Assembly (NCBI GenBank): GCA_947624965.1
Contig: CANQMN010000015.1
Coordinates: 1-43,807 of the forward strand
Length of the DNA: 43,807 nucleotides
Source of the DNA: an uncultured Clostridia bacterium
GTDB lineage: Bacteria > Bacillota > Clostridia > Christensenellales > Borkfalkiaceae
Direction: 5' to 3'
The notes under the pieces were generated by a model. The model did no database searches and was not told where the DNA came from. It was given only the letters and a program-made list of their open reading frames with translations. Positions 1 to 43,807 of the stretch are shown here, one piece after another; position 1 is the stretch's first letter; every line of letters starts with the position of its first letter. Both the position numbers and the translations under genes were made by a program.

Positions 1-2496
<2,496 letters not shown>

Positions 2497-2544
2497 TATA
2501 GCGAAAGGGGGAGGCGGAACGCATCCCCCGCGGGAGAAAAAAAG

Positions 2545-5130
2545 ATGGACGCAAATAAATTTACGCAAAAATCGGCGCAGGCGATCGAGACGGCGCAACA
2601 GACGGCGGCGGAGTACGGCAACGCCGAGCTCGGCACGCTCCACCTTGCGCACGCGCTCTTGGAGCGGGACGGGTTGATTTTTCGCGTGCTTTCCGGCGCG
2701 GGCGTAGACGCCCGCGGGCTCGCGGACGCGGTAAAGGAGGAGATCGAGCGGCTTCCCCGCGTCTCGGGCGCGGCGTCGGGCGCCTATCCCACGGCGGCGC
2801 TCGCCCGCACGTTGAGCGAAGCCGAGCGGATCGCGGACTCCATGAAGGACGAATACGTCTCGGTGGAACATCTCTTTTTGAGCCTTCTCGAAAACGCGGA
2901 GGAGCGGCTCAAAGGGGTATTCGCGCGCTTCGGCGTCGGGAAAGAACGCTTTCTCGAAGGGTTGAAAGGGGTACGGGGCAACCGAAACGTAACGAGCGAC
3001 AACCCCGAGGACACCTACGAGGCGCTCGAAAAGTACGGCGCCGACCTCACGGCGCGGGCGCGCGCGCACAAGCTCGAACCCGTCATCGGGCGGGACGAGG
3101 AGATCCGCAACGTCATCCGCATCCTTTCGCGCAAGACGAAGAACAACCCCGTCCTCATCGGCGAACCGGGCGTCGGCAAGACGGCGATCGCGGAGGGGCT
3201 CGCCCAGCGCATCGCGCGCGGGGACGTGCCCGAGGGGCTCAAAAACAAGACGCTGTTCGCGCTCGATATGGGCGCGCTCATCGCGGGCGCGAAGTACCGC
3301 GGCGAGTTCGAGGAGCGGCTCAAAGCCGTGCTCGGCGAAGTGTCGAAGTCGGAGGGGAAGATCCTTCTCTTCATCGACGAGCTCCACACCGTCGTGGGCG
3401 CGGGCAGAACGGAGGGCGCCATGGACGCGGGCAACCTGTTGAAGCCGTTGCTCGCGCGGGGAGAACTGCACTGCATCGGCGCGACGACGCTGGACGAATA
3501 CCGCAAATATATCGAAAAGGACGCCGCGCTCGAACGCCGCTTCCAGCCCGTGCTCGTCGGCGAGCCCACCGTGGAGGACACCGTGTCCATCCTGCGGGGG
3601 CTCAAAGAGCGGTTCGAGATCTTCCACGGCGTGCGCATCCACGACGACGCGCTCGTCGCCGCCGCGACGCTCTCCAACCGCTACATCACCGACCGTTTCC
3701 TTCCCGATAAAGCCATCGACCTCGTGGACGAGGCGGCGGCGATGGTCCGCACGGAGATCGACTCCATGCCCGCCGAAATGGACGCACTCAACCGAAAAAT
3801 TTTACAGCTCGAAGTGGAGGAGAAGGCGCTCGCCAAGGAGAAGGACAACCTCTCCGCCGCCCGCCTCGAAACCTTGCGCAAGGAGCTTGCGGAGAGCAAG
3901 GAGAGTTTCCACGGCATGCGCGCAAAGTGGGAGGACGAAAAGAACGCCATCCGCGCGGAGAAAGAGCTCAAAGAGCAGATCGACCGTTTGAGCGGGGAGA
4001 TCGATTCCGCCATGACGCGCGGCGAGCTGGAAAAGGCGTCGCGCCTGCGCTATGGGGAACTTCCCGCCCTGCAAAAGAAGCTCGAAGAGGCGAAAAAGAG
4101 CGTGAGCGACCGAGAGGACGCCATCCTGCAAGACGAGGTCACGGAGGAGGAGATCAACAAGATCGTCGCGCGGTGGACGGGTATCCCCGTCGCGCGGCTC
4201 AAAGAGGGGGAGCGCGAGAAACTCTTGCGCCTCGGCGACGACTTGCATCGCCGCGTGATCGGGCAGGACGAGGCGGTGAGAAAGGTCTCCGAAGCCATTC
4301 TCCGCGCCCGCGCGGGCATTTCCGACCCCAACCGTCCCATCGGTTCCTTCCTCTTTTTGGGACCTACGGGCGTGGGCAAGACGGAGCTTTGCAAGGCGCT
4401 CGCGGAGAACCTCTTCGACGACGAAAAAAACATCGTCCGCATCGACATGAGCGAATATATGGAGAAGTTCTCCGTCTCCCGTCTCGTCGGCGCGCCCCCG
4501 GGATACGTCGGCTACGAGGAGGGCGGCACGCTCACCGAGGCGGTGCGCAGAAAGCCCTATTCCATCGTCCTCTTCGACGAGGTGGAAAAGGCGCATCCCG
4601 ACGTGTTCAACATCCTCTTGCAGATCCTCGACGACGGAAGAGTTACCGATTCGCAGGGTAGAACGGTGGATTTCAAGAACACCGTCATCATCCTCACGTC
4701 CAACCTCGGCTCGGAATTTATCATGGACGGCGTGGAGGACGGCGAGATCGCGCCCGAGGCGCGCGAACGGGTGGACGCGCTCCTGAAACGCACCTTCCGT
4801 CCCGAATTTCTCAACCGTCTGGACGAGATCGTTCTCTTCCGCCCGCTCACGAAAAAGGACGTGGACGCCATCGTGGAGATCCTTTTGTCGCGGCTCTCCG
4901 CCCGTCTCACGGCGGAGGGGCTCGCGCTCGAAACGACGGACAGGGCGAAGGCTTACATCGCGGACAACGGTTACGACGGCGTTTACGGCGCGCGCCCGCT
5001 CAAACGCTTCTTGCAGGCGCATGCGGAGACGCTCATCGCGCGGTACATCGTCGAAAAGGACCCCGCGGCGGGGAGCAAGATCGTGCTCGATGCGAACGCC
5101 GACGGTCTGTTTTTGCGGCAAAACGATTGA
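2545..5130 (+). CDS. clpB: ATP-dependent protein disaggregase ClpB
   Basis: Hexameric AAA+ chaperone that, with DnaK, pulls polypeptides out of aggregates; cytosolic. The 861 residues have the full ClpB layout: a Clp N-domain (about 1-145), AAA+ domain 1 with Walker A GEPGVGKT at 206-213 and Walker B LLFIDEL, a long charged coiled-coil middle domain (about 405-520) which separates ClpB from ClpA and ClpC, AAA+ domain 2 with Walker A GPTGVGKT at 606-613 and Walker [10 protein letters not shown], and the C-terminal D2-small domain. There is no ClpP-docking tripeptide context that I recognise. The ATG at 2545 has GGGAG 8 nt upstream and gives the normal [14 protein letters not shown] N-terminus. 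It is followed by a regulator gene with its own promoter, so it is probably monocistronic. Confidence 0.96.
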
Positions 5131-5156
5131 ATTTCACAAAAACTTCCCCCGAAGTC

Positions 5157-5185
5157 TTTACAAACGCGCTCAAATGTTTTATAAT
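5157..5185 (+). promoter_or_regulatory. Sigma-A promoter of the DtxR-type regulator
   Basis: TTTACA (5157-5162) and TATAAT (5180-5185) with a 17-nt spacer. Transcription would start near 5192, leaving a very short leader that begins at the G-rich SD (5192-5200). Confidence 0.75.
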
Positions 5186-5204
5186 ATCATCGGGGGAAGG
5201 AAAG

Positions 5205-5570
5205 ATGAAAATTCGCGAATCGGAAGAGATGTATCTGGAAACCATATTGCTCCTCAAAGGCAAACATCCGAGCGTCCACGCCATCGACATTGCGGGGGAG
5301 CTCGGCTATGCGAAGTCCAGCGTGTCGCGCGCGGTGGGGCTTCTGCACAAAAAGGGATACATCGAGATCAACGGCAGCGACGAGATCACGCTCACGGCGG
5401 AGGGACTTGCGCGCGCATCGGACATCTACGAGCGGCACAGAGTCATCACCGCGCTCCTCATGAAGATCGGCGCGGACGCAAAGCTCGCGGAGGAGAACGC
5501 CTGCCGCATCGAGCACGTCATCTCGCCCGAACTTTTCCGCATTCTCAAACAGTTTGCGGAACAAAATTAG
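5205..5570 (+). CDS. DtxR/MntR-family metal-dependent transcriptional repressor
   Basis: A 121-residue regulator expected to bind DNA when loaded with Mn2+ or Fe2+ and to repress metal uptake genes. The N-terminal winged helix (HAIDIAGELGYAKSSVSRAV, wing LHKKGYIEI) is followed by the dimerisation/metal domain with the family signature ERHRVITALLMKIG and EENACRIEHVIS; the Glu and His residues in these match the MntR/DtxR metal-site pattern. It is shorter than B. subtilis MntR (142) and lacks the SH3-like third domain of DtxR, which is common in clostridial versions. No target gene (mntH, feoB) is present in the window. SD GGGGGAAGG precedes the start. The metal specificity cannot be read from the sequence, so I give no gene symbol. 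Confidence 0.88.
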   Translation: MKIRESEEMYLETILLLKGKHPSVHAIDIAGELGYAKSSVSRAVGLLHKKGYIEINGSDEITLTAEGLARASDIYERHRVITALLMKIGADAKLAEENACRIEHVISPELFRILKQFAEQN

Positions 5571-5593
5571 CGCAATGGGGTAAGAAATTTTGA

Positions 5594-5630
5594 GGGCCCG
5601 CCGCGGAAAACGGCGGGCTCTTTTCTCTTT
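5594..5630 (+). terminator. Intrinsic terminator after the DtxR-type regulator
   Basis: GCCCGCCG (5596-5603) pairs with CGGCGGGC (5611-5618) across a 7-nt loop, followed by TCTTTTCTCTTT. Placed 25 nt after the stop codon. Confidence 0.85.
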
Positions 5631-5660
5631 CTGCGTTTCCCGCCGCGCCGATGTTTCCGC

Positions 5661-5690
5661 AAAAAAAAGCGGCTTACGTCCGTAAGCCGC
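5661..5690 (-). terminator. Distal minus-strand terminator-like hairpin
   Basis: A perfect 10-bp inverted repeat GCGGCTTACG/CGTAAGCCGC (5669-5678 and 5681-5690) is followed on the minus strand by eight T residues (5668-5661). It looks like a strong intrinsic terminator, but the only minus-strand gene upstream, tRNA-Thr, already has its own terminator. Confidence 0.6.
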
Positions 5691-5732
5691 CTGCGGATAA
5701 GATCGTCGCCTTCGCGAAGAAAAAGCGCCAAT

Positions 5733-5764
5733 AAAAAAAGAAAGTGCGTAGGTCTTTCCTACGC
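5733..5764 (-). terminator. Second minus-strand terminator-like hairpin
   Basis: GCGTAGG (5746-5752) pairs with CCTACGC (5758-5764) over a 5-nt loop; on the minus strand it is followed by ACTTTCTTTTTTT. It may back up the tRNA-Thr terminator or end an unrecognised small transcript. Confidence 0.5.
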
Positions 5765-5866
5765 GAAAAGAAAAAAGAAGCCTTTTTTTACTTTAACTAT
5801 CTACATTTCGGAAAAATAAAAAAATTACGTTGCGGAACCCCCGATAGGCGCTCCTCGTCCGCGTAT

Positions 5867-5890
5867 AAAAAAACTCCCCGCAAAGGGGAG
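5867..5890 (-). terminator. Intrinsic terminator of tRNA-Thr
   Basis: On the minus strand CTCCCC/GGGGAG (5890-5885 and 5879-5874) with a 5-nt loop, followed by seven T residues, only 5 nt after the encoded CCA end. Confidence 0.85.
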
Positions 5891-5895
5891 CCTTT

Positions 5896-5971
<76 letters not shown>

Positions 5972-6004
5972 GCATTCTGCCTGTCTGCGCTCGCACGCTT
6001 TATT

Positions 6005-6033
6005 AGAATAGCAAAAAGCATGCGCGAAGTCAA
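6005..6033 (-). promoter_or_regulatory. Promoter of tRNA-Thr
   Basis: On the minus strand TTGACT (6033-6028), 17-nt spacer, TATTCT (6010-6005), placed 33 nt before the tRNA 5' end. Confidence 0.8.
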
Positions 6034-6061
6034 GCAAAATTTCGCCGCGAACGCAAATTTT

Positions 6062-6094
6062 TTCAAAAGCGGCGCCGTCCCCGTCGGGACGGCG
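6062..6094 (-). terminator. Terminator of the asd-dapA-dapB operon
   Basis: A 9-bp perfect stem CGCCGTCCC/GGGACGGCG (6094-6086 and 6081-6073 on the minus strand) with a 4-nt loop, 7 nt after the dapB stop, followed by CCGCTTTTGAAAAAA; the U-tract is imperfect. Confidence 0.65.
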
Positions 6095-6100
6095 TTTTCG

Positions 6101-6853
6101 CTACTTTGCGTCTGCGAGAAGATCGTCCATGCCGTACAGCCCCGCGGGGCGTCCGAGCAGCCATTTCGCCGCGATGAGCGCGCCGCGCGCGAAGATGTCG
6201 CGGCTCCGCGCGGAGTGCGAGAAGGTGAGGATCTCGTCCTCGCCCGCGAACATCACCTCGTGTTCGCCCACGATATTGCCGCCCCGCACGGCGTGGATGC
6301 CGATCTCCCGCTTGTCGCGCGCGTCTGTCCTTCCTTCCCGCCCGCAGACGTTGCGCTTTGTCCCGCCGTATCCCTCGTTCACGCTCTCCGCGAGCATGAG
6401 CGCCGTGCCGGAGGGGGCGTCCTTTTTGAGGGCGTGGTGCCGCTCCACGATCTCCGCATCGAACGCATCGCCGAGCGCTTGCGCCGCTTTTTTCACAAGC
6501 AGCCGCATGAGATTGATCCCGATGGAGAAGTTCTCGGAGCGGAAGATCGGCATATGTTCGGCGGCGCGCTCCACGGCGCGGAGTTCCTCTTCCGAATATC
6601 CCGTCGCGCCGAGCACGGCGGGGAGCCCGCGCGCTTGGCAGAAGGCGAGCCGTTCCTCCGTCCCGCGGGGGGAGGAGAAGTCCACGAGCGCGTCCGCCTG
6701 TTCGCAGACGCGGGAAAGGTCGGGATAGACGGGAAACGCCGCGGGCGCGGGGGAGATATCCACGCCGCAGACGACGTTCTCGCCCATGCGTTCCGCCATC
6801 GCGGCGACGGTCTTTCCCATTCTGCCGCATGCGCCGCAGAGGATGAGTTTCAT
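6101..6853 (-). CDS. dapB: 4-hydroxy-tetrahydrodipicolinate reductase
   Basis: Reduces hydroxy-tetrahydrodipicolinate with NAD(P)H in the diaminopimelate/lysine pathway. The 250 residues start with the Rossmann motif GACGRMGK at about 7-14, and carry the family signature ERHHALKKDAPSGTA in which the His and Lys residues are the catalytic pair, and the C-terminal substrate-binding half. Length is typical. Its ATG overlaps the dapA stop as ATGA, so the two are translationally coupled. In a spore former this branch also supplies the precursor of dipicolinic acid, an inference from pathway knowledge. Control is by the lysine riboswitch ahead of asd. Confidence 0.96.
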   Translation of the reverse strand: MKLILCGACGRMGKTVAAMAERMGENVVCGVDISPAPAAFPVYPDLSRVCEQADALVDFSSPRGTEERLAFCQARGLPAVLGATGYSEEELRAVERAAEHMPIFRSENFSIGINLMRLLVKKAAQALGDAFDAEIVERHHALKKDAPSGTALMLAESVNEGYGGTKRNVCGREGRTDARDKREIGIHAVRGGNIVGEHEVMFAGEDEILTFSHSARSRDIFARGALIAAKWLLGRPAGLYGMDDLLADAK

Positions 6854-7740
6854 GCGATCACCTTCAAACCGTAATGTTTCATCGCCGCGTAAAGTTCCGC
6901 CCGATGTCCCTCTTCGAGGGGGGTGAGGGGGGCGCGCGGCACGCCGGCGGAGAACCCGAGCGCGTTGACGCCCGCCTTCACGGGGATGGGATTGACTTCC
7001 GAAAAGCACGCCTTCACGAGGGGGAGCAGGGCGTCGTGGAGGGAGATCGCCCGCGCGAGATCGCCCGCAAGCGCCGCCTCCGCCAACGCCTTCACGTCCC
7101 GCGGGACGAGGTTGGAGACGACGGAGACGACCGCCGTCCCGCCCGCGCAGAGGATGGGCAGGTTGAGCGCGTCGTCGCCCGAATAGAGATCGCACTTTTC
7201 GCGGATGAGGCGCGCCGTTTCGAGGATCTGCGCCATGTTGCCGCTCGCCTCTTTGATGCCCGCCATGTTCGGAAGTTCCGCGATGCGCGCCATTGTCTCG
7301 GGCAGGATGTTCACGCCCGTGCGCGAGGGGACGTTGTAGGCGACGACGGGAATGGAGACCGCCTCGCAGATCGCGCGGTAATATTCCGCGAGTCCGTTTT
7401 GCGTGCACTTATTGTAGTAGGGTGTGATGCAGAGGAGCCCGTGCGCGCCCGCCCGTTCCGCGCGGATGCTCGCGTTCACCGCGTCGCGCGTGCAGTTCCC
7501 GCCCGAGCCGAAGAGCAGTTTCGTGCGCTCGCCGAACCGCTCGGCGGAAAACCGCATGAGCGAATCCTTTTCCGCCTCCGTCATCGTGGCGGGCTCGCCC
7601 GTCGAGCCGAGCACGACGAGGGCGTCCGTTCCGTTTTTCAGTTGAAATTCCGCGAGTTCGGCGAACGTTTCGAGGTCGACGCCGTCCTCCGTGAAAGGGG
7701 TGATGGTCGCCGTAACGCTTCCGCGTAAAAATCCGGTCAT
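6850..7740 (-). CDS. dapA: 4-hydroxy-tetrahydrodipicolinate synthase
   Basis: Condenses pyruvate with aspartate semialdehyde, the first step specific to the DAP/lysine branch. It is a 296-residue TIM barrel of normal length: the GSTGE motif (Ser46, Thr47), the catalytic Tyr in YNVPSRTG (Tyr135) and the Schiff-base Lys in GIKEASGN (Lys163) are all present. The start ATG at 7740 is preceded by AGGAGA at a good distance. It lies 55 nt after asd and overlaps dapB by 4 nt, giving the order asd-dapA-dapB in one riboswitch-led operon. The start at 7740 gives the expected MTGFLRGSVTA N-terminus. Confidence 0.96.
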   Translation of the reverse strand: MTGFLRGSVTATITPFTEDGVDLETFAELAEFQLKNGTDALVVLGSTGEPATMTEAEKDSLMRFSAERFGERTKLLFGSGGNCTRDAVNASIRAERAGAHGLLCITPYYNKCTQNGLAEYYRAICEAVSIPVVAYNVPSRTGVNILPETMARIAELPNMAGIKEASGNMAQILETARLIREKCDLYSGDDALNLPILCAGGTAVVSVVSNLVPRDVKALAEAALAGDLARAISLHDALLPLVKACFSEVNPIPVKAGVNALGFSAGVPRAPLTPLEEGHRAELYAAMKHYGLKVIA

Positions 7741-7795
7741 GCCGCTCTCCTTTGAACGTTTTTCTATCAGTGTATGATTTTCGCGCCGCGATTGC

Positions 7796-8872
7796 TCAAT
7801 CGAAATAGCCTTTTGCGGCGAGCAGTTCGGCAAGGAGCACGGCGCCTCCCGCCGCGCCGCGCAGGGTGTTGTGCGAACAGCCGATAAATTTCCAGTCGAA
7901 AAGTTCGTCCTCGCGCAGTCTTCCCGCCGTCACCGCCATGCCGTTTTCCGTCATGCGGTCGAGCTTGGGCTGCGGGCGGTCGTCCTCGCCGAGGTAGTGC
8001 AAGAACTGTTTGGGCGCGGAGGGGAGCCCGAGTTTTTGCGGCTCGCCCGCGTAATTTTTCCATGCTTCGAGGATCTGTTCCCGCGAGGGCTTCTTCTTGA
8101 AGGAGACGAACACCGCCGCCGTGTGCCCGTCCGAGACGGGGACGCGCAGACACTGCGCCGAGATGGCGGGCGCGTCTGCGGGAACGATCTGCCCGTCTTG
8201 CACCCTTCCCCAAATTTTGAGGGGCTCCTCCTCGCTCTTTTCCTCCTCGCCGCCGATATAAGGGATGATGTTGTCGAGAATTTCGGGCATCGTTTCAAAC
8301 GTCTTGCCCGCGCCCGAGATCGCCTGATAGGTGCAGACCGCCACCTTTTCGACGCCGAAGGGGAGGAGCGGGTGCAGAAGGGGAACGTACGATTGCAGCG
8401 AGCAGTTGCTCTTGACGGCGATAAACCCGCGCTTCGTGCCGAGCCGCGCCCTCTGCGCACGGATGACCGCGAGGTGTTCGGGATTGATCTCGGGGATCAC
8501 CATGGGCACGTCGGGCGTAAAGCGGTGCGCCGAGTTGTTGGAGACCACGGGGATCTCCGCGCGGGCGTAGGCTTCTTCGAGCGCTCGTATCTCTTCCTTT
8601 TTCATGTTGACGGCGCAAAAGACGAAGTCCACCTTGCCTTTCAGCGCGGCGGGGTCGGCACCGTCGAGCACCGTCATATTCTGCGCATAGGCGGGGACGG
8701 GGACCGTCATCGCCCACTTGCCGCCGACCGCGTCGCAGTACTTCTTTCCCGCGCTCCGCGCGCTTGCGAGAAGGGCGGCGGGGCGGAAAAAGGGGTGTCC
8801 GTCGAGCAGGGTGAGAAACCGCTGTCCCACCATGCCCGTCGCGCCGATGACGCCGACATTGTAAATTTTCAT
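7796..8872 (-). CDS. asd: Aspartate-semialdehyde dehydrogenase
   Basis: Reduces aspartyl-4-phosphate to aspartate semialdehyde with NADPH, feeding lysine/DAP, threonine and methionine. The 358 residues have the Rossmann motif GATGMVGQR at about 10-18, active-site Cys157 in VKSNCSLQ, and the ISGAGKTFE segment. The sequence pattern and length are of the archaeal/fungal-type Asd branch rather than the shorter E. coli or B. subtilis type; this is a judgement by eye. Start ATG at 8872 follows GGAGG with a 5-nt spacer. It is the first gene behind the lysine riboswitch, so the whole operon should be shut down when lysine is abundant. Confidence 0.94.
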   Translation of the reverse strand: MKIYNVGVIGATGMVGQRFLTLLDGHPFFRPAALLASARSAGKKYCDAVGGKWAMTVPVPAYAQNMTVLDGADPAALKGKVDFVFCAVNMKKEEIRALEEAYARAEIPVVSNNSAHRFTPDVPMVIPEINPEHLAVIRAQRARLGTKRGFIAVKSNCSLQSYVPLLHPLLPFGVEKVAVCTYQAISGAGKTFETMPEILDNIIPYIGGEEEKSEEEPLKIWGRVQDGQIVPADAPAISAQCLRVPVSDGHTAAVFVSFKKKPSREQILEAWKNYAGEPQKLGLPSAPKQFLHYLGEDDRPQPKLDRMTENGMAVTAGRLREDELFDWKFIGCSHNTLRGAAGGAVLLAELLAAKGYFD

Positions 8873-8905
8873 GGAGACCTCCCGTCGGGGTTTTATTTCG
8901 GTAAG

Positions 8906-8930
8906 AAAAAAGGCGGCTCGAAGAGCGCCT
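8906..8930 (-). terminator. Riboswitch-controlled terminator ahead of asd
   Basis: On the minus strand GGCGCTC pairs with GAGCCGCC (one bulged C) followed by TTTTTT, located between the aptamer and the asd start. It is the likely expression platform. Confidence 0.75.
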
Positions 8931-9110
8931 CCCGTGGCAGAAAAGCGCATCGCCGCAAGGCGACAGAAGCAAAGGTGTTGACCCTTACTTCCAACGCGCG
9001 GCGGAGGAACTCGCGCGTTTCGGCGGCGATACCCTTTCCCTTCGCCGTTGTGGCGGAGAGCCTCTTCTCTCCTTCGGCGGGGTACTCATGTTCTGCCGCT
9101 CCTCTTTTGA
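8906..9110 (-). ncRNA. Lysine riboswitch (L box) in the asd-dapA-dapB leader
   Basis: Read on the minus strand, the leader matches conserved blocks of the lysine riboswitch in order: GAGGAGCGGC then ATGAGTA near the 5' end, GAAGGGAAAGGG followed by TCGCCGCCGAA in the middle, a stem AAGTAAGGGT/ACACCTTTGCTT, and TTCTGTCGCC near the 3' end. The same blocks occur in the T. maritima and B. subtilis lysine aptamers as I remember them. The aptamer (about 8945-9110) is followed by a terminator hairpin and then asd. Lysine binding should favour termination. No covariance-model search was run. Confidence 0.85.
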
Positions 9111-9119
9111 GCAAAATCA

Positions 9120-9148
9120 ATTTTACCATACAAGCAAGTAAAAATCAA
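9120..9148 (-). promoter_or_regulatory. Promoter of the lysine riboswitch and asd operon
   Basis: On the minus strand TTGATT (9148-9143), 17-nt spacer, TAAAAT (9125-9120). The start point near 9113 coincides with the beginning of the aptamer. Confidence 0.75.
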
Positions 9149-9169
9149 GGAAAATTCACCCGATTTTAA

Positions 9170-9198
9170 TTGAAATATTTCTCGGTTTGTAGTACAAT
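9170..9198 (+). promoter_or_regulatory. Promoter of the 9.2-14.7 kb operon
   Basis: TTGAAA (9170-9175), 17-nt spacer, TACAAT (9193-9198). It is divergent from the asd promoter only 22 bases away, so the two could influence each other. Confidence 0.75.
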
Positions 9199-9254
9199 AG
9201 CAATACGGTGAAAAATTTTGCCGAAATTTTACGGGGAAAATCGGAGCATAGCGT

Positions 9255-10559
9255 ATGGCGGATCGGGAAAGAAAGGGGCTCGTCGCCCGTTGGTTGGAAG
9301 GAAAGGAGCGCAGCGAGGACTACGCGCGCAGTACCCTTCCCACGAGTCGGTTCGGGCTGTTTTGGGATATTTTGAAGGGGCGGTTCGGCAGGCTCATCCT
9401 CGTCAATCTGCTCGTTTTGCTCACCTTCCTTCCCATCGCGGCGATTGTGTTTTGGCGGTATGCCGCCATTGCGACGCAGGGCATCATCGGTCCGTACGGC
9501 GCGGCGCTCGGCGCGAGCTATCCCATCATCCCCAATGTCATGGGGGTCGCGGAGTACACCGTATTTCAGGCGGATCTGCTCTTCTTCGCGCTCTTTATCC
9601 CGGCGGGCGTGCTCGCGGGGGTGGGGCTCTCGGGCGGGATGTATATCATCCGCAACCTCATCTGGACGGAGGGCGTATTCGTCGCGAACGACTTTTTGCG
9701 CGGCATCAAGCGCAACTTCCTCAACGTGCTCGAAGCGGTGCTTCTCTTTACCTTCGTTCTCTTCGTCGCGCGGACGATGGGCAACCTTGCCGACTATATG
9801 ATCGCGGTGGGCAATCCCTATTCGGGCTGGCTGCTCGCCTCCAAGATCGTGGGATATATCCTCGTGGCGTTCTTCTTGCTCGTGTGCCTGTGGATGATCT
9901 CCCTCGGCGTCAACTACAAACAGGGAATTTGGGCGCTCTTCCGCAACGCCGTCGTCATGACGATCGGCACCTTCCCGCAGACGGTGTTCTTCGCGGCGGT
10001 CGCGCTGTGGCCCTTCCTTCTCATCGTGCTCGGCTCGCAGTTCATCCTCGTGATCGGGCTCGTCATCCTCATCCTCATCGGATTTTCCTATGCCATGCTC
10101 GTCTGGATGGACTATTGCCAGTGGGCGTTCGACCGCTTCGTCAACCCCACGATGGGCTACGCGACGGGCAGGGGACTCTACAATAAGGATAAGGAAAAGG
10201 GCAAGGACAAGACGGGCGGACAGCCCGCCTCGGAGAGCGCGGCGATGCGCGAGTACAAGCGCATGATCGTGGCGCAGGGGAAGAGCAAGCTCGTCTGCCG
10301 TCCCATCAAGCCCATCGACGACGACGTGGAAGTGTATCAGCTTCCCGATTCCTTCTCGCGCGAGGACCTTCGCCGCCTCAAAGAGAGCAAGGACGCCATG
10401 GAACAGGACGCGAAGGCGTACGAGGAAGAGCACAAGAACGACGAACAGTTCGTGGAATACAACAAGCAGTTCGAGGAGCGCGAACGCGCCCTGCAAGAGG
10501 ACTCGGGCAAGAAAAAGAAACCGCCGAGACCTCCCAAGATGCTCAACAAACGCAAATAA
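9255..10559 (+). CDS. DUF624/YesL-like six-helix membrane protein with long cytosolic tail
   Basis: 434 residues. Six hydrophobic segments are visible at about 47-67, 107-127, 158-173, 195-216, 240-260 and 262-284, giving an integral membrane protein. The spacing, with a PYGAALGASY-type loop after helix 1 and NFLNVLEAVLL before helix 3, resembles the DUF624 (YesL) family, whose role is unknown; many members lie beside carbohydrate genes, which is not the case here. The last 140 or so residues are hydrophilic and rich in Lys/Glu with a likely coiled coil (about 375-415) and a basic, proline-containing end. SD CGGAG lies 9 nt before the ATG. It is first in an operon with a methyltransferase 9 nt downstream. 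Family assignment is moderate; function is not known. Confidence 0.75.
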   Translation: MADRERKGLVARWLEGKERSEDYARSTLPTSRFGLFWDILKGRFGRLILVNLLVLLTFLPIAAIVFWRYAAIATQGIIGPYGAALGASYPIIPNVMGVAEYTVFQADLLFFALFIPAGVLAGVGLSGGMYIIRNLIWTEGVFVANDFLRGIKRNFLNVLEAVLLFTFVLFVARTMGNLADYMIAVGNPYSGWLLASKIVGYILVAFFLLVCLWMISLGVNYKQGIWALFRNAVVMTIGTFPQTVFFAAVALWPFLLIVLGSQFILVIGLVILILIGFSYAMLVWMDYCQWAFDRFVNPTMGYATGRGLYNKDKEKGKDKTGGQPASESAAMREYKRMIVAQGKSKLVCRPIKPIDDDVEVYQLPDSFSREDLRRLKESKDAMEQDAKAYEEEHKNDEQFVEYNKQFEERERALQEDSGKKKKPPRPPKMLNKRK

Positions 10560-10568
10560 GGAGACTTT

Positions 10569-11303
10569 ATGCCGCAGGCACGGGCATACGACAATCTTGC
10601 CGAGTGGTTCGAGCTCCTGAACGACGACTGCGACTATCCCCATTGGTCGCAGTATTTTATTGGGGGGCTCCGCGCGCTCGGCGCGGGGAAGAAGGGGCTG
10701 GAAGTCGGCTGCGGGAGCGGCGCGTTTTGCCGCGCGCTCACGCGGGCGGGCTATACGATGACGGGCATGGACATCTCTTCCGCGATGCTCTCCGTCGCGG
10801 CGCGCCGCGCGCGGGAGGAGGGGCTCTCTGTCCGTTTTTTGCAGGCGGACGCCGCAAAACTTCCCGCGGGCGAGAAGTTCGATTTTCTCCTCTCGCCCAA
10901 CGATTGCTACAACTATGTGCAGCAGAGCGCGCTCCTGCCCGCCTTCCGCAGGGCGGCGGCGCTCCTCCCGCGGGGCGGCGTGTTTTGGCTGGATGTGAGT
11001 TCGCCGTACAAATTGCGCAACAAAGTTGCAAATAATATCCTTGCGGACGACCGCGACGATATCGCGTATTTTTCCTTCAATCGGCTGCGGGAGGACCGCG
11101 TGGAGACGGACGTTACCCTGTTCGTGCGGCAAGAAAGCGGCGATTTCCGCCGTCTGGACGAGCGGCACGTGCAGTACATCCACGAGGAAGAGGACGTCGT
11201 CGGCGCGCTCCGCGCGGCGGGGTTTTCCGTCCGCGTCGAGGGAAAGCTCGGGGAGCCGAAAGAGGGGAGCGACAGGCTGAATTTTATATGCAGAAAGGCG
11301 TGA
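10569..11303 (+). CDS. Class I SAM-dependent methyltransferase
   Basis: 244 residues. The SAM-binding glycine motif LEVGCGSGAFC (about 38-48), the acidic residue closing strand 2 (GMDISSAML) and LPAGEKFDFLLSPNDCYNYV at motif IV give a class I Rossmann methyltransferase. The mid-section has the pattern of small-molecule methyltransferases in Firmicutes; the substrate cannot be told from the sequence. SD AAGGAGA precedes the ATG, 9 nt after the membrane protein stop. Its end overlaps the hslO start by 16 nt, which implies coupled translation with the redox chaperone. Confidence 0.85.
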   Translation: MPQARAYDNLAEWFELLNDDCDYPHWSQYFIGGLRALGAGKKGLEVGCGSGAFCRALTRAGYTMTGMDISSAMLSVAARRAREEGLSVRFLQADAAKLPAGEKFDFLLSPNDCYNYVQQSALLPAFRRAAALLPRGGVFWLDVSSPYKLRNKVANNILADDRDDIAYFSFNRLREDRVETDVTLFVRQESGDFRRLDERHVQYIHEEEDVVGALRAAGFSVRVEGKLGEPKEGSDRLNFICRKA

Positions 11304-12157
11304 GCAAACTGTATAGAACGCTCGTGTGCGGCGGGGAAGTCTCCCTCGCCGTGCTGGATACCGCCGCGCTCGCCGCGGAGGCGGCGCGGCTCCATGCGCT
11401 CTCGCCCGTCGCGGCGGCGGCGCTCGGGCGCGCGCTCACCGCGGGCGCATACCTTTGCGGATGGCTCAAACGGGAAGAGAGCGCGCTCACCGTCTCGCTG
11501 GACGGCGGGGGCGCGGGCGGAAGACTGTGCGTCTCGGGGGACGGCGCGCTCCGCATGCGCGGCTTCGCGGAGCATCCGCAAGTCTTTCTTCCGCTCCGTG
11601 CGGACGGGGAGCAGGACGTTGCGGGCTTTGTGGGGAAGGCGGGCGTTTTCACCGTCTCGCGCGACGACGGGGAGGGGCTTCCCTTCTCGGGCGCGACGCC
11701 CCTTGTCTCGGGGGACGTCGAAGGGGATCTTTCGGCGTATTTTCTCGAAAGCGAACAGCGTCCCACGGCGGTCGCGCTCGGCGTGCGGGCGGATGAAGGG
11801 GGCGTGCACGAGGCGTACGGCGTATTCATGCAGCCGCTTCCCGGCGCGGGGGCGGAAGCGCATGCCTTTGCGCGGGAGCGCATCGCGCGCTATCGCGGCG
11901 GCGCGGCGCCCTTCTGCGCGGAGGAGATCTTGCGCGCGCTCGGCGCGGAAAAATGGGAGGAGCGGGAGATCGTGTACCGCTGTTCCTGTTCGCGGGCGCG
12001 GGCAAGGCAGATCGTCGCCGCGCTCGGCAGAGAGGAGGCGGAAAAGGTCGCGGCGGAAGAGGGAAAAATTTCCGTCCACTGCCATTGGTGCAACACCGAT
12101 CATACGTTTACGCCGCGGGAAGTTTCCGCGATCTTTGGCGGCGGGGAGAAGGGATGA
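11288..12157 (+). CDS. hslO: Hsp33 redox-activated chaperone
   Basis: Holdase that is switched on by oxidative unfolding of its zinc-binding C-terminus. The 289 residues include the conserved N-terminal chaperone core and the zinc cysteines as CSCS (about 232-234) and CHWCN (about 265-268), so the four Cys ligands are intact and redox control should work. Length is typical. The ATG at 11288 lies inside the methyltransferase gene and gives the expected N-terminus; a GTG at 11300 is a less likely alternative. Its stop overlaps the next start as ATGA, so this gene is tightly coupled both ways. Confidence 0.94.
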   Translation: MQKGVSKLYRTLVCGGEVSLAVLDTAALAAEAARLHALSPVAAAALGRALTAGAYLCGWLKREESALTVSLDGGGAGGRLCVSGDGALRMRGFAEHPQVFLPLRADGEQDVAGFVGKAGVFTVSRDDGEGLPFSGATPLVSGDVEGDLSAYFLESEQRPTAVALGVRADEGGVHEAYGVFMQPLPGAGAEAHAFARERIARYRGGAAPFCAEEILRALGAEKWEEREIVYRCSCSRARARQIVAALGREEAEKVAAEEGKISVHCHWCNTDHTFTPREVSAIFGGGEKG

Positions 12158-13827
12158 GAAGGGACGAACATATCCGCAAGCTGGAATTCAGCGACGAATT
12201 TTTGCTCGACAGCGCAGAAAAACGCCTGCAAGACGGCGACTATTTCGGCGCGCTTTCCGTGCTCAACAAGCGGAGCGGCATGTACGAACCGAGCGCGGAC
12301 GCCTCCGCGCTCTATGCGGACGTCTACGAGGCGCTCGAACTTTGGCAGCTCGCCGCGGACGCGTGGTTCCGCTTTCTGGACACCTGCAACGAGGCGGATT
12401 TTTCGGAGGGTTACGAGGGGCTCGCCGTCGCGTTCATGAACATGGGCAACGACGTGCAGTCCGCGATCTACTATCACCGCGCGCTCAACGCGTCCGCGGG
12501 GGAGACGGACGAGGAGGAAGAGGAGGCGCTCGAAGCGGAGATCGAGGAGATCTCCCGCCCCAACCTCCGCATCGTGCACTCGGAGGAGGGCGACCCCGAG
12601 ATGTTGCAGCGCGGGCTCGGGCTGCTCAAAGCGGGCGAGCTCGAAAGCGCGCGCGCCGCGTTTGCGGAGATCCCGCCCACGGCGGCGGATTATCCCTCCG
12701 CGGCGGGACTTTCGGCGATGTGCACGCTCATGCTCGGCGACGAGGACGGCGCGGAACAGGAGTGCCTCAAACTGCTCGCGACGCACCCGGAGAACATTCA
12801 GGCGCTCACGACGTATTGCGCGGTGCTCGATTCGCGCGGGAACAAGGCGGGCGCGCGGGAGATCGCCCGCAAGCTCTCCGAGATCTCTTCGGACAGCGTA
12901 GAGGACCTCTACCGCGTTACCACCGCGCTCTGCGAGACGGGAATGGACGAGGAGGCGTTTGAAAAGCTCGTCAAACTCAAACGGTATCTGCCCTACGATG
13001 CGGACGTGCTCTATTTCCACGCCGTCGCGGGCTACCGCACGGGGAAACTCGACGAGGCGATCTCCTCGTTGGAGACGCTCACCGCGCTCTATCCCCGCAA
13101 GGCGGTCGCCGCGTACTATCTCGTGAACATGCGCCGCCTGCGCGAGGGGGAGGGGGAGCGGTTCCCCATGAACTATTATTACCGCGTCCCGGAGAAGCAA
13201 TATCGCGCCCTCGCGGACTATTTTCTCAAACGCAACGCGGCGGAGCCGGACGAGGAAGCGCTCGCCGCGCTCGCGGATTCTCCCGAGCTTGCCGAAAATT
13301 TCCGCCTCGCGTTCGACGAAATGGAGGGGCGGGACGAGAAATTACAGATCATCGCGGCGCGCGTCGCGGACAAATGCCGCGCGGACGCGCTGCTCCGCGA
13401 GATCTTGCTCGACTGCAACGGCAACGAGCTCGTCAAGCTCTCCGTCCTGCACGATCTCACCGAGCGCAACGAGGACAACTCTTTCGGCGCCGTGGTGTGC
13501 AACCTCTACAAGGAATTTTTCACCCACAAACTGGAAATCGGCAGGCGCAAATACGCGCCCTTTATGAAGGCGTTCGCGGACGTCTACGCGAAATACGCCC
13601 TGCTCGGCGAGGAGAACGAGGGGAAGATCTGCGCGGCGGCGGAGGATCTCTACCAATCGCTCGCGGAGGCGGGCGCATGGGACTATATGGACGAACGCTC
13701 CGCGCTCGCGGCGGCGATCTACCGCGAATCCCGTCTGCGCCGCGGCGTGCGCGACATCGGGGAGATCGCCAAAATGTTCGATGCGCCGCTCGCCACCGTC
13801 AAAAGCATTCTCAACTATATGATATGA
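12154..13827 (+). CDS. TPR-repeat protein of unknown function
   Basis: 557 residues, no signal peptide or membrane segment, so cytosolic. It is built of helical pairs of TPR type: LQDGDYFGALSVLNK, LWQLAADAWFRFLD and DVQSAIYYHRALN near the N-terminus, and LKAGELESARAAFAEIP, LATHPENIQALTTYC and YRTGKLDEAISSLETL further on. A short acidic stretch sits at about 117-128. The extreme C-terminus (IGEIAKMFDAPLATVKSILNYMI) resembles a small helix-turn-helix, unusual for a plain TPR protein. The start overlaps the hslO stop by 4 nt. TPR proteins scaffold complexes; the partner is unknown, and the next gene, of HEAT type, is an obvious candidate. Confidence 0.8.
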   Translation: MRRDEHIRKLEFSDEFLLDSAEKRLQDGDYFGALSVLNKRSGMYEPSADASALYADVYEALELWQLAADAWFRFLDTCNEADFSEGYEGLAVAFMNMGNDVQSAIYYHRALNASAGETDEEEEEALEAEIEEISRPNLRIVHSEEGDPEMLQRGLGLLKAGELESARAAFAEIPPTAADYPSAAGLSAMCTLMLGDEDGAEQECLKLLATHPENIQALTTYCAVLDSRGNKAGAREIARKLSEISSDSVEDLYRVTTALCETGMDEEAFEKLVKLKRYLPYDADVLYFHAVAGYRTGKLDEAISSLETLTALYPRKAVAAYYLVNMRRLREGEGERFPMNYYYRVPEKQYRALADYFLKRNAAEPDEEALAALADSPELAENFRLAFDEMEGRDEKLQIIAARVADKCRADALLREILLDCNGNELVKLSVLHDLTERNEDNSFGAVVCNLYKEFFTHKLEIGRRKYAPFMKAFADVYAKYALLGEENEGKICAAAEDLYQSLAEAGAWDYMDERSALAAAIYRESRLRRGVRDIGEIAKMFDAPLATVKSILNYMI

Positions 13828-13837
13828 GGAAAAGGAT

Positions 13838-14671
13838 ATGAAAGAGCTCATCGATTTCGACGGTCTTTTCGACGAAAAACTCGCCGAATACATGCAGACC
13901 AACGCGGGGAAGTACACCGAAAAGCAGTGGGAATCCGTCATTCCCAAGCTGTACCGCAAGTTCGGCGACACCTTCGTGAAGCGGGCGAACAATACGCCGA
14001 AGGGCTACTACCGCGACATGACGGACGCCGAGCTCGCGGAGACGCTCGCGCGGCACATCGAAGAGGACGTTCCCGTCTCCGATTTTCTCTGCCGCGAGAT
14101 AGAGGCGCGGTCCTGTCCCGAGGAGCTCGTCGCCCTGCTCGGCAGCGGGGACGAGCGCATCCTCACGCTCGTCGTCAACCTCGCGGGCGGCTCGGAGCGG
14201 GCGTTCGACGCCTATTTCCGCCTGCTCGCCGAGAGCGGGGACGGGGAACTCAAAGACGCCATCGCCGACCAGCTCAAAACCAATGCGGACGCCGCAAAGG
14301 AGCGCGCGCTCGCCATGCTCTCGGCGGGGAAGGAGAAGGAACTCATGTTGGAGATCCTCTCCCGCTGTAAAACGCGCGACGAACGCATCTATGCCGCGCT
14401 CGAACAGGCGTTCCGCACGAGCGAAGATCTCCCCATGCACGCGAGCTATCTCGCCGCCTACGGCGACGAGCGCGCGCTCCCCGTCCTGCTCGAAGCGATC
14501 GACCGCGACGAGATCAACTATCTCGAATATCGGGAGCTCAAATACGCCATCGAGGCGCTCGGCGGGGAGTACACCCGCCCGCGCGACTTTTCGGAGGATC
14601 CCTATTTCCGCGAGATCGCGGCGCAATCCGCCATCGAGCCGACCTTCGACGGAAAAAAGTCGGACGCCTGA
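13838..14671 (+). CDS. Hypothetical helical protein with HEAT-like C-terminus
   Basis: 277 residues, soluble and mostly alpha-helical. The C-terminal part has HEAT-like units, clearest in AYGDERALPVLLEAIDRDE followed by LEYRELKYAIEALGGEY. The N-terminus (FDGLFDEKLAEYMQTNAGKY, then WESVIPKLYRKFGDTFV) is not one I can place. Start ATG at 13838 has AGGAAAAGG upstream and lies 10 nt after the TPR gene, so the two are co-transcribed and probably work together. There is no catalytic motif. No clear terminator follows before the spoIVA promoter. Confidence 0.75.
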   Translation: MKELIDFDGLFDEKLAEYMQTNAGKYTEKQWESVIPKLYRKFGDTFVKRANNTPKGYYRDMTDAELAETLARHIEEDVPVSDFLCREIEARSCPEELVALLGSGDERILTLVVNLAGGSERAFDAYFRLLAESGDGELKDAIADQLKTNADAAKERALAMLSAGKEKELMLEILSRCKTRDERIYAALEQAFRTSEDLPMHASYLAAYGDERALPVLLEAIDRDEINYLEYRELKYAIEALGGEYTRPRDFSEDPYFREIAAQSAIEPTFDGKKSDA

Positions 14672-14692
14672 AAAGGAATTGTCCGCGAACCG

Positions 14693-14721
14693 TCATAAAA
14701 TTTCCGTCTCCGCCATATAGT
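14693..14721 (+). promoter_or_regulatory. Sigma-E-type sporulation promoter of spoIVA
   Basis: TCATAAA (14693-14699), 14-nt spacer, CATATAGT (14714-14721). This fits the sigma-E mother-cell consensus (-35 near TCATATT, -10 CATACANT), and spoIVA is a known sigma-E gene. Distance to the ATG is 30 nt. Confidence 0.8.
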
Positions 14722-14751
14722 AGCATTGACTATCGGCGGAGGCGTTATTTT

Positions 14752-16218
14752 ATGGAAACTTTCAGCGTATACGAGGACGTTGCGAAGCGCACGGGCGGCG
14801 AGATCTTCGTGGGCGTCGTGGGACCCGTCCGCACGGGGAAATCGACGTTCGTAAAGAACTTCATGCGGGAGCTCGTTCTCCCGGGCGTGGACGGCGCAAA
14901 GAGACAGCGCTATACGGACGAATTGCCGCAGTCGGCGGCGGGCAAGACGGTGATGACGACCGAGCCCAAATTCGTCCCCGAAGAGGGCGCGGAGATCGGC
15001 GTGAAGGATGCCGTCGCCCGCGTGCGGCTCATCGACTGCGTGGGATTTCCCGTCGCGGGGGCGAACGGCTTCGAGGAAGAGGGCGCGCCCCGTCTCGTCA
15101 GGACCCCTTGGTCGGATGCGCCCGTTCCCTTTGAACAGGCGGCGGAAGAGGGCACGAGAAGGGTGATACGGGATCATTCCACCGTCGCCGTGCTCGTAAC
15201 GACGGACGGCTCCGTCGCGGGGATCGAGAGGGCGGCGTACGAGGAAGCGGAACGGAAGGCGCAAGCGGAGCTCGCCGCGCTCGGCAAGCCCTATGTCGTC
15301 CTGCTCAACTGCAAGCGTCCGGAGAGCGCGGAACCGCTCCGCGCCGAACTGGAAGAGCGGTACGGTGCGCCCGTGCTCGCCGTCAATGCGGAGATCATGA
15401 AGGCGGAGGACCTCTCCGCCGTGCTCGAACGGATCCTCTATGAATTTCCCGTCCTCTCGGTGGACGTGGACCTTCCCGACTGGATGCGCGTGCTCGACGC
15501 AGATTCCCCGCTCATCGCGGAGGCGCTCGCAGGCGTGCGCGCCGTCGCGCCGAAGATCGCAAAGATGAGCGATTGCGCCGTGCTCGACACGATGTTCGCG
15601 GAGAGCGCGCGGCTCATGCCGCCCGTTTCCCTGAAACTGGACGCGGCGACGGGCAGGGCGGTCTGCCGCGTCGAGGCGAAGGAGGGGACGTTCTACGAGG
15701 TGCTCGGCGAGCAGTGCGGGGAGAAGATCGGGAACGATTTCGAGCTCATGCGCTACATTACGGCGCTCGCGGAGGCGAAGCGCGTCTATGCCCGCGTGGG
15801 GCAGGCGTTCCGCGACGCGCAGGAGTACGGCTACGGCATCGTTCCGCCCGAGCGGGAGGAGATGGATCTCGCCGAACCCCGCCTCGTCAAGAAAAGCGGC
15901 AGGGTGGGGGTCAATTTGCAGGCGGTGGCGCCGAGCTATCACATCATCCGCGTAGACGTGAACGGCGAAGTCCGTCCCGCGCTCGGCAACGCCGAGCAGA
16001 GCGAAGCGTTCGTAAAACAGATCTCGGAGGAGATGCAAACGGAGCCGGAGCGCGCGTGGAGCGTCAACATGTTCGGCAGAACGCTCAAAGATATGTTGGG
16101 CGAGGAACTCTCCGTCAAGAACCGCTCGATGAGCGAAAATTTACAGGGCAAAATGCGCAAGACGGTAACGCGCATCGTCAACGAGGGGAAGGGCGGCGTC
16201 ATCTGTATTCTCCTGTAA
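14752..16218 (+). CDS. spoIVA: Stage IV sporulation protein A, spore-coat basement ATPase
   Basis: Self-assembling ATPase that forms the basement layer of the spore coat on the outer forespore membrane in the mother cell. The 488 residues match the family length (492 in B. subtilis). Walker A GPVRTGKST is at 24-32, with YTDELPQSAAGKTVMTTEPKF as the switch region, the RLIDCVGFPV Walker B-like strand, and a conserved C-terminal domain ending KGGVICILL. SD GGAGG lies 9 nt before the ATG and a sigma-E promoter is 30 nt upstream. A terminator follows, so it is monocistronic. Its presence is strong evidence for endospore formation. Confidence 0.97.
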   Translation: METFSVYEDVAKRTGGEIFVGVVGPVRTGKSTFVKNFMRELVLPGVDGAKRQRYTDELPQSAAGKTVMTTEPKFVPEEGAEIGVKDAVARVRLIDCVGFPVAGANGFEEEGAPRLVRTPWSDAPVPFEQAAEEGTRRVIRDHSTVAVLVTTDGSVAGIERAAYEEAERKAQAELAALGKPYVVLLNCKRPESAEPLRAELEERYGAPVLAVNAEIMKAEDLSAVLERILYEFPVLSVDVDLPDWMRVLDADSPLIAEALAGVRAVAPKIAKMSDCAVLDTMFAESARLMPPVSLKLDAATGRAVCRVEAKEGTFYEVLGEQCGEKIGNDFELMRYITALAEAKRVYARVGQAFRDAQEYGYGIVPPEREEMDLAEPRLVKKSGRVGVNLQAVAPSYHIIRVDVNGEVRPALGNAEQSEAFVKQISEEMQTEPERAWSVNMFGRTLKDMLGEELSVKNRSMSENLQGKMRKTVTRIVNEGKGGVICILL

Positions 16219-16230
16219 CATTCGCCTAAA

Positions 16231-16263
16231 AAGGCGTCCGAGTTGTTTCGGGCGTCTTTTTTT
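16231..16263 (+). terminator. Terminator of spoIVA
   Basis: AGGCGTCCGA pairs with TTCGGGCGTCT (G-U pairs allowed) over a short loop, followed by seven T residues at 16257-16263. Confidence 0.8.
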
Positions 16264-16295
16264 GTTTATTCGACAAATTTTTCCTCCCGTGAGTC

Positions 16296-16324
16296 TTGAC
16301 ATCATCTTTCATAAGGACTATAAT
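16296..16324 (+). promoter_or_regulatory. Perfect consensus sigma-A promoter
   Basis: TTGACA (16296-16301), 17-nt spacer, TATAAT (16319-16324): both hexamers are exact. It drives the uL15-like membrane protein and MscS genes and predicts high constitutive expression. Confidence 0.85.
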
Positions 16325-16393
16325 AATCTTGTTTAATGCGGGCGCGCGCTTGCGCGCGTGTTCGGAAAAATCCACAAAAGGGGGAGAAAAACC

Positions 16394-17644
16394 ATGGAAA
16401 TTGCGTATTTGCTCACGCCGATCACGACGGCGGCGATCATCGCCATCGTTGTGGCGGTCGTCGCGATCGCCGTCCTTGCGGGCGTGAGCGCTTTGCTCCA
16501 CGTACGGGAAAAGCGTGCGGCACAGCCGCAGGAACAGCCCGCGGAGGAACCTGTCGCAGAGCCCGCCGCGGAAGAAACGCACGAGGAACCCGCGGAGGAA
16601 CCCGCCGCAGAGCCCGTTGCGGAGGGACCCGCGAAAGAGCCTGTTGCGGAGGAGCCCGTCGCAGAGGAGCCCGCGGAACAGCCCGCGGAAGAGGAAGCGG
16701 CAATCGCCGCGGCGCCCGCGGCGGCGCAGGAAGAGGCGGCGCAGGAAGAAGTCCCCGCGCAGCCGTCGCCCGAGGCGGACGGCGTGCTCCGCGTCGTCGT
16801 TCCGCGCAACCGTCTCGTGCGGGCGAAGTACGATAAAAGTTTTACGGCGCGCATCATTCAGGCGCCCGAAGCCGTCAAGGGATACTATTCCGTCCTCAAA
16901 AACGAATTGCTCTCCTACCGCAAGGTCAAGGCGCGCACGACGTGGAAAAAGGAAGGATTCCGCCTCGGCAGAACGGGCGTCGCGAAATTTACGATGCGCG
17001 GCAAGACGCTCTGTCTCTATCTCGCGCTCGACACGGCGGCGTACGAGGGGACGAAGTACGCCGTGGAGGACGTCTCGGCGAAGTCGCAGCACGGCCGTAC
17101 GCCCTGCCTCTACCGCATCAAGAACGCGCGCCGTTGCAATTACGCGAAGGCGCTCATCGCGGACGCGGCGGAGAAGGCGGGCGCCGTGAAGGGAGAAACG
17201 CCGAACGAGAATTATGTATATCCCTACGAGGCGGACGAGCCGCTCCTTGCGCGCAAGCTCATTAAGCGCATCGAGGAGCAGGGCGAACATGCCGCCGCGG
17301 CGGGGGAGCACGTCGTCATCAACGTCGCGGAAGTTGCGGAGATGATGAACGACGAGGAGGCGGAAGCGAGCGTCGGTTACAGCGACCGTTTCAGCGACAA
17401 GACCAAGACGGCGGTCGTGAACGTGGATACGCTGGGAGAATATTTCAACGACGGCGAACGGGTCACCGTCGCGGATATGTGCGAGCGCATCCCCTATCTT
17501 TCCAAGAAGACGACCTACGTCAAAGTGTTGGCGCGCGGCAGTCTCAACAAATCGCTCGAAGTGGAAGCGGACGACTTCTCGCTCGACGCGGTCAAGATGA
17601 TCGTGCTGGCGGGTGGCAAAGTTTATAGGACACAGGTGAATTGA
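16394..17644 (+). CDS. Membrane-anchored protein with ribosomal uL15-like C-terminal domain
   Basis: 416 residues. One membrane helix lies at about 9-34, then a low-complexity linker of repeated Glu-Pro-Ala units (about 38-128), a basic alpha/beta region (about 130-265) with motifs such as KNELLSYRKVKARTTWKKEG and RGKTLCLYLALDT that I recall from unnamed clostridial proteins, and from about 340 a segment aligning by eye with the C-terminal half of ribosomal protein uL15 (VNVDTL, YVKVLARGSLNKSLEVEA, FSLDAVKMIVLAGGKV). It is not the ribosomal protein itself: that is about 145 residues, soluble and in an rRNA-protein operon. The ATG at 16394 has GGGGGAG upstream. The mscS start follows its stop by 1 nt. 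Function unknown. Confidence 0.75.
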   Translation: MEIAYLLTPITTAAIIAIVVAVVAIAVLAGVSALLHVREKRAAQPQEQPAEEPVAEPAAEETHEEPAEEPAAEPVAEGPAKEPVAEEPVAEEPAEQPAEEEAAIAAAPAAAQEEAAQEEVPAQPSPEADGVLRVVVPRNRLVRAKYDKSFTARIIQAPEAVKGYYSVLKNELLSYRKVKARTTWKKEGFRLGRTGVAKFTMRGKTLCLYLALDTAAYEGTKYAVEDVSAKSQHGRTPCLYRIKNARRCNYAKALIADAAEKAGAVKGETPNENYVYPYEADEPLLARKLIKRIEEQGEHAAAAGEHVVINVAEVAEMMNDEEAEASVGYSDRFSDKTKTAVVNVDTLGEYFNDGERVTVADMCERIPYLSKKTTYVKVLARGSLNKSLEVEADDFSLDAVKMIVLAGGKVYRTQVN

Positions 17645-17645
17645 A

Positions 17646-18587
17646 ATGGAAAACCAAGCAAACAAGAAAGGCAATGTTAAGACGATCACGGGGCTGGTGC
17701 TCCTCGTCGTATTCGCGGTGGTTACCGTTCTCGGGTTCGTGTTTTACGAGGACATCAACACGTGGTGTGAGAACGAGGGCGCGGGCAGCGGCATCGTAAA
17801 CGTTCTCATCCGTCTCATCCCCAACGCGATCAGAACGGCGCAGATCCTGTTCGTAACGCTGCTCGTTCTCTACGTCGTGTGCTCGATCATCAAGGCGATC
17901 TTCAAGGGCACCAACCGCAGAGTTACCATCGGCAAGCTCGTGAACAGCATCTTCAAGGTCGTCGTTTGGGTCGTGTGCGTCATCGCCATCCTCGCCGTAT
18001 GGGGGCTCAACGTGGGCGCGCTCATCGCAGGCGCGGGCGTTCTCACCCTCGTGATCGGGCTCGGCATGCAGAGCCTCATCGCAGACGTCGTCGCGGGGAT
18101 CTTCCTCGTGTGCGACGGAACGCTCCAAGTGGGCGACATCGTTACCATCGACGGTTGGCGCGGCACGGTGCAGGAGATCGGCATCCGCAACACCAAGCTC
18201 ATCAATTACAGCGGCGATATCCGCATCACCAACAACAGCCAGATCAAGACGTTCATCAACCAGAGCCGCGAGAACTCCTATCCCACCGTCATCGTCGGCG
18301 TGAGCTACGAGGAGAACTTGCAGCACGTGCAGGAAGTGTTTGAAGCGAACAAGACGCGCATCCGCGAGATGTGCCCGCTCCTTTTGAGCGACGTCGATTT
18401 CAACGGCGTGGACAACCTCTCCTCGTCGAGCGTCGATCTGCACTTCGGTGCGACGTGCAAGGAGGGCGACTTCTTTGCGGCGCAGCGCCAGATGCGCGGC
18501 GCCATCAAGACGGTGTTCGAGGAGAACGGCGTTACCATTCCGTTCCCGCAGGTCGTCGTCCACGAGGCGGAGAAAAAGAGCAAATGA
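17646..18587 (+). CDS. Small-conductance mechanosensitive channel, MscS family
   Basis: Opens under membrane tension to release solutes during osmotic downshock. 313 residues: membrane segments at about 14-33, 61-83 and 102-122, then the pore-lining helix with the Gly/Ala-rich pattern GALIAGAGVLTLVIGLGMQSLIADVVAG, followed by the beta domain (VGDIVTIDGWRGTVQEIGIRNTKL) and the alpha/beta cytosolic vestibule ending VPQVVVHE-like FPQVVVHEAEKK. This is the core three-helix architecture with no extra N-terminal domain. SD AGGTGA overlaps the end of the preceding gene, which ends 1 nt before the ATG, so the channel is made together with the uL15-like membrane protein. A strong terminator follows. 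Confidence 0.92.
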   Translation: MENQANKKGNVKTITGLVLLVVFAVVTVLGFVFYEDINTWCENEGAGSGIVNVLIRLIPNAIRTAQILFVTLLVLYVVCSIIKAIFKGTNRRVTIGKLVNSIFKVVVWVVCVIAILAVWGLNVGALIAGAGVLTLVIGLGMQSLIADVVAGIFLVCDGTLQVGDIVTIDGWRGTVQEIGIRNTKLINYSGDIRITNNSQIKTFINQSRENSYPTVIVGVSYEENLQHVQEVFEANKTRIREMCPLLLSDVDFNGVDNLSSSSVDLHFGATCKEGDFFAAQRQMRGAIKTVFEENGVTIPFPQVVVHEAEKKSK

Positions 18588-18600
18588 CCGAAGTTCGGCG

Positions 18601-18635
18601 CGCCCGCGCGGAGAAATTCCGCGCGGGCGTTTTTT
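18601..18635 (+). terminator. Terminator after mscS
   Basis: A perfect 12-bp stem (18601-18612 with 18618-18629), loop GAAAT, then six T residues. It is one of the strongest terminators in the window. Confidence 0.92.
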
Positions 18636-18691
18636 GTCCTCGGGCGGCGCGCTTCGGGGAAAAATTTACGCAATTATTTTGCGTTTTCCTA

Positions 18692-18720
18692 TTGAAATTT
18701 GCCGCGATTTATTTTATAAT
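18692..18720 (+). promoter_or_regulatory. Promoter of the araB-araD cluster
   Basis: TTGAAA (18692-18697), 17-nt spacer, TATAAT (18715-18720), 36 nt before the araB start. I looked for a cre site and an AraR operator near it and found no match I would defend. Confidence 0.75.
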
Positions 18721-18756
18721 AGCGGTGTGCGGGAACGCGCGCAAAGGGGGAATCGC

Positions 18757-20352
18757 ATGAACGAAAACATTGCAAAAAAAATCGAACAGGGCAGGACCGC
18801 GCTCGGCATCGAATTCGGCTCCACGCGCATCAAAGCGGTGCTCGTGGACGAGGACAACACGCCCGTGGCGCAGGGTAGCCATGAGTGGGAGAACAGGCAC
18901 CTCGGGAACATCTGGTCGTACACCTTGGAGGACATCGTCGGCGGCTTGCAGGCGAGCTATGCCTCCATGGCGGAGGACGTGCGCAAAAAGTACGGCGTAA
19001 CGCTCACGACGATCGGGGCGATCGGCTTTTCCGCCATGATGCACGGCTACATGGTGTTCGACAAGGACAATAAACTTCTTGTGCCCTTCCGCACGTGGCG
19101 CAACAACACGGCGGCGTATGCGGGCGACAGGCTCACCGAAATTTTCGGGTACCACATTCCCGCGCGCTGGTCGGTCGCACACCTCTATCAGGCGATCTTG
19201 AACGGCGAGGAACACGTCAAGGATATCGCCTATCAGACGACGCTGGAAGGCTATGTGCACTGGCTTTTGACGGGCAAAAAGGTCATCGGCATCGGTGAGG
19301 CGAGCGGGATGTTCCCCGTAGACCCCAAGACGAAGCGGTACGATCCCGTCATGCTCGAAAAATTCAACCGCCTCACGGAGGGGAAAGTTCCCTTTAAGGT
19401 GGAGGACATTTTGCCCGAGATCTTGCTTGCGGGCGAGGACGCGGGTCGGCTCACGCCCGAGGGTGCGAAGATCTTGGACCCTTCGGGCGCGCTCCGTTAC
19501 GGCATTCCGCTCTGTCCGCCCGAGGGCGACGCAGGCACGGGCATGGTCGCGACGAACAGCATCCGCAAGCGCACGGGGAACGTCTCGGCGGGCACCTCGG
19601 TGTTCGCGATGATCGTCCTCGAAAAACAGCTCTCCAAGGCGTATCCCGAAATAGACCTTGTAACGACGCCCGTGGGCGACCTCGTCGGCATGGTCCACTG
19701 CAACAACTGCACCTCCGATTTGAACGGCTGGGTCGGGATTTTCGGCGAATTTGCCGCCCTTTTGGGGGTGGATATTCCCAAGTGGAAGCTCTACGATACG
19801 CTGTATTTCGCCTCCGAAAAGGGGGACAAAGACTGCGGCGGGTTGGTCTCTTACAACTACATTTCCAACGAAAACATCACAAACGTGGAGCATGGTCGCC
19901 CGCTGTTCGTCAGAAAGGCAGACAGCAAATTCAACCTTGCGAATTTCATGCGTTGCCATTTGTATTCGGCGTTCGGGACGCTCAAAGTGGGCTGCGACAT
20001 CATGCTCAAAGAGGAGGGCGTGAAACTCGACAGGATCACGGGGCACGGCGGGCTCTTCAAGACGGAGCGCGTGGGGCAGAGCTATCTCGCCGCGGCGATC
20101 GGCGCGCCCGTTACCGTCATGAAAACGGCGGGCGAGGGCGGCGCGTGGGGCATGGCGATCCTCGCCAACTACCTCATCACCAAGAAAAAGAACGAGAGTC
20201 TCGAAGAGTATCTCGACGAGCGCGTCTTTGCGGGACAGGAGGGCACGACGATCGCGCCCGATCCCGCCGACGTCGCAGGGTTTGAACAGTTCGGAGACCG
20301 CTATGTGGCGGGTCTCCCCATCGTCCGCGAAGCGGTCCATTCGTTGAAATAA
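18757..20352 (+). CDS. araB: FGGY-family L-ribulokinase
   Basis: Phosphorylates L-ribulose to L-ribulose-5-phosphate. 531 residues with the FGGY/actin-type ATPase fold: the first phosphate motif [18 protein letters not shown] near the N-terminus, the substrate segment [13 protein letters not shown], and in the C-terminal half [13 protein letters not shown] and [20 protein letters not shown]. The sequence is of the clostridial type often annotated only as FGGY kinase; the placement ahead of araD and araA makes ribulokinase by far the best choice over xylulokinase. ATG at 18757 has AAAGGGGGA upstream. araD starts 13 nt after its stop. Confidence 0.88.
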
Positions 20353-20365
20353 GGGGGAAAACGTC

Positions 20366-21064
20366 ATGTTGGAGGAATTGAAAGAAAAAGTACTCAAAGC
20401 CAATCTCGACCTCGTAAAACACCACCTCGTGCTCTTCACATGGGGGAACGTCTCCGAGATCGACAGGCGGAGCGGGCTCGTCGTCATCAAGCCCTCGGGG
20501 GTGGATTACGACGGCATGAAGGCGGAAGATATGGTCGTCGTCGATCTGAACGGCAACGTCGTGGAAGGGGACCTTCGTCCCTCTTCGGATACGCCCACCC
20601 ATCTCGAATTTTACAAGGCGTTTCCCGAAGTGGGCGGCGTAACGCATACGCATTCCACCTACGCCACGGCATGGGCGCAGGCGGGGCGCGCCATTCCGTT
20701 CTACGGCACGACGCACGCCGATTATTTCTACGGCGACATTCCCTGCGCGCGCTCGCTCACCAAGGAGGAGATCGAGGGCGAGTACGAAAAGAACACGGGG
20801 CTCGCCATCATCGAGAAGTTCAAGGGGGATAAAATCAAGCCCCTCGAAGTCCCGGGCGTGCTCATCAAGAGCCACGGCGTGTTCGCCTTCGGAAAGAATG
20901 CGGACGCCTCCGTCTACAACGCCACGGTCATCGAGGAAGTCGCAAAGATGGCGACGATCACGGAACAAGTCAATCCGGGCGTCGTCCGCGCGGACCGCTT
21001 CATGATGGAAAAGCACTATCAGCGCAAGCACGGCAAGAACGCGTACTACGGACAAAAGAAATAA
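20366..21064 (+). CDS. araD: L-ribulose-5-phosphate 4-epimerase
   Basis: Converts L-ribulose-5-phosphate to D-xylulose-5-phosphate, delivering arabinose carbon to the pentose phosphate pathway. 232 residues, the family's usual length. The class II aldolase fold is clear: [10 protein letters not shown], the phosphate-binding IKPSGVDYD, and zinc ligands in [10 protein letters not shown] (the two His of HTH) and KSHGVFAFG (His). The Asp and His/Tyr residues of the catalytic dyads appear in [20 protein letters not shown] is 8 nt before the ATG. It is followed by a 252-nt structured gap before araA. Confidence 0.95.
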
Positions 21065-21066
21065 TT

Positions 21067-21128
21067 TCGTTGAATTTCTTTTTTCGTCTCCGCCCTTGGG
21101 GGCGTATGCTCAAAAATAAATTCAACGA
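21067..21128 (+). repeat. Long inverted repeat between araD and araA
   Basis: An 11-bp perfect inverted repeat TCGTTGAATTT/AAATTCAACGA (21067-21077 and 21118-21128) encloses a second hairpin CGCCC-TTGG-GGGCG (21091-21104). It begins directly after the araD stop codon. It is not a usual terminator because no T-run follows the outer stem. A role in mRNA stability or partial read-through is an inference. Confidence 0.7.
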
Positions 21129-21316
21129 GGAAATAGGCGTTTGCGTCCTCTTGTGTCAACCTCTCATGCGCTCGACACGACATGAAGCGCGAGGGGTCGC
21201 GCAAATTGCGTGCGCTGCCGCAAAAGCGCGGTTTTGCTCCGCGCCGTGATTTTACAGCCGCATACCCCCGCAAGGGGTTCGGAATGAAAAATAAAAACCA
21301 AATTGGGGGTAATCAT
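21129..21316 (+). promoter_or_regulatory. Structured leader of araA
   Basis: 188 nt without an ORF I would accept. Further hairpins are visible: GCAAAA/TTTTGC (21220-21225 and 21232-21237), CCCC-GCAA-GGGG (21266-21277, a GNRA-type loop) and GTGTC/GACAC around 21154-21178. I could not find a good promoter or match a known riboswitch class. It may be a long mRNA leader within the arabinose transcript. Confidence 0.4.
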
Positions 21317-22777
21317 ATGAAAGAAAAAATTGTCTATTGGCTCACAGGTTCGCAGACGCTGTACGGCGACGACGTTTTGGCGCACGTTGCACAGCACTCC
21401 AAAGAAATGGCGAATTACGTCAGCAAGCACGTGCCCGTCACCGTGAAATATCTCACGACGTGCAAGAGCTCGGACGAAGTCGTGGAAGCGGTGAAGAAGG
21501 TCAATGCGGACGAAAACTGCATCGGCATCATCACGTGGTGCCACACCTTCTCGCCCGCGAAAATGTGGATCAAGGGGCTCTCCATGTTGCAGAAGCCCAT
21601 GTGCCATTTCGCGACGCAGTACAACGAAAAACTCCCGTACGACACCATCGACATGGATTTCATGAACGAAAACCAGGCGGCGCACGGCGACAGAGAGTTC
21701 GGCTACATCGTCGCCCGCCTTCGCATGGACAACAAGGTCATCGTCGGGTACTATAAGGACAAGAAGGCGCTCGAAGAGCTCGCCTCGTGGTGCAAAGTCG
21801 CCGCGGGCTACGCGTTCTCCAAGACGGTGAAAGTCGCCCGCTTCTCGGACAACATGCGCGACGTCGCCGTCACCGAGGGCGACAAGATCGACGCCCACAT
21901 TAACCTCGGCTGGCAGGTGGACTACTATCCCATCGGCGACCTCGTGGACTATATCGACGCCGTCTCCGAGGAAGAGGTGGACGCCCTCATGGCGGAATAT
22001 GAGACCAAGTACACGATGGGCACGGACCGCATCGATGTCGTCCGCGAACAGGCGAAGTACGAGATAGCGATGGAGAAATTCTGCAAGGAGAAGGGCGGCT
22101 ACATCGGCATCGTCGATCACTTCGGGTCTCTCCACGGCATGAACCAGCTCCCCGGGCTCGCCATTCAAGATCTGCAATCCAAGGGCTACGGCTTCGGCGC
22201 GGAGGGCGACTGGAAGATCGCCGCGCTCGGCGCGACCATGCAGTACATGGCGGACCAGAAGGGCACGGGGCTCATGGAGGACTACACTTACGATTTGAAG
22301 GACGGGCTCTGCCTCGGCGCGCACATGCTCGAAGTTTCCCCGCAGTTTGCGGCGACCAAGCCCGAAATTCAGGTACATCCCTTGGGCATCGGCGGAAAGA
22401 GCGATCCCGCCCGCCTCGTGTTCGAGGGCATCGAAGCGCCCGAGGCGGTCGCCGTCTCCATGATCGACATGGGCGACAGGATGCGCCTCATCGTGCAGAA
22501 AATAAAGCTCGTGAAATATCCTCATCCGATGCCCAATCTTCCCGTCGGCGGTCTCATGTGGCAGTATCAGCCCAACTTCAAAGAGGGGGTCGCGGCGTGG
22601 ATCTATGCGGGCGGCGCGCACCACACGGTGGTTTCCTCCGTCGTTACGGCACAGCAGATGGTGGACCTCGGCAACATGTGGGGCGTGGAAGTCGTGCTCA
22701 TCGACGAGAACACCAAGATAGAGGAATTCAAGAAGCAGCTCCTTTGGGCGGACCAGATCTGGAAAACGAAGAGATAA
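21317..22777 (+). CDS. araA: L-arabinose isomerase
   Basis: Isomerises L-arabinose to L-ribulose, the first step of the pathway. 486 residues against 500 in E. coli. The family motifs are present: WLTGSQTLYG at the N-terminus, GIITWCHTFSPAKMWIKGL, LHQF-type FATQYNEKLP, FGSLHGMNQLPGLAIQ, and the Mn2+-site Glu and His residues in GAEGDWKIAAL and IHPLGIGG-like VHPLGIGGKSDP. ATG at 21317 gives the typical MKEKIVYWLTGSQ start, with a weak GGGGGT SD 6 nt upstream; the longer frame upstream has no support. The order araB-araD-araA differs from E. coli araBAD. Confidence 0.96.
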   Translation: MKEKIVYWLTGSQTLYGDDVLAHVAQHSKEMANYVSKHVPVTVKYLTTCKSSDEVVEAVKKVNADENCIGIITWCHTFSPAKMWIKGLSMLQKPMCHFATQYNEKLPYDTIDMDFMNENQAAHGDREFGYIVARLRMDNKVIVGYYKDKKALEELASWCKVAAGYAFSKTVKVARFSDNMRDVAVTEGDKIDAHINLGWQVDYYPIGDLVDYIDAVSEEEVDALMAEYETKYTMGTDRIDVVREQAKYEIAMEKFCKEKGGYIGIVDHFGSLHGMNQLPGLAIQDLQSKGYGFGAEGDWKIAALGATMQYMADQKGTGLMEDYTYDLKDGLCLGAHMLEVSPQFAATKPEIQVHPLGIGGKSDPARLVFEGIEAPEAVAVSMIDMGDRMRLIVQKIKLVKYPHPMPNLPVGGLMWQYQPNFKEGVAAWIYAGGAHHTVVSSVVTAQQMVDLGNMWGVEVVLIDENTKIEEFKKQLLWADQIWKTKR

Positions 22778-22795
22778 ATTCGGAAAAACAGCGAC

Positions 22796-22820
22796 AAGGG
22801 CGGCGGATCACGCCGCCCTT
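22796..22820 (+). terminator. Hairpin between araA and the GH36 gene
   Basis: Perfect 10-bp stem AAGGGCGGCG/CGCCGCCCTT with loop GATCA, 18 nt after the araA stop. The following bases (CATTCGG) are not a T-run, so it is at best a weak terminator; it could instead separate mRNA segments or occlude the GH36 ribosome-binding region. Confidence 0.5.
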
Positions 22821-22835
22821 CATTCGGTGAAAGAG

Positions 22836-24893
22836 ATGTATTTCAAGAAGTACGTATACGGCGACACCGCCGTCTACTTTGTCGAGACGCCCGTCGAGGG
22901 ACAAGGAAAGCTCACGACGGTGGGTTTCGCCGTCTACCCCGCGGACGAGGCGGTGGACGCGAAAAAGCTGCGGTGCGACAGCCTCATACAGGTCGCGTTC
23001 ACGGGGGATATCTCCCTTGTGGACTATACGAACGGCGTAACCATGCGCAACCGTTCCTCCTCCGCGTTGAAGGTGGTGCGGCAGGTGGAATTTTCCGCGG
23101 GGCATCTCAATACCTATCTCACGGACGGCGCGGGGAACGATTACGTGCACCGCCTCCGTTACGACCGCGCGACGGGCGTCTTTACCGTCAACGTGCGCTA
23201 TGAGAACCATACGGGGAGAACGCAGACGCTCGAAGCGCTTTCGAGTTTCTCGCTCTCCGGGATCGCCGCGCCCGCGACGGGTACGACGGTGGGGCTCAAA
23301 CTGCACCGCATGACGAGCGCGTGGTCGCGCGAATGCAGGTTGAAGAGCGAGACGTTCGCCTCCCTCGGGCTGGATATGAGTTGGGGGCGGTACGGCGTGA
23401 AGGCGGAACGCTGGGGCGAAGTGGGCGGCATGCCCAACCGCGGGTACTATCCGTTCGCGGCGATCGAGGACGGGGAGAGCGGCATCGTCTGGGGCGTTCA
23501 GGCGGAGGCGCCGGGTTCGTGGCAGATGGAAGTGTACGAGGAAAAGGAGACGTGCGCGCTCTCGGGCGGGCTCGCGGATTACGAGTTCGGGCACTGGCGG
23601 AAAAACGTCCCCGCGGGGCTCTCGTTCACGACGCATGAGGCGCGCTTCACCGTCAAGCGCGGCGGGGGCGTGAACGCCGTCTGCAACGCGTTCGTGCGCG
23701 AAGCGGACAGCCGCCTCAAAGTTCCCTCCTCCGAGGAGGATATGCCCGTCATGTACAACGAGTACTGCGCGACATGGGGGAATCCCACGGAGACGAAGGC
23801 GCTCAAACAGCTCGCCGCGGTCGCGCCGCTCGGCGTGAAGTATTTCATCGTCGACTGCGGATGGTATAAGCCGCTCGACAAGGGCTGGTGCGACGCCGCG
23901 GGGGACTGGAATGTCAATCCCGAATATTTTCCCGATATGAAGTCCTTCGTCCGCAAGGTGGAAGAGAAGGGCATGAAGGCGGGGATCTGGTTCGAGCCGG
24001 AAGTCGCGGGCAGGGACAGCAAGCTCTTTGCCTACGAGGAACAGATGCTCAAACGGGACGGCTACGTCATCACGAGCAAAAACCGCCGCTTTTTGGATCT
24101 CCGCAAGGGCGAGGTCAAGGAATATTTGCAGGCGAAGTGCATCGCCTTTTTGCGGTCGAACGGCTTCGGATATCTCAAAATCGACTATAACGACACCTAC
24201 GGCATGGGGTGCGACGGGGCGGAGTCGCTCGGCGAAGGCGGGCGGCAGGTCGCGGAGGAGAGCCTTGCGTTTTTAACGTCGCTCAAAACGTACATGCCCG
24301 AGCTCGTCATCGAAAATTGTTCGTCGGGCGGGAGCCGCATCGAACCGCTCCGCATGGGGCTCGTCTCCATGTGCTCGTTTTCGGATGCGCACGAATGCGC
24401 GGAGATCCCGCTCGTCGCGGCGAACGTCTCGCGCGTCGTCCCCGCGCGGCAGGAGCAGATCTGGGCGGTGATCCGCAAGGACGAGCCCGCCTCCCGCACC
24501 GTCTATTCGCTCTGCGCGGCGATGATGGGAAGGATCTGCCTTTCGGGGGATATCAGTCCCCGCAGAAAGGAGCAATACGAGCTCATCCGCCAAGGACTGG
24601 AATTTTACGGGGAAGCGAAGGATATCGTGCGGCGGGGAAAGATCGCGCAGATCGACTGCACCGTACATTCCTACCGTGACCCCAAGGGGCGGCAGATCTA
24701 TGTGAAGGAGCTCGGCGACCGCCGTCTCGTGCTCGTGCATTTTCTCGAATGCGCGGAGCGCGTCAGCTTGCCGCTCGAAGGGTATGCGCCCGTCAAGGCG
24801 TTTACCGACCTGCAATACGAGCGCACGGCGGAGACCCTCGAAATCGCGGGGGAAGAATATCATGCGGGCGCGTTCCTGCTGGAACGGGCATAG
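22836..24893 (+). CDS. Alpha-galactosidase-type glycoside hydrolase, GH36
   Basis: 685 residues. An N-terminal beta-sandwich is followed by a TIM barrel with the GH36 signature: FIVDCGWYKPLDKGW, GIWFEPEVAG, the nucleophile Asp in YLKIDYNDTYG (about Asp450) and the acid/base Asp in SFSDAHE (about Asp517) just after ENCSSGGSR. GH36 enzymes usually release terminal alpha-galactose, and a few act on GalNAc; the exact substrate is not shown. There is no signal peptide, so it acts inside the cell on imported oligosaccharides. I chose ATG 22836, which has GGTG 6 nt upstream; the in-frame GTG at 22827 has no SD. It lies in the arabinose cluster behind a hairpin. Confidence 0.88.
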   Translation: MYFKKYVYGDTAVYFVETPVEGQGKLTTVGFAVYPADEAVDAKKLRCDSLIQVAFTGDISLVDYTNGVTMRNRSSSALKVVRQVEFSAGHLNTYLTDGAGNDYVHRLRYDRATGVFTVNVRYENHTGRTQTLEALSSFSLSGIAAPATGTTVGLKLHRMTSAWSRECRLKSETFASLGLDMSWGRYGVKAERWGEVGGMPNRGYYPFAAIEDGESGIVWGVQAEAPGSWQMEVYEEKETCALSGGLADYEFGHWRKNVPAGLSFTTHEARFTVKRGGGVNAVCNAFVREADSRLKVPSSEEDMPVMYNEYCATWGNPTETKALKQLAAVAPLGVKYFIVDCGWYKPLDKGWCDAAGDWNVNPEYFPDMKSFVRKVEEKGMKAGIWFEPEVAGRDSKLFAYEEQMLKRDGYVITSKNRRFLDLRKGEVKEYLQAKCIAFLRSNGFGYLKIDYNDTYGMGCDGAESLGEGGRQVAEESLAFLTSLKTYMPELVIENCSSGGSRIEPLRMGLVSMCSFSDAHECAEIPLVAANVSRVVPARQEQIWAVIRKDEPASRTVYSLCAAMMGRICLSGDISPRRKEQYELIRQGLEFYGEAKDIVRRGKIAQIDCTVHSYRDPKGRQIYVKELGDRRLVLVHFLECAERVSLPLEGYAPVKAFTDLQYERTAETLEIAGEEYHAGAFLLERA

Positions 24894-24917
24894 ACGCGAA
24901 AAACAAGGAGGATCGGC

Positions 24918-26132
24918 GTGGAACCGGAAGAGATCTTAAAGAGGCACGGGCAGGAACATCTCGCCCGTTACGAGGGGCTCTCCGCGGCGGAGCGGGAGGA
25001 ATATCGCCGCCGTCTTGCGAAGATCGACTGGGAGACGGTGGAGCTGTGGAAACATCCCGAAGATTTGAGCGGCGGCGGAGCCATCCGTCCCATCGAGGGC
25101 GTAGACCTATATACGATCGCCGCGCGCCGCGAGGCGTGGGAAAAGGAGGGCGTAAAGGCCATCCGCGCGGGAAAAGTCGCGGCGGTGCTCCTCGCGGGCG
25201 GACAGGGCACGCGGCTCGGATGGGACGGACCGAAGGGCTCCTATAACATCGGCATTACCCGCCCCGTGTACATCTTCGAGCGGCTCGTCGCCAACCTCAC
25301 CGAGGTGTGCAACGCGTGCATGGCGACCGTCCCGCTCTACATCATGACGAGCGAGAAGAACGACGCCGAGACGCGCGCCTTTTTCAGGGCGCACGATTAT
25401 TTCGGCTATCCCGCGGGATATGTGAAATTCTTTTCGCAGGAGATGGCGCCGTGCGTGGATTTTCAGGGGAAGATCCTCCTCGAAGGGAAGGGCAAACTCG
25501 CCCTCTCGCCCAACGGGAACGGGGGGTGGTATTCCTCCCTCGTGAAGGCGGGCTATGCCGCGGAACTCAAAAAGAGGGGCGTGGAATGGCTCAACGTGTT
25601 CGGCGTGGACAACGTTCTGCAACGCATCGCCGACCCCGTCTTTCTCGGCGCGACGATCGCGAGCGGCAAAAACAGCGGCGCGAAGTTCGTCCGAAAGAGC
25701 TCGCCCGAGGAAAAAGTCGGCGTTCTCTGTTTGAAGGACGGGCTTCCGAGCGTGATAGAATACTATGAAATGGGGGAGGCGGAGAAAAACTTGCGCAACG
25801 AGCGCGGGGAGCTCGTCTATTCGTTCGGCATGACGCTCAACTATCTGTTCCGTCTGGATAGGCTCGCCGAGATCGCAGATAAAAAGATCCCCGTGCACGT
25901 CGTCCGCAAGAAGGTCTCCTACCTCGGCGAGGACGGCACGCTCGTCGTCCCCGAGCGGGAGAACGCGTATAAATTCGAGACGCTCATTCTCGACATGGTG
26001 CGGCTTGCGGGGAGCTGCCTTCCCTTTGAAGTCGTCCGCGAGCGGGAATTTGCGCCCATCAAGAACAAGACGGGCGCGGACAGCGTGGAGACGGCGCGCG
26101 AACTTTTGAAGCAAAACGGGGTGGAACTGTAA
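24918..26132 (+). CDS. UDP-sugar pyrophosphorylase family (UDPGP type) nucleotidyltransferase
   Basis: 404 residues of the eukaryote-like UDPGP family, not the short GalU type. The nucleotide-binding loop LLAGGQGTRLGWDGPKGSYNI (about 95-115) is intact; further family motifs are PLYIMTSEKND, GNGGWYSSL and the Asp-containing NVFGVDNVLQRIADP. Members couple a sugar-1-phosphate or GlcNAc-1-phosphate with UTP. Start is GTG at 24918 with AAGGAGG 6 nt upstream. Between a galactosidase and an arabinofuranosidase, a role in turning galactose-1-phosphate into UDP-galactose is attractive but only inferred; UDP-GlcNAc pyrophosphorylase is the main alternative. Its stop overlaps the next start by one base. 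Confidence 0.87.
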   Translation: MEPEEILKRHGQEHLARYEGLSAAEREEYRRRLAKIDWETVELWKHPEDLSGGGAIRPIEGVDLYTIAARREAWEKEGVKAIRAGKVAAVLLAGGQGTRLGWDGPKGSYNIGITRPVYIFERLVANLTEVCNACMATVPLYIMTSEKNDAETRAFFRAHDYFGYPAGYVKFFSQEMAPCVDFQGKILLEGKGKLALSPNGNGGWYSSLVKAGYAAELKKRGVEWLNVFGVDNVLQRIADPVFLGATIASGKNSGAKFVRKSSPEEKVGVLCLKDGLPSVIEYYEMGEAEKNLRNERGELVYSFGMTLNYLFRLDRLAEIADKKIPVHVVRKKVSYLGEDGTLVVPERENAYKFETLILDMVRLAGSCLPFEVVREREFAPIKNKTGADSVETARELLKQNGVEL

Positions 26133-26479
26133 TGGACAGAGAAGCAAGCGTAGAAGTTATCGAGTTTTGCGCCGTGCTCGCGCGGCTGAACGCGGCGATG
26201 GCAAAGCTCTTCGACAGCGGCGATATCTCGCACATCGGCGAGATCAACGCGGCGGTAAAGGAAATGCACCGCATCCAGCACGCAAGCGGGGATGCCGTCT
26301 TACAGGCGGTCTCCGAGGAGTGCAAGATCATCTACGTCAACTCCGATCTCATCGTGGAGGTGCTCCGCACGACGGAGGACGGCGTGATCGATGCGGGCGC
26401 GCAGAAAGCGCTCAACAAATTTTTGCATAATATGGACGAGGCGGTCGTCAACATTGCGGGCGCGCTCGGCCTCGTATAG
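26132..26479 (+). CDS. Small helical protein of unknown function
   Basis: 115 residues, all helical by appearance, acidic, no membrane segment. The helices (IEFCAVLARLNAAMAKLFD; EINAAVKEMHRIQHASGDAV; AQKALNKFLHNMDEAVVNIA) have the heptad-like pattern of a helical bundle and recall PhoU-like domains, but I cannot claim membership. It starts on the last base of the UDPGP stop codon (TAATG), which shows real translational coupling, and the GH51 gene follows 10 nt later. This position inside a sugar operon suggests an accessory or regulatory partner of one of the two enzymes. Confidence 0.7.
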   Translation: MDREASVEVIEFCAVLARLNAAMAKLFDSGDISHIGEINAAVKEMHRIQHASGDAVLQAVSEECKIIYVNSDLIVEVLRTTEDGVIDAGAQKALNKFLHNMDEAVVNIAGALGLV

Positions 26480-26489
26480 GAGAAAATCG

Positions 26490-28028
26490 ATGAAACGGGT
26501 GAAGATCTTCGCAGACGCGAACCTTACGGTCGGTAAAATCAGTCCCTATCTTTTCGGCTCCTTTCTCGAACATATCGGCAGAGCCGTCTACGAGGGCATC
26601 TACGAGCCGGGGCATCCCACGGCGGACGAAAACGGATTCCGCCGCGACGTCTTGGACCTCGTGAAGGAACTGAACGTTCCCATCGTGCGCTATCCGGGCG
26701 GGAATTTCGTCTCGGGATACGATTGGACGGACGGCGTCGGTCCCAAGGAGAGCCGCCCCGTGCGGTTGGACCTCGCATGGTTTACGACGGAGCCGAACGA
26801 ATTCGGCACCGATGAATTTATCAAGTGGTGCCGCACCGCGGGCGTCGAGCCCATGTTGGCGGTGAATATGGGCACGGGGACGGCGAAGGACGCGGCGCGC
26901 CTCGTGGAATACTGCAACCACGCGGGCGGGACGGCGCTCTCGGACTTCCGCCGCGCCAACGGCGCGGAACAGCCGCACGGCGTAAAGTATTGGTGCATCG
27001 GCAACGAGATGGACGGACCGTGGCAGATCGGGCACCTTTCCGCCGAGGAATACGGCAAAAAGGCGCTCGAAACCGCAAAAGTCATGCGCTGGGCGAACGG
27101 CGAAGAGACGAAGGGGGGAAGAGACGCGCTCAAACTCGTCGTCTCGGGCTCCTCCAACCACGAGATGAAGACGTTCCCCGAGTGGGACAGGATCGTCCTC
27201 GAACATACCTATCGCGCGGTGGACTATCTCTCCATGCACCGTTACTACGAATACGACGAGACCCGCGCGCATCCGCTCGAAGATTTCTTGGGCAGCGCGG
27301 ACGACATGAACGAGTTCATCGGCTCCGTCAAGGCGACGATCGAATACGTGCGCGCCAAGACGCGCAGCGAAAAGCGCGTAAAAATTTCCTTCGACGAATG
27401 GAACATCTGGACGCAGTCGGCGCCCCGCCGCGAGCCGCTCTGGAAGCGCGCGCCCCATCTTTTGGAGGACGTCTACACCTACCGCGACGCGCTCGTCTTT
27501 GCGGGGCTTATCAACACGCTCCTCAACAACTGCGACGCCGTGGAGATCGGCTGTCTTGCACAGCTCGTCAACGTCATCGCGCCCGTCATGACGCAGCAGG
27601 TCGGCGGAACGCTCCGCCAGACGACCTTTTATCCCTTCCGTTACGCCGCGCGGAACGCCGTCGGCGAGACGGTGCGCGCCATTTCGGACAGCGATACGTT
27701 TGCGACGATGTACGGAAGCGCGCGCTACGTCAACGCGGCGATCACGCACGACCGCAAAAAGCGGGAAGTCTGCGTGTTCCTCTGCAATTACGACGGGGAA
27801 GCGCGGGAAGCGGAGCTTGAACTGCGCTCTTTCGGCGCGCTCCGCGCGAGCGAGGCGGTCGTCCTCTCCCACACCGATCTCGGCGCCGTGAATACGTTCG
27901 CGTCGCCCGAGACGGTCGTCCCCGTGCAGGCGGAGCTCCCCGTCGTCGAGGGCGGTTCGCGCGTGCTCGCGTCGCTTCCGCCCATGAGTTGGAGCTTCTT
28001 CAAGTTTGAATATCGGCTCGCGCCGTAG
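26490..28028 (+). CDS. abfA: Alpha-L-arabinofuranosidase, GH51
   Basis: Releases terminal alpha-L-arabinofuranose from arabinan or arabinoxylan oligosaccharides. 512 residues, the usual intracellular GH51 length. Visible motifs: YPGGNFVSGYDWTDGVGP, the acid/base Glu in CIGNEMDGPW (about Glu173), and the nucleophile Glu in ISFDEWNIW (about Glu303), followed by the C-terminal beta-sandwich. No signal peptide, so the substrate must be imported. SD AGGAG lies 7 nt before the ATG. Together with araB-araD-araA it forms a short route from arabinose-containing oligosaccharides to xylulose-5-phosphate. No transporter gene is in the window. Confidence 0.94.
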   Translation: MKRVKIFADANLTVGKISPYLFGSFLEHIGRAVYEGIYEPGHPTADENGFRRDVLDLVKELNVPIVRYPGGNFVSGYDWTDGVGPKESRPVRLDLAWFTTEPNEFGTDEFIKWCRTAGVEPMLAVNMGTGTAKDAARLVEYCNHAGGTALSDFRRANGAEQPHGVKYWCIGNEMDGPWQIGHLSAEEYGKKALETAKVMRWANGEETKGGRDALKLVVSGSSNHEMKTFPEWDRIVLEHTYRAVDYLSMHRYYEYDETRAHPLEDFLGSADDMNEFIGSVKATIEYVRAKTRSEKRVKISFDEWNIWTQSAPRREPLWKRAPHLLEDVYTYRDALVFAGLINTLLNNCDAVEIGCLAQLVNVIAPVMTQQVGGTLRQTTFYPFRYAARNAVGETVRAISDSDTFATMYGSARYVNAAITHDRKKREVCVFLCNYDGEAREAELELRSFGALRASEAVVLSHTDLGAVNTFASPETVVPVQAELPVVEGGSRVLASLPPMSWSFFKFEYRLAP

Positions 28029-28034
28029 TGCGTT

Positions 28035-29168
28035 ATGGCAAGAAGAAAGAGAGCCGCCCGCGCGGCGGAACAAGCCGTAAAAAAACATCCCAAGGCGTTT
28101 TTAACGCTCTTCATCCTTGCGCTCGTCATCGCCGTCGCGCTCGTTTTGTGCTGGTATTTTTTCATCTACCGGAAGGACGAACAGAGCAGGATCGGCACAT
28201 TGCAAACGGGGGAGTTGGAGATCCATTTTCTCGAACTCGGCAACCGCTATACGGGCGACTGCATCTTCCTTCGGACGGGGGACGTCGATATCCTCATCGA
28301 CGGCGGCTCGCGGGAGGATTCGGCGGAGACCATCGAGGCGTATGTGGATCGGTACTGTACGGACGGCGTGCTCGAATACGTCATCGTAACGCATGCCGAC
28401 CGCGACCATATCGCGGCGTTTGCGGGGAACAATTCGCACGAGAGTCTGTTCCGCCGCTATGAATGCCGCACGATCATCGATTTCCCGCGCACCGAAAAGG
28501 ACACGCAGGTCTATCGCCGTTATCTCGAAGAGCGCGCCGCGGAGGAGGCGGCGGGCGCGGCGCATTACACCGCGCTCGAATGTTGGGAGAACCAAAACGG
28601 CGCGCAGCGGAGCTATCGCCTCGGCGAGAATATCACGCTGAATTTCCTGTATAACTATTATTACGAGAACGATGCCGCAAACGAGAACGATTACTCCGTC
28701 TGTTTTACCGTCGCGCAGGGGGACTACACCTATCTCTTCACGGGCGATCTGGAAAGCAAGGGGGAGCATTATCTCGTGGAATACAACGATCTTTCCGCGG
28801 TCAAACTGTACAAGGCGGGGCATCACGGCAGCAAGACGTCGTCGGGCGAGGAGCTTCTCTCCGTCATCCGCCCAGAGTACGTCTGCGTTTGCTGTTGCGC
28901 GGGGTCGGACGAGTATACGGACAACGGCGGCAACACTTTCCCCACGCAGGACATGATAGACCGCGTCGCGAAGTATACGAAGAACATCTTCGTTACGACG
29001 TGTTCGGACGAAAATTCCCCCGCGGGGCACGTCCCGATGAACGGAACGATCGTCGTCAAGTCGGACGGCATCGATTTCACCGTTACGGGCACGAATAATT
29101 CCCTCCCGCTCAAAGAGACGGATTGGTTCAAAGCCAACCGCACCTGGCGGGCGGACGGCGTCGTTTGA
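28035..29168 (+). CDS. Membrane-anchored ComEC-like metallo-beta-lactamase-fold hydrolase
   Basis: 377 residues: a basic N-terminus, one membrane helix at about 22-44, then an extracytoplasmic metallo-beta-lactamase fold of the type at the C-terminus of ComEC. Metal ligands are seen in VTHADRDH (about 118-125, HxDxDH), in the later TGDLES (Asp) and in KAGHHGSKTS (His). It lacks the ComEC competence membrane domain, so it is a stand-alone secreted-side hydrolase, perhaps a nuclease or phosphodiesterase; this is inferred from the family. A run of Cys residues (VCVCCC) near residue 280 is unusual for an exported domain. It starts 6 nt after the GH51 stop and is followed by recX. Confidence 0.82.
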   Translation: MARRKRAARAAEQAVKKHPKAFLTLFILALVIAVALVLCWYFFIYRKDEQSRIGTLQTGELEIHFLELGNRYTGDCIFLRTGDVDILIDGGSREDSAETIEAYVDRYCTDGVLEYVIVTHADRDHIAAFAGNNSHESLFRRYECRTIIDFPRTEKDTQVYRRYLEERAAEEAAGAAHYTALECWENQNGAQRSYRLGENITLNFLYNYYYENDAANENDYSVCFTVAQGDYTYLFTGDLESKGEHYLVEYNDLSAVKLYKAGHHGSKTSSGEELLSVIRPEYVCVCCCAGSDEYTDNGGNTFPTQDMIDRVAKYTKNIFVTTCSDENSPAGHVPMNGTIVVKSDGIDFTVTGTNNSLPLKETDWFKANRTWRADGVV

Positions 29169-29179
29169 AGGGGGACGGC

Positions 29180-29791
29180 ATGGCGGTAATCACGGGGATC
29201 ACACAGCAGAAAAAGGACAAGACCCGCTGCAATCTCGAAGTGGACGGGAGATTTTATTGCGGCATGGGATCGGAGACCGTGCTCTCCCACAGGCTGAAAG
29301 TCGGGAGCGTCGTAACCGAGGCGGAGCTCTCCGCGTTGCAACTCGAAAGCGAAAAGCAGACCGCGCTCGACAAGGCGCTCTCCCACATCTCCGCCTCGAT
29401 GAAGACGGAGCGGGAAGTGCGGGACTTTCTCGCGCGCAAGGGGTATCTCGCGGATGTGATCGATCATACAATCGAAAAGATGAAGTCTTACGGCTATCTC
29501 GACGACGCGCAGTACGCGCGGCAGTACGCCGAGAGCGTCGGGAAGCGCAAGGGGGAGCGCGCCATACGGGCGGAATTGTTGCGGAAGGGCGTCGCGGAAG
29601 CGGAGGTCTCCGCCGCGCTCAAAGGGCTCACGGAGCAGGGGGAGACGGCAAAGCGCGTGCTCGAAAAATATCTGCGCGGCAAGGAACTCACCCGCGAAAC
29701 GCTCCGCAAAGCGTACGCCTATCTTCTCTCCAAAGGGTTCGGCTATGATACCGCGCGGGAGGCGCTCGGGGGGCTTGCCGATGAAGATTGA
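29180..29791 (+). CDS. recX: RecX recombination regulator
   Basis: Binds RecA filaments and modulates recombination and the SOS response. 203 residues built of the tandem three-helix RecX repeats: YCGMGSETVLSHRLKVG leads into ALSHISASMKTEREVRDFLARKG, then YGYLDDAQYARQYAES and a third repeat KELTRETLRKAYAYLLSKGFGYDTAREAL. These motifs are the family signature. ATG at 29180 has AAGGGGGA upstream. The gene is not next to recA here. It overlaps birA by 11 nt, indicating a joint transcript. Confidence 0.92.
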   Translation: MAVITGITQQKKDKTRCNLEVDGRFYCGMGSETVLSHRLKVGSVVTEAELSALQLESEKQTALDKALSHISASMKTEREVRDFLARKGYLADVIDHTIEKMKSYGYLDDAQYARQYAESVGKRKGERAIRAELLRKGVAEAEVSAALKGLTEQGETAKRVLEKYLRGKELTRETLRKAYAYLLSKGFGYDTAREALGGLADED

Positions 29792-30458
29792 ACTGCTCGA
29801 CGAGGTCGTCTCCACGAACGATTGTATCAAGCGATATCTCGGCGAGGGAGAGGACGTCATCGTCTGCGCCCGCCGTCAAACGGGCGGAAAGGGCACGAAG
29901 GGGCGCGCGTTCCTCTCGGAGGAGGGCGGCGTCTACCTCTCCGCGCTCACCTTTTACGAAGGGCTTCCCGCGGCGCAGGCGTTCACCGTCATGGCGCACG
30001 CCGCCGTCGCGGTCTGCAAGACGGCGGAGCGCTTCGGCGTACGGGCGCGCATCAAGTGGCCCAACGACGTCCTCGCGGACGGGAAAAAGCTCTGCGGCAT
30101 TCTCATCGAAAACGTCCTCGCGGGCGATACGGTGAAGGCGAGCATCGTCGGCATCGGGATCAACGTCTGCAACAACGTCTCCGCGCTCGGTGGCATCGCC
30201 GTTTCGCTCTCCTCGCTGGCGGCGGGGGCGACCGTGGAGGCGGTGCGGGACGCCCTCATCGGGGAGTACGGCACAGAGAGCGATTTTTCCGATTATCTCC
30301 GCTATCTCGACTGTACGGGGCGCACGGTGCGCGTAATGGAAAACGGGCGGGAGTACGCCGCCTATGCGCGCCGCGTTCTGCCCGACGGAAGGTTGGAGAT
30401 CGAGGCGGACGGTGCGGTGCGCGCGCTCTCGGGCGCGGAAATTTCTTTGAAACTGTGA
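29781..30458 (+). CDS. birA: Biotin--[acetyl-CoA carboxylase] ligase, catalytic type
   Basis: Attaches biotin to biotin carboxyl carrier proteins through biotinyl-5'-AMP. 225 residues, which is the length of the catalytic domain plus the small C-terminal SH3-like domain; the N-terminal DNA-binding domain of the E. coli repressor type is missing, so this version should not regulate biotin genes. Motifs: STND (substrate serine and threonine), ARRQTGGKGTKGRAF (a variant of the GRGRxGR loop, with GGKGTKGR), and IKWPNDVLADGKKLCGILIE with the conserved KWPND and K. SD GGGGGG sits inside recX, whose stop lies 11 nt into this gene. Confidence 0.93.
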   Translation: MKIELLDEVVSTNDCIKRYLGEGEDVIVCARRQTGGKGTKGRAFLSEEGGVYLSALTFYEGLPAAQAFTVMAHAAVAVCKTAERFGVRARIKWPNDVLADGKKLCGILIENVLAGDTVKASIVGIGINVCNNVSALGGIAVSLSSLAAGATVEAVRDALIGEYGTESDFSDYLRYLDCTGRTVRVMENGREYAAYARRVLPDGRLEIEADGAVRALSGAEISLKL

Positions 30459-30465
30459 GGAGACT

Positions 30466-31902
30466 ATGAAATACGCATACACGAACGAACAGGTGCGGAG
30501 CGCGGAGGAACGGGCGTTTGCGGAGGGGACCTCCGTCTCGGAACTGATGGAGCGCGCGGGGCGCGCGCTCGCGGACGCCGTGCGCGCGGCGATGCGGCGG
30601 TTGAACATCGGCGATTGTCTTTTCGTCTGCGGCGGCGGAAACAACGGCGGAGACGGCTTTGTCGCGGCGCGTTTGCTCGCGGAGGAGGGGGAGGATGTCT
30701 CCGTGCTCTGCCTTGCGGAGAAGTTCACCGAGGCGTGCCGCGCGGCAAAGGAGCGGTTCAAGGGCGAATTGCTCTGCCGTCCGCCCCGCCGCAGGTACGC
30801 GCTCATTGCGGACTGCATCCTCGGCACGGGGCTGCACGGGGAGCCCTCGGGGGAGACAGCGCTTCTCATCGATTTCGTCAATTCGAGCGGCGCATACGTC
30901 GTCGCGTGCGATCTTCCGAGCGGGCTTGCGGAGAACGGCGTCGCCGCCCGCGCCTGCGTGCGGGCGGACGAGACGGTCTGCCTCGGCGCGCTCAAATGCG
31001 CGCTTTTGATGTGCGACGGCGCGGACGCCGCGGGAACGGTGAAAACGGCGCCCATCGGGCTCTCTATGGAGGCGGGCGCGCAAATTTGGGAAGAGGAGGA
31101 TATCCGCGCGTTTTTCCCCAAGCGGAAGAGCAATTCCAATAAGGGAAGCTACGGCAACGCATGCATCTTTGCGGGCGGCGCGCTCGGCGGCGCGGCGTTT
31201 CTCGCCGCAAAGGCGTGCCTGAAATCGGGCGCGGGGTATACGCGCCTTTCGGTAACGTCCCAATATTATCCCCACGTGGTGGGAAGGCTCCCCGCCTGCA
31301 TTCTCAAAGAATTTCAGGCGGTGGACGGCGAACTTCTCGCCTGCGACTGCATCGCCGTCGGCATGGGTTCGGGCGTGAGCGAACGGCTGTACGCCTATCT
31401 CGTGGAACTTCTCACCGCGTACACGGGGACGCTCGTCCTCGATGCGGACGCTTTGAATACGCTCGCGCGGTACGGCGCGGACGTACTCGCGGAGCGGAAG
31501 TGCGCCGTCATCCTCACGCCGCACCCGGGGGAATTTTCGCGGCTTTCGGGCGTTTCGGTGAGGGAAGTCCTCGCGGACGCGCGCGCACTTGCGGACGCCT
31601 ATGCGAAGAAGTACGGCGTCGTCGTCGTGCTCAAAAACAACCGCACCTATATCACGGACGGAACGCGCGCCGCGCTCAACTTAACGGGTTCCCCCGCGCT
31701 CGCAAAGGGGGGGAGCGGCGATACGCTCGCGGGCTTCCTTGCGGGAACATGCGCGCGCGGCGTCCCTCCCTTCGAGGCGGCGGTCTGCTCCTGCTATCTC
31801 CTCGGGAAGGCGGGCGAAGAGGCGGCGAGAAGGTTCGGCGAATACGCGCCCGATGCGGAAGACGTCATCGAATGTCTGCCGTCCGTCATGAAGAATTTAT
31901 AA
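30466..31902 (+). CDS. nnr: Bifunctional NAD(P)HX epimerase and dehydratase
   Basis: Repairs hydrated NAD(P)H: the N-terminal YjeF domain epimerises and the C-terminal ribokinase-like domain dehydrates NAD(P)HX using ADP or ATP. 478 residues. The epimerase half (about 1-215) has CGGGNNGGDGFVAARLL and DCILGTGLHG; the dehydratase half has NKGSYGNACIFAGG, LDADALNTLA, ILTPHPGEFSRL and the catalytic LAKGGSGDTLAGFLAG. The two-domain order matches the common bacterial fusion. It follows birA by 7 nt with SD GAGGAG. It is the last gene of the plus-strand run, converging on a minus-strand membrane protein gene. Confidence 0.94.
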   Translation: MKYAYTNEQVRSAEERAFAEGTSVSELMERAGRALADAVRAAMRRLNIGDCLFVCGGGNNGGDGFVAARLLAEEGEDVSVLCLAEKFTEACRAAKERFKGELLCRPPRRRYALIADCILGTGLHGEPSGETALLIDFVNSSGAYVVACDLPSGLAENGVAARACVRADETVCLGALKCALLMCDGADAAGTVKTAPIGLSMEAGAQIWEEEDIRAFFPKRKSNSNKGSYGNACIFAGGALGGAAFLAAKACLKSGAGYTRLSVTSQYYPHVVGRLPACILKEFQAVDGELLACDCIAVGMGSGVSERLYAYLVELLTAYTGTLVLDADALNTLARYGADVLAERKCAVILTPHPGEFSRLSGVSVREVLADARALADAYAKKYGVVVVLKNNRTYITDGTRAALNLTGSPALAKGGSGDTLAGFLAGTCARGVPPFEAAVCSCYLLGKAGEEAARRFGEYAPDAEDVIECLPSVMKNL

Positions 31903-31926
31903 AAAAACCGCCCGAAAAGAGCGATT
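31903..31926 (-). terminator. Weak shared terminator between nnr and the convergent gene
   Basis: CGCTC/GGGCG stem (one G-U pair) with a T-rich loop, followed on the minus strand by seven T residues at about 31909-31903. It directly follows the nnr stop codon. It suits the minus-strand gene better than nnr. Confidence 0.4.
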
Positions 31927-31936
31927 TTTCGTTTTA

Positions 31937-31959
31937 GCGAAGTACTATGCGTGTCATAA
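31937..31959. repeat. 23-bp direct repeat, copy 1
   Basis: Begins GCGAAGTACTATG and ends TGTCATAA; identical over 23 bases to 33916-33938. This copy contains the stop codon of the minus-strand gene. A 23-base exact match within 2 kb is far beyond chance. Confidence 0.9.
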
Positions 31960-32715
31960 TTCGGAATATCCGAAGGCGCGCACGAAAATGGCGCACAAAA
32001 TGAGCGCGCTGCCCGTTACGATGTAATAGACGGGAAAGAGCGCAAAGAGGCTCATGAGGAGCAGGAAAAACCCGCTCACGAAGAAGGGACGGGCGTTGCG
32101 CTTCAAGAAGGCGGCGCGGAGTTTTTTTCTGCCCGTTCGGCGCGGCAGATCGCCGCAGATGAGGGGATCGGGCGTCGTATCCGTGCGCTCGAAGAGGGCA
32201 AAGACGTCGTCCGCGCAGAGCGCTTTCATCCCGAAACTTGCGAGCAGTTTTTCCGCTTCGGGGGAGAGTTTGTTGCACACCGCGGTAAAGCGGGTCTGTC
32301 CGTGTCGGCGGATCTGCCGCGCGATCTCGTCCGCGCTCACGGGCTGCATCGTGAAGAGCGGAACGTACCGCTCGCCATCCGCGGAGAGTTCGTCCTCCTC
32401 GCAGTGCGCCTCCTTCCCGTCCGCGCAGAGGGCGGCGAGCAGGGCGGCGCGCACGCGCTCGTCCTTTTCCAACGCGAGATGGAGCATCAGCGCGTCCCGC
32501 TTTTCGGTCTGTTTCTTGGTGAGCATCCGCTTCCTGTGTCTCCCGTAGACGATGAGGAACACGATCCCGCTCACGGCAAGCCCGATGAGGACGGCGCACG
32601 GAACTGCGAGGGCGAATCCCATGCGGAAATAGCGCAGGATCGCGAGGGCGAGGAATGCGGCGGACGCGCCGTAGAGCACGGTGTCCGCGATGAGGGGGAA
32701 GTCTACTTTTCGCAT
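31954..32715 (-). CDS. Hypothetical membrane protein with four membrane helices
   Basis: 253 residues I cannot place in a family. Two hydrophobic helices lie near the N-terminus (about 8-27 and 31-55) and two near the C-terminus (about 206-225 and 229-247), with a charged, mostly helical cytosolic domain of about 150 residues between them (KDERVRAALLAALCADG; LSPEAEKLLASFGMKALCADDVFALFERTD). A basic patch RTGRKKLRAAFLKRN precedes the third helix. The ATG at 32715 has no good SD, and an alternative start is possible. It lies between two copies of a 23-bp direct repeat and is transcribed divergently from nadD-yqeK. Codon use matches its neighbours. Confidence 0.65.
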   Translation of the reverse strand: MRKVDFPLIADTVLYGASAAFLALAILRYFRMGFALAVPCAVLIGLAVSGIVFLIVYGRHRKRMLTKKQTEKRDALMLHLALEKDERVRAALLAALCADGKEAHCEEDELSADGERYVPLFTMQPVSADEIARQIRRHGQTRFTAVCNKLSPEAEKLLASFGMKALCADDVFALFERTDTTPDPLICGDLPRRTGRKKLRAAFLKRNARPFFVSGFFLLLMSLFALFPVYYIVTGSALILCAIFVRAFGYSEL

Positions 32716-32751
32716 GTCTTGGATTTTGGACGGTTTTCGCGCCGATTAAAC

Positions 32752-32780
32752 TTGCAAAGCGGCAGAAAGTGTTGTATAAT
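32752..32780 (+). promoter_or_regulatory. Promoter of nadD-yqeK predicting a leaderless mRNA
   Basis: TTGCAA (32752-32757), 17-nt spacer, TATAAT (32775-32780). A normal start point would be near 32786-32788, leaving only 3-5 nt before the ATG at 32791. Confidence 0.75.
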
Positions 32781-32790
32781 AGGGGCGCAT

Positions 32791-33909
32791 ATGAAGATCG
32801 CTCTCTTCGGCGGGTCGTTCGACCCCGTCCATTGCGAACACGTCCGCCTCGCAGAGGCGGCGATCGCCGCGCTCTCGCTCGATAAAGTCGCGGTGATGCC
32901 TTCCTACCTCGCGCCCCACAAGCGCGCGGGCGCGGCGGCGGGGGGAGATGTGCGCGCCGAGGCGTGCCGCATCGCCTTTCGCAACGTCCGGAAGGCGGAG
33001 GTGAGCGAGTACGAACTCTCGCGCCCGCAGACGAGCTATACCTATCTCACCTGCCGCGCGTTCGCCGAACGGTATCCCGATGCGGAGCGGTATTTTCTCA
33101 TGGGCGCCGACATGCTCGAAGACTTCTTTTCTTGGCGGTATCCCGAGGATATTTTGAAGAACGTAACGCTTGTCGTGTGCGGGCGGAAGGGGTACCGCGC
33201 CGACTGCGAACGGCGGTTTCGGGATACCTTCGGATGCGGATTCATCCGTCTGGATTTCGAGGGGGGCGCCGTCTCCTCCACGGAGATCCGCACGCGGCTC
33301 GCCTTCGGCGAACGCCCCGCGGCGCTGGACGGCGCGGTCTGCGACCTGCTTCTTCGGGAGGGGTGCTATTCGCATCCCGCGATTCTGCCCGCGCTCGCGC
33401 TTGAAAAGGAGGAACGGCGCGCGCACAGCCTGCGCGTGGCGCTCATGGCGACGGCGCGCGCCCGCAGCGCAGGCGTGAACGAGCGACAGGCGCTCCTCGC
33501 CGCCGCACTGCACGATTGCGGGAAATACGTTCCGCTCTCTTCTCCGCTCCTTCGCGGCTTCGTCCCGCCCGAAAACGTCCCCGCGCCCGTTCTCCATCAA
33601 TACACGGGCGCCTATCTCGCCGAGCATGCCTTCGGCGTTACGGACGGGGAGGTGCTGGACGCCATCCGCTACCACACGAGCGGCAAGGCGGGGATGACGG
33701 CGCTCGGGATGCTCGTCTTTCTCGCCGATCTCTTGGAACCCGGCAGGTCGTTTGCGGGGGTGGAAGGGCTTCGGGAACTCTTTTACACCGATCTGCGGGC
33801 GTGCCTTTCAGAGAGCCTGCGGCAACAGACGGAATATCTGAAACGGAGCAAAAAGCCCGTCTATCCGCTCACAGAAGAGGCTTTTCGGTGGATAACGGGC
33901 GAATTATAA
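32791..33909 (+). CDS. nadD: NadD-YqeK fusion: nicotinate-nucleotide adenylyltransferase plus HD-domain Ap4A hydrolase
   Basis: 372 residues joining two enzymes that are usually separate neighbouring genes. Residues 1-195 are NadD, making deamido-NAD from nicotinate mononucleotide and ATP: FGGSFDPVHCEHVRLAE with the nucleotidyltransferase HxGH motif altered to HCEH, and VSSTEIRTRL (the ISSTxIR motif). From about 200 on is YqeK, which hydrolyses diadenosine tetraphosphate: RAHSLRVALMA, AALHDCGKY and the HD metal ligands, then RYHTSGKAGMTALGMLVFLADLLEPGR. A promoter lies immediately upstream. The order nadD-yqeK-rsfS is the standard Firmicutes one. The Gly-to-Glu change in HxGH is odd and may affect activity. 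Confidence 0.92.
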   Translation: MKIALFGGSFDPVHCEHVRLAEAAIAALSLDKVAVMPSYLAPHKRAGAAAGGDVRAEACRIAFRNVRKAEVSEYELSRPQTSYTYLTCRAFAERYPDAERYFLMGADMLEDFFSWRYPEDILKNVTLVVCGRKGYRADCERRFRDTFGCGFIRLDFEGGAVSSTEIRTRLAFGERPAALDGAVCDLLLREGCYSHPAILPALALEKEERRAHSLRVALMATARARSAGVNERQALLAAALHDCGKYVPLSSPLLRGFVPPENVPAPVLHQYTGAYLAEHAFGVTDGEVLDAIRYHTSGKAGMTALGMLVFLADLLEPGRSFAGVEGLRELFYTDLRACLSESLRQQTEYLKRSKKPVYPLTEEAFRWITGEL

Positions 33910-33915
33910 CCGTTT

Positions 33916-33938
33916 GCGAAGTACTATGCGTGTCATAA
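33916..33938. repeat. 23-bp direct repeat, copy 2
   Basis: Exact copy of 31937-31959, here between the nadD-yqeK stop codon and the rsfS ribosome-binding site. The two copies flank a 2-kb segment with the hypothetical membrane protein and nadD-yqeK. Confidence 0.9.
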
Positions 33939-33962
33939 ATATCAATTTTGGAGGAAGAAAGA

Positions 33963-34313
33963 ATGGAAAGTTACGAACTTGCAAAAACTATTGCCAAAAC
34001 GTTGTCCGATAAGAAGGCGCAGGATATCGTCATTCTCAACGTGAGCGAACAGACGATCGTTTGCAGTTATTTCGTCATCGCGAGCGGGAAGTCCACAACG
34101 CAGGTGCGCGCGCTCTGCGACAACGTCGAGGAACAGCTCAAAAAGAATCTCTCCCTTGCGCCCGCCCGTACGGAAGGATTGCGCGAAGGGAGATGGGGCG
34201 TTCTCGACTACGGAGACGTCGTCGTGCACGTGTTCAACGAGGAGAGCCGTCTCTTCTATTATTTGGAGCGTCTGTGGGACAGCGGCAAGAACGTGGAACA
34301 TTACGAGGGGTAA
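33963..34313 (+). CDS. rsfS: Ribosomal silencing factor RsfS
   Basis: Binds ribosomal protein uL14 and blocks joining of the subunits when nutrients are short. 116 residues, the normal length. Signature: KKAQDIVILNVSEQTIVCSYFVIASGKSTTQVRAL and GLREGRWGVLDYGDVVVHVFNEESRLFYYLERLW. The ATG at 33963 is supported by a perfect GGAGG with an 8-nt spacer. It follows nadD-yqeK as usual and probably shares its transcript, although a 23-bp repeat lies in the 53-nt gap. Confidence 0.95.
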   Translation: MESYELAKTIAKTLSDKKAQDIVILNVSEQTIVCSYFVIASGKSTTQVRALCDNVEEQLKKNLSLAPARTEGLREGRWGVLDYGDVVVHVFNEESRLFYYLERLWDSGKNVEHYEG

Positions 34314-34318
34314 TTTGC

Positions 34319-34948
34319 ATGAAAAAATCGGCTGCTCTGTGCGCCGCGGTCGCCGCGGCGGTCGCGCTCACTGCGATGGCGGGCTGCGGCGGATACGATA
34401 GCTACGACGACGCGGCGCTCTATTCCGTGGGCTCTTCTTCGGTCTCGGGCGTCTCCGCGGTGGACATCGAATGGCTCGCGGGGGAGGTCGCGATCGTCCT
34501 CTCGCAGGATGCCGCGGAAATTTCCTTTTCGGAGGAGACGGACGCCGCGGACGATGCGCTCAAATTGCACTATCTCGACCGCGCGGGCGAGCTGGACATC
34601 GAATACGCCGCCGCGGGGGCGAGCATTCCGGACGGATTTTCCAAGAAGCTCACCGTCGTCATTCCCGCGGGGTCGCTTTTCGAGCTCGACGTGCAGACGA
34701 CGTCGGCAAACGTTACGGTTACGGGCGCCGTCGGGCGGGAGATGCACATCGAGACGCGCACGGGCAACGTCGATTGCGTGCTCGGCGAGATCTCGGGTTT
34801 CATCCTCGAATACGAAACGCGCAGCGGCAGGCTCAACGACGGCTACGGCGCGCAGCTTCGGGAGCGCGATACCTATCTCTACGGCGTGGGCGGCATGGAG
34901 ATCGACGTGGAGACGTCGTCGGGCGATCTCACGCTCCGCAGGGCTTAA
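34319..34948 (+). CDS. Putative lipoprotein with DUF4097-like beta domain
   Basis: 209 residues. A lipoprotein signal peptide is clear: MKKSAALCAA, a hydrophobic core, and lipobox AMAGC with the modified Cys at about 23. The mature part has repeating short beta strands with the pattern VDIEWLAGEVAIV, FELDVQTTSANVTVTG, MHIETRTGNVDCVLG and MEIDVETSSGDLTLR, typical of the adhesin-like DUF4097 beta-solenoid. It would be on the outer face of the cytoplasmic membrane. It starts 5 nt after the rsfS stop. Its end meets the convergent small gene with a 1-base gap. Function unknown. Confidence 0.8.
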   Translation: MKKSAALCAAVAAAVALTAMAGCGGYDSYDDAALYSVGSSSVSGVSAVDIEWLAGEVAIVLSQDAAEISFSEETDAADDALKLHYLDRAGELDIEYAAAGASIPDGFSKKLTVVIPAGSLFELDVQTTSANVTVTGAVGREMHIETRTGNVDCVLGEISGFILEYETRSGRLNDGYGAQLRERDTYLYGVGGMEIDVETSSGDLTLRRA

Positions 34949-34949
34949 A

Positions 34950-35189
34950 TTATTTGAAATGAATGCGCTTGGGCTCGGAGTATTCCGCCTTGGCGCGTTT
35001 TTTCTTTTTCTCCACGAGGTAATAGACGGCTTCGGGCTCGGCGGCGCGCTTTTTCGGCGGCGCGGGCTTTTTTTTGAGCGCGCGGTAGCCGAAGAGGGCG
35101 AACCGTATCCCGTGCACGACGGTAAAGCAGAGCGCGAAGAGGAGAAGGACGAAAAGAAATCCGCGGCTTTGTACGGAGAGGAGTTCCAT
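34950..35189 (-). CDS. Small membrane protein with basic tail, unknown function
   Basis: 79 residues: a hydrophobic helix at about 10-30 (RGFLFVLLLFALCFTVVHGI) followed by a strongly basic, Pro-containing tail with KKKPAPPKKRAAEPE, VYYLVEKKKKRAKAEYSEPK and a final IHFK. The composition and the non-random tail suggest a real gene; I recall similar short proteins ending in a YSEPK-like motif in clostridia but cannot name a family. No clear SD precedes the ATG at 35189. It runs divergently from the sigma-E-driven DeoC-like gene, only 84 nt apart. Confidence 0.6.
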   Translation of the reverse strand: MELLSVQSRGFLFVLLLFALCFTVVHGIRFALFGYRALKKKPAPPKKRAAEPEAVYYLVEKKKKRAKAEYSEPKRIHFK

Positions 35190-35215
35190 GCCGCCATTGT
35201 AGCGCGTTCGTAGTG

Positions 35216-35244
35216 TCATAAAAAGCGGGATCGGCGCATATTAT
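35216..35244 (+). promoter_or_regulatory. Sigma-E-like promoter upstream of the DeoC-like gene
   Basis: TCATAAA (35216-35222), 14-nt spacer, CATATTAT (35237-35244). The -35 and the spacing are identical to the spoIVA promoter in this window, and the -10 fits CATACANT with one mismatch. Confidence 0.55.
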
Positions 35245-35273
35245 CCGAAGTTTTCGGGAAAAATCGCCGTAAT

Positions 35274-36026
35274 ATGGAAGAGGGAAGGGTGCTTACCGCC
35301 TCGGAAGCGGCGGAATACGGGGAATTCAAGCGGGCGCGAAGGGAAGCGGAAGTTGCGCTCACCTTGCGGAAATTGGTGCTCGACGCCTCGCGGAGAGAGG
35401 CGGACAAACACGCGGTCAAGCACGCGTGCGACTGTGCGAGAAAGCTCGGGGCGAGCTCGGTGCTCGTCTCCCCCGTGAACGTCGTGTACGCGCGGCGGCA
35501 GCTCGACGGCTGCGAGACGGTCGTCTCCTGCCTCGTCGGCGGGACAGGGGAGAGCCTCGTCGCCGTCAAGCGCGCGGAGGCGCGGCGCGCGGCGCGGCAG
35601 GGCGCGCGGGAGATCAGGCTCGTCCTCTGTTATTCCGCCTTGACGGCGGGCAATTTCGGTTATCTCAAAAAGGAGATCAAGCGCGTGCGGAAGGCGGTGA
35701 AACATTGCGCGACCGTCGTCTCGCTCGAAGACCACGCGCTCGGGGAGGAGGACGTCGTTTTCGGCGTCCGCGCCGCGGCGGAAGCGGGGGCGGACGGCGT
35801 CTGCGTGCGGGGAGAGACCGCGCTCCTCGACCGCGCGGTACGGACGGCGCGGGGAAAGCTCCGCACGGACGTCTCGGGGGTGGAAAACGCCGAACAGCTC
35901 CGCCTTCTCCTCAAAGCGGGCGCCGTCCGCGCGGGGACGGGGGACGGCGAACGCATCGCAGAGGAGATGTACCGCGCGGCGGAGACGCCGCCCGCCGCGC
36001 CCGAACCGCTTCCGACAGAGAGTTAG
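35274..36026 (+). CDS. DeoC-like aldolase homologue lacking catalytic residues
   Basis: 250 residues. The chain aligns by eye along most of deoxyribose-phosphate aldolase: LGASSVLVSPVNVVYARRQL, the strand VSCLVGGTGESLVAVKRAEARRA, GAREIRLVLCYSALTAGNFGYL and EAGADGVCVRGE, then LLLKAGAVRAGTGDGERIAEEM. The residues needed for Schiff-base catalysis are not there: EIDxV is EIRLV, the KTSTG lysine position reads CVRGE, and the second lysine (VKxxGG) reads RTDVSG. It is therefore probably not an aldolase. A GTG at 35289 with GAGGG upstream is a good alternative start, because the ATG at 35274 has no SD. A sigma-E-like promoter and a strong terminator bracket it. Confidence 0.75.
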   Translation: MEEGRVLTASEAAEYGEFKRARREAEVALTLRKLVLDASRREADKHAVKHACDCARKLGASSVLVSPVNVVYARRQLDGCETVVSCLVGGTGESLVAVKRAEARRAARQGAREIRLVLCYSALTAGNFGYLKKEIKRVRKAVKHCATVVSLEDHALGEEDVVFGVRAAAEAGADGVCVRGETALLDRAVRTARGKLRTDVSGVENAEQLRLLLKAGAVRAGTGDGERIAEEMYRAAETPPAAPEPLPTES

Positions 36027-36035
36027 GGAGTTTTC

Positions 36036-36061
36036 CGCGCCGCCTTCGACGGCGCGTTTTT
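36036..36061 (+). terminator. Terminator of the DeoC-like gene
   Basis: CGCGCCG/CGGCGCG (36036-36042 and 36050-36056) over a TTCG-containing loop, followed by five T residues. Confidence 0.88.
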
Positions 36062-36135
36062 ATGGGGAAAAAGCGCGAACGGAAAGAAATTCCCGCCGCC
36101 TTCGGTGAAATTCTCGAAAACCGCTTAAAATCGCT

Positions 36136-36163
36136 TTGAAATTTCGGGAAAATATTGTAAAAT
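36136..36163 (+). promoter_or_regulatory. Promoter of secA
   Basis: TTGAAA (36136-36141), 16-nt spacer, TAAAAT (36158-36163). The leader to the chosen secA ATG is about 46 nt. Confidence 0.65.
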
Positions 36164-36215
36164 AATACGGTGAAATATTATGTCGCGCACAGCGCGCGAA
36201 ACGGAGCCGAAGTCA

Positions 36216-39152
36216 ATGGGACTTATCAGTTACATCATGGGCGGCGACAGCCGCAAGAGCTTAAAAAAGCTGAATAAAACCGCGCTCGAAGTGGAAAAGC
36301 GCGAGCCGAAGTATCAGGCGATGAGCGACGCGGAATTGCAGGGGCAGACCGCTCTTTTCAAAGAGCGGCTCCGCGCAGGGGAAACGCTCGAACAGATCCT
36401 CCCCGACGCCTTCGCGGCGCTTCGCGAAGCGAGCTGGCGCGTGCTCGGGATGAAACACTTCCACGTCCAGATCGTCGGCGGGATCTGCCTCTTCCAAGGG
36501 CGTATCGCCGAGATGAAGACGGGCGAAGGCAAAACGCTCGTCGCGACCCTTCCCGCCTATCTCGCCGCGCTCGAAGGCAAGGGCGTGCACATCGTAACGG
36601 TCAACGATTATCTCGCCCGCCGCGACGCGGAGTGGATGGGCAAAGTGCATAAATTCATGGGGCTTACGGTGGGTGTCGTCGTACCCGGCATGGAGGACGA
36701 CGACAAGCGCGCCGCCTATCAGTGCGACATCACCTACGGCACGAACAACGAGTTCGGGTTCGATTATCTGCGCGACAATCTCAAATCCGATCTCCGTCTC
36801 ATGGTCCAGCGGGATCTGCATTTCGCCATCGTGGACGAGGTGGACTCCATTCTCATCGACGAAGCGCGGACGCCGCTCATCATTTCGGGCAGAGGGGAGC
36901 AATCCTCCGAGCTGTACGAGCGGGTGGATAAATTCGTGCGGACGCTCACGGGCGGCTTCGACGACGATCTCAAAGAGGCGGAGGAAGAGGAAAACCGCAG
37001 AAAGCGGCGCGACAGGGAATCCGGCGCGCAGAAAGTCCGTCTCGCCGAGGCGCTCAATTGGGATTACGTCATTCAGCGCAAGGAAAAGCAGGTCCAGCTC
37101 ACCGAGTACGGCGCGGAGAAGGCGGAGAGATTTTTCAACATCGATAACGTTGCGGACATCGCGCATTCCTCGCTCAACCATCACATCCAGCAGGCGCTCA
37201 AAGCGCACAAACTGTTCCACCTCAACGAAGAGTATATCATCCGTTCGGGGAAGGACGGCAACGATGAGATCGTCATCGTAGACGAGTTCACGGGGCGTCT
37301 CATGGAGGGACGCCGCTATTCGGACGGTCTGCATCAGGCGATCGAGGCGAAGGAGGGCGTGAAGATCCGCGAGGAGAACAAGACGTTCGCGACCATCACG
37401 TTCCAGAATTATTTCCGTCTCTATCAAAAACTCTCGGGCATGACTGGTACCGCCAAGACGGAGGAGGGCGAGTTCCGCACCATCTATTCTTTGGACGTCA
37501 TCGAGATCCCCACTAACCGCCCCGTGCGCCGCGTAGACGAGCACGACAGGATCTTTTCCACGTTGGAGGGGAAGAAGAAGGCGATCGTCCGCGAGATCGT
37601 GGAGCGGCACGAAAAGGGGCAGCCCGTGCTCGTCGGCACCGTCTCCGTCGATAAATCGGAGGAGATCTCCCGCCTTTTGCGGCGGAACGGCATCCAGCAC
37701 AACATCCTCAACGCGAAGAACCACGAACGCGAGGCGGAGATCGTCGCGCAGGCGGGCAGGTATGGCGCCGTCACCATCTCCACCAACATGGCGGGGCGCG
37801 GAACGGATATCCTTTTGGGCGGCAACCCCGAATATCTCGCGAAGAAGCGGCTCCGCGAGGAGGGCGTGGAGCGCGAAGTCATCGAACTTGCGACGAGCTA
37901 TGCCGAACTCGACGAGGAGACGCAGAAGGTGCGCGACCGTTACGACGAGCTCTATGCGGCGTACAAAAAGCAGACGGACGAGGAAAAGGAAAAGGTGATC
38001 GCTACGGGCGGGCTCTGCATCATCGGCACGGAACGCCACGAGAGCCGCCGTATCGACAACCAGCTCCGCGGACGTTCCGGGCGGCAGGGCGACCCCGGCG
38101 CTTCGGTGTTCTTCCTCTCGCTCGAAGACGATCTGATGCTCCGCTTCGGCGGCGAGCGCATGAAGAAAATTTATACGATGTCCAAGATGGAGGAGGACGA
38201 ATGCCTCGAAAGCAAGCTCCTCACCCGTCTCATCGAGTATGCCCAAAAGCAGATCGAGGGCAGGAACTTCGGCATCCGCAAGAACGTCTTGCAGTATGAC
38301 GACGTGATGAACAAACAGCGCATGATCATGTATGCGGAGCGCATGAAAGTCATCAAGGGCGAGAGCGTGCACGATCAGGTGCTCAAATACATTCCGGACT
38401 ATGTGCGGACCGTCGTGGGCGGCGCGGTCAACATCGAAGATATCCCCGAAAAGTGGAACGAGGAGGATCTCAATGAGGCGATCGAGCGCAAGCTCATTCC
38501 CGAGGGGAGCGCGTACGTCACCCGCGAAAAGTTGGAGAAGTGGGAATACGAAACGGCGATCCGCAAGATCTCCAAAAAGACGGAACAGTGCTACGAGGAA
38601 AAGATCGCGAAGATACAAGCGGAGACGCCCGTCAACTTTGCGGACGTGGAACGCCGCGTCCTTCTGCGCGTCGTTGATACCAACTGGATCGACCATATCG
38701 ACGCGATGGACCAGCTCCGCAAGGGCATCGGTCTGCGCGCGTACGGACAGTCCGATCCCATCATCTCCTACAAACAAGAGGGCTTTGCCATGTTCGACGA
38801 GATGGTGGAGCGCATCCAGGAGCGCACGATCGCCATTTTGCTCAAAGCCCAACTCGAAGTGCGCACTGCGCCGACGCCCCGCATCATGCCTTCCGCCCCC
38901 GCGCCCCGCGCCGCGGCGGAACCCGCCGCACAGCCCGCGCCCGCCGCGCCCGCATCTGCGCCTGCGGCGCCCGCCGCCGTGCCCGAAGTCGCGAACGTGC
39001 CCGCCGCCGTCAACGTGGACGCGCTGAAAACGAGCGGGGAAACCAAGTTCAATCCCGCCTCGATGAAGAAGGGGAAGAAACCGGGACCCAACGATCCCTG
39101 CCCCTGCGGGAGCGGTCTCAAATACAAGAAGTGCCACGGCAAACCGTTTTAA
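36216..39152 (+). CDS. secA: Preprotein translocase ATPase SecA
   Basis: Motor that drives secretory proteins through SecYEG at the inner face of the membrane. 978 residues including Walker A MKTGEGKT at 100-107, DEVDSILIDEARTPL (Walker B), the preprotein cross-linking domain, NMAGRGTDILLGG, RQGDPG and the helical scaffold/wing domains. After them come an Ala/Pro-rich linker (about 890-945) and the zinc-binding SEC-C tail PCPCGSGLKYKKCHG. I chose ATG 36216: it yields the usual start MGLISYIMGG, has GGAG 9 nt upstream and a 46-nt leader. An in-frame ATG at 36180 would add 12 untypical residues. The essential house-keeping SecA is the obvious identity. Confidence 0.97.
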   Translation: MGLISYIMGGDSRKSLKKLNKTALEVEKREPKYQAMSDAELQGQTALFKERLRAGETLEQILPDAFAALREASWRVLGMKHFHVQIVGGICLFQGRIAEMKTGEGKTLVATLPAYLAALEGKGVHIVTVNDYLARRDAEWMGKVHKFMGLTVGVVVPGMEDDDKRAAYQCDITYGTNNEFGFDYLRDNLKSDLRLMVQRDLHFAIVDEVDSILIDEARTPLIISGRGEQSSELYERVDKFVRTLTGGFDDDLKEAEEEENRRKRRDRESGAQKVRLAEALNWDYVIQRKEKQVQLTEYGAEKAERFFNIDNVADIAHSSLNHHIQQALKAHKLFHLNEEYIIRSGKDGNDEIVIVDEFTGRLMEGRRYSDGLHQAIEAKEGVKIREENKTFATITFQNYFRLYQKLSGMTGTAKTEEGEFRTIYSLDVIEIPTNRPVRRVDEHDRIFSTLEGKKKAIVREIVERHEKGQPVLVGTVSVDKSEEISRLLRRNGIQHNILNAKNHEREAEIVAQAGRYGAVTISTNMAGRGTDILLGGNPEYLAKKRLREEGVEREVIELATSYAELDEETQKVRDRYDELYAAYKKQTDEEKEKVIATGGLCIIGTERHESRRIDNQLRGRSGRQGDPGASVFFLSLEDDLMLRFGGERMKKIYTMSKMEEDECLESKLLTRLIEYAQKQIEGRNFGIRKNVLQYDDVMNKQRMIMYAERMKVIKGESVHDQVLKYIPDYVRTVVGGAVNIEDIPEKWNEEDLNEAIERKLIPEGSAYVTREKLEKWEYETAIRKISKKTEQCYEEKIAKIQAETPVNFADVERRVLLRVVDTNWIDHIDAMDQLRKGIGLRAYGQSDPIISYKQEGFAMFDEMVERIQERTIAILLKAQLEVRTAPTPRIMPSAPAPRAAAEPAAQPAPAAPASAPAAPAAVPEVANVPAAVNVDALKTSGETKFNPASMKKGKKPGPNDPCPCGSGLKYKKCHGKPF

Positions 39153-39178
39153 CTTTTACGGATCCTGTGATACAAGCG

Positions 39179-39463
39179 CGCCTCTTGCCTACTCCCATTG
39201 AAGCGGGTAAAAGCGCTTCTTATCTACTCCCATTGAAGCGGGGGGGGAAGCGCCTCTTGCCTGTCCCATTGAAGCGGGGTAAACGCGTTTCTTACTTACT
39301 TCCATTGAAGCGGGCAAAAGTGCTTCTTACTTACTCCCATTGAAGCGAGCAAAAGTTCTTTTTATCAACTCCCTTCGAGACGGAGCAAAAGTTCTTCTTA
39401 TCTACTCACTTTGGGGCGGGGTAAAAGCTCTTATTCTTGCCCGCCCCCTTTCAAGGGGGCGGG
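39179..39463. repeat. Tandem degenerate 36-bp repeats between secA and prfB
   Basis: Seven direct units of 33-37 bp lie head to tail (39179, 39214, 39251, 39284, 39321, 39356, 39392), each close to CGCTTCTTACTTACTCCC then ATTGAAGCGGGTAAAAG. An eighth, divergent unit (from 39428) ends in a strong hairpin, CCCGCCCCCTT/AAGGGGGCGGG (39440-39450 and 39453-39463). The whole unit repeats, with no unique spacers, so this is not a CRISPR array. Units carry a small CCC/GGG inverted repeat. This is the only content of the 372-nt gap between the two genes. Confidence 0.88.
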
Positions 39464-39524
39464 GTAGGGGTGGGGGTCAAAAAACGCCCCGCACAAAACT
39501 CATTCCGACCGGATCGACACGACT

Positions 39525-40622
39525 ATGTTCAAAGCAGACGATTACAGATTAAAGATCAAGTCTCTCGAAGAGACGCTCGCAGAGGCAAAATACGCGCTCG
39601 ACATCGATAACCGCATCGCGCGGCTCGAAGCGTTGAAGCGCGAACAGGAGGACCCCGCCGTCTGGCAGGATCTCGAACGTTCGGCGAAGATCGGTCGCGA
39701 GATCTCTTCCAACGAGGACAAGATCGCCTCCTACCGCAAGGGGCGCAAGGCGCTCGACGACGCGAACGAGATCATCGATCTCATCGAGGAGACGGAGGAC
39801 GAGGAGCTCGTGCCCGAACTCGATAAGATGATGACGGAGGCGGAGCAGGATATCGAGGAAATGCGCGTGCGTGCGCTTCTCCGCGGCAAATACGACAGTT
39901 CGGACGCGCTCCTCTCCATCCATGCGGGCGCGGGCGGCACGGAGGCGTGCGACTGGGTCTCCATGCTCTACCGCATGTATTGCCGCTATGCCGAGCGCAG
40001 CGGCTTCAAAGTTACCGAAATAGACCGTCTCGCGGGGGACTCCGCGGGGCTCAAATCGGTGGACTTCAAAGTGGAAGGGGAGAACGCGTACGGCTATCTG
40101 AAAGCGGAGATCGGCGTGCACCGCCTCGTGCGCATTTCGCCGTTCGACGCGAACAAACGCCGCCAAACGTCGTTCGCCTCCCTCGAAGTCATGCCCGAGG
40201 TGGACGACGACAACGAAATTGAGATAAAGGACGAGGATATCCGCATCGACGTCTATCGTTCGTCGGGCGCGGGCGGACAGAAAGTCAACAAAACAGAGAC
40301 CGCCATCCGCATCACCCACTTCCCCACGGGCATCGTGGTAACCTGCCAAAACGAGCGGAGCCAGCTCCAAAACAAGGAAATGGCGTTCAAATATCTGCGC
40401 TCCCGTCTGCTCGAAAAGCAGATCGAACAGCGCAACGCGGAGGAAGCCGCACTCAAAGGGGAGACGAAGAAAATCGAATGGGGCTCGCAGATCCGCTCCT
40501 ATGTCTTCTGCCCGTATACGCTCGTCAAGGATCACCGCACGGGCTATGAAGTCGGGGACGTGCAATCGGTGATGGACGGCAACATTCAGGGATTTATCAT
40601 CGACTATCTCAAAAAATCGTAA
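39525..40622 (+). CDS. prfB: Peptide chain release factor 2
   Basis: Recognises UGA and UAA stop codons and releases the peptide. 365 residues with the stop-codon-reading SPF motif (ISPFDANKRRQTSF), the GGQ motif (SSGAGGQKVNKTET at about 246-260) and the RF2-type C-terminus. The whole gene reads in one frame. In many bacteria RF2 needs a programmed +1 shift at an early CTT-TGA; here the equivalent region (YALDIDNRIARLE) has no in-frame TGA, so this autoregulation is absent. The ATG at 39525 has only a weak GGA upstream. It lies behind the tandem-repeat block. Confidence 0.96.
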   Translation: MFKADDYRLKIKSLEETLAEAKYALDIDNRIARLEALKREQEDPAVWQDLERSAKIGREISSNEDKIASYRKGRKALDDANEIIDLIEETEDEELVPELDKMMTEAEQDIEEMRVRALLRGKYDSSDALLSIHAGAGGTEACDWVSMLYRMYCRYAERSGFKVTEIDRLAGDSAGLKSVDFKVEGENAYGYLKAEIGVHRLVRISPFDANKRRQTSFASLEVMPEVDDDNEIEIKDEDIRIDVYRSSGAGGQKVNKTETAIRITHFPTGIVVTCQNERSQLQNKEMAFKYLRSRLLEKQIEQRNAEEAALKGETKKIEWGSQIRSYVFCPYTLVKDHRTGYEVGDVQSVMDGNIQGFIIDYLKKS

Positions 40623-40628
40623 TTTTTT

Positions 40629-40648
40629 CCGCCCCCGGAGAGGGGCGG
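40629..40648 (+). other. Hairpin in the prfB-tsaD gap
   Basis: CCGCCCC/GGGGCGG with loop CGGAGA, 14 nt before the tsaD ATG. It has no T-run on its 3' side in either direction, so it is not a standard terminator; the only purine-rich SD-like bases for tsaD lie inside it. Confidence 0.5.
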
Positions 40649-40662
40649 TCTCACTTTGGTCC

Positions 40663-41673
40663 ATGAAGGAAGAACCTATCATTCTCGGAATCGAAAGCTC
40701 GTGCGACGAGACGGCTGCCGCGGTCATCCGCGGCAGAACGCTCCTTTCGGACGAGATCGTCTCCTCGGCGGAGGAACAGGCGCTGTACGGCGGCGTCGTG
40801 CCGGAGCTTGCCTCGCGGGCGCACGCCGTCGCGGTGGACGCCGTCGTCTTGCGCGCGCTTGCGCGTGCGGGCGTAAAAAAGGAGGAGCTCGACGCCGTCG
40901 CCGTAACGTACGGGGCGGGGCTTCTCGGCGCGCTCCTCGTGGGACTCTCCTTCGCCAAGGGGTTTGCCTACGGGCTGGGCGTTCCTCTTATCGGCGTCGA
41001 TCACATCCGCGGACATCTTGCGGCGGCGTATTTGGAGGATACGACGCTCCGTCCGCCCTTCGTCTCCCTGCTCGCGAGCGGGGGACATACGGCGGTGCTG
41101 TACGCCGAGTCGGAGACAAAGTTTGAAGTGCTCGGCGGCACGCTCGACGACGCCGCGGGCGAGGCGTTCGACAAGGTCGCGCGCGTGCTCGGGCTTCCCT
41201 ATCCGGGCGGACCGCGCGTCGAGGCGCTCGCGCGGGAGGGGGACCCCGTCGTCCCCATGCCCAAGATGTTGAAGGGCGTCGGCGGTTACGATTTTTCTTA
41301 CAGCGGATTGAAGACGTACATCGTCAACTACGTCCACACGATGGAACAGCGGGGCGCGCCGTGGAGCCGTGCGGACGTCGCCGCTTCCTTCCAGTGCGCC
41401 GCGCTCGATATCCTTGCGGAGAAGGCGGTCGAGGGCGCGCTCGAAAAACACGTCCCCGTCGTAACCGCGGGGGGAGGCGTCGTCGCGAACGGCTATCTTC
41501 GTGAAAAGTTGCAGATGGGGTGCGAAAAAGCGGGCTTGAAGCTCGTGCTCCCCGAGAAAAAGCACTGTACGGACAACGCCGCCATGATCGCCGCGGAGGG
41601 GCTCGTGCAATATCGCGCGGGAAACTTTTCCCCGCTCTCCCTCAACGCCGAGGCGAGCATCCCCTTGCGTTGA
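40663..41673 (+). CDS. tsaD: tRNA N6-adenosine threonylcarbamoyltransferase
   Basis: Transfers threonylcarbamoyl to A37 of tRNAs reading ANN codons, together with TsaB and TsaE, which are not in this window. 336 residues. The ASKHA fold and metal site are intact: GIESSCDETAAAVI at the N-terminus, the metal-binding HIRGHLAAAYL, LLASGGHTAVLY, LGGTLDDAAGEAFDKVARVLGLPYPGGP, and TAGGGVVANGYLREKL. Length matches the family. SD is poor (TTTGGTCC) and a hairpin lies immediately upstream. A terminator follows whose T-run touches the spoVAD start codon. Confidence 0.96.
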   Translation: MKEEPIILGIESSCDETAAAVIRGRTLLSDEIVSSAEEQALYGGVVPELASRAHAVAVDAVVLRALARAGVKKEELDAVAVTYGAGLLGALLVGLSFAKGFAYGLGVPLIGVDHIRGHLAAAYLEDTTLRPPFVSLLASGGHTAVLYAESETKFEVLGGTLDDAAGEAFDKVARVLGLPYPGGPRVEALAREGDPVVPMPKMLKGVGGYDFSYSGLKTYIVNYVHTMEQRGAPWSRADVAASFQCAALDILAEKAVEGALEKHVPVVTAGGGVVANGYLREKLQMGCEKAGLKLVLPEKKHCTDNAAMIAAEGLVQYRAGNFSPLSLNAEASIPLR

Positions 41674-41691
41674 ACGCACGCATATCTTTCG

Positions 41692-41726
41692 ACCCGATTG
41701 CCGAAACTGCAATCGGGTATCTTTTT
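41692..41726 (+). terminator. Terminator of tsaD abutting the spoVAD start
   Basis: Perfect 10-bp stem ACCCGATTGC/GCAATCGGGT (41692-41701 and 41709-41718), 7-nt loop, then ATCTTTTT ending one base before the spoVAD ATG (41727). Confidence 0.85.
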
Positions 41727-42719
41727 ATGGGGAATCAGACCATCTATTTCAAAAAGGAACCGCGCATCGTCGCGACGAGCACGATCGCGGGTCCCAAGGA
41801 GTGCGAAGGGGTCATCGGCAGGTATGTGGAGACCGCGCTTGCGGACGATATGTTCGGGGAAAGCACGTACGAAAAGGCGGAATGCAAGATGCTGTCGCAC
41901 GTCATCGACGGCGCGATCGTAAACGGCGGTTTCAAGCGGGAGCAGATCGATCTCATCGTCTCGGGCGATCTTCTCAACCAGATCATCTCGGCGAGCTTCG
42001 CCGCGCGCGATTTTTCCATTCCCTTCCTCGGCGTGTACGGCGCGTGTTCCACGATGGCGGAGAGCCTCGCCGTTGCGGCGGCGTTCGCGGAAGCGGGGCT
42101 GTGCCACCGCATCGTCGCGGCGACGGGCAGCCATTTTGCCTCGGCGGAACGGCAATACCGCTACCCGCTCGAACTCGGCTGTACCCGCCCGCCGCAGTCG
42201 CAGTGGACGGTGACGGGCGCGGGCGCCGCGCTCGTTGCGGACAGCGGCGACGGGGTGCGTATCACTTCGGCGACACTCGGAAAGGTGGTGGATTTCGGCA
42301 TCACCGACGTAAACAACATGGGTGCGGCAATGGCGCCCGCCGCGGCGGACACCATATTGGCGCATTTCCGCGGCACGCGGGAGGATCCGGGGATGTACGA
42401 TCTCATCGTAACGGGAGATCTGGGCGCGCTGGGGAGCCGCATCCTCAAAGACCTGACATGGGAAAAGGGGTTGGACATCTCCGCCAACCACGTCGATTGC
42501 GGCGAGATCGTCTACAAGGTCATCGAGGACGAATATCAGGGGGGAAGCGGCGCAGGCTGTTCCGCCGTCGTGCTCAATTCCTATTTGCACACGAAGATGA
42601 TGACGGGCTCCCTGAAACGCATTCTCTTTGTCGCGACGGGCGCGCTGCTTTCCACCGTCTCGTCGGGACAGGGGGAGAGCATCCCCTGCATCGCGCACGC
42701 GGTAACGTTGGAGCGGTAA
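41727..42719 (+). CDS. spoVAD: Stage V sporulation protein AD
   Basis: Part of the SpoVA channel complex that moves dipicolinic acid into the forespore and out during germination; SpoVAD binds dipicolinate directly. 330 residues with the thiolase-like fold and family motifs GPKECEGVIG, GVYGACSTMAESL, GSHFASAERQYRYPLE, TDVNNMGAAMAPAAADT and CSAVVLNSYLHTKM. The start gives the usual MGNQTIYF-like N-terminus. The SD (GGGT) lies within the 3' arm of the tsaD terminator. The gene upstream is tsaD, not spoVAC, so the usual spoVAC-spoVAD-spoVAE order is broken here. spoVAE follows 15 nt downstream. Confidence 0.95.
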   Translation: MGNQTIYFKKEPRIVATSTIAGPKECEGVIGRYVETALADDMFGESTYEKAECKMLSHVIDGAIVNGGFKREQIDLIVSGDLLNQIISASFAARDFSIPFLGVYGACSTMAESLAVAAAFAEAGLCHRIVAATGSHFASAERQYRYPLELGCTRPPQSQWTVTGAGAALVADSGDGVRITSATLGKVVDFGITDVNNMGAAMAPAAADTILAHFRGTREDPGMYDLIVTGDLGALGSRILKDLTWEKGLDISANHVDCGEIVYKVIEDEYQGGSGAGCSAVVLNSYLHTKMMTGSLKRILFVATGALLSTVSSGQGESIPCIAHAVTLER

Positions 42720-42734
42720 ACTCCCCCGCTACAT

Positions 42735-43112
42735 ATGGAATTTTTGGAAATCGCACTCATGTTCGTTAAGGCGTTCGCCGTGGGCGGGCTCATCTGCACG
42801 ATCGCGCAGATCATCATCAATTTTACGGAACTCACCGCGGGGAAGATCCTCGTCATGTTCATGCTGGCGGGGGTCGTCCTCACCGCGCTCGGACTGTATC
42901 AGCCCCTCGTCGAGTTTGCGGGTGCGGGCGCGACGGTGCCCATCTCCGGGTTCGGATATCTGCTTGCGAACGGCGCGATGAAGGGGGCGCAGGAGGGGCT
43001 GTTTCAGGCGCTCACGGGACCGCTCGTCGCCGCAAGCGCGGGCGTATCCGCCGCCGTCGTGTTTTCCTTTCTCATGGCGCTCATCTTCAAATCGCACACA
43101 AAGTACAATTAA
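42735..43112 (+). CDS. spoVAE: Stage V sporulation protein AE
   Basis: Membrane subunit of the SpoVA dipicolinate channel. 125 residues and four hydrophobic segments, at about 5-29, 36-57, 63-85 and 92-116. The family pattern is visible in AFAVGGLICTIAQIIINFT, PLVEFAGAGATVPISGFGYLLANGAMKGA and GLFQALTGPL. It lies 15 nt after spoVAD without a convincing SD, so its translation is probably coupled to spoVAD. Forespore (sigma-G) expression is known for the family, but I could not identify the promoter here. Confidence 0.95.
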   Translation: MEFLEIALMFVKAFAVGGLICTIAQIIINFTELTAGKILVMFMLAGVVLTALGLYQPLVEFAGAGATVPISGFGYLLANGAMKGAQEGLFQALTGPLVAASAGVSAAVVFSFLMALIFKSHTKYN

Positions 43113-43237
43113 AGGAATAATCGCGCCGAAACGGCAATACAATAGCGAAGAGAGGGGAGTTTTCCACCGAATGGAGGGGAAAACGGCATTGTCGCCGCCC
43201 GCTGTATATACGGCAATTCATGCAAAGTTGGAAAAAG

Positions 43238-43353
43238 TTATCCACAATTTTTCCACTTATCCGCACGTTTTTTCCACAATCCGACAAAAAACATTTGTTT
43301 TGGACGGGAATCGCCGCGCATGCTATCCACAGATTGAAATTTTCTGTGGATAT
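43238..43353. promoter_or_regulatory. Cluster of DnaA-box-like sites
   Basis: One perfect DnaA box TTATCCACA (43238-43246) and four one-mismatch sites: TTATCCGCA (43257-43265), TTTTCCACA (43270-43278), CTATCCACA (43323-43331) and, inverted, TGTGGATAT (43345-43353). Five sites in 116 bp of AT-rich DNA is well above background. It could be an origin or a DnaA-titrating or regulatory cluster. No dnaA, dnaN or rpmH gene is visible. Confidence 0.65.
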
Positions 43354-43375
43354 TTGTTTTTGCGGGCAAAAACCG

Positions 43376-43404
43376 TTGACAAACCGCTTGCGAAAGGGTA
43401 TAAT
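43376..43404 (+). promoter_or_regulatory. Perfect consensus promoter of the tRNA-like array
   Basis: TTGACA (43376-43381), 17-nt spacer, TATAAT (43399-43404). The start near 43411 lies 17 nt before the first tRNA-like module, as expected for a stable RNA operon. Confidence 0.85.
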
Positions 43405-43427
43405 AGCCATTGTTTGAAAACCGATAT

Positions 43428-43574
43428 GCGCCGTTAGCTCAATTGGATAGAGCGTTGGTCTATCGGTGCAAAGGTTAGGATTCGCCCCGCGCGCTTCTAT
43501 CGTTATCCAAGCGCGGCACGAGCGTCCGCAGGACGCGAAGTAGTTCCTGTAAGGAACGAGAACAAACTGAATAT
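43428..43574 (+). pseudogene. tRNA-like module A, incomplete
   Basis: The acceptor 5' strand and D-arm are normal. The anticodon arm is damaged: TTGGT cannot pair fully with TGCAA around CTATCGG. The T-arm starts (TTAGGATTCG) but breaks off after TTCG and continues as CCCCGCGCGC instead of the second T-stem strand, and no acceptor 3' strand follows. It should not fold as a tRNA. Confidence 0.6.
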
Positions 43575-43724
43575 GCGCCGTTAGCTCAATTGGATAGAGC
43601 GTTGAACTATCGGTGTCAAAGGATAGGATTCGCCCCGCGCGCGCTTCTATCGTTATCCAAGCGCGGCACGAGCGTCCACAGGACGCGAAGTAGTTCCTGT
43701 AAGGAACGAGAACAAACTGAATAT
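43575..43724 (+). pseudogene. tRNA-like module B, incomplete
   Basis: Nearly identical to module A. The anticodon arm reads TTGA with ACTATCGGTG and TCAA, giving an over-long loop or a stem with a mismatch. The T-arm breaks at the same base, after GGATTCG. A two-base GC insertion and an A for G in the spacer are the main other differences. Confidence 0.6.
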
Positions 43725-43795
43725 GCGCCGTTAGCTCAATTGGATAGAGCGTTGGTCTACGGAACCAAAGGCGAAAACTCCGTAAAATTGAATAT
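43725..43795 (+). pseudogene. tRNA-Arg(ACG)-like module C, lacking T-arm and 3' acceptor strand
   Basis: Acceptor 5' strand, D-arm and anticodon arm are perfect: stem TTGGT/ACCAA around CTACGGA gives anticodon ACG (Arg). After AAAGG the sequence turns into GCGAAAACTCCGTAAAATTG and the next module begins, so the T-arm and acceptor 3' strand are absent. TACGGA in the anticodon loop is complementary to TCCGTA at 43779-43784. Confidence 0.6.
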
Positions 43796-43807
43796 GCGCC
43801 ATTAGCT

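Follow-up and report, generated by a model that had tools for sequence, protein, structure and literature searches.

A short palindromic repeat in the T-loop of tandem, broken tRNA-Arg copies at a contig end of an uncultured Clostridia bacterium

Why should a bacterium carry several broken copies of one tRNA-Arg gene, in tandem and behind a perfect promoter? The window analysed here, a stretch of 43,807 nt, is contig C15 of the draft genome of an uncultured Clostridia bacterium (1.79 Mb in 34 contigs), and its edge at 43807 is a true contig end. From 43428 to that end the 5′ part of tRNA-Arg(ACG) is repeated in three modules and the start of a fourth. A sequence-only reading had proposed site-specific insertion by integrases at the T-loop, a tRNA-mimic RNA, or collapse or chimerism at the contig end. 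Comparison with the intact genes of relatives, together with pattern and repeat searches, gave the following features.

43376 to 43404, plus strand: promoter of the tRNA-Arg(ACG) locus, TTGACA (43376-43381), 17 nt, TATAAT (43399-43404); 12/12 match.
43428 to 43574 (147 nt), plus strand: module A; opens with the tRNA-Arg 5′ part as far as TTCG, followed by element E, the 3′ strand of the T-arm plus its inverted copy, and the leader of the next copy.
43485 to 43541 (57 nt), plus strand: element E of module A, between TTCG (43481-43484) and the T-loop AGTTCC; pattern match, boundary set by intact tRNA-Arg.
43542 to 43557, plus strand: T-arm 3′ strand and inverted copy of module A (GTTCCT GTA AGGAAC); shuffle p 0.012.
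43575 to 43724 (150 nt), plus strand: module B, built as module A; the shared 125-nt stretch is 97% identical.
43633 to 43691 (59 nt), plus strand: element E of module B; pattern match.
43692 to 43707, plus strand: T-arm 3′ strand and inverted copy of module B; shuffle p 0.006.
43725 to 43795 (71 nt), plus strand: module C; tRNA-Arg 5′ part that extends to the end of an intact anticodon (ACG) arm, followed by 24 nt of tail; no E; assembly less certain.
43796 to 43807 (12 nt), plus strand: module D; opening of a further tRNA-Arg copy (GCGCCATTAGCT), truncated where the contig stops and perhaps the working gene.

Repeat finding bore out the described layout. The 125-nt stretch recurs at a spacing of 150 nt, a 51-nt tRNA 5′ part is present three times (the others at least 90% identical to the first), and a 23-nt match opens the fourth repeat and is cut by the window edge; TRF returned a period of 150 with 96% matches. 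As the earlier reading had it, modules A and B leave the tRNA match right after TTCG, module C does so after its anticodon arm, and every module lacks the acceptor 3′ strand. The GC-rich spacer of that reading does contain the two hairpins described, but it is a dispersed repeat of 57 or 59 nt, here named E, and a third hairpin follows it. Measured against intact genes of relatives, E in A and B was placed exactly between TTCG and the A of the T-loop. After E the tRNA resumes for a few bases (AGTTCCT), and the third hairpin forms with their own inverted copy. The tail end of module C resembles the leader of the other modules.

The sequence-only reading had called for a tRNA search of the array and a count of intact tRNA-Arg(ACG) genes elsewhere in the genome. 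ARAGORN called no tRNA in the array, a complete cloverleaf with acceptor stem was found nowhere in it, and no Rfam 15 family exceeded its gathering score there; at a relaxed E-value module C was the sole match, with 27.5 bits against a gathering score of 29. The whole assembly gave 39 tRNA hits, of which ARAGORN typed 38; tRNA-Arg genes for TCT, CCG and CCT are present, and the count of intact tRNA-Arg(ACG) among those 38 typed hits is zero. The 39th hit (C10:52069-52136) received no ARAGORN call. In this genome the exact D-arm 20-mer of tRNA-Arg(ACG) occurs in modules A, B and C only, and it is absent from C10 even at two mismatches.

In relatives, an intact gene follows the broken copies; the working tRNA-Arg(ACG) gene therefore most likely lies past 43807, perhaps starting as module D. 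This arginine tRNA gene beside the array is probably essential. In this assembly tRNAs also stand at the ends of several other contigs. E is missing from module C, and the tail of the module has a match in just one other of 103 genomes (G084:C6:34532-34559), where it follows a different tRNA 5′ part and again lies close to the end of a contig. The last 83 bases of the window, modules C and D, may therefore be mis-assembled.

The promoter is perfect, as first described, but its −10 box ends 23 nt before module A and not 17 nt upstream of the array. With at most two mismatches, a promoter of the same type stands at 29 of 30 chosen tRNA-Arg loci, single-copy loci included. It is the ordinary promoter of a tRNA-Arg(ACG) gene. 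Upstream of the array lie tsaD, spoVAD and a spoVAC/spoVAEB-type gene, and the host thus carries sporulation genes. Just upstream of the promoter, at 43238, we observed one exact DnaA-box-like TTATCCACA (0.19 expected in the window), with near copies by eye within 43238-43350; again by eye, two relatives have similar boxes ahead of the same tRNA. Elsewhere in the window, an imperfect tandem repeat of about 35 nt occupies 39178-39432 between secA-like and prfB-like reading frames (gene names by eye), and a lysine riboswitch lies on the minus strand at 8935-9114 (75.2 bits).

E is a repeat family. When the array was searched against 61 genomes (its own, 36 of the genus and 24 of the order), matches fell into two kinds, one to the tRNA part and one to the spacer, the latter in same-genus genomes only among the matches listed. 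In a set of 61 genomes all of the same genus, a pattern for E matched 841 times, in 31 of them (a sum over per-genome rows, in which overlapping matches may be included), and its reversed control matched 0 times. Matches reach 90 per genome and lie on both strands; the array's own genome has 12 at 11 places, five of which are T-loops. At least 80 of the 116 E-bearing stretches in named genomes come from uncultured Clostridia whose label, Lapin, is French for rabbit.

Family-wide, E measures about 50–60 nt, runs from CCCC to GAAGT and has two helices. Its two stems covary, with 92.0% of cells paired versus 73.5% when shuffled and 27.6–47.5% when slid; across 56 distinct copies, helix 1 was paired in all cells, with changes on both sides at two of its six pairs, and helix 2 was paired in 79%. 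The 244 copies in retrieved loci begin with CCCC in 207 cases, are preceded by G in 214 and have A after GAAGT in 229. Over the 217 of these 244 copies that have a clean left end, the target motif is YYG/A (the slash marks the insertion point), mostly YYG/AG, and a GTCAY-type flank precedes 92 of the 244. Examined copies lie mostly away from tRNAs, at the same motif, and E is also found inserted within other repeats. In contig C5 of the array's own genome (L008 1100-1210) one E appears by eye to lie within another at CACG/AGG. On contig C13 (L136 1905-2080) a second E after tRNA-Arg(CCT) seems by eye to hold an insert of about 100 nt in its first stem-loop, and its right flank is that of the preceding E.

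In viral contigs, exact matches to two E patterns and to the module C tail numbered zero, and we rejected a phage origin of E on that result. A phage collection held two records with partial matches, one annotated as tRNA-Thr and one unannotated.

The split seen in modules A and B recurs in related genomes and beside several tRNA species, where tRNA copies that are otherwise whole hold E in their T-loop. Across 103 same-genus genomes, a pattern for E in the T-loop picked out 23 sites, which belong to 12 of the genomes (none for the control), and a second pattern added three downstream tRNA-Tyr(GTA) sites, giving 26 in all, most of them in Arg, Glu, Ser or Tyr tRNA copies. According to ARAGORN, an intact tRNA of the same kind lies within the fetched locus at 17 of the 23 sites, and this holds for all three Tyr sites. 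The six sites without one comprise both sites of our own array, L304 at the end of a contig, a pair in G112 whose locus begins 240 nt before the first E, and G080:C50, where 479 nt of upstream sequence contain no intact tRNA. In G112 (L294 1-240) a reading frame that looks recombinase-like by eye, with no Pfam match, ends at a tRNA-Arg(CCT)-like 3′ fragment beside two E-split copies.

The layout of broken copies varies between species. They stand upstream of the intact tRNA for Arg-ACG, Arg-CCT and Glu-CTC, and downstream of it for Arg-ACG, Arg-CCT, Glu-CTC, Glu-TTC, Ser-TGA, Ser-CGA and Tyr-GTA. In other species a broken upstream copy with an intact tRNA-Arg(ACG) downstream is found inside contigs, and in Arg-ACG loci the inserted unit is about 130–160 nt. 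By a simple tally over the 61 same-genus genomes, E is present in 10 of 11 genomes with at least two D-arm copies versus 17 of 26 with one; the eleventh multi-copy genome, G067, has a variant E by eye.

All 26 T-loop insertions are in the tRNA sense orientation. TCGA is palindromic, yet a search for reverse insertions that covered the T-loops of Arg, Glu and Ser tRNAs found none among the seven places it caught: three were Ser sites already counted, three were Tyr sites in sense and one had no tRNA in its locus. A second site in tRNA-Arg(ACG), used in other species, is the anticodon stem at ACCG/A (ACCA/A in two genomes). On the plus strand of 21 distinct intact Arg-ACG sequences, YYG/A occurs in the T-loop (all 21) and at ACCG/A (10) and at no other place; the minus strand has further YYG/A sites, such as one in the D-arm.

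Removing E in silico restored a tRNA call across the junction in six of 41 copies at tRNA-linked loci (ARAGORN). These were Arg-CCT in G106, G002 and G010, Glu-CTC in G009, Ile(aat) in G126, which is a copy with a changed anticodon arm, and Arg-ACG in G080, where a downstream tRNA-Arg copy with a 52-nt E in its T-loop was called as tRNA-Arg(acg) once joined. The other 35 joined copies, modules A and B among them, gave no call, and in a broader set, which leaves out the loci of five of the six restored copies, G080 included, none of 244 joined flank pairs gave a tRNA. Most broken copies have therefore lost or changed more than E explains.

Hairpins stand beside E. In upstream copies, an inverted copy of the few tRNA bases after E comes next, for example GTTCCT GTA AGGAAC in our array and TTCCCGTC GGGA GACGGGAA in Arg-CCT. 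Among 22 upstream modules, a set without locus G115 whose members are not mutually independent, the hairpin following E was significant against shuffles (p ≤ 0.05) in 14 and not in eight. In downstream copies a mirror hairpin (for example, CGAACCC ATC GGGTTCG) precedes E, significant in 10 of 16 and not in six; the upstream Glu copy of our own genome has no mirror hairpin before E. Because the hairpin tracks each tRNA's own sequence, separate fold-back events would be the simplest account of the hairpins beside E, related modules not being independent. Template switching is reported to produce inverted copies of local sequence and so perfect hairpins in RNA genes (PMC8794818); the hairpins here are likewise inverted local copies, but each of them adjoins an inserted repeat as well as a direct gene copy. 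Over non-redundant E sites in general, a hairpin stood directly beside E at 17 of 88 versus 30 of 528 control sites (p 7.5e-5), an excess to which we give little weight because the set includes loci fetched for their tRNA, and pairing of the flanks across E was not higher than at control sites (p 0.054). As a separate observation, a tRNA-Glu terminator hairpin in G071 (L128 2490-2560) runs on, by eye, into sequence that repeats the tRNA 3′ end in inverted form.

MITEs and IS200/IS605 palindrome-associated elements are small, bear hairpins and insert without visible target duplication. E is like the palindromes mobilised by IS200/IS605 in its short motif YYG/A and its clean junctions in tRNA copies. 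It is unlike them in that the presence of a Y1 transposase does not follow E in these incomplete draft genomes: Y1_Tnp was found in seven of 31 E-bearing versus eight of 30 E-free genomes (Fisher p 0.77) and is absent from the array's own draft. Within the same drafts, RVT_1 occurred in seven of 31 E-bearing versus three of 30 E-free genomes (Fisher p 0.30), and IS110 was above cut-off in three of the 61, all E-free. Without an association to E, the Y1 transposase, IS110 and reverse transcriptase were each rejected as its mover. An unsystematic look for an autonomous element sharing the ends of E found none.

E also resembles bacterial REPs, which Di Nocera et al. (2013, PMC3733652) describe as short, dispersed palindromes of many copies, some lying inside other palindromes, and which include a CGTC-tagged class for which that account found no dedicated transposase. 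Like those, E is short, palindromic, abundant, on both strands, in one case (by eye) nested, and associated with none of the three enzyme families examined; the GTCAY-type flank before 92 of its 244 copies is a further likeness. Unlike the tagged REPs of the same account, which are one 20–40-bp hairpin with an unpaired tag, E has two stems in about 50–60 nt and its end carries neither GTAG nor CGTC. In the passages of that account considered here, REPs are named in protein genes, including those of tRNA-modifying enzymes, and not in tRNA genes. A search of the open-licence literature with a few word choices found no earlier description of a repeat like this within the tRNA genes of bacteria. 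As far as the literature searched goes, the repeat family E and the way it splits the T-loops of tRNAs are new, and short palindromic repeats as a kind are already known.

Taken together, we consider it probable that the array is a tandem of spare tRNA-Arg(ACG) copies split by E, lying between the promoter and a working copy past the contig end, and that E is or was mobile. The recurrence of E at different sites suggests such movement, presumably by an enzyme acting in trans. E would have inserted many times at YYG/A sites, and two of the spare copies would have been split in the T-loop. Fold-back template switching during replication, at insertion or later, may have produced the tandem and inverted copies. 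One remaining intact copy would let cells survive, and the broken copies, transcribed together with the tRNA, would themselves be without function. More tentatively, and with considerable doubt, we can imagine E as a geneless, tRNA-targeting mobile unit of 50–60 nt that enters T-loops and anticodon stems in the sense direction through single-stranded DNA or even RNA, each surviving insertion being tied to a fold-back and a direct duplication that rebuild an intact tRNA, so that the target is restored as with integrating islands.

The T-loop is a common breakpoint of tRNA-gene islands, and the modules could instead be scars of integrase elements, with a displaced tRNA part left behind, the element deleted and E a part of the attachment site. 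The breakpoints do lie in the T-loop, the G112 frame left of the E copies looks recombinase-like by eye, though its Pfam scan is empty, and the downstream copies, with intact tRNA, terminator and T-loop 3′ half, resemble the pairing of a regenerated gene with a displaced fragment by which islands are recognised (Islander, PMC4383910). In contrast to the islands of that account, however, E occurs hundreds of times in these genomes, mostly off tRNAs in the copies examined, and both 5′ and 3′ halves are found duplicated, the upstream copies duplicating the 5′ half. Insertions also occur at the anticodon-stem ACCG/A and, by eye, inside another E; the inserted unit, of about 150 nt, contains no integrase and cargo between regenerated tRNA and fragment, and by eye no integrase was seen among the reading frames of 36000-43807. 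We regard integrase scars as unlikely. The T-loop part of the earlier proposal stands, as repeated insertion, but what was inserted is a palindromic repeat at YYG/A and not an integrase-borne island.

That reading's tRNA mimic is not supported: compared with shuffled sequence, the folds of modules A, B and C show no added stability (z −0.85, −0.65 and −0.32). A functional leader RNA or decoy made of broken copies and E, controlling the maturation or supply of tRNA-Arg, would fit the strong shared promoter, the three local hairpins predicted in each of A and B, and the loss of the anticodon with retention of the D-arm in several T-loop-type copies. Against it stand the absence of excess fold stability, a layout that differs by species, upstream or downstream, and the single copy in 42 of 59 genomes with the D-arm 20-mer; we find it very improbable. 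An assembly artefact at the contig end seems least credible of all. The contig does end within the array, and the tail of module C is shared with G084, next to another tRNA 5′ part and again near a contig end, but in other genomes the architecture of A and B recurs within contigs and is followed by an intact gene. Collapse or chimerism is on that ground refuted as a general explanation, but may apply to C and D. Because relatives of E also split spare tRNA copies in related genomes, most of the array looks, from sequence comparison, like a real, recurring gene disruption rather than a sequencing fault.

Short-read assemblies of such genomes can, this array suggests, break off at loci of this kind, so that an essential tRNA seems missing, as here. 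Within one genus, a short palindromic repeat has repeatedly entered copies of Arg, Glu, Ser and Tyr tRNAs while an intact copy was kept alongside. The many pairs with and without E offer a route to the way in which REP-like repeats that lack a known transposase are moved, and the same pairs offer one to how tRNA gene copies arise and vanish.
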